DNA of 64,000 nt from Methanobacteriota archaeon (GTDB lineage: Archaea > JAADCQ01 > Methanopyri > Methanopyrales > Methanopyraceae). Made by a program: the position numbers and the translations under genes. Positions within the stretch are counted from its first letter, which is position 1, and each line of letters starts with the position of its first letter. The stretch lies in assembly GCA_027064425.1 (NCBI GenBank), contig JAMOPO010000003.1:1-64000 (forward strand), written 5' to 3'. Shown here one piece after another: positions 1 through 64,000 of the stretch. The notes under the pieces were generated by a model. The model worked only from the letters and a program-made list of their open reading frames with translations, was not told where the DNA came from and searched no databases.

Positions 1-112
1 TTCTCACCTTGAACGGTCCGGTGACTTCGCCCGCCACCGGGTACTCCTGCGCTACCGCGGCACCCAGGCTCGCCAGGAGGGCCGCGGTGAGGAGAAGCAG
101 CGCGCGCCTCAT
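1..112 (-). CDS. Exported protein, N-terminal fragment (runs off the window)
   Basis: The minus strand from the ATG at 112 reads 37 codons before the window edge. The translation has a positive N-terminus (MRR), a leucine/alanine-rich core and a likely signal-peptidase site after AVA, giving a mature start near QEYPVAGEV. A TATA-like TTATTTCC near 148-155 sits about 40 bases upstream. No domain is visible in the retained part, so the function is unknown. The signal peptide matches the style of other exported proteins in this window. Confidence 0.6.
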   Translation of the reverse strand, partial: MRRALLLLTAALLASLGAAVAQEYPVAGEVTGPFKVR

Positions 113-172
113 CCCCGGAGCCCCCGGAACTCGCGCCGGGAAAGCACGGGAAATAACCGTTTCGAGACCGGG

Positions 173-1081
173 CTACCCTTCTTCCGAGCGCTGGACGCTC
201 GCACGCCGGCGCTCGGAGGCCCGCGGACACCGGGGGTCCGGCATCAGGTCCCCGGTCACGTTCCAGGCGTAGGCGTTGCAGCCGCCCTGACACTCCTCAA
301 AGCGTGGACAGCCCCGACACGGTCCCCTGGGTTCCAGGTCCCTGAGGCGCTCGAACTCGTCCAGGTCGTTCAAGGTGAAACCTTTCCAGTGCTGGCACGG
401 GGTGAGCCTGCCGTCGACCCGCACGTGCACGTTGTACTCCCCGTGGCGGCAGGAGGTGAACGGGACCTCCTCCTGGAAGGGCATTCCCGCGAGCAGGGCC
501 CGCCTCAACCCCGCCACCAGCCCGGGCAGCTCGCCGTGCGGGTACCCGTCCAGCGGGTCGTCGGGCCCGCGCGGGACGTAGGCGATGATGAAGTGGGCCG
601 TCGCGCCCCGCCCGATCACTTCCTCGTTAACGCGGTCCAGCTCCCCGAACGTGTCCCGGCAGGCGACGGTGTTCGCGTAGATTTCGTCAGGATCCAGCCT
701 CGCGACCCGGTCCCAGGTGCGCAGGGCGCCGCGCAGCCCGTACTCCCGATGCGGTTCGACCGCCACGTACACGTGATCCACGTCGGCCAGCGCGGGGTGA
801 ACCTCCGTGGCCACGTTCACGCCCACGCCCGCGTCGTAGCGGCGGCAGATGTCGACCACCTCCTCGAACCTGGGATGTAGGCAGGGCTCGCCTCCAGTCA
901 GGATGATGAATCCGAGGTCGTAGCGGTCGTCAAGCTCGCTCAGGATCCGCTCCAGAGCATCCGGGTCCAGGTCGCGGGCCCCGTAGCTCGCCTGGCGGAG
1001 GTTGCAGTGGGGGCACGAGTGCGGGCACCGGGTCGTCAGGTCGATGGTGACGTGGAACTCGCCCAACCCCGGAACCCCCAT
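173..1081 (-). CDS. Radical SAM protein with Cys-rich C-terminus, likely anaerobic RNR activase
   Basis: 302 residues. A radical SAM cluster motif CPHSCPHC (CX3CX2C) is at residues 19-26, followed by LTGGEPCLHP typical of the SAM-binding barrel. The C-terminal third carries further cysteines (CQHW, then CRGCPRFEECQGGC, then CP) resembling a SPASM/twitch auxiliary-cluster domain. It lies 39 bases downstream of the class III ribonucleotide reductase on the same strand, so the inferred role is generating the glycyl radical of that enzyme. Classical NrdG is shorter and lacks the extra cysteines, so a different peptide- or cofactor-modifying role is possible. The ATG at 1081 overlaps a palindromic element at 1080-1102. 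Confidence 0.7.
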   Translation of the reverse strand: MGVPGLGEFHVTIDLTTRCPHSCPHCNLRQASYGARDLDPDALERILSELDDRYDLGFIILTGGEPCLHPRFEEVVDICRRYDAGVGVNVATEVHPALADVDHVYVAVEPHREYGLRGALRTWDRVARLDPDEIYANTVACRDTFGELDRVNEEVIGRGATAHFIIAYVPRGPDDPLDGYPHGELPGLVAGLRRALLAGMPFQEEVPFTSCRHGEYNVHVRVDGRLTPCQHWKGFTLNDLDEFERLRDLEPRGPCRGCPRFEECQGGCNAYAWNVTGDLMPDPRCPRASERRRASVQRSEEG

Positions 1082-1102
1082 CGTTACGATAACCTTAACG
1101 AT
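1080..1102. repeat. Dispersed palindrome copy 1 (TCGTTA-N9-TAACGA)
   Basis: Inverted repeat ATCGTTA at 1080-1086 and TAACGAT at 1096-1102 with a 9-nt spacer. It lies 19 bases beyond the nrdD stop and overlaps the start of the next minus-strand gene. Four further copies with the same 21-nt spacing are in this window at gene ends. Function unknown; a terminator or protein site is possible. Confidence 0.6.
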
Positions 1103-1120
1103 CGCGGGGCGGGGTGGGGG

Positions 1121-2905
1121 CTAGAGCGAGTGCCGGTAGCGCTCCTTGTGCTCCTGCTTCTTGCCCTCCACGAAGGAGTCGACGGGTGCCAGGTACCCTG
1201 TTACCCGTGACCAAACGGTGGTGCGGGCGCCGCACTCCGGGCACTCCTTCACGACGCCATCGTAGGTACGCTGGCACCGGTCGCAGACGCTGTAGTCTCG
1301 CGTGAAGGCCATGAACCCGACGGTGTTCCTGCGCATGAGCCGCAGGCCGAACTTCATCAGAGTCTCCGGGAAGTCCACGCGCTCACCGAGCCAGATGTGC
1401 GTGATGTGGCCTCCGAGCGTAAGCGGATGGAACTCCGCCTCGAGCTCCACGCGGTCGACGACGCCGATCTCCTCGTCGTACGGGATGTGACACGAGTTGG
1501 TTAGGTACGGGCGCTCCTTGGTGCCCCGGACCACCGCCTCATCCCCGAACTTCTCCAGGTAGGCCCGGGCGAGCCGCTCGGCCGCCGACTCGGCCGGTGA
1601 CTGGACGACTGACCATCGTCGCCCGTCGAGCTCGTGGAACTCCTCGCGGACCTCGTTCAGGAACTCCAGGGTCCTGCGGGCCAGCCGGTAGGCCGACTGG
1701 TCCTCCCAGAAGCCCTCGCCGGTGAGCACCTCGACCGCCTCGGCGAGTCCCACGAATCCGATGCTCCATGTCGTGTGCTCGTACCGGAAGTAGGCCTCGT
1801 CCTCCCCGTCCGGTCGCCAGTTCTGGCACCCATCGTAGAGGCCCGCTTCAAGACACCTCTTCACACACCTCCAGCGGGCCAGCAGGGCCTTCCGGGCGAG
1901 GATGCAGTACTCTCGAACCTTCTCGAAGAACTCGTCCTCATCCCCGGCCTCGTGGGCGATCAGCGGCAGGTTCAGCGTCACGTACTCGAAGTTGCCCGTC
2001 CGGATCGTGTCGACGTCCCACTCGCCCGTCCAGTTCGTGGCGAGGCAGGTCCGACAGCCCATGTAGTTCACGTTCTCGCCGACCAGCTTGCGCCACTTGC
2101 TGTTGAGCAGGTTGGCGAAGTACACGGCCCCGTTCTCGGCCGCGACGCGGAAAGCCAGCTCCAGCGTCTCCTCGTCGTAGCCGGGTCGCACCTTGACGAT
2201 CAGCTGCGGGAACTTGAGCGGTGCGCCGGCGGCGTCGCCCTCCAGCTGCACCTCCAGCAGGGCGCGGGCGAACATGATGGCCTCTTCCTCGAAGTCCCCG
2301 TAGGTTCCTACCACCTCACCGCGCGGCCCGATCGCGGGCTCGTCCTCCAGGAAGTCCGGGCAGGTGAGCTCCAGGTTCACGTTGGTGAACGCGGGCTGAC
2401 CGCCCCGGGCCACGAGGTCCTGCGTGGCCTCGAACATCATGATCTGGGCCAGCTGCTTGACCTCCTCGTAGCTGAGCCCCTCCTCCGCGATGTAAGGGGC
2501 GACGAGGAAGTTCACGAAGTCCTGGCCCTGACCGCCGGCGAAGAAGTTCTGGGACGTCATGAGCCACTTAAGGATGTGAAGGACGGCGACCTCCGCGTGC
2601 TTCGCCGGCTTGCTCACGCAGGTGAGCCGACCGATGGGACTGCGGGCGTACAGCCCGTACTTCAGCACCCACCGGCAGTCGTGCTGGCAGCAGTTCGAGC
2701 GCGTCAGGGCGTAGTCCATGTCGTGGATGTGGATGTAGCCCTCCCGGTGCGCCCGGGCCACCTCCGGCTCCAGCACGTCGTTCAGAAACCGCTCCTTCTG
2801 CACCTCGTCCTGGAGCAGCTTCGAGACCACCTCAGGGGTGGGGAGCATGTTCGCGTTCCGGGCCGCCCGAATCGGCTCCTCCAGCACCTTTCCCGGCAGC
2901 TCCAC
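1121..2905 (-). CDS. nrdD: Anaerobic (class III) ribonucleoside-triphosphate reductase
   Basis: 594 residues; reduces ribonucleotides to deoxyribonucleotides by glycyl-radical chemistry. The glycyl-radical loop SRVTGYLAP places the radical glycine at about residue 570, preceded by a zinc-ribbon CDRC...CPEC pair. The catalytic-site region MGCRTCLATNW is in the middle. The protein begins almost directly with the catalytic domain: the roughly 100-residue N-terminal ATP-cone of many NrdD proteins is absent, so allosteric activity control by that domain is not expected. The likely activase follows at 173-1081. The start gives MELPGKVLEEP and is preceded by GGAGGTGG in the leader. Confidence 0.93.
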   Translation of the reverse strand: MELPGKVLEEPIRAARNANMLPTPEVVSKLLQDEVQKERFLNDVLEPEVARAHREGYIHIHDMDYALTRSNCCQHDCRWVLKYGLYARSPIGRLTCVSKPAKHAEVAVLHILKWLMTSQNFFAGGQGQDFVNFLVAPYIAEEGLSYEEVKQLAQIMMFEATQDLVARGGQPAFTNVNLELTCPDFLEDEPAIGPRGEVVGTYGDFEEEAIMFARALLEVQLEGDAAGAPLKFPQLIVKVRPGYDEETLELAFRVAAENGAVYFANLLNSKWRKLVGENVNYMGCRTCLATNWTGEWDVDTIRTGNFEYVTLNLPLIAHEAGDEDEFFEKVREYCILARKALLARWRCVKRCLEAGLYDGCQNWRPDGEDEAYFRYEHTTWSIGFVGLAEAVEVLTGEGFWEDQSAYRLARRTLEFLNEVREEFHELDGRRWSVVQSPAESAAERLARAYLEKFGDEAVVRGTKERPYLTNSCHIPYDEEIGVVDRVELEAEFHPLTLGGHITHIWLGERVDFPETLMKFGLRLMRRNTVGFMAFTRDYSVCDRCQRTYDGVVKECPECGARTTVWSRVTGYLAPVDSFVEGKKQEHKERYRHSL

Positions 2906-3053
2906 CTCCTGATACCCTACCCCGGAGCGGAGGGCGCTGAGTTAAGCCCCCTTCGCCCGCGCCTTCTTCCGACCCCGGCGCTGATCACGGGCACGTCGGT
3001 CACAGTACGTCGGGGGGACGGGAGCGATTTCGTTTGCTAAAGGCTGGCGATAG

Positions 3054-4688
3054 CTAAGGTTCTCCCAAAACATCGCGAACCCATTCCAGCGCCTCAAACT
3101 GCAACTCTGGCCCCTCGTGCGCGAGCTTCAAGAGACTCACCGCCGTGCTCGCCCCCTTCTCCTCGTACAGCCGGCGGAACAGCTTCAGCGCGTGCCGCTC
3201 CGAGGCCAGCGCCGTCCTCACGTACTCCCGCTCGAACTCCTCCGACTCCACGATCTCCGGCCGCTCCACCAGCTCCTCCACCACGTCCTCACCGATGTTA
3301 CCCAGCGAGGTGACCCACCACGGCAGCAGCACCGAGTCCTCCCAACCCACCGTCACCTCCTCCCCGTCCCACCGGATTCGGATCCCCTCCAGCGGCTCCG
3401 ACGAGCCCAGTGACACGCCCACGGAGAGCGCCTCCATCGCCTCCTTCACCGGGCGCTCCCCGATCCGGTCCACCATCTCACCCAGCGCGTCCAGCACGGC
3501 CATCGGATCGTACGCCTCCGCCGGCGGGTTCAGCGACATCGAGAACCCTAGCGCCAGGCCCGCGAAGCAGGCCGCGTCGAAGGCCTCGTCCGGATCACCC
3601 TCCACCACGACCTCCCATGGCGTCGGCACCTCCACGTCCACGTCGACCTCCTCCAGGATCACCTCAGGGAGCATCCCCAGGTCGACCCTGCGCACGAACC
3701 AGGCCAGCCTCGAGAGCGACATCGGCGCACTCCTCAGCGGCCGGAACCGCCGACCGCGCCACCAGCCCCACCACCGGTACAGTCCCGCCCACGCGGTCCC
3801 CTCCTCCGCGGACGGTGGCTCGCCCACCTCCTCGCCGAGCCTCACCTGCTTCACCCGATCCACGAGCGGGTCCAGGTCCTCCCGGGTCCGGATCGGGCCA
3901 CGGACGGCCACCCACACGTCCCAGTCCTCCGCCTCCCCCAGCACGTCCCCGGGGTCCACCGGCGCGTAGCCGTCCTCCCCCTTCACGACCAGACCCAGGA
4001 AGCATCGGTCCGCCTGGTGCACGACCATCTCCGGATGGTCCACGAACTCGGCCGCCACCGGCTCGACCTCACCCACCGCCTCGACGATCCACAGCTCCAG
4101 CTCGGGCACCCGAATCCCCGGAGCCTTCCGACCCAGCGCCAGCCGCTCCAGCACCTCCAGCCGGTCCCGCTGGTACCGGGGCAGCTCGTCCGACGTGGGT
4201 GCGTCCAGCACGGGCGACAGCTCGTTCAGGCACTGCCACGGGTCGCCCCGGTAGCCCATCACCTGCAACAGCGGCGCGCACGCGAGCGCGGCCGCCGCGT
4301 GCAAGAGGTCCTCCGACTCACCCTCCCCCTCCACCAGCGCCGCGACCAGCGCCAGGAACACCCGACCGTGGGTGGCGAACCCCACGTCGCAGTACTCCAT
4401 CTCCGGGAAGGGCCGACCGCTCCGGTACACGAAGGGGCGCGCGGGCACGACCAGGTCCAGGCTGGACGTCTGAAGGCTCTCCAGCAGCTTACCCGGGCCC
4501 TGATACCGCTCCGCCAGCAGCTCGCTGACGTCGCCCACGGGGTCCTCGCACCGCGCCCGGTACTCTAGGTACACCGGCTCCCGCCGGAACGTGACCCTGA
4601 ACGCGTGCCTCCCGGGCCGGATACGCCGCTTCCTCGGGCTGCCCGTGAAAACGTCTTTTAGCTCGAAGCCGACCTCCACCACGGTCAC
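3054..4688 (-). CDS. Uncharacterised acidic protein, 544 aa
   Basis: A long intact frame with codon use like its neighbours and no recognised domain. It is strongly acidic, has no signal peptide and no clear transmembrane helix, and contains an odd aromatic/basic stretch (GLYRWWGWWRGRRFRP) near the middle. The C-terminal 80 residues look helical and repeat-like (ERHALKLFRRLYEEKG...). It is divergent from the ferredoxin gene, the two being separated by about 70 bases that hold a C/D box sRNA candidate. It reads as a lineage-specific cytoplasmic protein; no function can be inferred. Confidence 0.75.
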   Translation of the reverse strand: MTVVEVGFELKDVFTGSPRKRRIRPGRHAFRVTFRREPVYLEYRARCEDPVGDVSELLAERYQGPGKLLESLQTSSLDLVVPARPFVYRSGRPFPEMEYCDVGFATHGRVFLALVAALVEGEGESEDLLHAAAALACAPLLQVMGYRGDPWQCLNELSPVLDAPTSDELPRYQRDRLEVLERLALGRKAPGIRVPELELWIVEAVGEVEPVAAEFVDHPEMVVHQADRCFLGLVVKGEDGYAPVDPGDVLGEAEDWDVWVAVRGPIRTREDLDPLVDRVKQVRLGEEVGEPPSAEEGTAWAGLYRWWGWWRGRRFRPLRSAPMSLSRLAWFVRRVDLGMLPEVILEEVDVDVEVPTPWEVVVEGDPDEAFDAACFAGLALGFSMSLNPPAEAYDPMAVLDALGEMVDRIGERPVKEAMEALSVGVSLGSSEPLEGIRIRWDGEEVTVGWEDSVLLPWWVTSLGNIGEDVVEELVERPEIVESEEFEREYVRTALASERHALKLFRRLYEEKGASTAVSLLKLAHEGPELQFEALEWVRDVLGEP

Positions 4689-4692
4689 CCCC

Positions 4693-4748
4693 CAATGATG
4701 ACTGCGCTACAGGCCGACAGCGAATGGGGAGGGGTCGCTTCGCTGAGG
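4693..4748 (+). ncRNA. Candidate C/D box guide sRNA
   Basis: Box C ATGATGA at 4695-4701, a D'-like CCGA at 4714-4717, a weak C' at about 4720-4727 and box D CTGA at 4743-4746, total about 55 nt, the usual archaeal size. It fills the divergent gap between the 544-aa gene and the ferredoxin gene, so ATG codons inside it should not be taken as the ferredoxin start. Targets of the two guides were not identified. Confidence 0.55.
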
Positions 4749-4760
4749 TGGGGTCCGGGG

Positions 4761-5180
4761 TTGAACGAGCGCGCCCGAAAGATCGTGCGCGTGAAGGCAC
4801 GGGGAGAGGTCGTTCGCACCCTCTCCGAGGTGGTGGAGGAGGGCCTCGAGATCAGCATCTTAAGCGCCTCGGTGACCCCCGACTCCATCACCGCGGAGCT
4901 GGCCGTCCAGGCGCCCAGCGAGGAGCACGTTCGCGAGTTCTTGCGCACGCTGCGCCGGTTCGGCCTCGAGGTCAAGGAGCTGGAGAAAACCCTGGTCCAC
5001 GATGAAGAAACGTGCGTGCACTGCACGGCCTGCCACTCCGTCTGCCCCACCGGCGCCGTCGTCGTGGAGGACCACGAGGTGTCCCTCGACGAGAGCGAGT
5101 GCATCATGTGCGGCTCCTGCGCGGAGATCTGTCCCACGGGTGCCATCAAGGTGGCCTCCAGGAAGGAGGGTGAAGAATGA
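4761..5180 (+). CDS. NIL-domain 2[4Fe-4S] ferredoxin, homocysteine-synthesis type
   Basis: 139 residues from a TTG start at 4761; an upstream ATG at 4695 lies inside an sRNA candidate, and GAGGTGGGG precedes the TTG. The N-terminal half resembles the NIL domain found at the end of methionine importers; the C-terminal half has two ferredoxin motifs, CVHCTACHSVC and CIMCGSCAEIC. The pairing with a COG1900/DUF39-CBS protein (7201-8700) matches the MA1821/MA1822 type system that makes homocysteine from aspartate semialdehyde in methanogens. The ferredoxin would supply electrons for sulfur incorporation. Its stop overlaps the next start (ATGA). Confidence 0.8.
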   Translation: MNERARKIVRVKARGEVVRTLSEVVEEGLEISILSASVTPDSITAELAVQAPSEEHVREFLRTLRRFGLEVKELEKTLVHDEETCVHCTACHSVCPTGAVVVEDHEVSLDESECIMCGSCAEICPTGAIKVASRKEGEE

Positions 5181-6193
5181 GGTTTTGGGTCGCCCACCCC
5201 GGCCACACCTCCGGCCTGAAGACGCTGCTCTCCGAGATCGAGGACCTGAGCCGCGTGGAGGCCGTGTACGCCGGCGGCTCGCCCGAACGAATCGGCACGG
5301 GCCGCCCCAACCTGCACTACCCGACGATCGAGGAGGTGCGCGAGCAGGTCGAGCTCGCTCACTCGCACGACGTCCTGTACGACGTGGTCGTGAACTCAAC
5401 CTGCCCGCTCCGGGGCGAGCCCACCCGCCGCGTCGTGGAGCGCTACGACGAGTACCTTCGGAAGCTAGAGCGCGCCGGAGTGGACGGGATCGTCGCGGCC
5501 GACCCCCTCGTCCTGGAGCTGGCCGCCGAGTACTTCGACCGGGTGACCGTCTCCTGCCTCGCCTTCGTTAACGATCCAGAGAAGGCGGAGTTCTACGAGG
5601 ACGTCGCCACCGCGATCACCCTCGACACGTCGCACAACCGGCGCTTTGAGACCCTCCGCGCGCTCTCCCGGCTGAGGCTGGAGCTCAAGGTGATAGTCAA
5701 CGAAGGGTGCCTGCTGGACTGCCCCTACCGCCCCTTCCACTTCAACATGTTCTCCCACCTGTACGGGCCCGACGACGTCTCCATTTACGACGATTACTAC
5801 TACCGCCGGTGCATCGCGGACCGCATCCGCCGGCCCGAGCTGATCATCAAGTCACCGTGGATCCGGCCCGAGGACCTCGAGCACTACGAGCCCTACGTGG
5901 ACGCGTTCAAGGTCTCGGGCCGGTCTCACCAGGTCCGGTGGATCGCCAAGGTCGTCAACGCGTACCTGGAGGGCCGATGGGACGGCAACCTGCTCGACAT
6001 CTTGGACTGTCCGCGCGAGCTCCGGGACTACTTTTACCTGGACAATCGGGCCCTGGACGGCGCCATCGAGCGCTGGAAGGAGTGCGACCACCGCTGCCAC
6101 GAGTGCGGGTTCTGCCGGGAGCTGGCGGAGCGAGCCCTGCGCGTGAAGGAGTTCCGGGCGACCGAGACCGCGGTCGCGGGTGAGCGGGCTTGA
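5177..6193 (+). CDS. Peptidase U32-family protein with Fe-S cysteines
   Basis: 338 residues. The U32 hallmark NEGCLLDCPYRPFHFN is in the middle, with C-terminal cysteines CDHRCHECGFC. In characterised members (UbiU/UbiV, TrhP, RlhA) such cysteines bind a 4Fe-4S cluster and the proteins act in oxygen-independent hydroxylation rather than proteolysis, so the protease name is historical. It is translationally coupled to the ferredoxin upstream (ATGA overlap) and to a small gene downstream (TTGA overlap). The ferredoxin coupling suggests a redox reaction. The substrate is unknown. Confidence 0.85.
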   Translation: MRFWVAHPGHTSGLKTLLSEIEDLSRVEAVYAGGSPERIGTGRPNLHYPTIEEVREQVELAHSHDVLYDVVVNSTCPLRGEPTRRVVERYDEYLRKLERAGVDGIVAADPLVLELAAEYFDRVTVSCLAFVNDPEKAEFYEDVATAITLDTSHNRRFETLRALSRLRLELKVIVNEGCLLDCPYRPFHFNMFSHLYGPDDVSIYDDYYYRRCIADRIRRPELIIKSPWIRPEDLEHYEPYVDAFKVSGRSHQVRWIAKVVNAYLEGRWDGNLLDILDCPRELRDYFYLDNRALDGAIERWKECDHRCHECGFCRELAERALRVKEFRATETAVAGERA

Positions 6194-6531
6194 TCGATCG
6201 GTGCGCGGAGTACCTGCGCCGCCTGGAGGAGCGGCTCGAGGACGGCATGGTCATGGAGGTCGACGCGTTCGTGGCCCGGTGCGGCTGCGTTGGGGTTGTC
6301 TTCATGCTCCGTGGGGTCCGCATGGACGACGTCACCGACGGGGCCGTCTCCATCGTCCGGCGCGCGGCCCGGGAGGTCGGGGCTGACCCCGACATCGTGT
6401 ACGCCCGGGTGGTCCCGGGCACGGATCTCGTCATCGACCTGGGCGCGAGGACGCTCTGCGAGACCTGTGAGCGCGAATTCTCCGGCGAGGAGCCCCGGCC
6501 GGACCTCCGGATACTCCGGGGCGGCAAGTGA
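6190..6531 (+). CDS. Small uncharacterised protein between two U32 genes
   Basis: 113 residues from TTG at 6190, overlapping the stop of the U32 gene by the TTGA arrangement, and overlapping the following gene by a few bases, so it is almost certainly part of the operon. It has a CGC pair (residues about 31-33) and a CETC pair near the C-terminus that could form a metal site. No family was recognised. Confidence 0.75.
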   Translation: MIDRCAEYLRRLEERLEDGMVMEVDAFVARCGCVGVVFMLRGVRMDDVTDGAVSIVRRAAREVGADPDIVYARVVPGTDLVIDLGARTLCETCEREFSGEEPRPDLRILRGGK

Positions 6532-7226
6532 TGCGGTGGTACCTCTGCTCCTCTGAACATCAGCTGGAGCACCTACCCGAGGACGCCGACGGGGTGGTCG
6601 TGCCCTACCCGGAGCTCGGGATCTCGACGCTGCTGCCCCGCTGCCCGTCCGAGGCCGAGGCCGAGCGGATGATCCGGGAGGCCTCCGACCGGGGCCTCGA
6701 GGTCCAGGCGCTCGCCGACTTCACGTGCGCGGGCTGCGACCACCTCTCGACCTCGGAGCACGGGACCTTCCGATCCCTTCTCGACTACCTGATCCACGAC
6801 CTGGAGGTGGACGGGATCGTGGTGGCGGACCCGTACGCGGTGGAGCTGGCGTCCGAGCACGACGTGACCGTGGTCGTCTCGCACACCGCCGCCGTGGACA
6901 CGCCGGAGAAGGCCTGGCACTTCGAGCGGCTCGGGGCCGACGTGATCACGCTGGACCCGGCGCTGAACGAGGACGAGAAGGCCGTCAAGCTCGTGCGAGA
7001 GCGCGTCTCAGCCCGACTACGCGCGGCCGTCAACGCGGTGACCTGGCGCGACCCGGCCGCGTACTTCGAGCGGAACCTGCAGTCGCACGCCACCCGGCGG
7101 GGAGAGGCCCTATCCCCCTACCGAAACAACCCGTACGAGCCGCTTCGCGAGCGGAAGGTGGTTGAGGAGGTGCGGGAAGAGCTCTTCGACGAGGTGCTCG
7201 TCATCCTCGGCGGAGAGCCTCCGTGA
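6528..7226 (+). CDS. Degenerate U32-family paralog lacking the cluster cysteines
   Basis: 232 residues; starts at GTG 6528 or the next codon ATG 6531. It aligns by eye with the U32 gene two positions upstream: VDGIVVADPYAVELA against VDGIVAADPLVLELA, the DTPEKA/NDPEKA segment, and VNAVTWRDPAAYFERN against VNEGCLLDCPYRPFHFN. The two cysteines of the hallmark are replaced and the C-terminal Cys cluster is gone. It could be a non-catalytic partner of the full-length protein, as UbiU and UbiV form a pair, although both of those keep cysteines. It converges on and overlaps the COG1900 gene by 26 bases. Confidence 0.75.
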   Translation: MMRWYLCSSEHQLEHLPEDADGVVVPYPELGISTLLPRCPSEAEAERMIREASDRGLEVQALADFTCAGCDHLSTSEHGTFRSLLDYLIHDLEVDGIVVADPYAVELASEHDVTVVVSHTAAVDTPEKAWHFERLGADVITLDPALNEDEKAVKLVRERVSARLRAAVNAVTWRDPAAYFERNLQSHATRRGEALSPYRNNPYEPLRERKVVEEVREELFDEVLVILGGEPP

Positions 7227-8700
7227 TGTCCGTCCGGGTGACGATCCCCACCACCCGGTTCTCCTCGTCCACGACGGGCAGGCAGGAGATGTTGTGCTTG
7301 TTCATACGCTCCAGCGCCTCGTTCACGGTCTCGTGCGGCCGGATCGTGACCACGTCCTTGGTCATGATCTCCTCCAGCTTCTTCTTGCCCTCCGCCACCG
7401 CGGCCGCGATGTCCCAGGAGGTGACGATGCCGACGAGCTTACCCTCCTCGTCCACCACGGGGATGTGGTTGATCTCCTCCTCGATGAGCGTCTTCGCAAC
7501 CTCCTCGATGCTCTCGTCCGGGTGAGCCGTGATCACGTCCTCCGTCATGATCTCCCGGATCTGCGGTAGGTGCGGGGGCCGACTCGGCATCGGCTTGAGC
7601 TCCCGGTCCCGGGGCAGCCGCTCAACCGGCTCCGTGAGCAAGAACTCGCCCTCCTCGATCTCCTCCCGGAGCCGCTCCGCGATCTCCCGAGCCATCTTGT
7701 AGCTCGAGAGAGCGCCCGTCCGCACCTTCCTGCCCTTGATCTCCACCTTACCCGACCGCAGCTCCGCGTAGGTGACCTTGGCCACCACCGGCCGGTCCCG
7801 GGACTGGACGCCGTAGTCCACCACCGGCACCTCGATATCCTCGTCGCTGACCGCCGTTGACTCGGCCACCTTCTCGTCGAGCACCGGGATGGGGACGCCG
7901 ATCCCCACCGCCAGGCTCACGCCGTAGTTCTTCAGGACGACCGGACGCAGGAACTCCGGGTCCGCCTCCTTGAGGTCCCCCTTCACCATCAGGGTGGCCA
8001 TGCCGCTCCTGGGATCGTGCTGCGTGCCCTCCCCGATGATGTACCCGTGCGCTCCCGCCAGCCAGATCCGCGTTCCCACCCCGATCGTGCGGAACTCGGG
8101 GTCGTTGGCGAGCGGGTTCAGCTGGCCCGCGCCGCAGTACGTCACGTTGCCGTACTCTGGGAGGAGCGTGCCCATGTACGTGTACAGGGTCTCCTCGGAC
8201 GAGTTCGTGGCCGCGACGTACCGCTGGTAGCAGTTCCGCGGGTTCACCAGGATCGCCTGGTTCAGGTCCTCGATCGTGATAAGCGTCTCCACGGACTCCC
8301 GCGGGTAGCAGTCCGTCACGGCGCCCTCGGCCCGGAGAACTACCTCCTCGCCGGCCGCCAGCTCGTGGATCACGTGGGCTCCTCCGTACTCGATCCCGCG
8401 GTCCTCGCTCGGCTGGGTCGCGCCCAGGTACGCGTCGACCGCCGCCAGACCCGCGTACGCCTCCACCTCGTTCAACCACACGCGCTGCATCTTGATGGGC
8501 GGGTCCGAGTGCCCGAAGTTCAGGAACACGCCGGAGCTGCACATCGGCCCGAACGTGGCGCACGTGACCACGTCCACCTCCTTGGCCGCCCGCTCCGGCC
8601 CGACGTCCTCCACGATCTCCACCATCTCCTCCGCGGTGACCACGCACGCCTCACCGCGCTTGATCTTCTCGTTGATCTCCCGCACGCTCTTCCGCCGCAA
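7201..8700 (-). CDS. Homocysteine-biosynthesis protein, COG1900/DUF39 plus two CBS domains
   Basis: 499 residues. Residues 1 to about 370 are the DUF39 domain, with conserved features EVDVVTCATFGPMCSSG, NCYQRYVAATN and YCGAGQLNPL; the cysteines are candidates for sulfur handling. Residues about 378-499 hold two CBS motifs (REIMTEDVITAHP and LEEIMTKDVVTIRP), a nucleotide-sensing pair. The domain order matches MA1821/MJ0100-type proteins, which with a NIL-ferredoxin convert aspartate semialdehyde to homocysteine. That ferredoxin is at 4761-5180. The start overlaps the 3' end of thiI by about 50 bases on the same strand; MRRKSVREINEKIKRG is the usual N-terminus, so the overlap appears real. Confidence 0.88.
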   Translation of the reverse strand: MRRKSVREINEKIKRGEACVVTAEEMVEIVEDVGPERAAKEVDVVTCATFGPMCSSGVFLNFGHSDPPIKMQRVWLNEVEAYAGLAAVDAYLGATQPSEDRGIEYGGAHVIHELAAGEEVVLRAEGAVTDCYPRESVETLITIEDLNQAILVNPRNCYQRYVAATNSSEETLYTYMGTLLPEYGNVTYCGAGQLNPLANDPEFRTIGVGTRIWLAGAHGYIIGEGTQHDPRSGMATLMVKGDLKEADPEFLRPVVLKNYGVSLAVGIGVPIPVLDEKVAESTAVSDEDIEVPVVDYGVQSRDRPVVAKVTYAELRSGKVEIKGRKVRTGALSSYKMAREIAERLREEIEEGEFLLTEPVERLPRDRELKPMPSRPPHLPQIREIMTEDVITAHPDESIEEVAKTLIEEEINHIPVVDEEGKLVGIVTSWDIAAAVAEGKKKLEEIMTKDVVTIRPHETVNEALERMNKHNISCLPVVDEENRVVGIVTRTDITEALRRG

Positions 8701-9799
8701 CGCCCGAACCCCGCAGGCCGCGTTGGAGGATGCCCAGCTCCTCCTCCAGCGCCAGCACCTTCCCCAGCCGCGCCCGCTTCACCGGGTTCTTGGGCGCCAG
8801 CTCGCAGGGAGCGTGCTTCCGGGACACCTCGAAGAACCCCAGGCGCTCGGACACCCGCTGCACCTCGTTCTTATCCATGCCCGCGAGCGGCCGGAACACC
8901 GGGAACCGGGCCACCCGGTCGATCACGGCCAGGTTGTCCGGGATCTGGCTCGCCACCTGGCCGATCACGTCCCCGGTGGCGACACCCACTCCACCGACCC
9001 GCTCGCATAAATCGCACGCCCTCCGCAGCATCTCCCGCTTGCAGAGCACGCACCGGTACCGCGCATCCTCTCCCCGCAGCGACGCGAGCGCCTCCATGAA
9101 GTCCTCAAAGTCTTCAACCTCCAGTCGAACCTCGCCCGGAACCCACTCGGAGAACCGCTCCGCCAGCTCCTCCACCACGTCCACCTCCGACCCGAACCTC
9201 CCCCGATCCAGGTGCAGCCAGACCACCTCGCAGCCCCGCCTCGCCACGTACCACGCCGCCACCGGGCTGTCGATCCCGCCCGACACCAGGCACACCACCG
9301 GCGACTGCGACCCGTACGGTAGCCCGCCCGGCCCCTCGCGCACCCACGAGTCCAGGTACACGAAGCTACCCTCGCGGCGCAACTCCACGTGAATCTCCAC
9401 GTCCGGGTCGTCCAGGTCCACGGACCAGCCGGTGAACCGGCGCACCAGGTCCCCCAACTCCACGTTCACCTCCCGGGAGGACGGGGCCCCCTTCCACGCA
9501 CGCCTCGATCGAACCGCGAAGGACTCGGCCCTCACCTCCCGGAGCTCACCCTTCAGCGCCTCGAACACGTCCTCCGGATCGTGCGACTCCACCCGGATCA
9601 CCCGGGCCCACTTCTCGATCCCGAACACCCGACTCAGCGCCTCCGGATCCTCCGGGTCCCGGACCAGCAGCCGGCCCTCCAGCCGCTCCACCTCGCCGCC
9701 CGCCTGCTCCCGCACGTTACGAGCCAACACCCGCTCCATCTCCTCACGGACCCGAGGCGACTTAACGGCCACCTCCGCGTACATCACCAGGTACTCCAC
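8651..9799 (-). CDS. thiI: tRNA 4-thiouridine synthetase ThiI
   Basis: About 382 residues from a GTG at 9799, which gives MEYLVMYAEVAVKS, the expected ThiI N-terminus; the frame could extend 8 codons further to 9823. It has an N-terminal ferredoxin-like/THUMP region and a PP-loop ATP pyrophosphatase SGGIDSPVA. A YRCVLCKREM segment supplies the CXXC pair that replaces the rhodanese cysteine in methanogen ThiI, which uses sulfide directly. It adenylates and thiolates U8 of tRNA. Here U8 must first be made from genomically encoded C8 by CDAT8 (38726-39565), so the two enzymes act in series. Confidence 0.92.
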   Translation of the reverse strand: MEYLVMYAEVAVKSPRVREEMERVLARNVREQAGGEVERLEGRLLVRDPEDPEALSRVFGIEKWARVIRVESHDPEDVFEALKGELREVRAESFAVRSRRAWKGAPSSREVNVELGDLVRRFTGWSVDLDDPDVEIHVELRREGSFVYLDSWVREGPGGLPYGSQSPVVCLVSGGIDSPVAAWYVARRGCEVVWLHLDRGRFGSEVDVVEELAERFSEWVPGEVRLEVEDFEDFMEALASLRGEDARYRCVLCKREMLRRACDLCERVGGVGVATGDVIGQVASQIPDNLAVIDRVARFPVFRPLAGMDKNEVQRVSERLGFFEVSRKHAPCELAPKNPVKRARLGKVLALEEELGILQRGLRGSGVAAEERAGDQREDQAR

Positions 9800-9851
9800 G
9801 CACACCCCCGCCCACCCGACCACCCCGGCCCGGAGTCATGGGGGTTACGGT

Positions 9852-10688
9852 GTGGGCCTGCTCGACTCGCTGTTCGGCGGTGAGGGGCCCGAGAGCGGCG
9901 AGGCGGAGGTAACGGAGGTTCGGGACGAGGTCATCAAGGTCGACCTCGCCGAGGGCCCGGTGTACTTCAAGAATGACAGCATCATCGCGGCTCGGGGCGA
10001 CCTCGAGTTCTCCGCCACCAAGCCCGTCCGCGCGTCCGGCGGCCCCGCAGGATTGTTGGAAAAGATACTCAAGATCAAGCTGCTGGGCCTGCGGCGCTAC
10101 TTCGTCCAGGTGGACGGAACCGGCGTCCTGTACGCGGGCGACGGCGGCAAAGTTCACGTCATGGAGGTTCCCGAGGGCGAGCGCCTGACCGTGAACCAGG
10201 ACCGCCTGCTCTTCACCGACACGCCCGCCGACGTGGCCGCCCAGCTGGACGCCAGCGTCCTGAGCACCGGACTGATCGACCTCGGGTTCGAGGGACCGTG
10301 TCAGGTCGTAGTCACCGCCGAGTGCGACCCGGTGGTCATCGAGGTGGAGGAGCCCGTCCTCGTCGACCCGGAGTGCTTAATCGCGTGGACGGGCGACGTC
10401 ACCTTCGAGGCCACCTGGGAGGGGAGCGCGCTGGACCTGCTGCTGGGGCGCAAGCACGGGGAGGAACTAATGCTCGAGGCGCACGGCACCGGGAAGGTGC
10501 TAGTGGCCCCGTACGACGAGCGGCTCAGAAGGCTCGAGAGGATGGTACGTAGATCGGGTGCGAGGGGACACGGGGGGCACGGCGACGAGGAGGAACCGGA
10601 GGAGGGTGAAGGGTGGGAGGGAGGGGAATCCCCGAGTGACCCCCTGGACCTCGACGCGGATGACCTGTTCGACCTCGACTTTGACTAG
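9852..10688 (+). CDS. AIM24/TIGR00266-family protein with acidic tail
   Basis: 278 residues from GTG at 9852, the first start after divergence from thiI; the longer upstream frame is antisense to thiI. The body resembles the AIM24 (DUF124) beta-rich family (FVQVDGTGVLYAGDGGKVHVMEV, VDPECLIAWTGDV). The last 45 residues are a highly charged tail rich in E, D and G ending LDLDADDLFDLDFD. Family function is poorly defined. A palindrome at 10713-10733 follows the stop and lies between this gene and the converging tRNA-His. Confidence 0.8.
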   Translation: MGLLDSLFGGEGPESGEAEVTEVRDEVIKVDLAEGPVYFKNDSIIAARGDLEFSATKPVRASGGPAGLLEKILKIKLLGLRRYFVQVDGTGVLYAGDGGKVHVMEVPEGERLTVNQDRLLFTDTPADVAAQLDASVLSTGLIDLGFEGPCQVVVTAECDPVVIEVEEPVLVDPECLIAWTGDVTFEATWEGSALDLLLGRKHGEELMLEAHGTGKVLVAPYDERLRRLERMVRRSGARGHGGHGDEEEPEEGEGWEGGESPSDPLDLDADDLFDLDFD

Positions 10689-10712
10689 ACCTCGCCCGTC
10701 CCTCGCGGGGAA

Positions 10713-10733
10713 ACGTTACGAATCTCGTAACAA
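10713..10733. repeat. Dispersed palindrome copy 2, downstream of tRNA-His
   Basis: Stem GTTACGA at 10715-10721 pairs with TCGTAAC at 10725-10731 around ATC. It lies between the stop of the AIM24-like gene and the 3' end of tRNA-His, 7 bases from the encoded CCA, and has the same 21-nt geometry as the other copies. A bidirectional 3'-end signal is plausible. Confidence 0.6.
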
Positions 10734-10740
10734 TTCCGGC

Positions 10741-10818
10741 TGGGGCCGCGGCCGGGATTTGAACCCGGGACCACCGGCTCCACAGGCCGGCGCTCTAACC
10801 AGGCTGAGCTGCCGCGGC
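10741..10818 (-). tRNA. tRNA-His (GTG), C8 gene, CCA encoded
   Basis: The minus strand folds as a full cloverleaf: acceptor GCCGCGG/CCGCGGC, D arm GCTC/GAGC, anticodon loop CTGTGGA giving anticodon GTG, T arm CCGGG-TTCAAAT-CCCGG. Discriminator C73 fits tRNA-His, and CCA is encoded at 10741-10743. Position 8 is C instead of the universal T, so C-to-U editing is required. The base at position -1 is C, not G, so the histidine identity G-1 is not encoded and would have to be added afterwards. No intron. Confidence 0.95.
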
Positions 10819-10847
10819 GCCCTCCGTCACCGGCGGCTCCCCCTCGG

Positions 10848-10857
10848 CTTATAAAGG
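10848..10857 (-). promoter_or_regulatory. TATA box for tRNA-His
   Basis: CTTTATAAG on the minus strand, centred about 34 bases upstream of the mature tRNA 5' end. This predicts transcription starting about 8 nt before the tRNA. The site overlaps the last codons of the preceding gene. Confidence 0.55.
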
Positions 10858-12858
10858 TTTCCGACCCACGGCCGCCAGCACCGCGAGCAGTAGCGCACCG
10901 CTCGCCAGGTAAGCCCACCGCTGGTACCGCTCCCACCCCTCGTACCGGAGCACTGCGGCCCCCCTTCCCACGTGAACCATCATGAACGGGCCGACCGGAC
11001 ACGTCCGGCCCTCCCTACCGCCCACGGACCAGAACGGCGCCCACCCCCACGGAATCACCACGAACCCCCTCTCTCGGACGACCAGCGTGTCCCGGTGCCA
11101 GCTCACGGAGCGCCTGTCGACGTGGATCCTACTGGAGAGGTATGGGGCGAGCTCATCCGCCGCACGATCCACGCTCACGCCTCTCCCCCAGGGGAGCACG
11201 GGGCACGAGACCCGGACCACCCGCCTCGCCCGGCTCACCAGCCCCTTCCTCACCGCCCACCTCCAACCCATCCGATCCACCACCAGGACCTCGCCCGTCC
11301 ACGGAAGCTCCTCGGGGGAGAGCTCCTGTCCCGCCTCCACCGCCGGCGGGTAAAGTCCGGGCACGAGCGGCGGGCGGCCCACCTCACCCGCCAACCGGGC
11401 CCAAAGCACACCGTACACCGTGAACGATCCCACGTACAGTACCCTGACCCGCTCAACCGGGATCGCGTCGCGCAGCGAGAGCTCGGGGGATATGACCTTC
11501 CTGATCCGGCTCGGCGCCGCCGCCCGGGGCAGAGCGTCCGAGGACCTGCCGGCGACTGCCACGTCGACGCGCCGAACCGGAAGCGTCCTCAGGTACCTTT
11601 CCAAGGATTTCCGAACGACCCGCCTCGCCTCCTCTCGCTCCCAGCCCCACGCCGCCAGGTACCAGTTGCAGTGCGGCTGGGTGGTCATCAGGAGCTCGAG
11701 CGCGGGCGCCAGAGCGTGCAGCTGGGGCTCGGAGGCGCCCTGGTAAAAGGCCCCGCTGAGGAGGCAAACGGGTCGACCGGACCAGACCGGCGATGCGGAC
11801 TCGATCCCCGAGCCGTCGTCCACGAGCACCCGGTAATCGTGCGACGGGACGACCCGAAGGTGCGGGTGAACGGCGATCGCGGCGGCCAGCGTGCAAAAGC
11901 CGGCCGCGGAGAGCGCCGCGAAGACCGTTGCGAGCCTCCGCAGACCGGGACCGCCGCGGCGGGCTCCCGCCACCCCGGCCGAGAGCACGATCACCGGCGC
12001 CCGGCCCGCGTCGATGAACCGTAGCGGTCCGTGAGGGCCCACCGCCACGAGACCTAGCGTCGCGACGCTGGTGGACAGGACCACCGTGCCGGCCCCGGAC
12101 CGGAACGCGAGCGGGATTAGTGGGGCGAGCAGGACCGCCACGCCGGCGAGCAGCGGGACGTCCGCCGCGATGACGTGGTGGAACCAGGAGCCCGGGGCGT
12201 ACGAGAACGCCAGGTGGGTGTACCATCCTCCCACCGCCGCTGGCGGTAGGGCGGGCAGGAGCGTGAGCGGAAGAGTCCTATCCCGGCGGGCCTCCAGCAG
12301 CAGCGCGGGGAGGACGTAAACCGGGTTCCCTAGCGCGGCCAGTGACCACGCCAGGGCGACCGGCCAGCGCCGCCTTAGCTCGCACCGGGCCAGGAGAATT
12401 CCGACGGTGATGAGGGCTAGAGAGTAAGTGGTGACCAGCCTGACGGTGAAGGCCTCGAGCAGCTGGGTGGGGATAGAGCCCGCGTAGAAGAGCGCGACGG
12501 CCTCCGCCCGTGGAGTGCCCGCCCCCAGCCTCCTCAGCAGAACCCAGACCCAGCAGGGGAGGGCCCGGTACAGCCCGTCCACGACCGTGCACGCCAGGTA
12601 CGGGTTTCCGGTGAGCTCAAACACCACCACGGCGGGTAGAAAGGGGACGATGGGGTAGTTGATCAGGGGCGGCCGGCCCGTGTAGGAGTACGGGTCCCAG
12701 TCCCCTCGGGCCGGTCCCGCCGTACCCAGCAGGTAGACCTTGTGCGCCTGCACGGCCAGGTCCATGACGACCGCGTGCTCACCGCGAAGCTCTGGGATCG
12801 ACGGTGCCAGCGCCGCCGCGGTAACGAACAGGGCCAGTGCGACGTCGAGCCGGCGCAT
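10849..12858 (-). CDS. Polytopic membrane protein, GT-C/YfhO-like, paralog A
   Basis: 669 residues with an N-terminal membrane anchor, about 8-10 hydrophobic segments in the first 320 residues, a soluble C-terminal domain and a final transmembrane helix. Near residue 60 it has WDPYSYTGRPPLINYPIVPF, a first-loop pattern like that of GT-C glycosyltransferases and 6-PTPS-related membrane proteins. The C-terminus VIPWGWAPFWSVGGREG...GP resembles the PYxxGW...VNG end of YfhO-type proteins. It is a clear paralog of 16940-19135 (shared VRVLYVGSFT, TGEVLVVD, GREGxTCPxGP). Transfer of lipid-linked sugars to a surface polymer is inferred from fold only. It follows carB1 by 12 bases. Confidence 0.75.
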   Translation of the reverse strand: MRRLDVALALFVTAAALAPSIPELRGEHAVVMDLAVQAHKVYLLGTAGPARGDWDPYSYTGRPPLINYPIVPFLPAVVVFELTGNPYLACTVVDGLYRALPCWVWVLLRRLGAGTPRAEAVALFYAGSIPTQLLEAFTVRLVTTYSLALITVGILLARCELRRRWPVALAWSLAALGNPVYVLPALLLEARRDRTLPLTLLPALPPAAVGGWYTHLAFSYAPGSWFHHVIAADVPLLAGVAVLLAPLIPLAFRSGAGTVVLSTSVATLGLVAVGPHGPLRFIDAGRAPVIVLSAGVAGARRGGPGLRRLATVFAALSAAGFCTLAAAIAVHPHLRVVPSHDYRVLVDDGSGIESASPVWSGRPVCLLSGAFYQGASEPQLHALAPALELLMTTQPHCNWYLAAWGWEREEARRVVRKSLERYLRTLPVRRVDVAVAGRSSDALPRAAAPSRIRKVISPELSLRDAIPVERVRVLYVGSFTVYGVLWARLAGEVGRPPLVPGLYPPAVEAGQELSPEELPWTGEVLVVDRMGWRWAVRKGLVSRARRVVRVSCPVLPWGRGVSVDRAADELAPYLSSRIHVDRRSVSWHRDTLVVRERGFVVIPWGWAPFWSVGGREGRTCPVGPFMMVHVGRGAAVLRYEGWERYQRWAYLASGALLLAVLAAVGRKPL

Positions 12859-12870
12859 CCGGTGCGGCCC

Positions 12871-14583
12871 TCAGTCGTACTTCAGCGCCTCGCACTCCTC
12901 CTCGTACGTCGAGTAGAAGTACGGGGACACGGCCGCGAACTCCGCCGCGCACGTGTCCACCAGCTTGTACGTGGCCTCCACGCCTACCCCCAGCCGCGCC
13001 TCGCGGACCTCGTCCTCATCCACCCCGAGCAGCTCCGCCAGCTGCGCGTCCGAGAAGCCCATCCGCTTGATCTCCCTGACGAACTCTCGCACCTCCTCGT
13101 CCACCTCCTCGCCCCGAATCAGCGCCAGCAGCTCCTCCTTCCTCTCCTCGATCTCGCGCTCCATCTCCACGATCCGCTTAATCTTCTCGATGAACCACGG
13201 GTCGATGCCCGACAACTCCGCCACCTCCTCCACGTCCATGAGCCCCCGCTTCAGGGCCGCGTAGATGTAGAAGATGCGCCGGTCGTTCGGCCGCTCGATG
13301 TTCTTCCGGATCTCCTCCGGGCTTGCCTTCAGCTCCTCTGGCGACGGTCCCAGGCCCGGCTCCCCGATCTCCAGCGACCGGATCGCCTTCTGCAGCGCCT
13401 CCTCGAACGTGCGCCCGATCGCCATCACCTCACCGACCGACTTCATCTCCGTGCCCAGCGTTCGGTCCGCCTCCGGGAACTTGTCGAACGGCCACCGCGG
13501 GATCTTCACCACCACGTAGTCCAGCGCGGGCTCGAACGCCGCGTACGTCTCTCCAGTCACCTGGTTCTCGATCTCGTCCAGGCGCAGCCCGATCGCGATC
13601 TTGGCCGCGATCCGCGCGATCGGGTACCCCGTCGCCTTCGAGGCCAGCGCCGACGACCGGCTCACCCGCGGGTTCACCTCGATGACCCGGTACTCACCCG
13701 TCTCCCGGTTCAGCGCGAACTGGATGTTGCAGCCTCCCTCCACGCCCAGCGCGTCGATGATGTGCAGCGCCGCGCTGCGCAGCATCTGATGCTCCTCCTC
13801 CGTCAGCGTCTGCGCCGGCGCCACCACGATCGACTCGCCCGTGTGCACGCCCATCGGGTCCACGTTCTCCATGCTGCAGACCGTGATGCAGTTGCCCGCG
13901 CCGTCCCGCATCACCTCGTACTCGATCTCCGCCCAGCCACCCACGTACTCCTCGATCAGCACCTGGTTCACCCGGCTGTACTCCAGCCCCCGCTCCACCA
14001 CCCGCTCCAGCTCCTCCTCATCCTCCGCGATGCCCCCGCCCGTGCCGCCCAACGTGTAGGCCGGCCGCACCACCACCGGGTACCCGATCTCCTCCGCCAC
14101 CTCTTTCGCCTCCTCAACCGACGTGACCGCCTCACTCCTGCACACCGGCTCCCCGATCTTCTCCATGAACGCTCGAAACTCGTCCCGGTCCTCCGCCCGC
14201 ACGATCGTCTCGACCGGCGTGCCCAGGACCTTGACGTCGTACTCCTCCAGCACGCCCATCTCGTCCAGCTCCACCGCGATGTTCAGACCCGTCTGCCCGC
14301 CCAGCGTCGGCAGGATCCCGTCCGGCGTCTCCTTCTCGACCACCTTAGCCACGATCCGCGCGTCCAGCGGCTCGATGTAGACGCGGTCCGCCATGTTAGG
14401 GTCCGTCATGATCGTCGCCGGGTTGCTGTTAACGAGGACGACCTCCACGCCCTCCTCCTTCAGCGCCTTGCACGCCTGAGAACCAGAGTAGTCGAACTCC
14501 GCCGCCTGGCCGACGATGATCGGGCCCGACCCGATAATCAGGACTTTATCCGGGGTCTCGGGCAACAGAACCCGCTCCCGCAC
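12871..14583 (-). CDS. carB: Carbamoyl-phosphate synthase large subunit, N-terminal half (CarB1)
   Basis: 570 residues covering only the first synthetase half plus the oligomerisation domain: [25 protein letters not shown]-grasp segments [11 protein letters not shown] and [24 protein letters not shown], then a helical region ending [10 protein letters not shown]. It forms carboxyphosphate/carbamate for pyrimidine and arginine synthesis. In several methanogens CarB is encoded as two genes, so the split is expected rather than a truncation; the second half is not in this window. The frame opens at GTG 14583, but the TATA position (about 14599) and homology ([12 protein letters not shown]) favour TTG at 14565. 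Confidence 0.92.
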
Positions 14584-14592
14584 CAGTGGCGC

Positions 14593-14605
14593 ACATTAAT
14601 AAAGG
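14593..14605. promoter_or_regulatory. Bidirectional TATA element between carB1 and the 14.6-kb membrane gene
   Basis: CATTAATAAAGG reads as a TATA box on both strands in the 57-base divergent gap. On the plus strand it predicts a start about 16 nt before GTG 14641. On the minus strand it predicts a start near 14573, which would leave carB1 nearly leaderless at TTG 14565. Confidence 0.5.
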
Positions 14606-14640
14606 CATCGACGGGCGAGCTCGTCGCGGGGTGAGCTCGG

Positions 14641-16179
14641 GTGCCCCCCGTTGCCCGCCGGCACGTTGACATCGCCTTCATCGCCGTGACGGTCGGGCTC
14701 GTTTCGCTAATTCTGGTCACCGTTCCCGCCCGCGTCCCCCTGACCCCGTACGTCTACGCTTCCGGCGCCGCGGACCTGAAGGCCGTGAGCGAGAGCCTCA
14801 AGCGCATCGAGCTCCCCGAATGGAACCCGTACCTGGGGGGAGGATACCCGCTGACCCCGACCCCCTGCTACCTGCTTTACGGCCTGAACAGGGCGACGCT
14901 GTTCCTGGCAGCGCTCGCGCTGACGATCGCCGCCTACAGGGCGTTCTCCTCCCGCCTCCTTGCGGCCCTTCTGACGCTCCCGGGCCTCGCCGCCACGATC
15001 TATACCTTGCACCCTGGTCCCTCCCTCGCGACCTGCTACCTGGCGGGACTGATCAAGGACAGCCCGGTGCTCAGGGTGCTGGGTAGCTTCGCGATTCCCG
15101 AGCTCGCCCTCTGCACCGAGCTGGCACTCCGCCGGCCCTCCGGCTGGGTCGTGCTCGCCTCCACCGCCTGCGTGGTCGACATCATCGCCGCCTACTTCGG
15201 GGAGGTGCTGGGCTCCTTCCTGCTGCCGCCGGCAAGGAACCCGTGGTTGATCGCCTACGCCCTCCTTATCCTCGCGACCATCCCGGTGGCCGCCGGGCTG
15301 GCGTACGTCATCCACATGGCGACGACTCGTCCTCCCCGCACCCCTTCCAGGCGCAGGTGGGCGGCCACCACCGCCGCCACCCTCGCGATGTCGGTGGCTT
15401 CCCTGGTGCACCCCGGCTCCCTGGTATTCCTGGCCTTCCCCCTCCTGATCGCGCTGCGCGAGATCCTGAGGCGGACCGACGCCTACCTGAACAGGCTGGA
15501 GTTGCGGCACCCGCTGGCGCTGCCGGTCGCGCTGATTCTGATCATATCCTACGCGCCGGTCAACTCCTTCCTGTTATCGAAGCTGGCCGAACCGCGGCTG
15601 ACCACCCTCGGCCAGAAGGTCGTCGGGAGCGGGGCGACCGCCATACTGTCACCCGACCCGTGGTTCACGGAGGTCACCGAGCGCGTCCTTCGGGGACGCC
15701 CCGTCGCGAACCCACCGTTCCTATCCTCCACACCGACCACCGCCGGCTTTGCGATGCTTCTGCGAGGGCTGGGCGACTACCGGTACATGCTGCTCGCCCC
15801 ACCGATCGCCAGCTGGAGCGTCGACGTCCGCCTGCGTCTGATCGTGCCGCGGATAGCGTCCCCGGGGTACCTCGCGGCCTCCTCCGCCGACCAGCAAGTG
15901 CTGGTCGAGGAGTGGGAGAGGGTGTTCCGGGGTCCCACGGCCCAGGAGCCTAAGGTGGTGACACCACGGACCATCTCGGGTCACGGCCTCGTGGCCCAAT
16001 CCTGCGGCGCCTGGTGGAAGCACTGCCGGAGAGGGCCGTTCGGGCTGATGGTCACCCACGGCGCGGCCCGGTACGACCGACCCACGGCCCCGCTCAGCAC
16101 CCTGCTCGCCCTGTTCAGTGCCGGCTCGGCCGCGATAACGGAGGTCCGGCGGAGCCGCCGACGGGGGGCTGAGGCGTGA
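14641..16179 (+). CDS. Polytopic membrane protein related to the GT-C-like paralogs
   Basis: 512 residues with an N-terminal transmembrane helix and about eight more hydrophobic segments up to residue 310, followed by a soluble C-terminal part. A WNPYLGGGYPLTPTPCYLLY segment near residue 60 corresponds in position and pattern to the WDPYSY...INYP signature of the two larger island proteins. It is probably a diverged member of the same GT-C-like group, but lacks their VNG-type C-terminal domain. The next gene overlaps by GTGA. Substrate unknown. Confidence 0.7.
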   Translation: MPPVARRHVDIAFIAVTVGLVSLILVTVPARVPLTPYVYASGAADLKAVSESLKRIELPEWNPYLGGGYPLTPTPCYLLYGLNRATLFLAALALTIAAYRAFSSRLLAALLTLPGLAATIYTLHPGPSLATCYLAGLIKDSPVLRVLGSFAIPELALCTELALRRPSGWVVLASTACVVDIIAAYFGEVLGSFLLPPARNPWLIAYALLILATIPVAAGLAYVIHMATTRPPRTPSRRRWAATTAATLAMSVASLVHPGSLVFLAFPLLIALREILRRTDAYLNRLELRHPLALPVALILIISYAPVNSFLLSKLAEPRLTTLGQKVVGSGATAILSPDPWFTEVTERVLRGRPVANPPFLSSTPTTAGFAMLLRGLGDYRYMLLAPPIASWSVDVRLRLIVPRIASPGYLAASSADQQVLVEEWERVFRGPTAQEPKVVTPRTISGHGLVAQSCGAWWKHCRRGPFGLMVTHGAARYDRPTAPLSTLLALFSAGSAAITEVRRSRRRGAEA

Positions 16180-16952
16180 TTCGGGCGCTGTGCCGTGCGG
16201 TGACCGTGGCCGCGGCTATCACGGTGGTGCTCCTCGCGGTCGCCAAGGCCTACTTCCACACCTGGGTCGTTGGGACGACGGTTCACACGCCGCCGTGTGC
16301 CGAGGTGATGACCGTCAAGAAGCTGCCGGCGGCGACGGGCCGCGACCTGGAGCCGGGCCCGGTACGGGTGTACGCCTGGTACAGGGACAGGACCGTGTAC
16401 GTCAGGATGGCCAGTCCCTGGGGTTGGGAGATCGTCCCCGCACCGAAGTTCGGGAGCCGGTACAGGGTCGTGATAGGAGGTCGCAAGGTGGACGTGTACC
16501 TCGGGGCCCTTCCGGCCCCCTTCACCATAGTCTGCGACAGGGTCGTCGGCGTTACCGACGTCAGCGTGGACTACTCCCGGGTTGAGATCGACTGCGGGTG
16601 CTCCGTGGTGCTGCTCAAGAGGCAGATGCTGTACGGCTCCAGGGCCACCCTGCCGTCCTTCATTATCAACGGGAAGATCGTCCGAGGGTACCGAGGGAGG
16701 GCCCACCGTCTGGCGATCGTTTTCCCCACCAGGTTGCCCGTCTTACCCAAGATGCTGCTGGTATTCGGCTTCTCGCCGCCCCTGGAGGTGATCTCGATAG
16801 AGTCCAACTCCGGCGACCTGGAGGTCGACGGCGTGCGTGGTATCATCCGCGCGAAGTCCGGCGTGACCATCCGCTGGGTCCCGATAACCCCGCTGAACTT
16901 CACGGCGGAGGACCTGCTGTACCGGTACCCGCGCTGGCCCTACCCGCTCTGA
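16176..16952 (+). CDS. Membrane-anchored extracytoplasmic protein, 258 aa
   Basis: Starts at GTG 16176 inside the stop of the preceding gene, so the two are translationally coupled. One N-terminal hydrophobic helix (AVTVAAAITVVLLAVAKAYF) is followed by a beta-rich domain with cysteines (PPCAEV, CDRV, DCGCSVV). No recognised domain. It probably works with the polytopic protein upstream at the outer face of the membrane. It converges on 16940-19135 with a 13-base overlap of coding ends. Confidence 0.7.
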   Translation: MIRALCRAVTVAAAITVVLLAVAKAYFHTWVVGTTVHTPPCAEVMTVKKLPAATGRDLEPGPVRVYAWYRDRTVYVRMASPWGWEIVPAPKFGSRYRVVIGGRKVDVYLGALPAPFTIVCDRVVGVTDVSVDYSRVEIDCGCSVVLLKRQMLYGSRATLPSFIINGKIVRGYRGRAHRLAIVFPTRLPVLPKMLLVFGFSPPLEVISIESNSGDLEVDGVRGIIRAKSGVTIRWVPITPLNFTAEDLLYRYPRWPYPL

Positions 16953-19135
16953 CCCCTCGACGGTATGACCGCGGCGAGGGCCAGCCCAGCCGCCAGGAGC
17001 AGCAGCGACGCGCGGTAGGCCTTGGACTGGTGGCGCTCCCACGCCACGTAATGCAGCTTGACGGTCTTCCCCCCTGTCCACACGAGCATGTACGGACCAA
17101 TCGGGCACGTGAGCCCCTCCCGGCCGTTCACGGCCCAGAACGGCGCCCAGCTCCACGGGACGATCACCATGGGGCTGCGCGTGCTACCGACCAGCATCAT
17201 GTCGCTGGACAACCGCTTGACCTTGCCGCGAGCTCTGTGCTTGAGCGGAATCCCGGACGCCTCCACCACCCGCGTCAGTACGGGGTGATCGATGGGTGAG
17301 TAGACCGGCCCGAGGACCACGGGCCTCTTCCCGCACCTCTCTACCAGCCTCACCAGCTCACCGACCCTGTGCCGATCGGTCTCCTGCCTGGAGTACGTCA
17401 CAATCACGGTGCGAGCGCGCTTGATCAGCTCGGCCAGGTTCCGGTGGTCGAGCGCCTCGGGATCCACGACCAGCACGTCCCCGGTCCAGTACCGGGTGAC
17501 GTCCAGCGACTGGCGGTGGGCAAGGTTGTACGGCCTCAGGCACGGGACCGCCGGGAAAACCTCGGGGCGGGCGTGCCTGACGAGGTTGATCCAGAAGTAA
17601 CTGTAGTCGGTGAACGAGCCGACGTACACGACCCTAACCCGCGGGACCGGCAGCGCGTCATTCACCGACAGTCGCCCGCCCCGGATGGTGATCGGCCTGA
17701 CGTCCTTGATCCCGGAGACCGAGCCTCCAAACACCGGGGAGAAGTACTCCATCCGGCTCATCGGGAGCATGGTAGCCAGCTTCTCGGACAGCTGGACGCT
17801 GAACATCTGCTTGAGCACGGGCCTCTGGGCGTAGTCGGAGAAGTCTGCCATGACTCCAGGGAAGTAGAGCGCGCTCAGGATCCTCAGCGTCGGTTCCGAG
17901 TTGCCCTGGTAGAACGCGCCTGAGATGGAGAGGCCCACCCGGTTACCCGTCCACGGGAAGATGGCGCTGGCGTCCTCCGGGGACACGATCGCGAACCGCT
18001 TCGCGTGGGTGGACCAGACGCTGCTCGTGGCCGAGTGTATCATTGCCACGCTCCAACTGTGCCCCGTCAGAACGAGCATGGCCATCGAGTAGCACGCCAA
18101 GCCTCCCACGATCCCGCCGAGCACCAGGGACCTGTTCATCACCCGAGAGGTCTTCGCCGCGAGTACGACCAGGGCCATCGACGACACGAGCGCTAGCCTG
18201 TACGTGTCGAGCTGCGTCGTTACCTTCGCGATTCCCAGGACGTAGTACGCCACCGTTGGGGCCGCGATGACCAGGAACGGGCCCACCGTGGCGCTCAGGA
18301 GGGCGACGATCATCAGCGCGCTTGACCGGAGTCTCCTGCAGGCGAGTGGGCAGAGCAGTATCGTCGGCACGGTCAGCACGGCCGTCGCCATCAGCAAGGT
18401 CATGTCGTCATCGTTGTACACGGAGAACGTCAGCCTGGAGGATGCCGGCGGGTTGTCGAACTCCAGCTTACCCGCGTAGTACGTGAACAGAATGATGGGA
18501 GCTGCCGCCGCCGCGGGTATCAGGAAGCTCGCGCCCTCGACCACGGCCAGGAGCAGCACCGGGATTATGGGATAGATGAAGTTTGAGGTCAACGACACGT
18601 ACAGCGTGGCCATGGACACGACTTTCCTTACCCTTCTTTTGAGGTTTGAGAACCACAGGATTACGGCCGCGGCGAAGGCACAGTAGGACAATGTCGTGGC
18701 TACGCGGACGTAGTGGGCGTCATACAGTGGATAGGTTGAGTACAGTGCCAGGTACGTGATGGTCGCAACGGAGGACTCCAGTGTGCACTTCCTTACCGCA
18801 AATAGTATCGCCCAAATTGCTAGTGGAAATATTCTGTAGATGACCTCGGCGACCGTACAGGACAATATCGGGTCTCCAATTAGATGATTAAGCAACGCTG
18901 GGAGGAGGAATGGGATGATCGGATAGTTGATCAACGGGGCCCTACCCAGGTACGAGTAGGGGTCCCAATCCGATCCGGACAACCCGTACTCCGAGATTAG
19001 GTAGGCTTTTAGGGCTTGAACAGGTAGGTCCATGTAGGTTGTGATCCTGCCGATATCGCTGCAGCAGTCGTAAACGATAAAGCTTAGTGACGCTAAAACG
19101 GCAATTGAGATGGCAGCGATAACTTTGGCTTCCAT
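16940..19135 (-). CDS. Polytopic membrane protein, GT-C/YfhO-like, paralog B
   Basis: 731 residues. Same architecture as 10849-12858: an N-terminal anchor, the loop signature WDPYSYLGRAPLINYPIIPF near residue 60, about ten hydrophobic segments, a soluble domain with VRVVYVGSFTDYSYFW and TGDVLVVDPE, and a C-terminal WSWAPFWAVNGREGLTCPIG block before the last helix. The VNG block is typical of YfhO/PMT-like C-terminal domains. Glycosyl transfer at the cell surface is inferred. The 5' third (about 18.5-19.1 kb) is visibly more AT-rich than its surroundings. The ATG at 19135 lies inside the end of the preceding gene. Confidence 0.75.
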   Translation of the reverse strand: MEAKVIAAISIAVLASLSFIVYDCCSDIGRITTYMDLPVQALKAYLISEYGLSGSDWDPYSYLGRAPLINYPIIPFLLPALLNHLIGDPILSCTVAEVIYRIFPLAIWAILFAVRKCTLESSVATITYLALYSTYPLYDAHYVRVATTLSYCAFAAAVILWFSNLKRRVRKVVSMATLYVSLTSNFIYPIIPVLLLAVVEGASFLIPAAAAAPIILFTYYAGKLEFDNPPASSRLTFSVYNDDDMTLLMATAVLTVPTILLCPLACRRLRSSALMIVALLSATVGPFLVIAAPTVAYYVLGIAKVTTQLDTYRLALVSSMALVVLAAKTSRVMNRSLVLGGIVGGLACYSMAMLVLTGHSWSVAMIHSATSSVWSTHAKRFAIVSPEDASAIFPWTGNRVGLSISGAFYQGNSEPTLRILSALYFPGVMADFSDYAQRPVLKQMFSVQLSEKLATMLPMSRMEYFSPVFGGSVSGIKDVRPITIRGGRLSVNDALPVPRVRVVYVGSFTDYSYFWINLVRHARPEVFPAVPCLRPYNLAHRQSLDVTRYWTGDVLVVDPEALDHRNLAELIKRARTVIVTYSRQETDRHRVGELVRLVERCGKRPVVLGPVYSPIDHPVLTRVVEASGIPLKHRARGKVKRLSSDMMLVGSTRSPMVIVPWSWAPFWAVNGREGLTCPIGPYMLVWTGGKTVKLHYVAWERHQSKAYRASLLLLAAGLALAAVIPSRGQSG

Positions 19136-19692
19136 GTGTACACGGCCCCGAGTGAGCGCTCGGGCGAGACGGAAATTAGCATCGCCTTCTTCAAGCTGAC
19201 GTACGCGACTCCGAACGACTCGATGACCCTCAGCCCCGACCCCTTCGCGATGAAGAGGTTGTTGCCCACCATCACCACCAGGTTCTTACCGATGGAAGCG
19301 GTGAAGAAGTTGCCCGGAATGATCACTCGCAGGTGGTTCGATTTCAGACCGTAACCCGAGACCGCGGCCCGGTCGGAGATGCTGTCCACGTGGATCCGGC
19401 TGACGAGTCTAATCCTCGGCCGGAGCGTTACGTACCCTGGCCCGGTGATCAGGTCTCCAATGAACAGGTCCTCCGAGGAGATGAAGGTGTTAGTGGGAAG
19501 CGCCGACTTCACCGCCGGACCCAGCACGGTCGGCAGTAGGAGGGTGCTGTAGGCGTCTTGGCGGTTCAACCAGGCGTAGCAGACGCGGTGGTCTTTGATC
19601 GAGTAGCGCGGGGTGCTCGCGGCGTGGGCGTTGATGGCAGCCAGGGCCAGGAGCACTACCACTCCGGCGATTTTAACCTGGTTAACACCCAC
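19093..19692 (-). CDS. Exported protein, 199 aa, partner of the membrane proteins
   Basis: From GTG 19692 the product has a signal peptide or anchor (KIAGVVVLLALAAINAHA) and a beta-rich domain of about 175 residues. The longer upstream frame is antisense-like sequence overlapping the neighbouring gene and was rejected. It overlaps the genes on both sides by about 40 bases on the same strand, so it is part of the 22.6-to-16.9-kb minus-strand operon. Its position before a GT-C-like gene parallels the 16176 gene after another; weak similarity between the two is possible but not established. Confidence 0.6.
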   Translation of the reverse strand: MGVNQVKIAGVVVLLALAAINAHAASTPRYSIKDHRVCYAWLNRQDAYSTLLLPTVLGPAVKSALPTNTFISSEDLFIGDLITGPGYVTLRPRIRLVSRIHVDSISDRAAVSGYGLKSNHLRVIIPGNFFTASIGKNLVVMVGNNLFIAKGSGLRVIESFGVAYVSLKKAMLISVSPERSLGAVYTWKPKLSLPSQLPF

Positions 19693-20219
19693 CAGATACC
19701 CCCCTCCATGAGGACAACGACCGCCACCGCCGTCAAGAATTGCGGGAGGACGGCCGGCAACGGTACTATCGGCCATGCCAGGTACTTGTACCAGGCGACC
19801 AAGACGTTGGACGCGGCGGTGACTGCGGCTCCGACAACCAGCGAGGTTCGGGGTCTGACGCTCGCGAGGCAGTTCAGGAGCCAGGTCGCCGTCAGGGAGC
19901 AGGAGTAGAGCACGTCGGCCCACTGGTTCACGCCAGTGAGGATGACCGCGAGCGCCGACCCGACCGCATAAAGCAGCACCACCGCGTCCGTGACCCCGTA
20001 CGACAGCAGTATGGGAGCCCCGGTGAAGTAGGCGTAAAGGTTGCCCGGGACGGGCACGGAGACGCCGTACACCACGACCAGGACCGGGGCGAGGTAAAGC
20101 ACGGAGTACAGCTGAGTCAGGGCGCGGTCCGGGCGCCTCAAGACGACGTAGGTCGCGGCTGCGAAGGGGAGGCTGGTGAGCACCGTGTTAATCGTCGCCA
20201 CGGTCTCCGGTCTTAGCAT
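19656..20219 (-). CDS. Small polytopic membrane protein, 187 aa
   Basis: The ATG at 20219 gives MLRPETVATINTVLTSLPF and about five transmembrane helices; the upstream extension is basic, non-hydrophobic out-of-frame sequence of the previous gene. The terminal motif GGIWWVLTRLKSPEW is short and cytoplasmic or periplasmic. No family was recognised. It overlaps its upstream and downstream neighbours by about 30-37 bases, indicating tight operon packing. It may be an accessory membrane subunit of the surface-glycan machinery. Confidence 0.65.
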   Translation of the reverse strand: MLRPETVATINTVLTSLPFAAATYVVLRRPDRALTQLYSVLYLAPVLVVVYGVSVPVPGNLYAYFTGAPILLSYGVTDAVVLLYAVGSALAVILTGVNQWADVLYSCSLTATWLLNCLASVRPRTSLVVGAAVTAASNVLVAWYKYLAWPIVPLPAVLPQFLTAVAVVVLMEGGIWWVLTRLKSPEW

Positions 20220-20622
20220 GCGAGGTACTCCCAACGAACATCTTGGTGATCTCCTCCACGTACACGCGCAGCGCCCGGCGGACGTCGCCCTGCTCCAGGG
20301 CCTGCTGGATCTCGTCCTCGCGGTCCAGCACCACAAACTCCCGCCTGCGCGCCGCGATGCTCTCGGCCACCTCCCGCAGGAAGTTCTCCTTGGTGAGCTC
20401 GTACAGGGCAAGGAACACGGCCTCGGTGGCGAGGCTGAACTCGGGCGGCGTCCATGGTATCCGCGTGAACACCACGGCGAAGGCCAGCAGTAGCACGAAC
20501 AGGATAATCAGCGGGGTCAGCGCGAACACCGCGACGATGAGCAGGACGGGCAGGACGAAGAACAGGAGGAAGAGGTAAGCCACCACCCGGATGGCCTCCG
20601 CCCTAGAGCGCTCCTTTGCCAT
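20188..20622 (-). CDS. Small membrane protein with two N-terminal helices, 144 aa
   Basis: Residues about 12-55 form two adjacent hydrophobic helices (VVAYLFLLFFVLPVLLIVAV and PLIILFVLLLAFAVVF). A soluble helical domain follows (ELTKENFLREVAESIAARRREFVVLDREDEIQQALEQGD) and may be cytoplasmic. No named family. It abuts the nucleotidyltransferase gene upstream with no gap, so it is cotranscribed with amino-sugar genes. Confidence 0.7.
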   Translation of the reverse strand: MAKERSRAEAIRVVAYLFLLFFVLPVLLIVAVFALTPLIILFVLLLAFAVVFTRIPWTPPEFSLATEAVFLALYELTKENFLREVAESIAARRREFVVLDREDEIQQALEQGDVRRALRVYVEEITKMFVGSTSHAKTGDRGDD

Positions 20623-21693
20623 TCATACCACCCACTCGTCTTCCATGTCCTCCTCGGCCTCCTTGCCCGGTGCTACCTTGACGTCTCGCAGTGTACAGCC
20701 GCGGACTTCGGCGTCGTGCCCGATGACACACCCGTCGAGCTCCGCGTCCTCGATGTGGCACTTCTCCGCGATGATGGTGTCCCTAATCTCCGCGTCCTCG
20801 ACCCTGGTGTCCGCCAGGATAACCGAGTTCTCGATCGTGGCCCCCTCGATTTCGACTCGCTCGCCGATGTACACGTACGGGCCGAGCTCGGAGCTCCTGA
20901 CTTCGCTCATCGGGTCGGCGACGACGGGCTCCTTAACGTCCGCCTCGTCCATCCTAACCCCCACCAGGGCCGCGCCCGAGCACTCGTGCTCCATCAGGAC
21001 CCGGTGCGCTTCGAGGTAAGTCTCCGGCAGCCCGACGTCGACCCAGTACCCCTCGAACTTGAACCCGTAAAGCAGGCCCTCTTCGGCCAGCTTCGGGAAG
21101 ATCTCGCGCTCGATGGAGACCGGGCGGCCCTCGGGGATGTAGTCGAGCACCTCCCGGTCCAGGATGTAGGCGCCGGCGTTGATCAGGTTGGAGGGAGCCT
21201 CCTCGGGGGCCGGCTTCTCGACGAAGTCCAGGATGCGGTTGTCCTCGTCTAGGTCCACCACGCCGAACCGGGAGACCTCGTCCTTGGGCACCGGGTAGAG
21301 CGCGATCGTGGCGATGCCGTCATGCTCGCGGTGGAACTCGAGCATCTCGCGCACATCGAGCGAGGAGATGATGTCGCCGTTGAACGCGATGAACACGTCC
21401 GCGGTCGAGTCGCGGCAGGCGAACTTGATCGCGCCCGCCGTGTCCAGGGGCTTGGGCTCGACCTTCAGGTGGAGCTTGCGTGGGAGCGGGTTGGACTCGA
21501 CGTACCTCTCCAGCTTGTCGGAGCTGAATCCGGCCGCAAGGTGCACGTGCACGACGTCGTCGGGCAGGCTGCGGATCACCCACTCGAGCAGGGGTCGGCC
21601 GAGGATCGGAACCAGCGGCTTGGGCGTGTCCCAGGTGAGCGGCCTCAGCCGGGTCCCGAACCCGCCGGCCAGGACCACCGCGTCCACGTTCAA
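20623..21693 (-). CDS. Sugar-nucleotidyltransferase, GlmU/GMP-like, with left-handed beta-helix tail
   Basis: 356 residues. The N-terminal nucleotidyltransferase domain has the signature VVLAGGFGTRLRPLTWDTPKPLVP, the metal-binding FNGDI and the sugar-pocket VEKP. From about residue 255 hexapeptide-type repeats (YIGERVEIEGATIENSVIL...) form a beta-helix. It activates a sugar-1-phosphate with NTP. The adjacent SIS isomerase and a GlmM-like mutase make GlcNAc-1-phosphate uridylylation the likeliest role. The beta-helix is shorter than in bifunctional archaeal GlmU, so acetyltransferase activity is uncertain, and mannose- or glucose-1-phosphate are alternatives. Confidence 0.85.
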   Translation of the reverse strand: MNVDAVVLAGGFGTRLRPLTWDTPKPLVPILGRPLLEWVIRSLPDDVVHVHLAAGFSSDKLERYVESNPLPRKLHLKVEPKPLDTAGAIKFACRDSTADVFIAFNGDIISSLDVREMLEFHREHDGIATIALYPVPKDEVSRFGVVDLDEDNRILDFVEKPAPEEAPSNLINAGAYILDREVLDYIPEGRPVSIEREIFPKLAEEGLLYGFKFEGYWVDVGLPETYLEAHRVLMEHECSGAALVGVRMDEADVKEPVVADPMSEVRSSELGPYVYIGERVEIEGATIENSVILADTRVEDAEIRDTIIAEKCHIEDAELDGCVIGHDAEVRGCTLRDVKVAPGKEAEEDMEDEWVV

Positions 21694-21708
21694 CGCTCCT
21701 CGCCCCGG

Positions 21709-22620
21709 TCAGAGGTGGTCCCACCAGTCCCGGGCCTGGGAGGTGTTGACGGGACCGTACGCCGCGTCAATCGCCAGGTACAGGGCGGGCAGGACCACGA
21801 CGGGCGCGTTCGGATCATCTGGTTCGGCCTTAACTTTTACCACCTCATTCGGGCGGAAAACGTTGGCCTCGCCGCTCGAACGCTCCTCGATGAGGTCCGC
21901 GCTGCCCTCGTTCAGGCAGATGTAGAGCCGGCGCGAGTGGTCCCCGAAGAACCTGCCGTGAAAGAGCTCGTCGGTCGTGGTGGCCAGGGCGTTGGCGTCC
22001 CCGACCTCCACGGCCTTGAGCGCGGCCTGCTCCGCGGCGACGTGGAGGTACCCATCTCCCACGAAGAAGACCTTCTCGCACTCGCGCATGGCCTCGACGA
22101 GGTCGTCCCGCGGGCCCGCCTCAATCGACTTCTCCACCTCTTTCGGCGCCCTCGTGTCCAGGACGTCCAATCCCGTGATCTCGGACACGTAGGCGCAGAA
22201 GACGTACATGGCCGCGACGATGGTCTTCGTGTTCAGGAACCCGGACTCCCGTTCCACCGGGATGAGCAGGACCGAGTCCGCCTCCCGGGCGAGCGGAGAG
22301 TCCTTCTCGCACGTGACGGCCATGATGTCGGTACCGTCGAACTCGCGCGCGATCCGGTGTGAATCCTTCCCGCCGGAGATGGAGAAGATGATCACGGTGT
22401 CCGCACCGTCGACCCAGGGGGCCAGCTTGCCCGGGTAGTGAGAGGCGGCCACGTCGGTCTCCCGGGTGAGCAGCATGGAGGCGTAGTAAGCCACGTGGTA
22501 GCTGCTGCCCGAGCCGGTGGTGATGACGAAGTTCCGCTCGCGGAGGTCCGGCAGGCCGCTCAGGTCGGCCTCCAGCACGCTCCTGAGGGCCTCCGGCGTC
22601 TCTCTGACGTCATCGGCCAT
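21709..22620 (-). CDS. SIS-domain sugar isomerase, GlmS-like without glutaminase domain
   Basis: 303 residues from ATG 22620 (MADDVRETPEALRSVL). Two SIS lobes are visible: TTGSGSSYHVAYYASMLL with FSISGGKDS in the first, and FFVGDGYLHVAAEQAALKAVE with TDELFHGRF in the second. These resemble the isomerase half of glucosamine-6-phosphate synthase (GSS...SxSG, E-KxxE). There is no N-terminal Cys-nucleophile glutaminase, so it would use free ammonia or act as a phosphosugar isomerase or deaminase. Together with the neighbouring nucleotidyltransferase and GlmM-like mutase it fits UDP-amino-sugar supply. Confidence 0.82.
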   Translation of the reverse strand: MADDVRETPEALRSVLEADLSGLPDLRERNFVITTGSGSSYHVAYYASMLLTRETDVAASHYPGKLAPWVDGADTVIIFSISGGKDSHRIAREFDGTDIMAVTCEKDSPLAREADSVLLIPVERESGFLNTKTIVAAMYVFCAYVSEITGLDVLDTRAPKEVEKSIEAGPRDDLVEAMRECEKVFFVGDGYLHVAAEQAALKAVEVGDANALATTTDELFHGRFFGDHSRRLYICLNEGSADLIEERSSGEANVFRPNEVVKVKAEPDDPNAPVVVLPALYLAIDAAYGPVNTSQARDWWDHL

Positions 22621-22624
22621 CCGC

Positions 22625-23068
22625 TCACTCAAGCAGGACACCCCAGGTTACTCGGTTGTTCATCCAGTAGTTCCAGAGCGTGGCTGCTGCGATCCCGAAC
22701 AGGGCCGAAACTATATAATAAATATGGAAGAACGCGGTCAGCACCCATAGGACGGTCGTGTTTATCACGAGCCCGCCCGCGCATATCACGTTGAAGGCCG
22801 CAAGCCGCTTTAGAAAGTTGATCAGGCCCGGATCGCGCCGATCCCTCCACGTCCACAGGTCGTTCAGTATGAAATTGGATATTATTGATACTTCCACCGC
22901 GATCACGTTGGACACCAGGTAGTATATTCCCACGATCTCGGTTAGGAACCAAAGGAGCCCCAGGTTCACGAAGACGCCGCTCAGCCCCACCAGCGAGAAC
23001 TTCAGGAACCTCTCCGGGTCGTCTACGCCCGGCGTTTTCTCGAGGACCTTAAACACCAGCCTGATCAA
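22625..23068 (-). CDS. GtrA-family membrane protein
   Basis: 147 residues with four transmembrane helices and the GtrA pattern: FLKFSLVGLSGVFVNLGLLWFLTE, then SIISNFILNDLWTWRD, then a C-terminal NYWMNNRVTWG. GtrA proteins are small membrane proteins implicated in moving undecaprenyl- or dolichyl-linked sugars across the membrane. The start codon is ATG at 23068. The gene holds an unusually AT-rich stretch (around 22.69-22.74 kb) compared with its neighbours. The downstream SIS gene follows closely, so this is the promoter-proximal gene of the island operon. Confidence 0.88.
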   Translation of the reverse strand: MIRLVFKVLEKTPGVDDPERFLKFSLVGLSGVFVNLGLLWFLTEIVGIYYLVSNVIAVEVSIISNFILNDLWTWRDRRDPGLINFLKRLAAFNVICAGGLVINTTVLWVLTAFFHIYYIVSALFGIAAATLWNYWMNNRVTWGVLLE

Positions 23069-23093
23069 CGCGCCTCACCCGGGGGACCTCGGG

Positions 23094-24464
23094 ATGGGAA
23101 GGTTGTTCGGCACGTTCGGGGTTCGGGGAGTCGTGGGTGAGGACCTGACGGAGGACCTCGCGAGGCGGCTCGGCCTCGCCTTCGGCACGTACCTGGGCGG
23201 CGACGCCGAGGTGCTGGTCGGTGGTGACACGAGGACGAGCACGGACACGCTCAAGGACGCGCTCGTCTCCGGCCTCACGGCCGCGGGCTGCGACGTGGTC
23301 GATGTCGGCGTCGCGCCCACCCCAGCCGTGCAGTACCTGGTTGAGTCCGAGGGGTTCGACGCGGGAGCCGTCGTCACGGCGTCACATAACCCACCGGAGT
23401 TCAACGGTATCAAGCTGCTGGGCTCCGACGGGTGCGGCCTGCCCAAGGAGGCGGAGCGCGAGGTCGAGCGGATCTACTTCGAGGAGGGCGAGGACCGGGC
23501 CGAGTGGGAATCCGTCGGGACCAGGACCCGGGCTCCCGAGCTCTTAAACGATTTCGTAGGGGCCGTTCGGGACTACGTGGGCGACTTCGACGGGGAGGGG
23601 CTCCGCGTCGTCGTGGACGCCGCCAACGGCGCCGGCGCCCTCGTGACGCCGCGCCTGCTCTCGGAGCTCGGCGTAGAGGTCGTCAGCGTGAACGCGCACC
23701 CGGACGGGAGGTTCCCGGGCCGCGAGCCGGAGCCCTCCGAGGAGAACCTGAAGGAGACCATGCGCATGGTCCGCGCGTCGGGCGCGGACTTCGGGATGGC
23801 GCACGACGGCGACGCCGACCGGCTCATCCTGATCACCGGGGATGGTCGGTTCGTCCCGGGCGATTACTCCCTCGCGCTCATCAGCGCGTGGGCGCTCGAC
23901 GAGGGCAAGGGTCGCCAGATCGTCACCCCGGTCAGCTCGTCCATGTGCGTGCAGGAGGTGGCGGAGGAGCACGGTGGTGAGGTCGTCTGGACGAAGGTGG
24001 GCGAGCCGATCGTCGTCGAGGAGATCAAGCGCGCGGACGACCCCGCGCTCGGCGGCGAGGAGAACGGGGGCATCATCTACCCGGACTTCCACCTCTCGAG
24101 GAACGGCATCATCACCGCGCTCCTCGTCTGCAAGCTCGTCGCGGAGGAGGGCTCGCTGGACGACCTGCTCGCCGAGGTGCCTCAGTACCATCTGCACAAG
24201 ACGGGCGTGGAGTGCCCCGACGACCTGAAGCCCCGGGTGATGGAGGAGGTCGAGTCCCTGGTGGAAGAGGAGGAGGTGGAGGAGGTGATCACGATCGACG
24301 GCGTGAAGCTGTTCTACGAGGACGGGTGGGTGCTGGTGCGACCGTCCGGAACGGAGCCCCTGATCCGCGTGTTCGGTGAGGCTCGGGACGAGGACACGGC
24401 CGTCAAGCGGGTCGAGGAGTGGAAGCGGCGCGTGGAGGAGATCGTCCGGGAGCTGCAGGGGTAG
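23094..24464 (+). CDS. glmM: Phosphoglucosamine mutase / phosphohexomutase
   Basis: 456 residues of the alpha-D-phosphohexomutase family. The phosphoserine loop TASHNPPEFNG, the metal site DGDADR, the sugar loop GEENGGIIYP and the phosphate-binding RPSGTEPLIRVFGEA are all intact. It interconverts hexose-6- and hexose-1-phosphates. The GlmM assignment rests on the N-terminal GTFGVRG and on the divergent neighbours (SIS isomerase, nucleotidyltransferase); phosphomannomutase activity cannot be excluded because archaeal members overlap in substrate. It runs divergently from gtrA across about 25 bases and is followed closely by the topoisomerase gene. Confidence 0.88.
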   Translation: MGRLFGTFGVRGVVGEDLTEDLARRLGLAFGTYLGGDAEVLVGGDTRTSTDTLKDALVSGLTAAGCDVVDVGVAPTPAVQYLVESEGFDAGAVVTASHNPPEFNGIKLLGSDGCGLPKEAEREVERIYFEEGEDRAEWESVGTRTRAPELLNDFVGAVRDYVGDFDGEGLRVVVDAANGAGALVTPRLLSELGVEVVSVNAHPDGRFPGREPEPSEENLKETMRMVRASGADFGMAHDGDADRLILITGDGRFVPGDYSLALISAWALDEGKGRQIVTPVSSSMCVQEVAEEHGGEVVWTKVGEPIVVEEIKRADDPALGGEENGGIIYPDFHLSRNGIITALLVCKLVAEEGSLDDLLAEVPQYHLHKTGVECPDDLKPRVMEEVESLVEEEEVEEVITIDGVKLFYEDGWVLVRPSGTEPLIRVFGEARDEDTAVKRVEEWKRRVEEIVRELQG

Positions 24465-24468
24465 CCGG

Positions 24469-25902
24469 ATGGAGCGGCTGCAGTGGCGCGAGGCCTCCCC
24501 CGCCGAGTTCTTCGAGCGCAACCGCGAGATGTTGGGCTTCGACGGGCCCGTCAAGAGCCTCGTGATGGTCATTCACGAGCTGGTCACCAACGCCATGGAC
24601 GCCTGCCACCTCCATCGCATCCGTCCCGACGTCCGCGTCGACATCCGCCGGGTGGGCGACGGAGTCTACCGCGTCCGCGTGCTGGACAACGGCCCCGGGA
24701 TCCCGCCGAAGCGCGTGCCCAAGGTCTTCGGCAAGTTCCTCGCCGGCGACAAGTTCGACCCCGTGTACGGCATCCAGTCCATGGGGCAGCAGGGAATCGG
24801 GGCGGCGGGGGTCGCCCTCTACGCCCACATGACCACCGGCGAGCCCGTGCGCGTTCTCACCTCCACCGATGGTAAGGTCGCTCACTACTTCGAGGTGCGT
24901 CCCGACCCCAGCGAGAACGAGCCCGTCGTCCTGCGCCGCGAGCGCCGGACCGCCACCCGGCGCGGAACGCTCGTTGAGGTCACCGTGGGCGACGTGCGCT
25001 ACGAGTCCGGCCGCCGGGGACCGCTCGAGTACCTCAGGCGGCTCCACGCGGCCAACCCGCACGCCCGACTGATCCTCCGCGACCCGAACGGCCGCGCCCA
25101 CCGCTGGGAGCCGCGGGTCGACGAGGTTCCCGAGCCGCCCAAGGTGCTCAAGCCCCACCCTCACTCCCTCGACGCCCACAAGCTCCTCCGGCTGGCGGAG
25201 CGGACCAACCGACAGACCGTGCGAACGCTGCTGACGGAGGAGCTCTGCCGCTTCTCGCGCGAGAGGATCGACGAGATGAAGGAGAAGCTGCCGGAGGACG
25301 TCGACCTGGAGAAGGACCCGAAGGAGCTCACCCGGCGCGAGGCCGAGGCCATCGTCGAGGCGCTGCGCCAGATGGACTTCATGCGGCCGCCGTCCGACGT
25401 GGTCTCACCCATCGGAGAGGAGGCGCTCACGGCTGCGCTGGAGGCGGAGGGGTGTCGGCTGGTCGCCGCCGTATCCCGTGACCCCGTTCCCACCCGGGAC
25501 AACGTCCTGCAGGTCGAGGTCGCGGTGGGTCTCGTGGAGGATGGTCAGGGCGACCTGTGGCGGTACGCCAACCGAGCCCCCCTGATGTTCCGGTCCGGCG
25601 GCTGCTCGATCACGCAGGGCGTCGAGGACGTGGACTACTCCCGCTACGACCTGGACGAGGACCGGCTGCTGATCCTGGCGAACGTGAACTCGCCGTTCGT
25701 CCCCTTCAGCGGCCCCTCGAAGCAGGAGATCGGAAGTGAGCTCGTCCGGGAGGAAGTTAAAAAAGCGGTGCAGCACGCCTGTCGCCGGCTGGGCCGCGAG
25801 GTCCGGCGGCTGGAGCGGGAGCGTCGGGAGCGGGAGCGTCGCCGCAAGATCCGCCGGCATCTGAGCATCGTCCGGCGCAAGGCTCGGGAAATCCTGTCCT
25901 AG
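24469..25902 (+). CDS. top6B: DNA topoisomerase VI subunit B
   Basis: 477 residues from ATG 24469, four bases after the glmM stop. GHKL ATPase motifs are present: HELVTNAMDACHLH (N box), VLDNGPGIPP (G1) and SMGQQGIGAAGV (G2). A helix-two-turn-helix region and transducer domain follow (SGGCSITQGVEDVDYSRY), with a charged C-terminal helix. Subunit B hydrolyses ATP to drive strand passage by the Spo11-like subunit A, relaxing supercoils. It is somewhat shorter than the roughly 530-residue Sulfolobus protein. No top6A lies downstream; the next features are sRNAs and a tRNA. Confidence 0.94.
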   Translation: MERLQWREASPAEFFERNREMLGFDGPVKSLVMVIHELVTNAMDACHLHRIRPDVRVDIRRVGDGVYRVRVLDNGPGIPPKRVPKVFGKFLAGDKFDPVYGIQSMGQQGIGAAGVALYAHMTTGEPVRVLTSTDGKVAHYFEVRPDPSENEPVVLRRERRTATRRGTLVEVTVGDVRYESGRRGPLEYLRRLHAANPHARLILRDPNGRAHRWEPRVDEVPEPPKVLKPHPHSLDAHKLLRLAERTNRQTVRTLLTEELCRFSRERIDEMKEKLPEDVDLEKDPKELTRREAEAIVEALRQMDFMRPPSDVVSPIGEEALTAALEAEGCRLVAAVSRDPVPTRDNVLQVEVAVGLVEDGQGDLWRYANRAPLMFRSGGCSITQGVEDVDYSRYDLDEDRLLILANVNSPFVPFSGPSKQEIGSELVREEVKKAVQHACRRLGREVRRLERERRERERRRKIRRHLSIVRRKAREILS

Positions 25903-25903
25903 C

Positions 25904-25963
25904 TCGTGATGAGCTCACGACGGGGAGACCGGGAGGGATGATCGGCCCCCTGGCAGGCTGAAA
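25904..25963 (+). ncRNA. Candidate C/D box guide sRNA
   Basis: Box C GTGATGA at 25906-25912, C'-like GGATGATC at 25936-25943 and box D CTGA at 25958-25961. D' is degenerate (GAGA near 25925). The length of about 58 nt is typical. It begins two bases after the topoisomerase VI B stop and may be processed from its transcript. The guide upstream of box D is CCCCCTGGCAGG; no target was assigned. Confidence 0.6.
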
Positions 25964-26067
25964 ACGGCGCGGGACGAGGTAGCCGGCGGGGAGCGTACGG
26001 GCTCTTAGACCCGCCGCGATGAGCCGCCGGATGCCGCGGCCGCGCCACACCCCCGAACTAGGGGCCA

Positions 26068-26131
26068 CCGATGACGAGCTTCACCCTGTCCGACCCGCCG
26101 GGTGAGAATGAGGAGGGGAGCGTTTGCCGAG
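26068..26131 (+). ncRNA. Weak C/D box sRNA candidate with C-for-T boxes
   Basis: Box C-like CGATGAC at 26070-26076, D'-like CCGA at 26090-26093, C'-like GAATGAG near 26106-26112 and D-like CCGA at 26127-26130, with guide-length spacers of about 13 nt. Each box deviates from consensus, mostly by C where T is expected, so this is a low-confidence call. It is noted because the organism edits C to U in tRNA. Confidence 0.25.
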
Positions 26132-26184
26132 GGTCAGGGGCGGGAGTACTCTTCATCGATCCGCGGCTTGCATGATCATCATCC
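26132..26184 (-). ncRNA. Candidate C/D box guide sRNA (minus strand)
   Basis: On the minus strand: box C ATGATGA (26182-26176), a C'-like TCGATGAA (about 26159-26152) and box D CTGA (26137-26134), about 50 nt. D' is degenerate. The guide before box D contains GTACTCCC, complementary to the GGGAGTAC found in a highly conserved part of small-subunit rRNA near E. coli position 885; that target is an inference. Confidence 0.55.
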
Positions 26185-26259
26185 CCGGCGCGGCGCGCCG
26201 GGCCCGTTGAAAAGCCTCTCGCCCGGGAAGTTGCCGCCGGCTCCTTGCCCGCTCACACA

Positions 26260-26282
26260 ATCGTTATGAACCTCGTAACGAT
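26260..26282. repeat. Dispersed palindrome copy 3, downstream of tRNA-Asn
   Basis: ATCGTTATGA (26260-26269) pairs with TCGTAACGAT (26273-26282) around ACC, ten pairs with one G-T. It lies 9 bases beyond the encoded CCA end of tRNA-Asn and has the same 21-nt core spacing as the other copies. Confidence 0.65.
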
Positions 26283-26291
26283 AGTCGGGTT

Positions 26292-26367
26292 TGGCGCCGC
26301 GGCCCGGACTTGAACCGGGGACCACGGGATTAACAGTCCCGCGCTCTACCTACTGAGCTGCCGCGGC
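26292..26367 (-). tRNA. tRNA-Asn (GTT), C8 gene, CCA encoded
   Basis: Minus-strand cloverleaf: acceptor GCCGCGG/CCGCGGC, D arm GCTC...GAGC, anticodon loop CTGTTAA giving GTT, T arm CCCGG-TTCAAGT-CCGGG, discriminator G and encoded CCA (26292-26294). Position 8 is C, requiring editing to U for the U8-A14 tertiary pair. The acceptor stem is identical to those of the His and Thr tRNAs in this window. No intron. Confidence 0.95.
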
Positions 26368-26398
26368 CTCGCCCGGGGCCGTGCCCCACCTGGTCGCT

Positions 26399-26410
26399 GC
26401 AAATATAACG
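26399..26410. promoter_or_regulatory. Bidirectional TATA element between tRNA-Asn and 26428 gene
   Basis: GCAAATATAACG gives a TATA box on both strands. On the minus strand the centre is about 37 bases from the mature tRNA-Asn end, predicting a leader of about 10 nt. On the plus strand it predicts a start at or next to GTG 26428, that is, a leaderless mRNA. Confidence 0.55.
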
Positions 26411-26427
26411 TTTTCGGGGGAGGACCG

Positions 26428-27006
26428 GTGCCGGTGAGGTTGAAGGTGGTCGGATCGGAGGAGCGCGAGGAGTCGCTGCGCGACCGCCTCTCCCTGCTCA
26501 GCCCCTCGGAGGACGTGGAAGTGCTCTTCGACGAGGAGGCAGGTATGGTGAGGGTCTCCGCCTCGGGCACGAGGATCAGGGTTAGGAGGGAGTCCGCCTA
26601 CGCGTCGACCCGGGGCAGGATCAACGAGGACGCCGTGGCCGCGGCCTCGGTGGTGATCCCGGAGCTGGGGGTTGGGAAGTCCGTGGAGAGGTTCATGTCG
26701 TCCGTCGTGGACCTCGGCAGGACGGTCCCGTCCGACCGCGAGCTGGTGGCGGTGCTGAGGGGGCGGGACGTCGTGGTGAAGTTTCGCGGGGGCACCGACC
26801 GGGGCGGTTACGCGCTGGAGTCGCGCGGGAGCGTGCTGGTCAGGAGGACCAGGTCGGTCTGCGAGATCGAGGTGCTGACCACGGTACAGGACGTCGACGG
26901 GCTGGCCCGGAGGGCCCAGCGCGTCTGGAGGCAGCTGGCTAGACTCTCGGCGGGGGAGGAGGTGGAGGACGTGCTGGGAGAGATACTCCAGGTGATAGGG
27001 AGGTGA
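26428..27006 (+). CDS. Uncharacterised protein, 192 aa
   Basis: Starts at GTG 26428, about 24 bases after a TATA box, so probably leaderless. The frame has normal codon use and an alpha/beta-looking sequence without signal peptide or helices long enough to span a membrane. The segment STRGRINEDAVAAASVVIPELG and the C-terminal ARRAQRVWRQLARLSAGEEVEDVLGEILQVIG may be helical. No family was recognised. It is followed four bases later by a membrane-protein gene, with which it probably forms an operon. Confidence 0.65.
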   Translation: MPVRLKVVGSEEREESLRDRLSLLSPSEDVEVLFDEEAGMVRVSASGTRIRVRRESAYASTRGRINEDAVAAASVVIPELGVGKSVERFMSSVVDLGRTVPSDRELVAVLRGRDVVVKFRGGTDRGGYALESRGSVLVRRTRSVCEIEVLTTVQDVDGLARRAQRVWRQLARLSAGEEVEDVLGEILQVIGR

Positions 27007-27010
27007 GTCA

Positions 27011-27904
27011 GTGCAGTGGTGGAAGCTCGTGGAGACCCTGGCAACGATGTACGTGGGAACCCTGCTGGCCTCCCTGGTGGGCTCCCGGCCCGAGTGCGTC
27101 CGGACGCTGATACGCCCGCTTAAGCCGCTGGTGGGCGGCGGAAGGCTGGGCCGCGCCGCCGTGCTCTCCGTGCTGAGCTCTTCGGTGGCCATGTACGCGG
27201 CCCGTGACTCGGCGAAGGGTCTGCGCGACGTCTCGTCGTTCCTGCTCCTCCTGGCGTTCCCAGCCTCGCTGGCGGCCGCCGTGCAGTTCTACCTCCCCGT
27301 CGTCGCTCCGCTGGTGGGGCCCGCGTGCCTGATCCTCGTGGCTATCTCGATGGTCTCCGCGCTGATCACCTCGCTGATCGGCAGGATTCTGTCCGATGAC
27401 GAGGGCGGCGGCGACGCGCCCCGGGACCTGAGGCTCGTGAGAAGGCCGCTAAGGACGGCCAACCGCGTCTTCCTGAGGGTGGCTCCCCCGGTGATGGCCG
27501 CGGTTCTGGCCTTTCACTGGTGCGAGCGGGAGCACCTGCTGGACCCGCTGATCTCCCGCCTCGCGCCGCTGGCCACCTCGTTCAACCTGCCTCCCGCGGC
27601 CTCGCTGGTGGTGCTGGGGTGCCTGGTTAACGTGGCGGTCGGGGCGGCCGTGGGAGCGGAGCTCATGGAGCGGGGCAAGCTGGACTGGTGGAGCGTGGCG
27701 ATGGCGCTGTCGCTGGGGCGCGCCCTCTCGCTGTTCAGGATCCACGCGCAGTTCCTGGCGCCCCCCGCCCTGTCGTTTTTCGGTGGGCTGGGGGCCGCGG
27801 GCGTCGCCCTCAGGACGCTCGTGGAGACCGGCGCGAACGTGGCAGTGGTGTGGGCGCTATCACAGGCGCCCCGCCTCCTCCCTCTCCACCACCTCCCCGC
27901 CTGA
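27011..27904 (+). CDS. Polytopic membrane protein, nucleoside-recognition (Gate)-like
   Basis: 297 residues with about seven hydrophobic segments. An early GxxxRPLKPLVGGGRLGRAAVLSVLSSSVAMYAAR segment and the later LAPLATSFNLPPAASLVVLGCLVN repeat resemble the two halves of archaeal 'nucleoside recognition' or Gate-domain proteins annotated in other methanogens. The likely function is transport or a membrane gate, with unknown substrate. It starts at GTG 27011. Its final 95 bases overlap, tail to tail, the converging exported protein gene; the last residues (LSQAPRLLPLHHLPA) are basic and may be dispensable. Confidence 0.6.
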   Translation: MQWWKLVETLATMYVGTLLASLVGSRPECVRTLIRPLKPLVGGGRLGRAAVLSVLSSSVAMYAARDSAKGLRDVSSFLLLLAFPASLAAAVQFYLPVVAPLVGPACLILVAISMVSALITSLIGRILSDDEGGGDAPRDLRLVRRPLRTANRVFLRVAPPVMAAVLAFHWCEREHLLDPLISRLAPLATSFNLPPAASLVVLGCLVNVAVGAAVGAELMERGKLDWWSVAMALSLGRALSLFRIHAQFLAPPALSFFGGLGAAGVALRTLVETGANVAVVWALSQAPRLLPLHHLPA

Positions 27905-28757
27905 ACGGCTCGTAGCCGGCCGCCCAGATCAGGGCCCGAACGAAGAACTTCCACGCCCCGATCCGCTCCGTGAGCTCCGGGTGCACGCCGAACAGCACGA
28001 ACCGACCCCTTGGAACCCACTTGTCGCCCCGCCTGAGGTAGTACCGGCCGAGGACGATGGCCCATCCCTCGACCGTGCTGAGGTACCTGCCAACGCCCTC
28101 CACCTCGACCTTGACCTCGCGGCCGTTGATCGTGGCGGTTTTGTACCACTCCCTTTCGGACACGATGACCGACCCGGCCTCCGGGCCGAGCCCCGGCCCG
28201 TTGGCGTACGAGTACTGGAACACGCGCCCCCACGTGTTCGGCGGCGTCATCGGGTTCTCGTACAGCAGCACGGGTACCTCGCCCTCGCCCTTGTTCCCGT
28301 CGATGGCCGTCACCCCATCGAAGAACACGTCCTCACCGATGGCACCCTTCGTCGTGACGCCCGCGTGCAGGTAGGCGCCCGCGCAGACGCCCACGTAGCC
28401 GATGCCCAGGTCGATCTGCGCGTGATACAGCGCGCTGACCCAGTCGAAGTCCCAGTGCCACTCCGGGTGGTACCCGCCGGGCACGTAGATCACGTCGATC
28501 CTGCGTCCCGTACACGGGTCGCGGCCCGTCTCCAGAACGTACTGCCAGTCAGCGCTCGAGTAATAAGGGATGACCTCGACCAGGAACTCGCGGGCCTCGG
28601 GCAGCTGGTTCCAGTAACTGACGGCCTTAAGGGACCGCTCGACGCAGTTCTCTGAGGCGCCCTCCCCCGCCCACATGGCCACCGTGATGGTGACGCCGGC
28701 CGCGCCGGTGGCCAGAGTGAGGGCGGCCACCAGCGTGACGAGTACCGCCACCCTCAT
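27810..28757 (-). CDS. Exported class I glutamine-amidotransferase-like (BPL_N) protein
   Basis: 315 residues: signal peptide (MRVAVLVTLVAALTLATGAAG), then a flavodoxin-like domain with IDVIYVPGGYHPEWHW and the nucleophile elbow GYVGVCAGAYLHAG, the pattern of biotin-protein-ligase N-terminal / DJ-1-GATase folds. The elbow Cys and downstream FGVHPELTE histidine/glutamate suggest a Cys-His-Glu triad. Being outside the membrane it cannot use ATP-dependent ligase chemistry, so hydrolase activity is more plausible. The C-terminal 30 residues (RRGGGGEGGGG...) are low-complexity and overlap the converging gene. Substrate unknown. Confidence 0.75.
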   Translation of the reverse strand: MRVAVLVTLVAALTLATGAAGVTITVAMWAGEGASENCVERSLKAVSYWNQLPEAREFLVEVIPYYSSADWQYVLETGRDPCTGRRIDVIYVPGGYHPEWHWDFDWVSALYHAQIDLGIGYVGVCAGAYLHAGVTTKGAIGEDVFFDGVTAIDGNKGEGEVPVLLYENPMTPPNTWGRVFQYSYANGPGLGPEAGSVIVSEREWYKTATINGREVKVEVEGVGRYLSTVEGWAIVLGRYYLRRGDKWVPRGRFVLFGVHPELTERIGAWKFFVRALIWAAGYEPFRRGGGGEGGGGAPVIAPTPLPRSRRSPRAS

Positions 28758-28800
28758 CGGACCGCCCCGCCGCGCAGTAGGTGGGAGGGGATGAATAAGG

Positions 28801-30222
28801 TTGAGGACGATCGTTGCGGAGCTTGCGGGCAGACTGGCCCTTCACCTCGTCAAGCTCGGACCGGGTATGGGTCGGAGCTTCCCGGGCTGGCTGACCATCA
28901 AGCTCGGCGGGCTTGAGGCGGTCAGGAGGTTGGCCCAGAGACCCCGTCACGGCGTCGTCCTGATCACCGGCACGAACGGGAAGACGACCACCACCCGGCT
29001 GGTCTGCGAGCTCCTCTCCCGGGACGCGGAGGCCTCCTGCAACTACGACAGCAACACGATCAACGCCGTCGCGACGGGTCTCCTCCGGGGGCGCTCCGCG
29101 GACGTCGTGGTGACCGAGTACGGCATCCGGAGCCGGGAGTACGGGATCCCAGACGTCGTGTGCGAGACCGTCGACCCCACGGCCGTGGCGTACACGACCA
29201 TCTCGAAGGAGCACTACAAGGAGAACGCGGACAAGGAGGACCCGTTCGGAGCCTACTTCGAGGCCAAGCGCCTCCTGGCCAGGCCACTGCGCGACGGGGC
29301 GCTGGTGCTTAACGCCGACGATCCGCGGGTGACTTACATCCGGGAGGAGAAGCGCGGCGACCCCGTGGAGTACACCTTTTACGGGCTGGAGGTGGACCTC
29401 CGAGACAGAACGGCCCCCACGGAGGAGCTGGAGTGCCCCGCCTGCGGCGGCGAGCTGGAGTACGAGGTCCGGTACTTCAACCACAAGGGACGGTACGAGT
29501 GCCCCTCCTGCGGGTTCTCCCGGCCTGAACCCGACGTGCGCGTGGTCGAGCTGAAGGGGGGCCCGGAGGAGTGGAGGGTTGAGGTCGAGTTCGAGGTCAC
29601 CAACGTGGTGGCGGACGAGGAGCTCGAGGGCCGAGCGTCCTACCGGCTGCCGCTGCCCGGGCTCCACAACGTGTACAACAGCCTCTGCGCGGTGGCCCTG
29701 TACCTGACCGTGACCCCGCAGCCCGACGGCGTCGAGCGGACCATTAGGGGGGTGATGGAGGGGCTCGACCCCGCGGAGTTCATCCCGCCGGGCAGGTTCG
29801 AGGTGCTGACGGTCGACGGCCGTCGGGTCGGCGTGGGTCAGGGGGATAATGGGGACGCGTTCAAAGCCAACGCCAACCTGATGCTGGAGGAGGCCGGCGA
29901 GGTGAGCACCTGCGTTTACACGACTCCGGACGCGGGGGAGCGCCCCATCTTCGAGATGCACCGCCGGATCCTGCGCGAGCTCGACCCGGAGGAGGTCCAC
30001 GTCTTCCCGGGTCGCGAGTCCGTGCGGGCGGCCCGGGAGTACTGCAGGGCACTGTCGGAGGAGTTCGACGTGGAGTTCCACGACATCCCGCACGACCGCA
30101 TGAAGGAAAAGGTGGAGGCGCTCGCCGAGGTCTGCCTGGAATCCCCGGAGCCCGTCTTCGCCTCCGGGTGCGGTCCGGAGCACGAGATGTGGGAGGCGCT
30201 GAAGCGGCGACTCCGGGGTTAG
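28801..30222 (+). CDS. Mur ligase with zinc ribbon (MurT-like), probable pseudomurein enzyme
   Basis: 473 residues from TTG 28801. P-loop GTNGKTTTTRLV near residue 60, Mur central-domain features YTTISKEHYKENADKEDPFG and LVLNADDPRV, and GLHNVYNSLCAVAL before the last domain. A four-Cys zinc ribbon (CPACGG...CPSCGF) is inserted in the central domain, as in bacterial MurT. MurT-type enzymes act on lipid-linked cell-wall precursors; in a pseudomurein-walled methanogen a role in peptide addition to pseudomurein is the natural inference. A GatD partner is not adjacent; the exported GATase-like protein upstream is divergent and has a signal peptide, so it is not one. Confidence 0.82.
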   Translation: MRTIVAELAGRLALHLVKLGPGMGRSFPGWLTIKLGGLEAVRRLAQRPRHGVVLITGTNGKTTTTRLVCELLSRDAEASCNYDSNTINAVATGLLRGRSADVVVTEYGIRSREYGIPDVVCETVDPTAVAYTTISKEHYKENADKEDPFGAYFEAKRLLARPLRDGALVLNADDPRVTYIREEKRGDPVEYTFYGLEVDLRDRTAPTEELECPACGGELEYEVRYFNHKGRYECPSCGFSRPEPDVRVVELKGGPEEWRVEVEFEVTNVVADEELEGRASYRLPLPGLHNVYNSLCAVALYLTVTPQPDGVERTIRGVMEGLDPAEFIPPGRFEVLTVDGRRVGVGQGDNGDAFKANANLMLEEAGEVSTCVYTTPDAGERPIFEMHRRILRELDPEEVHVFPGRESVRAAREYCRALSEEFDVEFHDIPHDRMKEKVEALAEVCLESPEPVFASGCGPEHEMWEALKRRLRG

Positions 30223-30225
30223 TCG

Positions 30226-30993
30226 ATGAGGGCGCTGAGGGTGCTCAAGCTGGTCCTCTCCGCCCTCCCCATCCCCTACTTTGGACTGCTGCTCGCGGAG
30301 TACCAGTCCTTCCAGTCCGTCCTGGGCGATCCTTGGGGGCGGGCCGTCTACGTCAAGCTGCACAACCCCGACATCGCCCCGGGCACGCCCCACATGGTAA
30401 GGTTGGCCCGGTACGCCCGCGAGCACGGGTACCGGAAGATCATAGTGATCCACAACGCGGGCAAGGTAGGGTACAGCCACTTCTGGTGCGACGGCGTCCT
30501 GGTGATCCAACTGGCGTGGTACGACTACCGGACGGTCTTCGCGAGGCCGAACTGGAGCCTCATCTTCGAGGACATAACCCGCGGTCACCGGAACATGCTC
30601 GGGCAGTGGGTGGCCGACCGGCGGACCTTCGACAGCACGGATCAGGCGGTCAAGTACGTCCGATCCCTGGCCCGGTCGGTCCCGGGCCCCGCGATGGTCG
30701 TGTGGCACGGGTCGTGCCGGTGGGGCAACCCGCTTTGGAGACTGGGGTGCGGAGCGGAGCCCTTCTATTGGCTCCTCACGCGCTACGGGGGGCGCGTCCT
30801 GGCCATCACCACCATGATTCTCGGGAACTTCGCTCCGCTCGCGTTCTACGGTCAGGACGCGTGGGCCGAGCTGAAGAACCACCGGAAGATCCAGGAACTG
30901 TATAACTCGGGCTACCTGAACACGCACGCCATCGACCCGCACCTGCGGGAGGTACCGCCACCCAGCGGCCTGCCTCGGGGTGCCTTCGAGTGA
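30226..30993 (+). CDS. Uncharacterised protein following the Mur ligase, 255 aa
   Basis: Starts three bases after the Mur ligase stop and overlaps the next start, so it is clearly in the operon. The N-terminus is hydrophobic (VLKLVLSALPIPYFGLLLA) and may anchor it. The body is rich in W, H and aromatic residues with conserved-looking blocks KIIVIHNAGKVGYSHFWCDG and VVWHGSCRWGNPLWRLGCGAEPF. No domain was recognised. Genomic coupling suggests a cell-envelope role but nothing in the sequence proves it. Confidence 0.65.
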   Translation: MRALRVLKLVLSALPIPYFGLLLAEYQSFQSVLGDPWGRAVYVKLHNPDIAPGTPHMVRLARYAREHGYRKIIVIHNAGKVGYSHFWCDGVLVIQLAWYDYRTVFARPNWSLIFEDITRGHRNMLGQWVADRRTFDSTDQAVKYVRSLARSVPGPAMVVWHGSCRWGNPLWRLGCGAEPFYWLLTRYGGRVLAITTMILGNFAPLAFYGQDAWAELKNHRKIQELYNSGYLNTHAIDPHLREVPPPSGLPRGAFE

Positions 30994-32018
30994 TGGAGAT
31001 CGACGCGCTCCGAGACTACCACGAGATCGAGCGCGACCGGCTCTCGGCCCGTTACCTCGTGGCCAAGTCCGTGGAGGTCGAGTCGCTAGAGGGCGACCTG
31101 GACGAGCTGTGGAAGGAGCACGACGAGGCCATGGAGGAGTTCCGGGCCCGGTGGGAGGAGCGTCCGGCCCCCTCGGAGGTCGAGCCCGCGAGTCCGAACC
31201 TGCTGGAGCTGAAGGCCACCATCGCCCGACGCCTGCTGGAGCGGTGCATCTTCTGCGAGCGGCGGTGCGAGGTGGACCGGAGGAGGGAGGAGGGCTTCTG
31301 CCGGGTCCCGCCCAAGCCTCGCATCTCCTCCGAGTTCCTGCACATGGGAGAGGAGCGGGTGCTGGTTCCGTCACACACGATCTTCTTCTGCGGGTGCACG
31401 TTCAGGTGCGTCTACTGCCAGAACTGGGACATCGCGTTCAACCCGAAGAACGGGGTCAAGGTGGATCCGGAGGGACTGGCCCGAGTCATCCGACACCGGC
31501 GCTCCGAGGGGGCCAGGAACGTCAACTGGGTGGGAGGCGACCCCACCCCGAACCTGCACTACATCCTCCGCGTGCTGACCGTCCTGGACGTGAACGTGCC
31601 GCAGGTCTGGAACTCGAACATGTACCTCACGGAAGAGGCTATGAAGCTCCTGGACGGAGTTGTTGACGTCTACCTGACCGACTTCAAGTACGGCCGAGAT
31701 GAGTGCGCCGAGAAGTACTCGAGCGCGCCGAACTACTGGGAGATCGCGACCCGCAACCACCTGGAGGCCCACCGGCAGTGCGAGCTGATCATCCGCCACC
31801 TGGTCCTGCCCGGACACGTCGAGTGCTGCACCTACCGGATCCTGGAGTGGATCGCGGAGAACCTGGGCACGGACACGCCCCTCAACGTGATGCCACAGTA
31901 CCGGCCCGAGCACCGGGCGCACGAGTACCCAGAGATCAACCGGCGCCCCTCGGCGGAAGAACTAGAGGACGCGTGGGGGAAGGCGAGGGAGCTGGGGTTC
32001 GAGCACTACCGGCTCTAG
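30990..32018 (+). CDS. Radical SAM protein, PflX/COG1313-like
   Basis: 342 residues from GTG 30990 or ATG 30993. A charged N-terminal helix of about 80 residues leads to [10 protein letters not shown] and then the radical SAM motif [14 protein letters not shown] (CX3CX2C). [15 protein letters not shown] and [11 protein letters not shown] match the COG1313 family, annotated as pyruvate-formate-lyase-activating-like. The substrate is unknown; the extra N-terminal cysteines may hold a second cluster. It converges on fruB with a 4-base overlap. Confidence 0.82.
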
Positions 32019-32932
32019 AGCTGCTCGTGCACCTTGCCCGGCTCCGGCAGGCCCAGCTCCTTCCGCTCCTCGATCTCCTTCTGGTTCTTGCTCTTCTTGG
32101 CTTGAGCCAGCTTCTCGACCAGGCCCAGCCCCGGCTTGACCTCCTCGATGCTCTTCACCTCCAGCAGGCCCTGCTCCACCATCTCGTTGAGCAGCTCCAG
32201 CGCCTTCTCCGTCCGGACAATCACCGTGCTCCAGCCGTCCGGCGAGCCCACGGAGCCCGCGGTCAGGTCGGAGAGCTCGGCGCAGTAGTCGGTGCACACG
32301 TGGCACGGCTCGCCCTCGAACGGGTGCGTCTCGTCGATCGGGATGGTCTTCACCTCGCCGTCGTCCGTGTACACCCAGAACTTGCCCTTACCGATGTCCA
32401 TCTTGGCGACCTCGCGCATCCACACGCCGCACAGCTGCTCCACCATCGTCTTGAGTCCCTCGTACGGGAAGTTCTCCATGCAGATGATACCGATCAGCAG
32501 CTCGATCTTATCGGGCACGTGCCGCATTCCTACCGGCAGCAGCTGCGCCTTTCGGACCGCCCGGATCTGGCAGGGCGTGCCGACCATCGCGACGCGCTCG
32601 CAGCCGTACCGCCGCACCGCCTCCTTCAGGACGCTCACGTTAGGACAGTACGTGTACTTGGTGCCGGCCGCCTCCAGCACCTCGTCCGGGTCCGTGATGA
32701 CCACCGGCCGTGGCTTCCACGGCTCCTCCGGATCGTCCGGGTCCGTCACGGAGGCGATCACGCCGTCGAACTTGCCCTCCTCCAGCCCGTAAATCATGAC
32801 CGCCGAGACGATGCCACCGTCCTGGGCCGCCTTCAGGATCCGCCGCTCGGTCGACCGGGCCGTGAACACGCCCAGGTGCTCGCCCAGCAGCTCCTCGTCA
32901 CCCTTCACCATGACCTCCTCCAGCTCGCTCAC
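32015..32932 (-). CDS. frhB: F420-reducing hydrogenase beta subunit (FrhB/FruB)
   Basis: 305 residues from GTG 32932, overlapping the fruG stop (GTGA). It contains the FrhB/FdhB pattern: [23 protein letters not shown] near the N-terminus, [28 protein letters not shown] and [25 protein letters not shown], giving FAD, F420 and 4Fe-4S sites. It passes electrons from the hydrogenase cluster chain to coenzyme F420. It is last in the fruA-fruG-fruB transcription unit; the frhD maturation-protease gene often found in such operons is missing here. Confidence 0.93.
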
Positions 32933-33636
32933 TCCTCCTCACCCCCCATCACGAGCTCCTTGATCGCCTCGTCACCCGGCCAGATCGTCCGCGGGCACTG
33001 CGTGAAGCAGGCGCCGCACTTGATGCACCGGTCCTCGTTAACCACAGGTCGCCCGTCCACGACCTCGATCGCCCGGGTCGGGCACGCCGCCGCGCACGTG
33101 CCGCATCCCATGCACATGTTCTTGTTCACAACGTGATACATCAGGTCGCAGCCGCAGTACTCCGTCTTACCCTCAGCCAGCTTGGCGAAGGGCTCCAGCA
33201 GCTCCGTCTTGCCCTCCAGCAGCAGCGTCAGGAACCGCTCGATCGCCTCCGGGGCCGGCGGGCACCCAGGGACCGCGTAGTCCACGTCCACCACCTCCGT
33301 CAGCGGCACGAACGCCTCGTGCGTGGGAGCGGACTGCTCGTTGCCCCGCGAGTACCGCATGAAGTTCCCCGTCGACGCGCAGGCACCGAGCGCCACGATG
33401 GTCTCGGCCTTCTCCTCCAGCTCCCGCGCCTCCTCCACGCACTCCTCATGGTTCAGGCACACGGCGCCCTCCACCAGCACGACGTCGCACTCGGGCACCT
33501 CCCGCTCGTCCATCAGCGTCTGACAGTAGACCAGCTCCACCTCGTCCAGAATGTCCAGCAGCCGCTCGTACGTGTCGGCCAGCGAGACCAGACATCCGCA
33601 GCACCCGGCCAGCTGCACGTACGCGAGCCGGACCAA
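32929..33636 (-). CDS. frhG: F420-reducing hydrogenase gamma (small) subunit (FrhG/FruG)
   Basis: About 235 residues from TTG 33636, which has a GGGGGTG ribosome site just upstream; the frame could extend to TTG 33663. The N-terminal [16 protein letters not shown] holds proximal-cluster cysteines, with further ones at [22 protein letters not shown] and [11 protein letters not shown]. The C-terminus is a two-cluster ferredoxin domain ([12 protein letters not shown] and [12 protein letters not shown]). It forms the electron wire between the NiFe site in FruA and the flavin in FruB. Confidence 0.93.
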
Positions 33637-33710
33637 CGGCGCACCCCCTAGGACGGGTGTCAAGGGTGCGGCGGGGGACGACGGTAAAGGGAGTGAACGG
33701 GACGAAGGAT

Positions 33711-33740
33711 GGGTGAAGGGTGGGAAGGGTGCGAGGGAGG
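33711..33740 (+). other. G-tract run in the fruA-fruG spacer
   Basis: Five GGG tracts separated by 1-5 bases lie on the plus strand, capable of G-quadruplex formation in the non-template sense of the region. The operon mRNA carries the C-rich complement. It sits between the hairpins that follow fruA and the fruG leader. Confidence 0.35.
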
Positions 33741-33744
33741 CGAC

Positions 33745-33763
33745 GGCCCCCGCGTAGGGGGCC
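33745..33763 (-). terminator. Second hairpin of the fruA 3' region
   Basis: GGCCCCC/GGGGGCC stem with a 5-nt loop, only four bases after the SECIS hairpin in the direction of transcription. It may be a partial terminator or processing site between fruA and fruG, or a structural extension of the SECIS region. There is no U-run. Confidence 0.35.
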
Positions 33764-33765
33764 GG

Positions 33766-33804
33766 TCCCGCCGCGGGTCCCCCTTTCGGGGTTCCCCGCG
33801 GCGG
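33766..33804 (-). promoter_or_regulatory. SECIS element in the fruA 3' UTR
   Basis: Immediately after the fruA stop the minus strand folds as a 10-bp stem (33804-33795 with 33777-33768), an asymmetric internal loop GAA on the 5' side and GA on the 3' side, a 4-bp CCCC/GGGG stem and a GAAA loop. This GAA...A arrangement in the 3' UTR matches archaeal SECIS elements that direct selenocysteine insertion at UGA. It supports the in-frame TGA at 33898-33900 as Sec. Confidence 0.85.
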
Positions 33805-35058
33805 TCATCCCCGGAGGAGGTTGATTCGGGACTCACTCAGCTTCTCTCCGGAATCAGCATCCCGGACCTCCTTGACCACGTGAGCGGCGCACGAGGCTCA
33901 TATGTCGTAACAACGCATGATGACCTCGGCGTAGTCCTGATGCTCGCCCTCGATCGCCTTCTCTACCACCGGGAAGTTCCACGTGGACGCCGCGATGATG
34001 CGGTAGTCCTCGACGATCCCCTTCTCGTTGACCCTGGCGATGTGCACGTTCGTGCCTCGCGGCGCCTCGTGAACGCCCACGCCCGTGCCGGCCCTCGGCT
34101 CCCACTCCGCGAGCGTCTTACCGCTCGTGTTGAGCTCCTCCAGGATGTTCAGGCACCGGTCGATGGCCGCTAGCGTCTCCTGCGACCTCAGGATGTGAAT
34201 GTACAGGACGCCTCGCGGATCGACGCCGTCGAACACCACGTACCGGGACCGCGGCCCCACCTCGACCGGGACGCCGTCGTACAGCGGGATCTGGCCGTTG
34301 TGCTCGTACGCCTCCTCCTTGTGCTCCTCACCGTAGTACTCAATCGGCAGGACCTCGACTACACGGTCCAGGTCCAGCCGGTCCGGGTCACCGTACGTCG
34401 GGTGCGTGGCCAGGAACGGCTGGTCGTGTCGGCCGAACTCGTCCATGTCCAGGTCGTTCTCCTCCGCGAACCGCTCCACAACCTCCTTCATGAACTCGTG
34501 CTGCTCCTCCATCAGCTCCCGGGCCTCACGCAGCCGTCGGTAGAGCCGCTTCCGGGCGCTCTCCGAGATGTTCTCCGCCATGCCGCCGATCCGGATGTTC
34601 GGTGGGTGGATGCCCTCGCCGCCCACCACGTCCACCACGTACTGGCCGATCTTGCGGATCTGCTGGATCCGCTTGACCGCCTCCACCTTCTCCTTCTCGT
34701 CCTCCACGAAGTCATCCAGCACCAGCAGCTGGTGCAGCACGTGGGACTGGATCCGGTTACCCAGCGCGCAGAGCTCCCGGAGCAGCCGCCCGTCCCGCGG
34801 CGGCTCGATGCCCATGGCCCGCTCGAAGGCCTCGGCGGACGCGGTGCCGTGCGTGGCCTGGCAGATGCCGCAGATTCGCATCACCGCCACCTGCACGAAC
34901 TCCGCGGGCCGCCCCTTCGCCATCGCCTCGAAGCCACGGATCGCCGACGTGTTCAGGTAGAACGCGCGCTCCACGTACCCCTCGTCGTCCACGTACAGCA
35001 CGAGCTTAGCGTGTCCCTCGTGCCTCGTGGTGGGCTGTATCTCCGCACGCTCCGACAC
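33805..35058 (-). CDS. fruA: F420-reducing hydrogenase alpha subunit, selenoprotein (FruA)
   Basis: 417 residues if TGA 33898-33900 is read as selenocysteine (Sec387). Start GTG 35058 (MSERAEIQPTTRHEGHAK) has GGTGAG upstream. The N-terminal NiFe ligand motif is RICGICQATHG; the C-terminal one is D-I-U-A-S-C-A-A-H, the DPCxxCxxH motif with Sec replacing the first Cys. The frame continues 30 codons past the TGA to a second TGA at 33805, and a SECIS hairpin follows at once. It is the H2-splitting NiFe subunit of F420 hydrogenase. The residues after the final His would be removed by a maturation protease. Annotation that stops at 33898 loses the active-site ligands. Confidence 0.92.
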
Positions 35059-35096
35059 CTTCTCACCCCCTGTTCCCGGCCGGGCCGGTGGACGGA

Positions 35097-35112
35097 GATT
35101 AATGTAAAAGCG
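35097..35112. promoter_or_regulatory. Divergent promoter of fruAGB and the B12-radical SAM gene
   Basis: GATTAATGTAAAAGCG in the 114-base divergent gap reads as a TATA element on both strands. On the minus strand it would start transcription about 20 nt before the fruA GTG; on the plus strand about 40 nt before TTG 35173. Confidence 0.45.
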
Positions 35113-35172
35113 GCAAGGTTCGGTCCGAGCGTGAAAGGAGGCACCACTCAACCGCGACCGGGTGCTCCGGGC

Positions 35173-36729
35173 TTGACCGAGCGCGTCCTGGTCGTTGACG
35201 CGCTGGGGGCCGGTTCGGGGCGCAGGGTCCGGTCCCGAGACGTGATAGGCGTCGGACCCCGGCTCGTCGCGTCGGTACTGAGGGAGCACGGTTACGAGGT
35301 GGAGCTCGCGGAGTTCGAGCGGCTGAAGGAGGGTGGGGAGTACGACTGCGTAGGCGTCAGCGTGATGACCGGGGACGAGCGCGCCGCCCGCCGAGTCTTC
35401 GAGCGCCACCCGGACTCCTTCAAGTTCCTCGGCGGTCCCGGGGCCGCGGACCCCAACGCCCTCCTCAAAACCCGGGCCGACGCGGCGATCGTAGGTGAGT
35501 GCGAGCGCACCCTACCCGAGCTCCTCGAGCGTCGCGAGCCCGTGAGGGGCGCCTACTGGCGGCGGGGCGACGACGTCGAGTTCCCTGGACCGAGGCCCAT
35601 CGTTCGGCGGCCGGCCTCCCCCGACCCTAGGTTCATTCGGGCCTACCCCACCCGGTGGGCGGCGCGCGTGTACGTCGAGGTGGTGCGCGGCTGCAGCAAC
35701 TCGCACCGTACGACCCTCGAGCTGCCGGACGGGCGGAGGTGCGCCGACTGCGGCCGGTGCCGGGAGGGCGAGGGGGAAGAGCGGTGGGAGTGCCCGGAGG
35801 GAATCCCGCCCGGCTGCGGGTTCTGCTCCGTCCCCTCCCTGTTCGGCCCCTCCCGGTCCCGACCGCTGAGGGACATCGTCCGGGAGGTGCGCGGGCTCGT
35901 CAAGGAGGGCGTGAGGAGGATCGTCCTCAGCGCGTCGGACGTGCTGGACTACCGGCGGGGCGAGGAGCCCCTCACGGACCCCCGGCACCCTCCCCCGAAC
36001 CTCGACGCCCTGGAGCGGCTGCTTCGGCGCGTCTCCAAGCGGGCTGAGGTCGTGTTCGCGGAGAACGTGAAGGCATGCCTCGTGAACGAGGAGGTCGCGG
36101 AGCTCCTGGGCGAGTACTGCCGGGGCACCTCCGTGAGCGTGGGCGTGGAGACGGGGGACCCGGGACTCCTGCGGGCCGTCGGAAAGCCGTCCACGGTGAA
36201 GGAGGCCCTACGAGCCGTGAGGCTGCTCCGCCGGGCGGGCTTAAGGCCCCACGTCTACTTCGTGTACGGGCTCCCGGGCCAGACCCTGGCCTCGGCCCGG
36301 GCGACCGTCCGGGTGATGCGCCGCGCGGTCGAGCTCGGCGCGGAGAAGGTGACTGTGTACCGGTTCCGCCCGCTACCCGCCTCGGCCTTCGGCAACTTCC
36401 CGCCCGGGCCCAGCCCCCGCGAGAGCCGGGCGAGCAAGCTCATCGCGGACGCGGCGCGAGAGCTCAACACCCGGCTCAAGCGGCGGCTGGTTGGGGACGA
36501 AATCGAGGTCTTCGTGGCGGAGAGGGACCTGAAGAACCCGAAAAACGCCGTCGGCTGGCCGGTGCTCGGCGGGCCGAAGGTCCTGATCAAGGGTGGCTCG
36601 AAGCTGCTCGGCACGCGGTGCATGGTGCGCGTGGAGGGCGTTATCTCCGACAAGATGGTGGCGGGGAAGGTCAGGAAGGTGCTGGAAGAAGTGGACCTCG
36701 AGGCGCTGGAATCACGGGTACCTACGTAG
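35173..36729 (+). CDS. B12-binding radical SAM protein with TRAM-like tail and split Cys motif
   Basis: 518 residues from TTG 35173. The N-terminus resembles a cobalamin-binding Rossmann domain (VGVSVMTGDERAARR, FLGGPGAADPNALL), then a radical SAM domain with FVYGLPGQT and VGVETGDPG. The cluster motif is unusual: RGC at about residue 175 is separated from GCGFCSVP by about 40 residues that contain a CADCGRC cluster. A C-terminal segment (GTRCMVRVEGVISDKMVAGKV) looks TRAM-like. This pattern is reminiscent of MJ1487-type B12/radical SAM proteins of methanogens, probably methyltransferases or methylthiotransferases. Substrate unknown. Confidence 0.8.
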   Translation: MTERVLVVDALGAGSGRRVRSRDVIGVGPRLVASVLREHGYEVELAEFERLKEGGEYDCVGVSVMTGDERAARRVFERHPDSFKFLGGPGAADPNALLKTRADAAIVGECERTLPELLERREPVRGAYWRRGDDVEFPGPRPIVRRPASPDPRFIRAYPTRWAARVYVEVVRGCSNSHRTTLELPDGRRCADCGRCREGEGEERWECPEGIPPGCGFCSVPSLFGPSRSRPLRDIVREVRGLVKEGVRRIVLSASDVLDYRRGEEPLTDPRHPPPNLDALERLLRRVSKRAEVVFAENVKACLVNEEVAELLGEYCRGTSVSVGVETGDPGLLRAVGKPSTVKEALRAVRLLRRAGLRPHVYFVYGLPGQTLASARATVRVMRRAVELGAEKVTVYRFRPLPASAFGNFPPGPSPRESRASKLIADAARELNTRLKRRLVGDEIEVFVAERDLKNPKNAVGWPVLGGPKVLIKGGSKLLGTRCMVRVEGVISDKMVAGKVRKVLEEVDLEALESRVPT

Positions 36730-36837
36730 CGGGCTCGGGTACGTCGTGGACCAGCGAAGGAGCCACCACAGATGGCACGGACCCTTCCCGGGCCGACCCG
36801 GGCCGCCGCGCCAGCGACCCCGGCCACGCCACCTCAT

Positions 36838-36874
36838 GTTAGGGTCCCCTAACGCCCGGCGCGCAGGGAAAACG
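36838..36874. terminator. Hairpins between converging genes
   Basis: GTTAGG/CCTAAC around a 4-nt loop at 36839-36854, followed by AACG-TTAAG-CGTT at about 36871-36884. They lie in the 145-base gap between the tails of two converging genes, where 3'-end signals are expected. The remaining gap is GC-rich with no supported gene. Confidence 0.35.
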
Positions 36875-37927
36875 TTAAGCGTTTCGGTCCTCGCCCGGCC
36901 CGGGCCGTGGTGAGAATTCCTTTAGCCGACGTAAGGATGAGGAGTACTCCCCAGGCCGAGCCGCCCACTCCGCAACCCTCGACTCTCCACCGTACTCCGA
37001 CACCTCCCTGATCACCTCCTCGTAGCTCACCCACCTCGACCTCCTCCCGCACCGGGGGCAGACCAACCTCACCCTCTCTGGGTTCTCACCCTGGAGCGTG
37101 GCGGGGTTCCCGCACTCCGGACACCGGAGGTGACGCACGAATCGGAACACGGGACACCCCGAGCCGCGCCTGCAGCGCGTGCACAGGTGGTACTCCCGGG
37201 CGCAGGGAACGTCCGCCTCCAGGCACGCGGTTAGGTCGACGCGCAGGCCGAAGTCCGGCTCCACCACGGCCGCGTCAACGTCCAGCTCGCGCACGAACCA
37301 GGGGTCGTAGGCGATCAAGTGGACGGGCACCACGACCTTGGGCCTCACGATGGTGCAAAGTCGCTCCAACCCGGGCCGGTCCAGGTGGCCCGGCACCCCC
37401 GAACACTCGGCCACCAGCACGTCCACTCCGGGTAGATCTCGACTCAGGAACACGTCCGGGTCCACGTCACCCGTGAACAGGACCCGATACCCGGCCACTT
37501 CGACGACGTAGGCCACCGCGCCGGGGCAGTGCCCCGTCTCAATGGTCTCGACCACGGGGTCGCACTTTGACGCCGGGCGCGGGCGGTACCCGAACCTGCG
37601 CTCGATCCTCCCGGCCGCGGTCGGGTGGGCGTACGCCTGACCGTACTCGCCCCCGTGTTTCGCGTGGTCCGTGTGGTGGTGCGTGATCAGCGTGTGTTCG
37701 GGATCGGGCTCACCGAACCGGCGGAACAGGCCGGGGGCTGACTTCACCCACTCGGGCAGGTCGGCCCACCCGGGGACGCGCCGCTCGTACCCCTCCCGCC
37801 ACCCACCGGGATCGAAGAGGATCTCGGTCCCGGCGCCTTTCAGCCCCACCACGGCTCCGGGCGTGGCCCCGAACAGCCGGACCGGGGACCACACGATCAG
37901 CTCGAGCCTACCACCTCCTCCACGCAT
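36875..37927 (-). CDS. Metallo-beta-lactamase-fold hydrolase with C-terminal zinc ribbons
   Basis: About 350 residues from ATG 37927 ([15 protein letters not shown]), overlapping the rsmA 3' end by 31 bases. The metal motif is TLITHHHTDHAKHGG; further ligands lie at ETGHCPGAVAY, LFTGDVDPDVF and VVPVHLIAYD. From about residue 230 there are two Cys-rich parts, CAREYHLCTRCRRGSGCP and CPECGN...CPRCGRR, suggesting nucleic-acid or protein binding. It resembles MBL-fold nucleases or hydrolases of archaea but no specific family is assigned. It is downstream of rRNA and tRNA modification genes on the same strand. Confidence 0.75.
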   Translation of the reverse strand: MRGGGGRLELIVWSPVRLFGATPGAVVGLKGAGTEILFDPGGWREGYERRVPGWADLPEWVKSAPGLFRRFGEPDPEHTLITHHHTDHAKHGGEYGQAYAHPTAAGRIERRFGYRPRPASKCDPVVETIETGHCPGAVAYVVEVAGYRVLFTGDVDPDVFLSRDLPGVDVLVAECSGVPGHLDRPGLERLCTIVRPKVVVPVHLIAYDPWFVRELDVDAAVVEPDFGLRVDLTACLEADVPCAREYHLCTRCRRGSGCPVFRFVRHLRCPECGNPATLQGENPERVRLVCPRCGRRSRWVSYEEVIREVSEYGGESRVAEWAARPGEYSSSLRRLKEFSPRPGPGEDRNA

Positions 37928-38739
37928 TCCGCAACCCTCACAACTTCCTCTGGAGTCAGATGCATCGGGCGCTTGCCCAGCAGGTCCTCGGGCAGCTTCT
38001 CGAGGACCTCCTTCACGACCTCGTCGTCGCCTCCCCACTCGTGAGCCGACAGCTTCAGCGCGTTGCGGACGGTCTTCCGACGGTGCTGGAACAGCCCCCG
38101 GCAGACGGCCTCCAGCACCTCGAGGTTCACGTCCGGGAGCTCGGACTCGGGCCGGGGCTCGAGCTTGACGATCGCCGAGTTCACTCGGGGCGGGGGCACG
38201 AAGGCTCGCCGTGGGACGGTGCGCAGGATGTCCACGCGGGCGAGTAAGCGCACCATCACGGTGAGCCGGCCGTACTGCCTGGTCCCGGGTTCGGCCGTCA
38301 TCCGCTCGGCGAACTCGCGCTGATAGGTGAGCACGGCGAGCTCCACGTCGGACTTAAGGATCTCAAAGGTGGCCTCCGAGGAGATCTGGTACGGGAGGTT
38401 GGCGACCACCTTGTTCGCGTCCTCGGGCACGCCGTGATCTAGGAAGTCCGCGTGCACCACCTCCAGGTTCTCGGCACCTCCCAGCTCTTCCCTCAGTATC
38501 TCGACCATGCGCTCGTCCAGCTCCACCGCCACGACGCGACCAGCGCGCTCAACCAGGTACCGGGTCAGCAGACCGGGGCCGGGCCCGATCTCCAGGACGG
38601 TATCCTGCGGGCCGACCTCCGCGGCCTCCACCATGAACTCAAGCAGCCGGTCGTCCACCATGAAGTGTTGCCCGAGCCTCCGGTTAGGTCGGAGTCCGTA
38701 CCGCCGCCTCAGGTACTCGAGATACTCAGCGCTTCTCAA
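37897..38739 (-). CDS. rsmA: 16S rRNA dimethyladenosine transferase RsmA/KsgA
   Basis: About 280 residues from TTG 38739, giving [26 protein letters not shown]; an upstream ATG at 38799 would overlap CDAT8 much further. SAM motif [15 protein letters not shown], acidic loop VAVELDERM, catalytic NLPYQISS and the C-terminal [16 protein letters not shown] are intact. It dimethylates two adjacent adenosines near the 3' end of 16S rRNA. It overlaps the CDAT8 stop by about 14 bases, placing rRNA methylation and tRNA editing in one unit. Confidence 0.93.
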
Positions 38740-39565
38740 CGCCCACGGACACCCGGTCTCCCAGCACGTCCACGTGCACCACGGTTCGAGGCTCGTCAAG
38801 GTCCACCTCGTGGCCGGCGGAGGTCAGCACGTCCCCCAGGAACACCTCGGCGTCTCGGGAGGACGAGAAGAGGCCGGCGCGCGCGATCCTGGCCCGGACG
38901 GCGAACGGGTCCTCCACCCTGGGTTCGATCTCCTCCAGCACCCGCTTGGAGAGCTCCTCCCGGTCGTCGAATCGATCGCTGAGTAGGAAGTGTCGGACGT
39001 TGAAGGTGGGTAGCTCGCGCTCGATCACCCTCGCCGCCCGCTCCGAGTCGCCGTCCGTGATCATGACCTCGACTCGACCCGCCAGGTTCTCCGGGGCCGG
39101 GGCGATCTCGGCCTTGATCCCCTTCCCGGTGAGCAAGCAGTACACCCGGGCGGCCACGTCCTCCTCCGTTAAGTACGGGTTGCCACCGAAGGTTACCAGG
39201 ACGTCGAGCCGCTCGACCGGGTCGTAGTGCAGAGGCCGGCTCGGGTTGACCTCCACCACCTCGATGCCCTTCCGGGCGAGGTAGTAGGGACCTAGACCGC
39301 GGCCCCGACCGATGTACACGACGCCGGCGACGCCGGCTTTCGCGAGCTCCCTGGCGCAGTACAGGCAGGGCCTGATGGTCACGAAGACCACGCCGTCGGA
39401 CACGTCGTGGTTCCGGATGAGCTTCTTCTCCGCGTGCTCGCCGTCCGCCTCCTCGTAGGCCTTGACCTCCCCGTCCTTGATCAGGGCGGCCGTGACCGTC
39501 CTCGTGGGGATCTCTCGCAGCACCTTCTCAACGTCGATGGTCTCTCCCGCTAACGTTATCTTCAC
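38726..39565 (-). CDS. CDAT8: cytidine deaminase acting on tRNA base C8 (deaminase + THUMP)
   Basis: About 279 residues from GTG 39565 with GGAGGCGG upstream. The cytidine-deaminase zinc site is GEHAEKKL (H-A-E) and [10 protein letters not shown] (PCxxC) in the first 100 residues. The second half is a ferredoxin-like plus THUMP region ([21 protein letters not shown]...[11 protein letters not shown]), a tRNA-binding fold shared with ThiI. This architecture is that of CDAT8, described from Methanopyrus kandleri, which deaminates C8 to U8 in most tRNAs. The three tRNA genes in this window all have C8, so enzyme and substrates are both visible here. Confidence 0.93.
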
Positions 39566-39593
39566 CGGGCCGCCTCCCCCGTCGGGGACTCCG

Positions 39594-39989
39594 ATGCCGA
39601 AAGAGGAGCTGGTCAAGGATCACATGACGCTTGGCGTCGCGCAGGTGCTGATGACCGACACCGTTCGGGAGGCGCTGCGAGAGATGATCGACCTGGGTGT
39701 CCACGGCGTCGCGGTGGTCTCGGACTCGGGTGAGCTGGTCGGCGTGCTCGAGGAGGAGGACCTGATGAAGCTGATCCTGGAGCACTGGGGCGAGTGGGAT
39801 CAGATCCTGGAGGTTCAAGTCGAGGAGGTCATGAACCCCGACCCGGCCGTCGTCGGTCCGGACGACCCGCTGGTTAAAGCGCTGGAGGTGATGCGAGAGC
39901 ACGAGACCACGCGGGCGTTCGTCATCAGCTGCGAGGGGCGTCCGGTGGGCGTCATCAGCCTCACGGACGTGCTGGCTGCGATCACTTGA
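39594..39989 (+). CDS. Two-CBS-domain protein
   Basis: 131 residues from ATG 39594, divergent from CDAT8 by 28 bases. The whole protein is a Bateman pair: [43 protein letters not shown] and VEEVMNPDP...[39 protein letters not shown]. Such pairs bind adenine nucleotides or SAM and regulate a partner. No catalytic domain is fused and no partner is obvious. It converges on the 432-aa gene with an 8-base overlap. Confidence 0.85.
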
Positions 39990-41280
39990 TGTGGATCTCC
40001 GGCAGCACCCTCCGGGCGGCCAGCTCCGCCACCTCCCGGTAGGACTGGACTGGTACCGGCCGCTCGGCCTCGGGCTTCGTGCGAGACTTGATGTTGGCAC
40101 ATTCCACCTCAAGCCGCTGAACCTCGTTGAGCTCCGCGCCCATATCCCTCGCGATGTCCTCGATCTCCTGAACCAGCTCCTGGGGCTCCTCGCCGTACAC
40201 CTCGATGACCTCCACTCCCGCGTCCTCCTCCACGCACTCGCGAACCCATCCCTCGCACTCCTCCTTGGTGACGAGCAGGATCAGGCTCTCCACGTCCAGC
40301 CGCTCGAGAGCCTCCAGCTGCGTCCAGAACAGGTAGTGCGAGCCGCTGTCATCCTTCCACAGCTTCCGCCTCGGGAGCTTCGCCCGGTACTTCAGGTACA
40401 GCAGGTGAGAGAAGTCGAACATCGGCAGGTCCAGCAGCGCGGACAGGTAGTACGAGTACAGGCTCCCGAGCACGTCGACGTGGGCCACGGCGATGTCGGA
40501 GCGCTCCCAGCCGCGCTGGGCGGTGATCCCGTCCAGTCCCCAGGCCATAACGCGCGGGAGGTACTTCCAGTTGACCCAGATCACGCTGACATCGCTCGGC
40601 ACCTCCTCTATCGTGTACACCTCGTCGGCGTCCAGGGGGACGTCGTTCAGCTGGGTGACCTTCCGCCCGACCCGGAGGTACGGCAGCACGATCGCCTCGG
40701 ACGACGTTCCCTCCCTGACCTCCGTTGGGTCCTCGGCGAGATTCCGCGCCGCGGTCACACTGGCGGTCTTGGCCAGCGCTAGGGAGACGAAAGCCCTCTT
40801 GAGCTCCGTCTTACCCAAAATGTACGAGATGCGAAGCGTCGAATACTCCAGCTCGAGCAGGGTGGCCGCGTCCACCTCGAAGATGGGGAGGACCGCGACC
40901 TCGGAGTGCCGGTTCTCGCTGGGAGAAACGGTGGGGGAGGACCGGGCGAGCCGCTCGCGGAACCGTCGCAGCGCCTCCATCAGCTTGCTTTCCAGCTCCT
41001 GATCCAGCTCCCAGTCCACGTGGATGCGGAGGATGGCGGGGCCCACGGCGCGCCTGGGTGAGATGCGAACGTTGGACGGGACGTCCAGGCGGACCTCAAT
41101 GTCTTCGGTCTCGGACGATACGAGGAGGACCTCGCCCTCCCAGATGACGCGGCAGCCCTTCGGGACTTCTATCTCCGCGGGAACGGGAGCCTCCAGCAGG
41201 CTAGATAGGCTGTTTACGAACTCGAGAACGTCTCCCTCCACCTTCTCCAACAGGCCCTGATCGACCTCTTCGGCAGCCAT
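39982..41280 (-). CDS. Uncharacterised protein, 432 aa
   Basis: An intact frame with typical codon use, no signal peptide and no transmembrane segment. The N-terminal third includes a beta-rich EIEVPKGCRVIWEGEVLLVSSETED part. The centre (VAVAHVDVLGSLYSYYLSALLDLPMFDFSHLLYLKYR) is aromatic. The C-terminal part (LILLVTKEECEGWVREC...QELVQEIEDIARDMGAELNEVQRL) resembles a Rossmann-like restriction-type or sensor fold but this is not secure. It ends tail to tail with the CBS gene. No function is assigned. Confidence 0.7.
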   Translation of the reverse strand: MAAEEVDQGLLEKVEGDVLEFVNSLSSLLEAPVPAEIEVPKGCRVIWEGEVLLVSSETEDIEVRLDVPSNVRISPRRAVGPAILRIHVDWELDQELESKLMEALRRFRERLARSSPTVSPSENRHSEVAVLPIFEVDAATLLELEYSTLRISYILGKTELKRAFVSLALAKTASVTAARNLAEDPTEVREGTSSEAIVLPYLRVGRKVTQLNDVPLDADEVYTIEEVPSDVSVIWVNWKYLPRVMAWGLDGITAQRGWERSDIAVAHVDVLGSLYSYYLSALLDLPMFDFSHLLYLKYRAKLPRRKLWKDDSGSHYLFWTQLEALERLDVESLILLVTKEECEGWVRECVEEDAGVEVIEVYGEEPQELVQEIEDIARDMGAELNEVQRLEVECANIKSRTKPEAERPVPVQSYREVAELAARRVLPEIHIK

Positions 41281-41300
41281 AAGGGCCCGCCCGGCCCTGC

Positions 41301-41882
41301 CTACCCCTTGATCAGTTTAACAACTTCCCCGACACGCCTTCCAGTGTTCCTGGCCGTCTCAATACCTTCCTCGTCCTGCTTGACGTCACCAGGCTCCAGC
41401 CCGACCCCCGCGCCCCCGAAGTGCGCCGTCGGATCAGCGTCGCCGACGACGATCATTGCGTGGATCATGAAGAAGTTCTGGATGTCCCGGAGCGTGTGTT
41501 CCTGACCACCGTTTCGGGCTCCACCGACGGCGATGGCCCCGCCCACCTTGTCCTTCAGCTCCCAGTTGATACGCAGCGGCCGGGTACGGTCCATCAGCGC
41601 CTTCAGCTGGGCGCTGACGCCGCCGTAGTAGACGGGGGACCCGATGATCATGCCGTCGCACTCGCGCATCAGCTCGTACACGTCCTGCATGTCGTCATTG
41701 ACGGCGCACTCACCGGTCTCCGTGCACTCGTCGCACGCCCGGCAGGGCGAGATGTCCAGGTCGCGCACGGAGAGGAACTCGGTCTCCTCACCAGACACCT
41801 CCTCGGCCGCCTCGAGCGCCACCTTGACCAGGTAGTCCGTGTTGCTCCCCTCACGCGGGCTGCCCGAGATGCCTAAAATCAC
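41301..41882 (-). CDS. Iron-sulfur flavoprotein (Isf family)
   Basis: 193 residues. Flavodoxin-like FMN site [16 protein letters not shown] at the N-terminus, [18 protein letters not shown] as the second FMN loop, and the compact cluster motif [13 protein letters not shown] (CX2CX2CX5C) typical of archaeal Isf. Isf proteins shuttle electrons from ferredoxin to small acceptors such as O2 or H2O2 in methanogens. It overlaps nothing but lies head-to-head with DTD2, whose start is 29 bases away. Confidence 0.9.
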
Positions 41883-41910
41883 CCTGATCCGCCCCCGCGG
41901 GGGGCTCGCG

Positions 41911-42756
41911 TTGAGGCGGGTTGTGGTCGTGTGGAACCCCGACGATCCGGCGTCTAAAAATATCGCGGAAAGCCTGCTGGCCGACGCTGAACGGACCGAC
42001 GTGGAAGAGGTTCACAGTTACACGATAGAGACCTGGGAGGTGGAGGGGGTACGGATCCACACTGTCCAGTCGCTGGGCGACTTGATCGAGGAGGACGAGT
42101 GTCGAGAGCTGGCCCGCAAGTTCGACGCGATCATCTTCGCCTCGCGGCACGAGAGCGAGTCCGGGAGGCCCTGCCTCACCGTGCACGTCCCGGGTAACCC
42201 GACCCCCGAGGCCAAGTTCGGCGGCAAGCCGCTGGAGGTCTGCACGGCCGACCCCGCCGGGATGAAGGCCGCGCTCCTCGAGCTCAAGCGCCTTCGGGAC
42301 AAGAAGGGTCTCGACTACGACGTGTGCTACGAGGCGACGCACCACGGGCCCGTGGACCCGGGCATCCCCTGCTTCTTCATCGAGATCGGGTCCGATGAGG
42401 AGCGGTGGACGGACCCGGACGCGGGCGAGATCTGCGCCCGAGCCATCCTCGCCGCGGTGGATCCACCGGACGTAACCCCAGTCATCGGATACGGGGGCGG
42501 CCACTACGCCCCCGCGCACACGGACGTGGCCCTGTCCGACGAGCGGATCGCCTACGGACACATCGTACCCGAGTACGCGGTCGACGGCGAGTACCTCCGC
42601 GACCAGTTCCGCGAGGTCCGCCGCAAGACCCCCAAGGCGAAGCGGGTCATCGTCGACCCCCGCGGCCTGGAGGGACGGTACCTCGAGATGATCGAGGACC
42701 TGGCACGGGACGAGGGGCTTCGCGTTCAGACGGTGGAGGAGGTGAAGCGTGGTTGA
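41911..42756 (+). CDS. dtdA: Archaeal D-aminoacyl-tRNA deacylase DTD2
   Basis: 281 residues from TTG 41911 ([23 protein letters not shown]); upstream in-frame starts would overlap the Isf gene. DTD2/GEK1 signatures: [32 protein letters not shown] and [16 protein letters not shown], the last rich in likely zinc ligands. It hydrolyses D-amino acids wrongly attached to tRNA. The following gene starts inside its stop codon (TTGA). Confidence 0.92.
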
Positions 42757-43265
42757 CCGAACGGGTCCGGCGCGGGCATCGGTTGCGGGGTCGCCGGGGC
42801 CCGCTGCGGCGCATCGGGGCCATCGTCCGCGTGGCCAGCTACTCCCTAATCTTCACCGTGAGGGGGGCGAAGCCCGCGCCCCGGTTCGTTCTCCTGGACG
42901 GCGTTCGGTGCCCGAAGCTGTACGAAAGTCGGGAGCTGGACGTCGCGGTCTACGTCCTGGAGTTCCCCGAAATAGCCGAGCATGACGAGGTGAAGGAGCC
43001 CGAGCTGGGACGCGGTCGGCTGGAGGTGGATGAGCCCCGTGAGTGCCGGATCGAGTCCGTCGATCGGAACTACATCCGGGCCACCATCCCCTCGTACGTG
43101 CCCCGGCCCGGGGACGCGGGAGCGCCCATAACCCAGGACGGGTACGTGGTCGGCATGCTGGCCTCCTACTGGACCAACGACATGCTCGGGATGGGGCCCC
43201 GCATGGACGTAGCCCTCGAGCGCGTGGCGGATCACCTTCGCCGGACCCGGAGCTCAACCGCGTAG
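42753..43265 (+). CDS. Uncharacterised protein with a GDAG loop, 170 aa
   Basis: Starts at TTG 42753 within the DTD2 stop and is therefore coupled to it. The N-terminus is very basic ([19 protein letters not shown]). The C-terminal [23 protein letters not shown] resembles the GDSGGP catalytic loop and following strand of trypsin-like proteases, with Ala in place of the nucleophile Ser. A clear His-Asp pair was not identified, so this may be an inactive beta-barrel or a coincidental match. It converges on Taw2 with a 34-base overlap. Confidence 0.6.
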
Positions 43266-44005
43266 TGGTCCATGCCCGGTGAGTAGCTTTTCACTCGACG
43301 CACGTCCAGCACCTCCCCCTCGTAACCCTCCGGCAGGCTCTTCAGTACCCGGCGCGCGACCCTCTCCTCGGACCAGCGCTTAGGGAACGCCTCGTGAACG
43401 ACCAGCCTTCCACCGTCCCTCACCGCGCCGCACGCGTACGGTAAGAAGTCCAGCGTCCCGTGCAGGTAGCCCATTATCACCACGTCCGCACCGTCCACGA
43501 ACCGGGCGACCTCGCGGCAGTCCCCTAGGAAGGCGCGCACCCTGCCCTCCACCCGGTTCAGCTCCAGGTTCTCCAGCAGGTAGCGGTACGCGATCGGGTT
43601 GAGCTCGGCCGCGATCACCCGGGCCCCAGCCAGCGCCGCCGGGAGCGTGAAGTAGCCGATCCCCGCGAACATGTCGAAGACGAGCCGGGACGAGAGGTCC
43701 GACTCCAGCAGCCGCCGTCGCTCCTCGAAGTTTCCCCGCGCGAACATGACCCGGGTCGGGTCGAGCTTGAACTTGATCCCCAGCTCCCGGTGCACCGTCT
43801 CGGCGTCCTCGTCGCCCGCCACGACCTCCCCGACCGGCTCCCTGAAGGTTCCCCTCACCCGGCGGAGCGCGACCACCGACCGGGCTCCCGTCGCCTCCCG
43901 GAGCGCCTCCCCGATCTCCCTCCGGTACCTCCAGCACTCCTCCTCGTACAGCCTGATGACGACGACGTCGCCCAGCTGCTGCCATCGCCTCGGGACCTTC
44001 TCCAC
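43232..44005 (-). CDS. taw2: tRNA wybutosine aminocarboxypropyltransferase Taw2-like (Trm5/Tyw2 family)
   Basis: 257 residues from GTG 44005. PRRWQQLGDVVVI, FARGNFEERRR and the SAM site FDMFAGIGYFTLPAAL are family hallmarks. The catalytic loop is MGYLHGTLDFL, as in Taw2, not the N-[LP]-P loop of Trm5. It adds the aminocarboxypropyl group of SAM to 4-demethylwyosine at position 37 of tRNA-Phe. Upstream of the GTG, 18 more in-frame codons (EEFERALRERLPEEVVEKVP) look homologous to the usual N-terminus and run back to the TAG ending mtxX. The true start may thus be a non-standard CTG at 44059. Confidence 0.85.
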   Translation of the reverse strand: MEKVPRRWQQLGDVVVIRLYEEECWRYRREIGEALREATGARSVVALRRVRGTFREPVGEVVAGDEDAETVHRELGIKFKLDPTRVMFARGNFEERRRLLESDLSSRLVFDMFAGIGYFTLPAALAGARVIAAELNPIAYRYLLENLELNRVEGRVRAFLGDCREVARFVDGADVVIMGYLHGTLDFLPYACGAVRDGGRLVVHEAFPKRWSEERVARRVLKSLPEGYEGEVLDVRRVKSYSPGMDHYAVELRVRRR

Positions 44006-44062
44006 AACCTCCTCCGGCAGCCGCTCCCGCAGCGCCCGCTCGAACTCCTCCCGGGACAGCGA

Positions 44063-44830
44063 CTATCCCCCCGACAGCCGGGCGGCTAACCTCAGCGCCC
44101 GGGCGTACCCGGCGGGCCGCTGCGCCCGAGAAGTGTCCACGAACACGATCCCCTCGGACAGCGCCGAGAGCACCGGCGCACCGTGGCTCTTGAGCCCCGC
44201 CACGAGTGACAGCGTTCGGAAGGCGAGGTTGCCCAGCACCCCGTTCACGAACAGGAGCACGTCCCTGTCCAGCGCCTCCTCCACCAGCACCCCCACGTGC
44301 TCCGCCCGCATCCCCCTCTCCCGCAGGAGCCGGGCCGTGAGCTCGCCCACGGCCAGCCACTCATCGACCGTCGGGTGACGCCCCACGTCCTCCAACCGGC
44401 CCGAGGACACGACCGCGACCTCAGGCTCCTCCACCCCGAGGCGCCGGCAAAAGTCAGCCGCGAGCTCTCCCAGCCTGACCAGCTCCTCGACCTCCCAGCC
44501 CTCGTCGATCCCCACCGGGGTCAGCAGGACGAGCCCCTCCTCCATCTCCAGTACCGTCGACCGGCCGGTGAGCTCGAGCCCCAGCTCGTCGACGAGCTTC
44601 TTGACGCACGCCGCCGACACCGCGCCCCGAACGGCCGCGTCCAGCTCCCCCGAGACCAGGTCTGAGACCAGCCGAGTCCCGGGATCCTCGCAGAGGACCG
44701 TCTCCGCGCTCACCTCAAGCTCCGAGTCGGTGTAGACCACGACGTCAACGTCCGCCCGTTCGACCGCCCGCACGACCCGCTCCAAACCACCTTTAACCCG
44801 GCGCGACGCGGCGATCCCCACCCGGGGCAA
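44063..44830 (-). CDS. mtxX: Methanogenesis marker protein 4, MtxX
   Basis: 255 residues from TTG 44830. The sequence matches the MtxX family (MPRVGIAASRRVKGGLERVV, ELDAAVRGAVSA, VAVVSSGRLEDVGRHPTVD, GVLGNLAFRTLSLVAGLKSHGAPVL), a phosphate-acyltransferase-like fold restricted to methanogens and relatives, of unknown activity. Its TAG stop at 44063-44065 is in the same frame as Taw2, which resumes immediately after. A C/D box sRNA gene lies 12 bases upstream of the start. Confidence 0.88.
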   Translation of the reverse strand: MPRVGIAASRRVKGGLERVVRAVERADVDVVVYTDSELEVSAETVLCEDPGTRLVSDLVSGELDAAVRGAVSAACVKKLVDELGLELTGRSTVLEMEEGLVLLTPVGIDEGWEVEELVRLGELAADFCRRLGVEEPEVAVVSSGRLEDVGRHPTVDEWLAVGELTARLLRERGMRAEHVGVLVEEALDRDVLLFVNGVLGNLAFRTLSLVAGLKSHGAPVLSALSEGIVFVDTSRAQRPAGYARALRLAARLSGG

Positions 44831-44842
44831 CCGCGCGCCCCC

Positions 44843-44898
44843 TGGTGATGACAGATGGCCCTAGCTGACCGGGATGATGTGGCTCGGGCAAGCTGACT
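44843..44898 (+). ncRNA. C/D box guide sRNA (best example in the window)
   Basis: Box C GTGATGA (44845-44851), a 13-nt guide, D' CTGA (44865-44868), a 3-4 nt spacer, C' GGATGATG (44872-44879), a 13-nt guide, box D CTGA (44893-44896). All four boxes and spacings fit archaeal 2'-O-methylation guide RNAs. It is antisense to the leaders of the flanking minus-strand genes. The guides are CAGATGGCCCTAG (D') and TGGCTCGGGCAAG (D); targets were not assigned. Confidence 0.8.
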
Positions 44899-45352
44899 AC
44901 AGACGCTCCCACCTGCGATCGAAGGCGTCCCACTGGTAATGGGCCCTCTCCCTCACCGCCCGCTTGATCACCGGCTCGACCCGCTCCCCCGACTCCGCGG
45001 CGGCGAGCGCCCCGTGCACGCTCCACCCGTCCCCCAGCAGCGAGCCGTCCGGCACGGGCGCCGCCCGGTAGCCGGAGGCCCACTCCCAGAGCCTCCTCAG
45101 CGGGCTGGCCCGGGGTGGGTCGGACGAGATCACCGCGGGGACCTCGCCCGAACAGGCCCGGGAGATCCCCAGGTCGACCGCCCTCACCACGATCTCCGGA
45201 TCAACTTCCACCAGCGAGACCGACGCGAGCAGCCTCCTCCGGTACACCATGACCGCATGAGGTCGGAGGTCGATGGTCACCAATTTATGCTCCATGAACC
45301 GGTCGAGGAGCCGAGCCGCGATCCTCCTGGCTTCGCTCGGAGGATCCCCCAT
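44897..45352 (-). CDS. Uncharacterised protein, 151 aa
   Basis: From ATG 45352 (MGDPPSEARRIAARLLDRF). The longer frame to 45403 adds a basic, unlikely N-terminus. It looks like a small alpha/beta protein: LVTIDLRPHAVMVYRRRLLASVSLVEVDPEIVVRAVDLGISRAC followed by a Pro/Gly-rich loop and an amphipathic C-terminus. No family was recognised. The last codons touch the sRNA gene on the opposite strand. Divergent from argG. Confidence 0.6.
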   Translation of the reverse strand: MGDPPSEARRIAARLLDRFMEHKLVTIDLRPHAVMVYRRRLLASVSLVEVDPEIVVRAVDLGISRACSGEVPAVISSDPPRASPLRRLWEWASGYRAAPVPDGSLLGDGWSVHGALAAAESGERVEPVIKRAVRERAHYQWDAFDRRWERL

Positions 45353-45432
45353 CACGGAGTCCTCCCAAGGCCCCGCCCTCCTCCGAAGGAGGATGCGAAA
45401 CACCGGGGGGCCACCCCGAGGGGGCTGGGGAG

Positions 45433-46614
45433 TTGTCCCGAGTGGTCCTGGCGTACTCAGGGGGACTGGACACGTCCGTATGTATCGAGCTGCTTCGGGA
45501 GGAGTACGGTTACGATGAGGTGATCACGGTGACCGGCTACGTGGGCCAGCCCGAGGAGGAGGTGAAGGAGGCCGAGCGCAAGGCCCGGAAGCTGGCGGAC
45601 GAGCACTACACGGTCGACTGCCTCGAAGAGTTCGTGACCGAGTACTGCTGGCGGGCCGTCAAGGCCAACGCGGAGTACGAGGGATACCCGCTGAGCACCG
45701 CCCTCGCCCGCCCGCTCCTGGCCAAGAAGGTCCTCGAGGTGGCGCGGGAGGTGGACGCGGACGCGATCGCGCACGGGTGCACGGGCAAGGGCAACGACCA
45801 GTACCGGTTCGAGGCGTACCTCCGGGCCCACGCGGGGGACGAGTTCGAGATCGTCGCGCCGGTCCGCGACCTCAACCTGACCCGCGAGGAGGAGATCGAG
45901 TACGCCAAGGAGCGCGGGATCCCGGTTCCAGTGGACGCCGACAGCCCGTACAGCATCGACGAGAACATCTGGGGTCGGTCCATCGAGGGCGGCGAGCTTG
46001 AGGACCCGACGCGGGAGCCGCCCGAGGAGGTCTTCGAGTGGACGTGCAGCCCGGAGGAGGCGCCCGACGAGCCGAAGGTCGTGGAGATCGAGTTCGAGGA
46101 GGGCGTCCCGGTCTCCGCGGACGGTCGGAGCGACCCGGTGAAGATCGTCCGGTACCTGAACAAGGTGGCCGGCGAGCACGGGGTGGGCCGGATCGACCTC
46201 ATCGAGGACCGGGTGGTTGGACTAAAGTCCCGGGAGGTGTACGAGGCGCCCGCCGCCGTGACGCTCCTGGAGGCTCACCGGGCGCTCGAAGCCCTGACGC
46301 TGACCCGCCGTGAACTCTCGCTGAAGTCCGAGCTGGAGGGCCTGTGGTCGGAGCTCGTGTACCAGGGCCTCTGGTTCGACCCGCTGCGGGAGCACGTGGA
46401 GGCGTTCATCGATTCCACCCAGCGCTGCGTGACGGGCACGGTTCGGGTCAAGCTGCATAAGGGTCGAGCGCAGGTCGTTTCGCGGGAGTCGCCGCACTCC
46501 CTGTACGACGAGCGCCTGATCTCGTACGAGGAGAAGGAGTTCGACCAGCGCGTCGCGGAGGGCTCCGTGCGTCTTCACGGCCTGCAGGAGCGGCTAGCCC
46601 TAAGGCGGAGGTGA
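45433..46614 (+). CDS. argG: Argininosuccinate synthase
   Basis: 393 residues from TTG 45433. PP-loop LAYSGGLDTSVCIELL at the very N-terminus, then STALARPLLAKKVLEVA, HGCTGKGNDQYRFE, SIDENIWGRSIEGGELEDP and GLKSREVYEAPAAVTLL, all diagnostic. It condenses citrulline and aspartate with ATP to form argininosuccinate, the penultimate step of arginine synthesis. Its substrate chain begins with carbamoyl phosphate from the CarB half encoded at 12.9 kb. No other arg gene is adjacent. Confidence 0.96.
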   Translation: MSRVVLAYSGGLDTSVCIELLREEYGYDEVITVTGYVGQPEEEVKEAERKARKLADEHYTVDCLEEFVTEYCWRAVKANAEYEGYPLSTALARPLLAKKVLEVAREVDADAIAHGCTGKGNDQYRFEAYLRAHAGDEFEIVAPVRDLNLTREEEIEYAKERGIPVPVDADSPYSIDENIWGRSIEGGELEDPTREPPEEVFEWTCSPEEAPDEPKVVEIEFEEGVPVSADGRSDPVKIVRYLNKVAGEHGVGRIDLIEDRVVGLKSREVYEAPAAVTLLEAHRALEALTLTRRELSLKSELEGLWSELVYQGLWFDPLREHVEAFIDSTQRCVTGTVRVKLHKGRAQVVSRESPHSLYDERLISYEEKEFDQRVAEGSVRLHGLQERLALRRR

Positions 46615-46635
46615 CCGGAGAGCGTAGACGCGTAG

Positions 46636-46646
46636 AAAAGTTATAG
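46636..46646 (+). promoter_or_regulatory. TATA element of the 46.7-kb exported-protein gene
   Basis: AAAGTTATAG, centred near 46642, is about 39 bases before the TTG at 46681, predicting a short leader of about 14 nt. Confidence 0.45.
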
Positions 46647-46680
46647 CGAGGAGCCGGTCGACCTCGCCGGGGGCGGCCCG

Positions 46681-48249
46681 TTGCTCCCCGTCCTCGCACT
46701 TTTAATGGTAACCGCGCCGGCACCGGCGACTGCGGACGTGGTACTCCACGTTGTTCCCTACACGGACAGTAATGCCTGGTCAAAGGAACACGTGGCCAAG
46801 CTCGCGGAGTTCCTAACCTGGTGCCGGGAGCACAACGTCAAGCTGGCGGCGTTCTACTTCCCCGTCAGCGAGCAGAGCGCGGCCGGGGTCAGCGACGTGC
46901 TGAAACGGTTCGTGGACGACGGGACGATCACGGTCATCGGACCGCAGACGGTCTCCCACGCGCTGGGCGGGCTGCCCTACTCCATCCAGTACTGGGAGAT
47001 CGACCGCAGCCTGAAGTACACGCAAAACCGGTTCGGCACCGCGGACCGCGTCCTGCACGTGCCGTACTGGGTCCTTGACGAGAACACCCTGCGCGCGTGC
47101 CTGAAGTGCGGCGTTCACATCCTTGTCAGCGGTACTGGGCCCGACGTGGACGCCGACTTCTGCAGGGAGAAGTATCCGGGGTTGCTCCAAGTGAACCCGG
47201 CCGGTCGCCACATGCTTGTCGGAGTCTGGCGCACGGGTAACTCCATCGTCTACAACCTGCCGGCCATGTCGTTCGTGCGCGACTTCGGCGGAAGGGCCGA
47301 TAAGGCTCTCTCGGAAATCAAGGAGGGCCTCCGAGGGCTCATCCAGCACGGGATCGTCAAGGACGGGGACAAGCTGGTCCTATGGCTCCTGCTGGAACCG
47401 TGGCAAATGGACGGCGCAACCCTGCGGGAGTTTGAGGCCCTTATCGAGCGGATCAGCGAGGGGATCACGCTGACCGTCAACGGCGTGACCGCACGGATCG
47501 TGCTCGGCGACCCGCGGCGGGTAATCGAGAACCTCGAGTCCTTCAAGACCGTCGAGCTGCCCTCCCCCGACTACATCAAGATCCTGAAGTACGAGGGCTA
47601 CACGCCCGTGGACGAGCTGCAGGTGGACCCGGAGATCAAGCTCCTTTACAGCACGTACATCGACATCCTGCGGAGCATCGACCGGAAGCTGCTGGCGATC
47701 ATCGAGAGCGGGCGCATGGACGGTGAGCTCGAGCGCGCCCTCGACGAGGTGGCCCAGCTCGCGTGGAACGACGCCGCGCTCTGTGCCGCCGTGGAGCAGT
47801 GGGAGGATGAGGAGCTGGTGAAGGCGCACCTGAAGCGGCTGCTAGCCAAGACGCAGGAGCTGGCCTACCTGGTCAACGCGAAGTACAACGAGCTGCGGAG
47901 GGAGCGGAGTCGGTCGGTGCGAGAGCACGCCACCCGGACGCAGGAGGGCCAGGCGCGGCAGCCCACCCAGCCACCGCAGGCGTCGACACCGTCCCAAGCC
48001 AAGCCGGGACGATCGCAGCCTTCGACCGAGTCTCAGGCCCAGCGGCAGCCGCAGCGATCCACCGGGGAATCAGGTCGGCAGGGTGGTAAGAAGCGGGTCG
48101 AAAGGGGCGGCGAAGTCACCGGGCAGCGGTCCGGTCAGACGGTGAGTACGGTGAGTCGGCCGCAGCGGAGGGTGCGCAGGCTCCCGGTGGCCGCGGTGAC
48201 GCTCCCGGTGGCGCTCGCGCTCATCCGTCTCCTCAGGCGCGCCGCCTGA
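46681..48249 (+). CDS. Exported, C-terminally anchored protein, possibly NodB-like
   Basis: 522 residues from TTG 46681. Signal peptide (LLPVLALLMVTAPAPATA), a globular domain to about residue 410, a Q/P/S/T/R-rich linker (about 415-490) and a C-terminal anchor RRLPVAAVTLPVALALIRLLRRAA. The domain has VVLHVVPYTDSNAWS, SHALGGLPYSIQYWEIDRSL and LHVPYWVLDENTLRACLKCG, whose order resembles motifs 2 and 3 of NodB-type polysaccharide deacetylases; a canonical TFDDG is missing, so this is tentative. The linker and anchor suggest display on the cell wall. It overlaps the converging HDAC-like gene by 17 bases. Confidence 0.7.
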   Translation: MLPVLALLMVTAPAPATADVVLHVVPYTDSNAWSKEHVAKLAEFLTWCREHNVKLAAFYFPVSEQSAAGVSDVLKRFVDDGTITVIGPQTVSHALGGLPYSIQYWEIDRSLKYTQNRFGTADRVLHVPYWVLDENTLRACLKCGVHILVSGTGPDVDADFCREKYPGLLQVNPAGRHMLVGVWRTGNSIVYNLPAMSFVRDFGGRADKALSEIKEGLRGLIQHGIVKDGDKLVLWLLLEPWQMDGATLREFEALIERISEGITLTVNGVTARIVLGDPRRVIENLESFKTVELPSPDYIKILKYEGYTPVDELQVDPEIKLLYSTYIDILRSIDRKLLAIIESGRMDGELERALDEVAQLAWNDAALCAAVEQWEDEELVKAHLKRLLAKTQELAYLVNAKYNELRRERSRSVREHATRTQEGQARQPTQPPQASTPSQAKPGRSQPSTESQAQRQPQRSTGESGRQGGKKRVERGGEVTGQRSGQTVSTVSRPQRRVRRLPVAAVTLPVALALIRLLRRAA

Positions 48250-49327
48250 GACTCTCCCAGTACTCCGAGAGCTGCCGTGCCACCTCCTTGACCCTCTTGG
48301 GACCCTCCGGGTTCTCGTCCGGGACGCCCGCCGGCTCCTTCAGGTCCGTCGGCAGCCCCGCCAGCCCGCAGATGACGGCCATGTTGGTGTACGGGAGCCC
48401 GTCCTCCACGGAGTAGCCCCCCTCCAGCACCGCCACGGGGCCCAGGGCGTCCACGTCCTCGGCCAGCTCCACGGCCCTCCGCATCATCCACTCGTAACCC
48501 CGGGCGGTCACCGCCAGGTTCGTGATCGGGTCGGTGAAGTGGCAGTCCTGGCCCGCGGAGATCAGGATCAGATCCGGATCGTACTCGCGCACGACCGGGT
48601 CGATGATCTCCCTGAAGGCCCGCCGGTACGTCTCGTCCCCCGACCCCGGCGGGACGGGGATGTTCACGGTGTAGCCTTCCCCGTCCCCCTCGCCCACCTC
48701 GTGGGGGAACCCGGTGCCGGGGTACAGCGTCCTCCCGTCCTGGTGGATCGAGACGTAGAGCACGTCGTCCCGGTCGTAGAAGATCTCCTGCGTCCCGTCG
48801 CCGTGGTGCGCGTCCCAGTCCAAGATCGCGACCCGCTCCACGTCGAGCTCCTGGATCGCGTACTCGGTGGCGATTGCGGCGTTGTTGAAGTAGCAGAACC
48901 CGGCGGCCTTGGCGCGACCCGCGTGGTGCCCGGGCGGCCTAACCATGGCGAAGGCCACGTCGTACTCGCCCTTCACCACCAGCTCCACGGCCAGGATGGA
49001 CCCGCCCGCCGCCAGCAGGGCCTGCTCGTAGGTGCGCTCGGTGACGGCCGTGTCGGCGTCTATGACCCCACCACCCTGCTCGCTCATCCGCCGAATCAGC
49101 TCCACGTGATCGGGGTCGTGGACCAGCTCAATGTCCTCCCGATCGGCCGGCTCCGGCTCGACCAAGTCCACCCCCTCGACCTCGAGCACCCCTTCCTCGC
49201 GCAGCCTGTCCAGGGTGTAAGACAGGCGCTCCCGCCGCTCCGGGTGCGTGGGGTGCTGCTCGTGCTCCAGGTACTCGTCGTCGTAGATCAGCGCCAGCCG
49301 CCGCTCCGCCCTCCACAAGCTCATCAC
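48233..49327 (-). CDS. Histone deacetylase-family protein (AcuC/acetylpolyamine hydrolase type)
   Basis: 364 residues. Active-site blocks are complete: AMVRPPGHHAGR, GFCYFNNAAIA, ILDWDAHHGDGTQEIFY, VSIHQDGRTLYPGTG, LISAGQDCHFTDP and VLEGGYSVEDG, providing the zinc ligands and the His-Asp relays. Archaeal members may deacetylate proteins, polyamines or acetyl-lysine; which one cannot be told. The start at 49327 is followed two codons later by MSLWRAERRLALIYDDEYLEH, so ATG 49324 is an alternative. Confidence 0.92.
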   Translation of the reverse strand: MMSLWRAERRLALIYDDEYLEHEQHPTHPERRERLSYTLDRLREEGVLEVEGVDLVEPEPADREDIELVHDPDHVELIRRMSEQGGGVIDADTAVTERTYEQALLAAGGSILAVELVVKGEYDVAFAMVRPPGHHAGRAKAAGFCYFNNAAIATEYAIQELDVERVAILDWDAHHGDGTQEIFYDRDDVLYVSIHQDGRTLYPGTGFPHEVGEGDGEGYTVNIPVPPGSGDETYRRAFREIIDPVVREYDPDLILISAGQDCHFTDPITNLAVTARGYEWMMRRAVELAEDVDALGPVAVLEGGYSVEDGLPYTNMAVICGLAGLPTDLKEPAGVPDENPEGPKRVKEVARQLSEYWESLRRRA

Positions 49328-49329
49328 CC

Positions 49330-49392
49330 CCCCGGATGACGAGAGGGCGGGGGTGACCGGGCCCGGGATGATCGAGGAGACCGCTGCCGAGG
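49330..49392 (+). ncRNA. Weak C/D box sRNA candidate with variant boxes
   Basis: C-like GGATGACG (about 49333-49340), D'-like GTGA (about 49353), a good C' GGATGATC (about 49367-49374) and D-like CCGA (about 49387-49390), with guide-length spacers. Only C' is near consensus. It occupies the gap between two divergent genes. Low confidence. Confidence 0.3.
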
Positions 49393-49402
49393 GGGCGGAC
49401 CC

Positions 49403-50260
49403 TTGCGGGTCACGGAGCTGAAGGGGTTAACCATCTCCTGGGATGCGAGGCCGCTCGCCCCCGACTCCGTGTACGGGGAGGATTACCGGAGGATCTACGA
49501 GAACGTCTCCTCCGTGCTCGAGGCGGTCTCCGAGGCGTTCGGTGAGCCCGAGGGCGACCTGGCGATCGGCTTCAGCGGGGGCAAGGACAGCTTCACCTGC
49601 GCGCTCGCCCTCAAGCCCTTCCTCGAGGAGTGGGACGTGGAGGCGCGGCTCGTGACCGTCGACGTGCGCGTCCGCGGGGTGGAGATCTGGCGCCCGTACC
49701 GGCGGGACCTGAAGCGGATGGCCGAGGAGTTGGGCTACGAGCTAAGGTTCGTGCGGCCGTCCGAGGACGTGGAGGACCTGGCGGAGGAGATGAACAAGCC
49801 GCCGTGTAAGGTCTGCTCCGCCCTGCGCCGCCGAGAGCTCGCGGAGCGGTACGACTGGGTCGTGTACGGGCACACGGCCGAGGACGCGCTGGAGACGCTG
49901 CTGATGAGCGCGAACAGGCCCCGGGAGGCGGGCACGTTCCCGCCCGCGGAGTACCTGGAGGAGGACGACGCCTACCTCCTCCGACCCCTGTACGTGGTCA
50001 GCGAGCTCCGCACGGCCCGGGTCTACCGGGAGGTCCGCGAACGACTCGGACTGCCTCGGGTCGAGCCGGAGTGCCCGCACGCGAAGCGGTACCAGGACAC
50101 CGACTCGCCGCGACGCGTCGCCGCGGAGGCGGTGGAGGGGATCCGCAGGCTGGCCCGCGTCCGTGACGAGCTCGCCGTGGAGAACGTGGCCCGGGGACTG
50201 GCTCGGATGGCCCTGGCCGACGTGACGTGCGGGCGGGAGCGGTTCCCAACGCTGCTCTGA
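49403..50260 (+). CDS. PP-loop ATPase, TtcA/tRNA-thiolation-like
   Basis: 285 residues from TTG 49403. ATP pyrophosphatase loop IGFSGGKDSFTCAL near residue 55, a CxxC pair in PPCKVCSALRRRELAERYDWVVYGH, and ARLVTVDVRVRG, matching the TtcA/Ncs6 group that adenylates and thiolates tRNA uridine or cytidine. It lacks the N-terminal zinc finger of Ncs6. The product could be 2-thiocytidine or 2-thiouridine. It is followed by a palindromic element and the converging tRNA-Thr gene. Confidence 0.8.
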   Translation: MRVTELKGLTISWDARPLAPDSVYGEDYRRIYENVSSVLEAVSEAFGEPEGDLAIGFSGGKDSFTCALALKPFLEEWDVEARLVTVDVRVRGVEIWRPYRRDLKRMAEELGYELRFVRPSEDVEDLAEEMNKPPCKVCSALRRRELAERYDWVVYGHTAEDALETLLMSANRPREAGTFPPAEYLEEDDAYLLRPLYVVSELRTARVYREVRERLGLPRVEPECPHAKRYQDTDSPRRVAAEAVEGIRRLARVRDELAVENVARGLARMALADVTCGRERFPTLL

Positions 50261-50274
50261 CGCCTCGGCCCGGC

Positions 50275-50299
50275 AATCGTTATGATCCTCATAACGATT
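50275..50299. repeat. Dispersed palindrome copy 4, downstream of tRNA-Thr
   Basis: AATCGTTATGA (50275-50285) pairs perfectly with TCATAACGATT (50289-50299) around TCC, 11 bp. It lies 5 bases beyond the CCA end of tRNA-Thr and 15 bases after the stop of the converging PP-loop gene. The best-conserved copy of the family in this window. Confidence 0.7.
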
Positions 50300-50304
50300 C
50301 ACGG

Positions 50305-50382
<78 letters not shown>

Positions 50383-50407
50383 GCGGTCCGAGGACGACCC
50401 CGCCCTC

Positions 50408-50421
50408 ACGTTTAAAAACGT
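50408..50421 (-). promoter_or_regulatory. TATA element for tRNA-Thr
   Basis: CGTTTTTAAACG on the minus strand, centred about 33 bases upstream of the mature 5' end, predicting a leader of about 7 nt. It lies between the stop of the site-2 protease gene and the tRNA. Confidence 0.5.
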
Positions 50422-50428
50422 TGCGTGC

Positions 50429-50953
50429 TCATCGGTGGACGAGCGCCAGGATCTGAACGGCGCAGAGCGGCACGGTCAGCGCGGCGAGTCCCAGGGCTGA
50501 AAGCGAGTGGAGGGACGGGTACCTTAGCCCGCGCAGGACCTTGGAGCCGTCGAGCGGCGGGATCGGGATCAGGTTGGCCAGCTGCAGGATCGCGTTCCAG
50601 GCGGCTCCGTGCGGGACTATCGGTAGGAGGAGCAGGCCCGCGAGCGCCCCGCTGAACGGTCCGGCCGCCGCGATGAGCGCCTCGGAGTCGGGCGTGGTCG
50701 GCAGGTGCTCGACGAACGCTCCCCCTAGGGGCAAGAAGACGGGGGCGGACGCCGGAACGCCGAGCAGTCGGCAGGCGACGTAATGACCCAGCTCGTGGAA
50801 GAAGATCCCGACCACCACGGCCAGCCCGACGGTTCCCCAGATCCCCCAGTGTAGGGCGGCGCTGATCCCCAGCGTTTTGAGCGTCTTGCCCCATCCCCAA
50901 CCCATTTTGCCCATCTTGAGGATGGGACCCGCGAGCCTCGCGATCCCGGGCAT
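50429..50953 (-). CDS. Site-2 protease-like zinc metalloprotease (M50)
   Basis: 174 residues from ATG 50953. This is the true gene within a much longer frame that is antisense to elp3. Membrane zinc site FFHELGHYVACRLLGVPA, then LIPIPPLDGSKVLRG supplying the third ligand (LDG), with about four hydrophobic segments. M50 proteases cleave substrates within the membrane. It is a minimal form without PDZ or CBS domains. The start is divergent from elp3, 18 bases apart. Confidence 0.85.
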   Translation of the reverse strand: MPGIARLAGPILKMGKMGWGWGKTLKTLGISAALHWGIWGTVGLAVVVGIFFHELGHYVACRLLGVPASAPVFLPLGGAFVEHLPTTPDSEALIAAAGPFSGALAGLLLLPIVPHGAAWNAILQLANLIPIPPLDGSKVLRGLRYPSLHSLSALGLAALTVPLCAVQILALVHR

Positions 50954-50971
50954 CGCGATCACCCGAAGGGG

Positions 50972-52582
50972 GTGACGACGTTGTCCGAGGCCGAGGCCTT
51001 CGAGAGGGCCTGCCGCGAGCTGATCGAAAAAATGCTCTCCGGGGAGATCAAGACGAAGGAGGAGCTGCAGGACGCGAAGCGTGAGGTCTGCCGGAAGTAC
51101 AAGCTGTCGAAGTTCCCGACGGACGCGGACGTGCTGGAGCACGCGACGCCCGAGGAGCGGGAGAAGCTCCGCGAGATCGTGGTGAAGAAGCCCGTGCGGT
51201 CGATCTCGGGCGTGGCCGTGGTCGCCGTGATGGCCAAGCCGTACCCCTGCCCGCACGGGCGCTGCGCGTACTGTCCGGGCGGTCCCGAGCAGGGCGTCCC
51301 GCAGAGCTACACGGGCAAGGAGCCGGCCGGTCGACGGGCTAAGGAGCATGACTTCCACCCGCGCAAGCAGGTGGAGGCCCGGCTGCGTCAGCTCGAGGTC
51401 TCGGGCCACCCAACGGACAAGGTCGAGCTGATCATCATGGGCGGCACGTTCCCGGCCATGCCCCTCTGCTACCAGGAGTGGTTCGTGCGGGAGTGCCTCA
51501 ACGCGCTGACGGGCAAGGACGCGCTCACGATCGAGGAGGCGCAGAAGTACGCGGAGACGTCCGAGCGCCGGCCCGTGGGGATCACGTTCGAGACGCGGCC
51601 GGACTACTGCAAGGAGGAGCACGTGGACCGGATGCTCAAGCTGGGCGCCACGCGCGTCGAGGTAGGTGTTCAGACGATCTACGATTTCATCCTCAAGCGC
51701 GTCGAGCGGGGTCACACGGTCAAGGATACGGTGGAGGCTACCCGGATCCTGAAGGACGCTGGTCTCAAGGTGTGTTACCACGTGATGCCCGGCCTGCCGG
51801 GCTCGAACCCCGAGCGGGACCTCCGAATGTTCAAGCGGCTGTTCAAGGACCCGAGGTTCAAGCCGGACATGCTGAAGATCTACCCGTGCATGGTCTTCGA
51901 GGACACGCCGCTTTACGACATGTGGAAGGAGGGCGAGTACGAACCGTACGACGAGGAGACGGCCGTGAAGGTGATCGCGGAGGCCAAGCGCCGGTACATC
52001 CCGGAGTACTGCCGGATCATGCGCGTGCAGCGGGACATCCCGGCGCACCTGGCCGCGGCCGGGATCCGGAAGACGAACCTGCGGCAGCTCGTCCATGAGT
52101 ACATGGAGGAGCGCGGCTGGGAGTGCCGGTGCATCAGGTGCCGGGAGGCCGGTCACCGGATGCGCGAGGGGGTCGAGGTCGATCCGGAGCGAGCCGAGCT
52201 GCGCATCATCAAGGAGCGGACGTGGCGGGGCGGCGTCGACTACTTCCTGGCCTACGAGGACCCGGAGGCGGACGCGATCCTCGGCTACCTGCGCCTGCGG
52301 AAGCCCACGGAGTACGCGCACCGTCCCGAGATCGACCCGGAGACCGCCATCGTGCGCGAGCTGAAGGTCGTGGGCCCGACGGTCCCGATCGGCGAGCGGG
52401 ACTCGGAGGCGGTGCAGCACCGCGGGCTCGGAGAGCGGCTGATGAAGAAGGCTGAGGAGCTGGCAGAGAGCGAGCTGGACGCGGAGAAGATCATCGTGAT
52501 CAGCGCCATCGGCACCAGGGAGTACTACCGACGGCTGGGCTACGAGCGCGTGGGCCCGTACATGGGCAAGGAGCTCGGCTAG
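50972..52582 (+). CDS. elp3: Elp3, tRNA uridine-34 carboxymethyl-forming enzyme
   Basis: 536 residues from GTG 50972 (TTG 50981 is possible). The N-terminal tRNA-binding region is followed by the radical SAM motif PCPHGRCAYCPGG and ELIIMGGTFPAMP, VEVGVQTIYDFILKRV, CYHVMPGLPGSNPERDL. The C-terminus is a GNAT acetyltransferase domain (VQHRGLGERLMKKAEELA, REYYRRLGYERVGPYM). Archaeal Elp3 alone modifies wobble uridine with acetyl-CoA and SAM. Its tail overlaps the converging Usp gene by four bases. Confidence 0.95.
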   Translation: MTTLSEAEAFERACRELIEKMLSGEIKTKEELQDAKREVCRKYKLSKFPTDADVLEHATPEEREKLREIVVKKPVRSISGVAVVAVMAKPYPCPHGRCAYCPGGPEQGVPQSYTGKEPAGRRAKEHDFHPRKQVEARLRQLEVSGHPTDKVELIIMGGTFPAMPLCYQEWFVRECLNALTGKDALTIEEAQKYAETSERRPVGITFETRPDYCKEEHVDRMLKLGATRVEVGVQTIYDFILKRVERGHTVKDTVEATRILKDAGLKVCYHVMPGLPGSNPERDLRMFKRLFKDPRFKPDMLKIYPCMVFEDTPLYDMWKEGEYEPYDEETAVKVIAEAKRRYIPEYCRIMRVQRDIPAHLAAAGIRKTNLRQLVHEYMEERGWECRCIRCREAGHRMREGVEVDPERAELRIIKERTWRGGVDYFLAYEDPEADAILGYLRLRKPTEYAHRPEIDPETAIVRELKVVGPTVPIGERDSEAVQHRGLGERLMKKAEELAESELDAEKIIVISAIGTREYYRRLGYERVGPYMGKELG

Positions 52583-52968
52583 CCTGGGACCAGGATCACC
52601 GGCACATCCCGCACGCACTCCTCGATCCCACGCCTGAAGGTGATCTTCTCGAACCCCGGCACGTTGCCCACACCGACGACCACCGCGTCGGCACCGACCT
52701 CCTTCGCGTACTCCATCACCGCCTCGGGCCCGTCACCCTCCACCACCTCGAACTTGGCACCGTACTCCTCCCTCACCACCTTCTCCACGAGGCTCGCCTC
52801 CTGCCGCATGAACTCGCGCAGCGCCCGCGCCATGTCCTCGTTCAAGCCCTTGAACGACCTGGAGTCGATCAGGTACACCGCGATCACGTCGTCCGCCCGC
52901 TCCCGGGCGTACTCGAGCGCCCGGAGCGAGGGGTCCGACCCGTCCACTAGGACCACGTAGCGCGCCAT
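52579..52968 (-). CDS. Universal stress protein (UspA family)
   Basis: 129 residues of a single Usp domain: VVLVDGSDPSLRALEYARERADD at the N-terminus and a nucleotide-loop-like GADAVVVGVGNVPGFEKITFRRGIEECVRDVPVILV at the end. The usual G-2X-G-9X-G(S/T) ATP motif is only partly kept (GVGNVPGFEKITFRRG), so ATP binding is uncertain. The start touches the stop of the upstream amidohydrolase gene, so the two are cotranscribed. Confidence 0.88.
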   Translation of the reverse strand: MARYVVLVDGSDPSLRALEYARERADDVIAVYLIDSRSFKGLNEDMARALREFMRQEASLVEKVVREEYGAKFEVVEGDGPEAVMEYAKEVGADAVVVGVGNVPGFEKITFRRGIEECVRDVPVILVPG

Positions 52969-54086
52969 CAGCCGGCGTCCCCCAGCAGCACCTCGATCTC
53001 GGCCAGCTTGATCACCTGGAGCAGGTGGGCGGCCACCCGGTCCACCCCCTCGCCCGCCACCCGCCCCAGGGCCGGGACCCCCTTTAGCCCCACGGCTCTC
53101 AGCCGCTCCCCCTCCCTGAGCACCGGGAGGTCAAAAAATCGAGCCGGCACCACGGTTACGGCCCGCAGGGCGTCGGCGGGCTTCATCCCCAGCCTGAGCC
53201 ACGCGTAGCGGGCCTCCTCCCAGACGTCCGGCTCCAGGCACATCGCGTTGTCGGTCCCGAGGGCGATCCGAAGTCCCCTCAACCGGTCGTAGTCCGGCAC
53301 CCCGAGGTCAAAGTACTCGTTCGAGCGCGGGCAAAGAACCACGAGCGGGTTCAGGTCCCGCAGGAGCTCCTCGTCCCGCTCCGTCAGGATCACGCAGTGG
53401 ACAACGCCCTCCGGCTCCAGCAACTCCACCGCCCGCTCCAGCTCCGTCACCCCGTACCTCCGGACGCACTCCCGGACCGACCGCCAGCTTTCATTAACGT
53501 GGACAAACACCCGGAGCCCGGAGTCCCGGATGGCCTCCAGGACCTCCTCCGGCAGATGGACGTCCGGCACGCCCACGAACTCCGTGAAGTCTCGCAGCCG
53601 GCGCAGGTCTTCCTCCACCAGGTTCGGGTCCGAGAGATCCCTCGGTCTACCCATGGGCACGTACTCTGGAAAGCCGACCCGGTCCGCCGCGCCCACGCCC
53701 AGCTCGACACCCTCCGGACCACCCTCCCGAAAGTCCGCCACGCCGGGGCAGCCAAGGTGCAGTGAAGTCTCGAGGAACTCCCTGATCGCGGCTTCGAGCT
53801 CCCCTTCGCCCGCCTCGCGAAGTAGCCGGTGCTTCAGCCCGTCCCGGGGCGCCACCACGCGCTCCAGGGGCATCCCGAGGCCCGCGTGCCGGAAGGCCCA
53901 GTCCGCCGCGTGAACGTGAGCGTTGAACGGGGCGGGGAGGAGGACGTCGTAGCGGCGTGCGCCACGCTCGCGCCCCTCCTCCACCCGACGCACCACGCCG
54001 TTCCGAACCTCAACGGTCACCGGCGAGTAGGGCTCCAGGTCCTCTCCCAGCAGCCCGAGGTCCGCGGTGATCACGCCGTCACTCAC
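52968..54086 (-). CDS. Amidohydrolase-superfamily metal-dependent hydrolase
   Basis: 372 residues from GTG 54086, which overlaps the MazG-like stop as GTGA; the frame extends to 54116. Metal motif FNAHVHAADW (HxH), a later FVHVNESW and HCVIL with candidate histidines, and GTDNAMC with the catalytic aspartate. The pattern is closest to the cytosine deaminase/chlorohydrolase branch acting on cyclic amines or nucleobases. The substrate is unknown; the upstream pyrophosphohydrolase may point to a nucleotide-salvage link. Confidence 0.8.
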   Translation of the reverse strand: MSDGVITADLGLLGEDLEPYSPVTVEVRNGVVRRVEEGRERGARRYDVLLPAPFNAHVHAADWAFRHAGLGMPLERVVAPRDGLKHRLLREAGEGELEAAIREFLETSLHLGCPGVADFREGGPEGVELGVGAADRVGFPEYVPMGRPRDLSDPNLVEEDLRRLRDFTEFVGVPDVHLPEEVLEAIRDSGLRVFVHVNESWRSVRECVRRYGVTELERAVELLEPEGVVHCVILTERDEELLRDLNPLVVLCPRSNEYFDLGVPDYDRLRGLRIALGTDNAMCLEPDVWEEARYAWLRLGMKPADALRAVTVVPARFFDLPVLREGERLRAVGLKGVPALGRVAGEGVDRVAAHLLQVIKLAEIEVLLGDAG

Positions 54087-54370
54087 TCGCCGCACTGGCA
54101 CGGCTTCTGCCCGCACTTAGGGCACTTCCCCGGGTACTTCTCCCTCAGCAGCTCCTCCACATCCACGCCGACCACGTTGGCCAGGGAGAACGCCCAGGCG
54201 ATGACGTCGGCCAACTCCTCCCGAATGCTCTCCTCGTCGCCCCTGCGCACGGCCTCGGCCAGCTCTCCGACCTCCTCGACCAGCCAGAGCAGGGTCCCCT
54301 CCGGCCCCCGCTCCCGATCCTTTTCGCCGTAAATCTCGTCCATCAGCCGCTGGAACTCGGAGATCCTCAT
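54083..54370 (-). CDS. MazG-like nucleotide pyrophosphohydrolase with C-terminal zinc knuckle
   Basis: 95 residues. MazG metal-binding helices LLWLVEEVGELAEAVRRGD and IREELADVIAWAFSLAN (ExxE...ExxD) fill the protein. A short tail, CPKCGQKPCQC, adds a zinc-knuckle. Such proteins hydrolyse non-canonical or damaged NTPs, or dCTP. It overlaps both neighbours by four bases, so it is part of a minus-strand operon from the MurD-like gene to Usp. Confidence 0.88.
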   Translation of the reverse strand: MRISEFQRLMDEIYGEKDRERGPEGTLLWLVEEVGELAEAVRRGDEESIREELADVIAWAFSLANVVGVDVEELLREKYPGKCPKCGQKPCQCGE

Positions 54371-55914
54371 GCCTTCTTCACCCGCCCGTACCCGCCGCCT
54401 CCGGCCGTTTTCACGATGAGCATGTCGCCGGGCTCCAGCACGGTCGAGTCCTTGGGCCCGAGCCGCTCGACCGAGCCGTCCGAGCGCTCCACCAAGTACT
54501 CAGCGGGCTTGCCCGGTTCCCCACCCGCGGCCCCGCGGGGCCCCTTCTCAACCCTGTCACCGAGCACCGTCACCCGGCACCGCTTCAGCGCCAGGTAGCG
54601 CCGGACGATCCCGTCACCACCCCGGCGCCGGCCGGCGCCCCCGCTCCCGCGGCGCACGGTGTATTCCATGATCCTGATCGGATACTCCCGCTCCACGTGC
54701 TCGACGGGCGTGTTGGCCGTGTTGGTCATGTACACGTGCACGGCGCTCTCCCCGTCCCGCTCCGGAGAGGCGCCGGCCCCGCCCCCGATCGTCTCGTAAT
54801 AAGCAAAGTCCGGGCCGCCGATCGCCACGTTGTTCATCGACCCGTGCGAGTGGGCAGGGAGGTCCGGGACGGCCCGCCTCAGCGCGTCCAGCACCGCGTC
54901 CACGATGCGCTGAGACGTCTCCACGTTACCCGCGCAGACGGGGGCCGGAGGGCGCGGGTTGACCACGGTCCCCTCCGGAGCCTTGACGTGGATGGGCCGG
55001 TACGCGCCCTCCGACGCGGGTGTCTCCGGGTCAAGCACCGCTTTGAGCACGAAGAACACCGCCGAGTGGGTCACCGGCAGCGGGGCGTTAACGGGCCCGT
55101 CCGCCTGCTCGCTCGTCCCGGAGAAGTCCACGGTGATCTCGTCGCCCTCGACGGTGACGGTCACCTGGATCCAGATCTCGTCCTCCGACACCCCGTCTCC
55201 CTCCAGCCGGTCCCCGCCCCGATACTTGCCGTCCGGTAGCCCCTCAATGGCCCGCCTCATGCGCCGCTCAGCGTACTCCTTCGCCCACTCGCAGGCCTCG
55301 CGGAACGCCTCAAGCCCGTGCTCCTCGATCAGCTCCTCAACCCGCTCGCACCCACGGAACGCGGCGGAGAGCTGCGCCATCAGGTCGTACCGACGCTCCC
55401 GACCCCCGCGAGAGTTGGCCTCGACCAGCCGGAGGATCTCCTCCCGGGGCTCCCCGCCCTCGGCCACCCGGACCGGTGGAATTCGCAACCCCTCCGAGTA
55501 CACGTCCTCCGCATCGTGCGGCATGCTTCCCGGGACCTTCCCACCCACGTCGGCGTGGTGCGCCCGGACGGCCGTGAACCCAACCAGCTCGTCCTCGTGG
55601 AAGATCGGGGCGATGACGGTGAGGTCGGGCAGGTGCGTGCCGCCGCGATACGGGTCGTTCAGGAGGAACGCGTCCCCGGGCTCCATTTCACCCCGGTCGA
55701 ACTCCTCTAGCACCGCCCGGACGGCCCAGCGCATGGAGCCCAGGTGCACCGGGATGTGCTCCGCCTGGGCGACGAGCTCACCGGACGCGTCGTACACGGC
55801 GCAGGAGAAGTCCTCCCGCTCCCGAATGTTGGGAGAGAACGCGCTCCGCTTCAGGTGCGCCCCCATCTCCTCGCACACGTAGATCAGACCCTGTCGAACC
55901 ACCTCACGCTTCAA
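54367..55914 (-). CDS. hyuB: Hydantoinase B / oxoprolinase beta-type subunit (HyuB)
   Basis: 515 residues from TTG 55914, overlapping the stop of the MurD-like gene. Characteristic blocks: CEEMGAHLKRSAFSPNIREREDFSCAV, GDAFLLNDPYRGGTHLPD, VRAHHADVGGKVPGSMP, DFSGTSEQADGPVNAP, HSHGSMNNVAIGG and TVRRGSGGAGRRRGGDGIVRRY. HyuB works with HyuA in ATP-dependent opening of hydantoin- or oxoproline-type rings, or in acetone carboxylase-like complexes. No hyuA is in the window. Confidence 0.92.
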   Translation of the reverse strand: MKREVVRQGLIYVCEEMGAHLKRSAFSPNIREREDFSCAVYDASGELVAQAEHIPVHLGSMRWAVRAVLEEFDRGEMEPGDAFLLNDPYRGGTHLPDLTVIAPIFHEDELVGFTAVRAHHADVGGKVPGSMPHDAEDVYSEGLRIPPVRVAEGGEPREEILRLVEANSRGGRERRYDLMAQLSAAFRGCERVEELIEEHGLEAFREACEWAKEYAERRMRRAIEGLPDGKYRGGDRLEGDGVSEDEIWIQVTVTVEGDEITVDFSGTSEQADGPVNAPLPVTHSAVFFVLKAVLDPETPASEGAYRPIHVKAPEGTVVNPRPPAPVCAGNVETSQRIVDAVLDALRRAVPDLPAHSHGSMNNVAIGGPDFAYYETIGGGAGASPERDGESAVHVYMTNTANTPVEHVEREYPIRIMEYTVRRGSGGAGRRRGGDGIVRRYLALKRCRVTVLGDRVEKGPRGAAGGEPGKPAEYLVERSDGSVERLGPKDSTVLEPGDMLIVKTAGGGGYGRVKKA

Positions 55915-57314
55915 CCCTCCTCCCCCAGCACCGAGGATACTCCGCGGAGGAACGCCCGGCGCACGCGCTCGTAGGCGTTCACCACGCCGGGCCCAACGTG
56001 CAGCAGGACGTCCCCCTCCCGGGAGCGCTCGGCGATCTCCCGGGCCGCCTCCTCGACGGACCTCACCGCGATCCCCTCGCAGCCGGACTCCTCCGCCCCC
56101 TCTACCACCTCCCGGGCCGCGTCCATGTCGAGCCGCTCCAGCGTCTCGTTGTAGCCGCTCGCCGCTACGAAGTCCGCGTACTCACCCACGATCCGTCCGA
56201 ACTCCAGCTTATCCCGCTCGGTCACCGTGTCCGGGTTGTCCACGCTCACGAGGAGGCGACCGCCGCGCTCCTCCGCCAGCTCTCGGAACGGGGGCAGGCT
56301 GGCCTCCAGCCCCTCAGGATTGTGGGCGGCATCGATGTACGCGGCCCGGCCCGAGAAGTCACCCAGCGACTCCATCCGGCCGGGTACACCGTCGAACGTC
56401 GCGAGCCCTTCCTCCACACCCTCCGGGTCCGCGCCGAACTCCAGGCAGGCCGCGACGGCCCCGGTGCAGTTCTCGACGTAGTACCCCAGCAGCCGGAACT
56501 CCGCCTCCACCCGGTGCTCCGGCCCCTCCACCACGAGGCGCGAGTCCTCGCGGCGCCCGAGGTAGTCGGCCTCCCCGGTCCGGACGGAGTACCACACGGC
56601 CTCGTCCAGGCGCTCACGCAGCTCCCGGCAGTCGTACCCAGCCACGAGCGTCTCGCTCATGTCCACGATCGTGAGCTTCCGCCGGACGTAGCGCTCGAAC
56701 GAGCCCCCGAACTCGTCCAGGTGCTCGGGAGAGACGTTGGTCAGCACACCCACGTCGAGCCGGATGCCCGACGCGAGCCGGATCGTCCCGTGCGGCAGCT
56801 CCACGACCGCGAGGTCGTGGCCCTCGATCTCCCCGGTCACGACCCCCTCCACGATGGCCTCGATCACCAGGTGCCGGTCCAGGGAGGAGCACCGCCAGAC
56901 GTCGTACCCGCACGCCTCCAGCAGGTGCGCGATCGCCCAGGTCGTGGTCGTCTTCCCGTTCGTGCCCGTTACCCCGATGGCCGGGACCGGAAAGAGGTCG
57001 CCCAGTATCTCCGCCACGTCCCGGACCGTAACGCGCTCGGGCACCCGCTCCGCGAGCCTCCTCCCCTCCGCATCCTCCGGGATCGCGGGCGAGACGAAGG
57101 CCGCGTCCGCGGACTCGAACAGCTCCGGGTCGTGCCCGCCCAGAACCACCTCCACGCCCTCGCGCTCCAGCGTCTCGAGGTACTCGCGCTCCTCGGAGGT
57201 GAACTCGTCCTCCTCCTTGACGTCGTTGAGCACGACCTCGTACCCGACGTGGTTCAGCAGCCGGGCGACGGAGCGTCCCGCGCTCCCCGCGCCGACAACT
57301 ATAACCCGAGTCAA
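55911..57314 (-). CDS. MurD-like Mur ligase, probable cell-wall peptide or cofactor ligase
   Basis: 467 residues. N-terminal Rossmann domain VIVVGAGSAGRSVARLLNHVGYEVVLND as in MurD, P-loop GVTGTNGKTTTTWAIAHLLEACG, central NVSPEHLDEFGGSFERYVRRK and C-terminal AAYIDAAHNPEGLEASL. In a pseudomurein-walled methanogen it probably adds an amino acid to a pseudomurein precursor. A role like CfbE (coenzyme F430 synthase, also Mur-like) was considered, but the MurD-type N-terminus argues against it. First gene of the operon leading to HyuB. Confidence 0.82.
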   Translation of the reverse strand: MTRVIVVGAGSAGRSVARLLNHVGYEVVLNDVKEEDEFTSEEREYLETLEREGVEVVLGGHDPELFESADAAFVSPAIPEDAEGRRLAERVPERVTVRDVAEILGDLFPVPAIGVTGTNGKTTTTWAIAHLLEACGYDVWRCSSLDRHLVIEAIVEGVVTGEIEGHDLAVVELPHGTIRLASGIRLDVGVLTNVSPEHLDEFGGSFERYVRRKLTIVDMSETLVAGYDCRELRERLDEAVWYSVRTGEADYLGRREDSRLVVEGPEHRVEAEFRLLGYYVENCTGAVAACLEFGADPEGVEEGLATFDGVPGRMESLGDFSGRAAYIDAAHNPEGLEASLPPFRELAEERGGRLLVSVDNPDTVTERDKLEFGRIVGEYADFVAASGYNETLERLDMDAAREVVEGAEESGCEGIAVRSVEEAAREIAERSREGDVLLHVGPGVVNAYERVRRAFLRGVSSVLGEEG

Positions 57315-57343
57315 ACCCCGGCCCCCTCGGGCGGGGAGGTGCC

Positions 57344-58162
57344 TTGACCGCCGAGACCCGCCGCCTCACCTTAAACGCTGCCGCCGGGCCCGTGGAAGGC
57401 TACCTCTGCCGCGTTCACGCCTCGGACGGGAACTACGGCACCGGGTTCGGGTACGACCCCACCACCGCGCATGAGATGGCCATTCTGGACGCCGAGGCCC
57501 GCTCCGAGGGCCTCCCCCTCGTCGAGGTGCTCGGGGGCGAGGCGGGCACCGTTCAGTCCGCCTTCCGGGTCCACGACCGGAGCAAGCACGGGGGGCTCCG
57601 GGAGGCGCGCGGGGTGCTCTCCGAGGGTTACACGATGATCCGCGTCCCCGCCGAGTCCGCCGGGATCGCCTCGATCTCCTCGCTGGACTTCGAGACCATC
57701 CTCCTGGACTTCGACGAGCGGCCCAGCGAGCGCGCCCTCGAGGAGGTTCGCATGGTCACGGACGCCGAGATCGTCGTGATCGCGCCCCGAGAGTTCGATG
57801 CGGACGTTCCGGTGTACGTGAAGGTGACCTCGGAGGAGGAGCTGCACGCGCTGGAGGAGGCCGACGGCGTCGCCCTCAGCGTCCAGCGCGTCGGCTTCCT
57901 GGACACCGTGATCCTGGGCAGGAAGGCCCGCGAGCAGGGGCTGGACGTCGCCATCCTGACCGAGGTGGAGAGCGCGATCTCCGTGAAGGCGGCCGCCCAC
58001 ATCGCCGGGGCGCTGGGGGCCGAGATCTGCGACCTGTCCGGCCACCTGCCGCTGTACGAGGACCTAGAGTCGCTCGGGTACGCCCCGGAGATCGAGCTGA
58101 CCGGACCGGGGCGCGAGGTCCGGGTGCACCACGACCCGTACGAGCTCGCGGAGGCCCCCTAA
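57344..58162 (+). CDS. Short enolase-superfamily-like protein
   Basis: 272 residues from TTG 57344, divergent from the MurD-like gene. The opening AAAGPVEGYLCRVHASDGNYGTGFGYDPTTAHEMAILDAEARSEGLPLVEVLGG and the closing ILTEVESAISVKAAAHIAGALGAEICDLSGHLPLYED match the ends of mandelate racemase/muconate-type enzymes, which are usually about 370 residues. The barrel region is shortened and the catalytic Lys and metal-binding Asp/Glu/Glu set cannot be recognised. It may be inactive or repurposed. A palindrome follows the stop. Confidence 0.65.
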   Translation: MTAETRRLTLNAAAGPVEGYLCRVHASDGNYGTGFGYDPTTAHEMAILDAEARSEGLPLVEVLGGEAGTVQSAFRVHDRSKHGGLREARGVLSEGYTMIRVPAESAGIASISSLDFETILLDFDERPSERALEEVRMVTDAEIVVIAPREFDADVPVYVKVTSEEELHALEEADGVALSVQRVGFLDTVILGRKAREQGLDVAILTEVESAISVKAAAHIAGALGAEICDLSGHLPLYEDLESLGYAPEIELTGPGREVRVHHDPYELAEAP

Positions 58163-58175
58163 CGCCCCGGCCAGT

Positions 58176-58196
58176 TCGTTATCAACCCCGTAACGA
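58176..58196. repeat. Dispersed palindrome copy 5, between converging genes
   Basis: TCGTTA (58176-58181) and TAACGA (58191-58196), same 21-nt geometry as the other copies, 13 bases after the enolase-like stop and about 25 before the end of the converging exported-protein gene. It is the only noncoding sequence between them. Confidence 0.6.
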
Positions 58197-58220
58197 TTGC
58201 GCGGGGGCGGGTGGGGGGCG

Positions 58221-59693
58221 TTACCGCCGCCGGAGGGCCGGGAGCAGCACCGCGACCAGCGCCAGCGCTGGGAACACCGGCGCCCGCTTCCTCGCCGCGA
58301 GCCCCTTCAGCGTCTCGTACTCGTGCACCCACTCCGGCAGCTTCAGCGACAAATAGTTCGCGATCACCCGGGCCACCTTCTCGACCGCCCCGGGCGCGTC
58401 CAGCAGGCCCCGCCGGACGTAGATGACGTACATGTCACCCGGCGTGTCCAGCTTGTCCGCCGGCAGCCGGTAGATCCGGGTGTTGATGTACACGACCTTT
58501 CGGTGCTCCTTGCCGTCCTGCACGTACGTGTACTTCTCCACCGCCGCCTTCGTCTCCGCGACGAGCTCCCCGGCGAAGTGCCTCAGAATGGCCTCCGGGA
58601 AGTCGTACACGTCGGGCTCGCTGCCCTCGGGCCCCTTCTCCGGGTTACCCTCGAACAGCTTCCGGTCCGTGATCCCCGTCACCGTCAGATAGGGGAACGC
58701 GATGACGTACCGGACGCCCTGGCTGTACAGGTCCTGCATCAGCTTCTTGAACTGCTCGTATCGGATCTCCCAGCGCGACCTCTCCCACTTCTCCGGCCCG
58801 ATCTCCGGGTTCTGGAAGGCGAAGTAGTATGCCTTACCGTGCCTGATGAACGGATTCTTCAGCGCCCAGTCCACCTCGCCCACCGGGATCTTCACGCCCA
58901 GCAGTTCACCGAGCCGCTCCGCCACGCCCCGGAGCGCGTACATGATGTTCGCCTTGTAATCGTCCCAGAACCCGATCCTCAGCGTGCCGAACGCGATCTC
59001 CAGCAGGCCCACCTCCTCCCTGTGCTGCCTCAGGAAGTCCAGCAGGTTCGAGCAACCCTTGAACGGGTCGCCCGGCTCGCCCCGCTGGTTGGGTCCTACC
59101 AGCGGCTTCTGCAGCTCGACCTTGACGTTCTCGAACAGCAGCTCCGGCACGATCCCCAGGCCGTCCTGCCGGTCCCAGGACGTGATACCGAACTGCTCGT
59201 ACACGAATGCGTACTGCGGCACCTTCTCCTCCTCCACCAGGACCTTCTCGATCAGCTCCGGGATCTCGATGCCCTGGTGACCACCGCCCCGGTCCAGGAA
59301 CGCCGGAAGGATCACGACCAGTCCCTTCCTACCGCGGTCCGTGAACCTAGCGGCCTGGCGCAGGGCGTACCCCATCTCCGTCTCCAACGACTCCTCCTCC
59401 ATCGTCACCGTCTCCTGATGGATCACGTACGTCTTACCGCCCTCCAGCGAGACCCTGGTTACGCCCTCCGTCTCGAACTCGCCCGGGTACACTCGGATCT
59501 CGTAGGCCTCACCGAGCGTCACCGACAGGTGCTCCTGCACCTTCTCCGGCAGCTCGTGCGCTTTGTACACCCAGTGCGGGTCGTAGCTACCGTGGTACGG
59601 CAGCACCACCGCGATCCGTAGCTTCTCCTCGTCCGCCAGCGCCGGGCCCGACAGCGCCAACAGGGCCGCGAGCAGCGCGATCACGCTCCTCAT
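58221..59693 (-). CDS. Exported, anchored CbiX-like (class II chelatase) protein
   Basis: 490 residues: signal peptide (RSVIALLAALLALSGPALA), mature domain and C-terminal anchor ARKRAPVFPALALVAVLLPALRRR. The mature start LRIAVVLPYHGSYDPHWVYKAHELPEKV contains an HGSxDPHW element, and GLVVILPAFLDRGGGHQGIEIPELIEKVL follows about 110 residues on. These two resemble the HGS...R and PxFLxxGxHxxxDIP metal-binding histidine motifs of CbiX/SirB cobalt/iron chelatases. A later half without a clear match may be a second diverged domain. It is inferred to handle metal or tetrapyrrole outside the membrane. Promoter and operator candidates lie upstream. Confidence 0.65.
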   Translation of the reverse strand: MRSVIALLAALLALSGPALADEEKLRIAVVLPYHGSYDPHWVYKAHELPEKVQEHLSVTLGEAYEIRVYPGEFETEGVTRVSLEGGKTYVIHQETVTMEEESLETEMGYALRQAARFTDRGRKGLVVILPAFLDRGGGHQGIEIPELIEKVLVEEEKVPQYAFVYEQFGITSWDRQDGLGIVPELLFENVKVELQKPLVGPNQRGEPGDPFKGCSNLLDFLRQHREEVGLLEIAFGTLRIGFWDDYKANIMYALRGVAERLGELLGVKIPVGEVDWALKNPFIRHGKAYYFAFQNPEIGPEKWERSRWEIRYEQFKKLMQDLYSQGVRYVIAFPYLTVTGITDRKLFEGNPEKGPEGSEPDVYDFPEAILRHFAGELVAETKAAVEKYTYVQDGKEHRKVVYINTRIYRLPADKLDTPGDMYVIYVRRGLLDAPGAVEKVARVIANYLSLKLPEWVHEYETLKGLAARKRAPVFPALALVAVLLPALRRR

Positions 59694-59725
59694 CGTACGA
59701 CCCCCACGGTCGGCCCTTCAGAAGC

Positions 59726-59736
59726 TAATAAAAGGT
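59726..59736 (-). promoter_or_regulatory. TATA box of the CbiX-like gene
   Basis: CCTTTTATTAG on the minus strand, centred near 59731, predicts transcription starting about 10 nt before the ATG at 59693. A 16-bp palindrome lies just upstream of it. Confidence 0.55.
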
Positions 59737-59742
59737 TTAGCA

Positions 59743-59764
59743 TTGGTTCACCGCGGTGAACTAA
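59743..59764. promoter_or_regulatory. Palindromic operator candidate upstream of the CbiX-like gene
   Basis: GTTCACCGCGGTGAAC (59746-59761) is a perfect 16-bp palindrome, extended on each side to 22 bp with one mismatch. It sits about 10-30 bp upstream of the TATA box, where archaeal activators or repressors often bind. A metal- or cofactor-responsive regulator would suit the chelatase-like gene, but the factor is unknown. Confidence 0.5.
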
Positions 59765-59773
59765 CGTCAACGC

Positions 59774-59794
59774 CATTTTAGCAACACTAAAGAA
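59774..59794 (-). terminator. Small hairpin after the toroid-protein gene
   Basis: TTTAG and CTAAA around a short loop in an AT-rich patch downstream of the 59.8-61.3 kb gene on the minus strand. It may be a 3'-end signal separating that gene from the CbiX-like one. Confidence 0.25.
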
Positions 59795-59841
59795 AATCTG
59801 AGTAAGTTGGGAAGAAGCAGCGGGCCCGGCCGGCGCCGGCA

Positions 59842-61335
59842 TCACCGACGCCGGAGCCGCGCCAGCGCCAGCCCCGCCACCGTCAGAACGGGCAGCACCG
59901 GGACGATCCCTCTCTTCTTGGGCCTGGGTACGTAGTCCCAGACGTTCCTGGTGAGGCGCTCCAGGAACACCTCCGGGTGGGAGAACGCCACCGCGCAGAG
60001 GGTGGCGGCCCGCTGCGACGAGGCGGTGACGCTCATGAAGTGCTCCCGGTTGGGATACGGGAACGCGGCCAGGTCATCGTACTGCACGCACTCCCGGTAC
60101 AGCCACTCCTGCTCGGTTTCCAGCGTCGCCCCGAGCCGGTTCAGCTCGCTGATAGCCTCCTGGCCCAGCCCCAGCCGGTTGGCCAGGGCCAGCGACGTCA
60201 GCACGAGCGCCGTGTGCACGACGTAGGGGCCTCGCCCCTTCAGCCTGGTGCTGGTGTAGGCCCACCCGACCGCCTTCTTCCCGTCCACCTGCACGACCGA
60301 GGCATCGCTGTACTTGGCCGCCCAGTCCACGATCGCCTTCAGCGCACGGTTGATGCAGTCCGCCAGCCGGCGCTTGTCCAGTCCCACCTCGTCCGCGACC
60401 ATGTACGCGTAGAGCAGTCCCATCGCGATCTGGGCCTCGGAGGGTGGGGCGTACTCGGATCCCATGATCGCCGCGGCCGTCATCTTCCACAGTCCTGCGT
60501 GCTCTCCGGAGGTCTCCTGGTGCCTCTCCAGCCACTCCACCGCCCTCCGGATGGCCTCCTTGAGCTGCTCCACCGTCCGGTCACTCAGCCCGATCAGGTC
60601 CCGGTACAGGTACGCCTCGCACAGGGCCCTCAGCGCCCAACCGGTGTACAGCGGGTCCGGCGTCTTCGACCACGATCGGTTCGCACTGAACCCACCGTCC
60701 TCCAGCTGCTGGTCGAGGAGGAATCGCACGGCGGCCTGCGTGCACTTGGCCACGTCGTACCGTGATGGGCCGAGCGAGACGGTGCGGATGTTCAGCCTTA
60801 GCGCCGGGATCAGCACCTCCGACAGTATCTGGGCCGTCCGGAGCACGTGTCCCCGACCTCCCGGGAACCTCACCTTACCCTCCGTGAGCACCACCTTCCA
60901 GCCCCAGCCACCGTCCGGCTGCTGCAGCGACAGCAGCTTGGCCAGCGCGGTGGTGACCGCGGTTGCCATCCTGGACCGGTACGGCTCCGGCCACCGCTTG
61001 ACGTTCACCTCACCGCTGAGCAGGGCCGCGTAGATCGAGCTGAGCGCGGAGTACGTGCCGTAGATCACCTCACCCGACGTCTCCCACCGCGCGCGCCCGT
61101 ACTTGCCCGTCCAGTAAACGCAGTCCTTCGACGCGTGCAGTCGGATGTGGCCCGGGAGCAGGTAGTGCCTCGGGTCCTGCCTCGACTTCGCCTGCTGGGC
61201 CAGCTTCTCGGCCTCGTCCAGGGCCACCCAGTAGCGCGCGGCCTTGTCGATCACCGGGCCCCAGTCGACCGACGCCGACGCCGGCCACAGCAGGCAGCAC
61301 ACCAGCACCGGCACGGCGACCGCCGACCACCTCAC
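59842..61335 (-). CDS. Exported, anchored alpha/alpha-toroid (prenyltransferase/terpene-cyclase-like) protein
   Basis: About 497 residues from GTG 61335; the frame extends to TTG 61347, but the TATA box at 61361-61368 would start transcription near 61338. Signal peptide (AVAVPVLVCCLLWPASA), then a helical repeat protein with LLSLQQPDGGWGW and LLDQQLEDGGFSANRSW, the QxxDGGW repeat of squalene-cyclase/prenyltransferase toroids, also used in secreted polymer-binding proteins. The C-terminal anchor is PKKRGIVPVLPVLTVAGLALARLRRR, like that of its downstream neighbour. Cyclase activity outside the membrane is unlikely; ligand binding is more plausible. Confidence 0.7.
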   Translation of the reverse strand: MRWSAVAVPVLVCCLLWPASASVDWGPVIDKAARYWVALDEAEKLAQQAKSRQDPRHYLLPGHIRLHASKDCVYWTGKYGRARWETSGEVIYGTYSALSSIYAALLSGEVNVKRWPEPYRSRMATAVTTALAKLLSLQQPDGGWGWKVVLTEGKVRFPGGRGHVLRTAQILSEVLIPALRLNIRTVSLGPSRYDVAKCTQAAVRFLLDQQLEDGGFSANRSWSKTPDPLYTGWALRALCEAYLYRDLIGLSDRTVEQLKEAIRRAVEWLERHQETSGEHAGLWKMTAAAIMGSEYAPPSEAQIAMGLLYAYMVADEVGLDKRRLADCINRALKAIVDWAAKYSDASVVQVDGKKAVGWAYTSTRLKGRGPYVVHTALVLTSLALANRLGLGQEAISELNRLGATLETEQEWLYRECVQYDDLAAFPYPNREHFMSVTASSQRAATLCAVAFSHPEVFLERLTRNVWDYVPRPKKRGIVPVLPVLTVAGLALARLRRR

Positions 61336-61359
61336 GGCCTCGCTCAACCCCCTGCAAAC

Positions 61360-61369
61360 AATATTTAGA
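61360..61369. promoter_or_regulatory. Bidirectional TATA element between the toroid and CobN-like genes
   Basis: AATATTTAG reads as TATA on both strands. The minus-strand start would fall near 61338, just before GTG 61335; the plus-strand start near 61390, before TTG 61404. Confidence 0.5.
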
Positions 61370-61403
61370 CCGCGTTGAGTTCCGCCCGGGGCGATCGGTA
61401 AAC

Positions 61404-64000
61404 TTGGCTGTAAAAGAGTTACGTTCGACTTTACCTCTCGCGGCGTTGGTGACGGCGCTCGCGGTCCTGGTCGGGGCCGCGGACGCCGCCCGGGTGCACG
61501 TGGTGCTGTTCACGAACGCGCCTCTTCCGGGGCTGAAGGAGGCGGAGCGCCAGGCCCACGCGTTCGTCAGCGTCTACCCGATCCCGAGGCAGCCCGAGGA
61601 CGCTTCGAGGATGCCCTGGGATCGGATCGTCCGGGACGTTTCCTCCGCCGATGTCGTGGTGATCGACGCGATGGGTGGCCTCCCTTCGGTCCTGATTCAC
61701 GAGCTCTCGGCCCGGATGGGCGCCCGGACGAGCGACCCCTCAGCGCTCGTGCGGTCGATCGCGCGCCGCGTTCCGGTGGTCATGCTGGTCGCGTCCAAGC
61801 CCGAGCGCTCCGTCGTTGAGATCCGAGGCGGCAGGCTGGCGAGCGTGGCGAGGGCCGGGACCGGCGTCCCGGAGGCGGTGGCCGCTCACGTCTGGCTGTG
61901 CCTGCACTCCGGCGACCCGGCGGCGCTGCTCACCTTCCTGGTCTGGGTGGCGGACCCCAGCTACCCGACCGATCGCGTGGTACCGCCCCGGCGTCTGGGC
62001 CGGGTGATGCTCTCGGTCTACGTGCCAGGGTCGGGGTACAGGTCGCTGGCGATTCGAGTGGATCCGCAGCGGTTCCACCGGTGGCTGCGAGAGCTGGAGC
62101 GCGGCGGCAAGGGCCTCCTGGTCTACGACGTGCGGCTAGCGCGCGAGCTTCCGGGTTGGGTCGTGGACGCGCTCGACTCGGCGGTGCCGCGGATGAGAGA
62201 CCTGCTGGGTGGGCTTCCGGACGACCTCGTGGTGGTCTTCACGCACGGAGTTTACGCGCTGACCCGAGTCCGCGCGGTGGTGGAGGAGCTCACCGACCGG
62301 CTGGATCGGGCGGCGAGGCGGTACGGGGTCAGGGCGGTCGCCGTCTTCTGCGGACTCGGGGTCGTGACGCCGGCTCAGGTCCTGGACGAGCTGCGCGAGC
62401 TGGGCAAGCGCGTGGAGGTAGTGGTCAGCGCCCGGGCCTTCACGCTCAACTTCCCCAGGCCGGCGGAGTACGTGCTGTCCCGGCTGGACGTTCCGCTGGT
62501 GCAGATCGTCTTCCCGTTCTCGAGCGATGAGAGGATGGCGGTCGGCAGGTACGTGAGCGAGCGGTCCGGCCCGCTGCTGGAGTGGACGTACCAGGTCCAG
62601 CTGGGCTCGGAGCGCGAGGGCGGGTTCTGGTTCCGCGTCCTGTGGCTGAACGCGCCCGAGGGGCCGAGGCTTCTCCCGGGTGCGCCGGACGACCTGGCGG
62701 GCCTGGTCGAGCGGCTGCTCAGGCTGAGAAAGCTGCCGAACCGTGACAAGCGGATCGCCCTCGTCGTGTACTGCTACCCGCCGGGACGCTCGGGGCTGGG
62801 GGCCGCGTACCTAGACGTTCCGCGGAGCCTGGTGCGGCTGCTGGCCGCGCTCGCCGGGGCCGGGTTCGACCTGGGCCCCGCGACTCGGTTCTTCTCTCGG
62901 CTATGGGCCCTGTACCGCGAGAGCCCGGAGAAGGCGAGGCTGCTGGAGAAGGCGCTCTCAACGGTCTTCGGGCTGCTCGCCGCCGGAGTGGATCCGCACC
63001 GTCCCGAGCGCTCGGTGGCGCTGCTGGTGAACGTGGGTCCGTGGAGCGGGCCGGAGCTGAGGAGGATCGTGAGCCTGTACCGGGGCGCTCGCGGGGAGTG
63101 GTCCACCGTCGTGGACGGCGTCCCGGTGCGGGTCATCGTTGATCGCGGCCTGATCACCGTGAGGATCGGCGACCTAGAGTTCACGCTGGGCCGCGTCTCA
63201 TCGGATCAGCTGGTGCCGGCCGATCGAGTGAAGGAGTGGTTCCGAGAGGACGTGCTCCGTCGGCTGAAGGCGTACCTGGACCTGGTGCGCGAGTGCAACC
63301 CCGCCGCCTACGAGCGGGCGCGCCGAGCCATTGAGGGCATGCTGAGGGCCTTCCGAGAGACCTGGGGTCCGGCCACCTCCAACCGCGGGCTGATGATCTG
63401 CGACGGGCACTACCTGGTCCCGGCCCTGGTGATAGGGAAGGTTGCGATCGTGCTGCAGCCGCCCCGGGGCTGGTCCGCCACCTCCACCGTCTACCACTCC
63501 CGAACCCTGCCACCGCACTGGCAGTACATCGCCGCGTACGAGTGGATACGGCGCGTGTTCCGGGCGGACGCGGTGGTTTACGTGGGCACCCACGGCACGT
63601 TCGAGTTCCTGCCCGGGCACGACCGCGGCCTGACGGTCACGGACTGGACGCACCTCCTCCTGCCCGACGTCCCGCAGGCCTACTTCTACATCGTCAGCAA
63701 TCCCGGCGAGGCCCTCCTGGCCAAGTACCGGGCGGGAGCCGTGCTGCTGACGTACCCCTCCCCGCCCACCGGGTACTTCCGGGACTACCGGCGGTACGCG
63801 GAGCTGGAGCGGCTCTGGTCCGAGTACGTTGCGTCCTCGGCCTACGGAGGATATCCGGCCGTCCAGCGTGAGATCCTGAGGAAGATCGTTGAGGAGGCCC
63901 GGAGGCTCGGGCTGCTGGACGAGATCGTGCGCGCGATCTTCCGGGAGCGCGGGCAGGCCCCACCGCCGGATCCGGTTCGGTGGGCGATGGAGCACCCGGA
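61404..64000 (+). CDS. Exported CobN/BchH-like chelatase homolog (3' end beyond the window)
   Basis: 865 codons without a stop, running off the window; starts TTG 61404 (alternatives TTG 61446, GTG 61449). Signal peptide KELRSTLPLAALVTALAVLVGAADA, then CobN-family features: APxPG-like loops early, NVGPWSGPELRRIVSLYRGA, and near residue 715 the diagnostic VGTHGTFEFLPGHDRGL followed by AYFYIVSNPGEALLAKYRAGAVLLTYPSPP. CobN/BchH proteins insert cobalt or magnesium into tetrapyrroles as large subunits of ATP-dependent chelatases. An exported copy has no access to cytoplasmic ATPase subunits, so metal or tetrapyrrole binding at the surface is more likely. Confidence 0.8.
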   Translation, partial: MAVKELRSTLPLAALVTALAVLVGAADAARVHVVLFTNAPLPGLKEAERQAHAFVSVYPIPRQPEDASRMPWDRIVRDVSSADVVVIDAMGGLPSVLIHELSARMGARTSDPSALVRSIARRVPVVMLVASKPERSVVEIRGGRLASVARAGTGVPEAVAAHVWLCLHSGDPAALLTFLVWVADPSYPTDRVVPPRRLGRVMLSVYVPGSGYRSLAIRVDPQRFHRWLRELERGGKGLLVYDVRLARELPGWVVDALDSAVPRMRDLLGGLPDDLVVVFTHGVYALTRVRAVVEELTDRLDRAARRYGVRAVAVFCGLGVVTPAQVLDELRELGKRVEVVVSARAFTLNFPRPAEYVLSRLDVPLVQIVFPFSSDERMAVGRYVSERSGPLLEWTYQVQLGSEREGGFWFRVLWLNAPEGPRLLPGAPDDLAGLVERLLRLRKLPNRDKRIALVVYCYPPGRSGLGAAYLDVPRSLVRLLAALAGAGFDLGPATRFFSRLWALYRESPEKARLLEKALSTVFGLLAAGVDPHRPERSVALLVNVGPWSGPELRRIVSLYRGARGEWSTVVDGVPVRVIVDRGLITVRIGDLEFTLGRVSSDQLVPADRVKEWFREDVLRRLKAYLDLVRECNPAAYERARRAIEGMLRAFRETWGPATSNRGLMICDGHYLVPALVIGKVAIVLQPPRGWSATSTVYHSRTLPPHWQYIAAYEWIRRVFRADAVVYVGTHGTFEFLPGHDRGLTVTDWTHLLLPDVPQAYFYIVSNPGEALLAKYRAGAVLLTYPSPPTGYFRDYRRYAELERLWSEYVASSAYGGYPAVQREILRKIVEEARRLGLLDEIVRAIFRERGQAPPPDPVRWAMEHP

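Follow-up and report, generated by a model that had tools for sequence, protein, structure and literature searches.

Why would a methanogenic archaeon export proteins that resemble tetrapyrrole chelatases, and what would they do outside the cell? The question is raised by the end of a 64,000-nucleotide stretch of a Methanopyri genome (G000, 1.54 Mb; contig C3, positions 1 to 64,000), which we call the window. The original prediction placed an exported toroid protein there between a CbiX-like and a CobN-like protein, both with signal peptides, and proposed a new extracytoplasmic system for metals or tetrapyrroles. We compared the locus among five Methanopyri genomes, G000 to G004, of which G001 is complete, G002 has 1,694,969 bases and G004 is a fragmented assembly. 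Our literature search for open papers describing these Methanopyrus loci found none.

A locus of three exported proteins

Three open reading frames with coding-type composition and orthologues make up the locus (Table 1). The CobN-like gene runs past the end of the window and stops at 66806; the whole gene is L002, 4405-9807. The toroid and CobN-like genes start divergently, and the region between them holds an AT-rich, TATA-like stretch (aaacaatatttaga); the promoter scan of this region used a sigma-70 model, which does not cover archaeal promoters. The predicted arrangement held up, and the three-gene locus is conserved in G000, G001 and G002. In G003, the CbiX-like and toroid genes lie together on another contig. 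All three proteins have hydrophobic N termini of signal-peptide character and hydrophobic C termini, as judged by hydropathy and inspection. These features are kept in the orthologues and bear out the predicted signal peptides. In G001 the A-locus toroid and CobN-A, as we call the CobN-like protein of this locus, are both intact. In G002 the toroid frame is interrupted (L041, 10010-11381), and CobN-A is without its N terminus in the called frame (4794-9530).

Table 1. Positions of genes and motifs of the locus, numbered from the first letter of the window
Feature	Position	Strand	Basis
CbiX-like exported protein, 490 aa	58221..59693	-	ORF, orthologues, profile A1
HGS element, His34; aligns with the CfbA GHGS histidine	59586..59594	-	invariant in 3 orthologues; alignment
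LPAFLxRGGxHQxxEIPE element, residues 124-156, His139; aligns with CfbA VVPVFLAHGVHTKRDIP	59226..59324	-	sub-threshold PF01903 match; orthologue alignment
Exported alpha/alpha-toroid protein, 501 aa	59842..61347	-	ORF, profile matches, AF2 model
Upstream region common to the divergent toroid and CobN-like genes, 56 bp	61348..61403		sequence
Exported CobN-family protein, 1800 aa overall	61404..64000, on to 66806	+	ORF, PF02514
GTHGTFEFLPG, chelatase-superfamily active-site motif; His730 is the equivalent of HmuS His-538	63585..63617	+	motif alignment

Judged by its sequence, the CobN-like protein is a full-length, exported and membrane-anchored member of the CobN family. It matches positions 88 to 1089 of the 1090 in PF02514 (E=3.7e-157), and a signal peptide, this domain, a C-terminal CHHTSPNP motif, a low-complexity stalk and a transmembrane anchor follow one another along the chain. 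A sequence search of solved structures gave strong matches to CobN (7c6o), ChlH and HmuS (9d26); the protein is about equally near to CobN and ChlH and somewhat less near to HmuS. It falls under the NCBIfam CobN cut-off (312 versus 822 bits). At the place of the second-site motif of HmuS, LSLDHxxEFMGG (His-1209), it reads VNDYYSWAGG. The head/neck part of the protein, where HmuS has its heme-binding Met-79 and His-254 and a methionine-rich insertion, has diverged too far for a confident alignment with HmuS.

The CbiX-like protein consists of a signal peptide (MRSVIALLAALLALSGPALA), a putatively two-lobed alpha/beta body and a C-terminal APVFP-hydrophobic-RRR tail. Its orthologues in G001 and G002 are 66 to 67% identical. 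A profile (A1) found a single copy in each of four genomes: G000, G001 and G002 have it at locus A, and G003 has it beside a toroid. The same profile found no copy in the fragmented G004 assembly or in 39 archaeal genomes outside Methanopyri. The Pfam CbiX match (PF01903) is below threshold (E=0.0068, 17.1 bits versus a cut-off of 22). Its AF2 model is of low quality (pLDDT 55, pTM 0.56), and Foldseek searches with that model gave similarly weak matches to PBP-I and ferrochelatase folds (TM 0.35/0.45), none with E below 0.001. HHalign comparisons of the profile with CfbA and with the CobN N-terminal region gave no significant alignment, and a search of solved-structure sequences with the profile returned nothing.

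The N-terminal half, however, carries HGS, LPAFxxxGGxHQxxEIPE and E-P/Q-FG elements that follow one another as they do in the organism's own CfbA, and neither histidine varies among the orthologues. The G002 orthologue (L041) scores 65 against CfbA, where the null distribution averages 30 (sd 5); none of 20,000 shuffles reached 65, and it outranked all 274 other proteins tested against CfbA. The window copy aligns more weakly (p=0.006; 6 of the 274 proteins score as high). We consider the CbiX-like protein a probable divergent class II chelatase, going by these ordered motifs. Of the two chelatase folds originally named, the CobN-like one thus stands firmly on its PF02514 match, and the CbiX-like one is the weaker, with a sub-cut-off Pfam match and a poor model set against the ordered CfbA motifs.

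The toroid protein has QxxDGGW/QLEDGGF repeats and a C-terminal VPVLP-hydrophobic-RRR tail. By sequence, this protein and its paralogues are matched by models of squalene-cyclase type, and terpene-cyclase models score best. Its AF2 model (pLDDT 64, pTM 0.67, core above 90) matches drimenyl diphosphate synthase, C3d/TED and GH76 structures at similar moderate Foldseek scores, and PL10 toroids as well. The alpha/alpha-toroid fold is secure.

Of 42 proteins whose N terminus is hydrophobic, 13 end in a VPVxP-hydrophobic-RRR tail, whereas 0 of 148 other proteins do. Bearers of the tail include toroids, CbiX-like proteins and other exported proteins (such as the window toroid; L018, 6538-8283; L019, 10223-11632). 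Each Methanopyri genome also has an exosortase-like match, and the protein in G000 (L172, 1441-1926) scores 41 bits against TIGR04178 (cut-off 23). Tail and exosortase-like protein together suggest a putative archaeosortase anchoring signal; the toroids gave no match when scanned with NCBIfam sorting-signal models.

Five exported CobN loci, each with a toroid

Further exported CobN-like genes, which the original prediction had proposed to look for, do exist. A PF02514 search found five exported-type CobN loci in Methanopyri (A, the window locus, and B to E), plus one intact and one split cytosolic copy. An exported toroid adjoins every exported CobN locus. With a 16-toroid profile, exactly five toroids were found in G001, whose exported CobN genes, also five, have one toroid neighbour each. 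These five pairs recur in G002, which gave one additional weak partial match, and G000 has additional toroid-like fragments on the small contigs C9, C10, C11 and C55. No toroid was found with this profile in 17 archaeal genomes outside Methanopyri. Toroid and CobN genes are divergent over short intergenic regions at loci A, B and D, and at locus D a 469-aa exported protein is encoded between them. At loci C and E the two genes are co-directional, with a spacing of 13 to 20 bp in G000 (C) and G002 (E) and a 4-bp overlap in the C-type pair of G004. Exported relatives of CobN are already known from gut bacteria, where they serve in scavenging iron from heme; the paired design of exported CobN and toroid looks new.

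The GTHG histidine is retained in modules A to D. In the E paralogues it is replaced by arginine (GSRGN/GGRGR; L020, 6108-12200; L040, 3770-9604; L045, 3357-9185). With the first HmuS histidine lost, the E module may only bind; HmuS chemistry is thus closed to one or more of the modules. The E-type CobN gene is split across two frames in G000 and intact in G001 and G002.

Other genes near these loci deserve mention. Further exported proteins of no clear family adjoin the modules (L017, 4168-6060; L018, 3551-6436 and 16426-18090; L019, 10223-11632). Some of these carry coiled-coil stalks, and they may be additional module components. The second cytosolic CobN copy is broken into halves that lie head to head on opposite strands (L021, 6883-8241 on the minus and 8210-10282 on the plus strand; G000, contig C26) and adjoins a gene run resembling the mtr operon. 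This arrangement recurs in G001 to G003, and G004 has at least the N-terminal half. The intact cytosolic CobN adjoins a large exported multi-transmembrane protein of 863 aa with no Pfam match (L022, 3391-5982).

We then placed these proteins among 61 CobN-family sequences in a tree, a quick LG+G4 search with no inferred root and uneven composition. Exported and cytosolic labels require 2 changes on this tree, compared with 17.6 in shuffles, and one of the 2 depends on L091, whose hydropathy lies right at the threshold. The window protein is on the exported side. Methanopyri A and B fall into one group with exported proteins of Methanobacteriales (SH-aLRT 99), and C, D and E form a separate deep branch. 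Of 18 exported members, 16 share a C-terminal CHH/CC..C.N motif, which is also present in 2 of 58 cytosolic ones. It takes the form TCCHHTCGNP in most archaea, TCHHTSPNP in the window protein and CCDHTCNN in a Trichlorobacter CobN protein; a pattern search did not find it in two HmuS sequences. The GTHG motif is kept in 17 of the 18 exported members.

The original prediction also took CobN and CbiX to be known only from the cytoplasm, and this claim is not supported. The membrane-bound HmuS of Bacteroides de-chelates heme, taking out the iron at the periplasmic face, and H538A abolishes its turnover (PMC12583661). P. gingivalis HmuS behaves as periplasm-facing in E. coli (PMC13227078), a periplasm-facing position is predicted for BtuS1/2 of B. 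fragilis (PMC6460266), and CbiK-P of Desulfovibrio vulgaris is a periplasmic class II cobaltochelatase, as cited in PMC4063343. Large CobN homologues whose termini are hydrophobic occur commonly among Methanobacteriales, Methanosarcinales, ANME-2, Archaeoglobales and Deltaproteobacteria, and many archaeal CobN/HmuS-like homologues are of unclear use (PMC12583661). The proposed extracytoplasmic system therefore keeps its chelatase-family and toroid proteins with export signals, but exported CobN as such is not new.

A candidate energising cassette is also present. DUF2162 and ExbB are each single-copy in all five Methanopyri genomes, and DUF2149 was confirmed beside them in G000 (L082, 6373-8552) and G002. 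The Methanopyri DUF2162-ExbB cassette adjoins no exported CobN gene. Across the wider set, 6 of 16 exported CobN loci have DUF2162 and ExbB in the flanking sequence retrieved for them, compared with 0 of 56 cytosolic loci (Fisher p=5e-5). In annotated hmu operons, hmuS is followed by an ExbB-DUF2149 pair, an order also described in the literature (PMC10434189). Plasmid pSZ77 of Trichlorobacter lovleyi has a DUF2162-ExbB-DUF2149-CobN cluster among TonB receptors, near the cobamide lower-ligand gene bzaF (cluster context, PMC3403914), and Runella has an ExbB-DUF2149-CobN set surrounded by hyp genes, with a weak match to a NicO-type transporter. The idea that HmuT is DUF2162 was not confirmed, as HmuT of Prevotella and Bacteroides (two hmu operons) was not recognised as DUF2162. 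A PF01078 search for AAA+ partners matched many ATPases and was uninformative.

What the modules may do

We suggest that the locus encodes a membrane-anchored receptor module of (de)chelatase type for metal-tetrapyrroles or metals, and we put the probability of this whole reading at roughly 0.55. The window locus would be one of five paralogous extracytoplasmic CobN-family modules. In this scenario, the large protein, an exported CobN homologue of the BtuS/HmuS class, would have as its extracellular ligand either a metal-tetrapyrrole of the corrinoid, F430 or heme type or a metal complex resembling a tetrapyrrole, and the conserved GTHG histidine may handle the bound metal. The adjacent toroid would most likely be a dedicated binding or docking partner, and it probably belongs to none of the known classes of toroid enzymes; we prefer a binding role since the protein it is paired with always has a chelatase fold. 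At locus A only, the class II chelatase-like protein, putatively two-lobed, could join the module as another subunit that handles ligand or metal. Energy for release, or for uptake across the membrane, would probably come from the one DUF2162-ExbB-DUF2149 cassette, which is encoded elsewhere. What our data show is the family, the exported-type termini, the pairing of the genes, the place on the exported side of the tree and the presence of the cassette; the ligand, the reaction, the roles of the partners and the energising are inferred, as the original prediction itself said of the metal role.

Metal insertion by known class I chelatases requires cytosolic ATP-dependent partners. Because there is no ATP outside the cell for insertion of the CobNST/ChlHID type, binding or removal of metal is the likelier activity. 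As to the metal, one hydrogenotrophic methanogen reaches high levels of a 'CobN1' only when nickel is limiting (PMC12350162); if that protein is an exported paralogue, it would point to nickel as a candidate ligand metal. M. barkeri BtuS proteins, possible counterparts of the exported paralogues, respond to the Fe/S source (PMC10846266).

A bolder version of the receptor reading is a three-part extracellular system for metallocofactor capture. CobN, a transcobalamin-like toroid and, at one locus, the class II subunit would act together at the cell surface, where nickel or cobalt tetrapyrroles would be bound and (de)metallated, and each of the five modules would be tuned to its own ligand. We regard this version as unlikely. 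Transcobalamin has a barrel related to alpha/alpha toroids; it is not among the 50 Foldseek matches listed for our toroid model, and a transcobalamin-like role is only a guess.

It is also improbable that exported CobN and toroid were recruited as structural or adhesive surface proteins, such as S-layer or pseudomurein scaffolds, with no handling of metals or tetrapyrroles. The proteins are very large and fast-diverging, with low-complexity stalks and membrane anchors, the E paralogues are without the active-site histidine, and exported CobN genes of other methanogens frequently adjoin other large exported proteins. Yet mere scaffolds sit poorly with the GTHG motif kept in A to D and in nearly all exported relatives, with the strict one-to-one toroid pairing, with the ExbB-type cassette, and with the published nickel or iron regulation in other methanogens.

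The toroid could instead be a cell-envelope enzyme, glycosidase/lyase- or cyclase-like and acting on pseudomurein, glycans or lipids, that CobN anchors or regulates. The GH76 and PL10 matches and the best-scoring terpene-cyclase models would agree with such an enzyme. However, neither DxDD nor thioester motifs were found in any of the 16 toroids searched, all toroid classes match at a similarly low strength, and the partner is always of the chelatase fold, so we hold this to be quite unlikely. A true metal-inserting chelatase for cofactor biosynthesis outside the cell is very unlikely despite the CobN/ChlH homology and a CbiX-like neighbour with both metal-ligand histidines, since the ATP-dependent class I partners are not available there and G000 is already equipped with CfbA and with an intact CobN (L022) in the cytosol.

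If the receptor reading is right, the paired modules could explain how hyperthermophilic methane-making archaea gather scarce metals or metal cofactors. Should they capture nickel or cobalt cofactors, they would offer methanogens a route to metals that limit methane production. The separation of exported from cytosolic members, the C-terminal motif of the exported ones, the ExbB-type cassette and the one-to-one toroids of Methanopyri make the use of archaeal CobN/HmuS-like proteins testable.

Comparison with known systems

Squalene-hopene cyclase, C3d/TED and GH76 share the toroid fold and the QxxDGxW repeats with the Methanopyri toroids, which differ in having neither a catalytic DxDD nor a thioester and in being paired with chelatase-like proteins. 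The CbiX-like protein resembles CbiX/CfbA and CbiK-P in that HGS and FLxxGxH elements follow in order and both histidines are present, and CbiK-P is an extracytoplasmic precedent. It differs in its 490-aa, putatively two-lobed form, weak overall similarity and membrane-anchoring tail, and so far in being confined to Methanopyri.

Cytosolic CobN and ChlH have the domain and active-site motif of the exported proteins; they have no export signal or anchor, fall on the other side of the tree and are mostly without the C-terminal motif typical of the exported class. The clusters of exported CobN with DUF2162-ExbB-DUF2149 in Methanosarcinales, Methanobacteriales and on Trichlorobacter pSZ77 share the tree side and the accessory families. 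In those clusters, however, the cassette adjoins CobN, and no toroid or CbiX-like partner was found there.

HmuS and BtuS share with the window protein a signal peptide, a C-terminal transmembrane anchor, a full CobN-Mg_chel domain and the GTHG motif. The ExbB (HmuU) and DUF2149 (HmuV) partners of the Hmu system also have counterparts in the Methanopyri genome, although here the cassette lies outside the CobN operon. The HmuY hemophore and the TonB receptor HmuR would not be expected in a single-membrane archaeon. Unlike HmuS, the window protein does not keep the second-site histidine motif, it carries the archaeal CHH/CC..C.N motif that the two HmuS sequences examined do not have, and the Methanopyri proteins have one toroid partner each.
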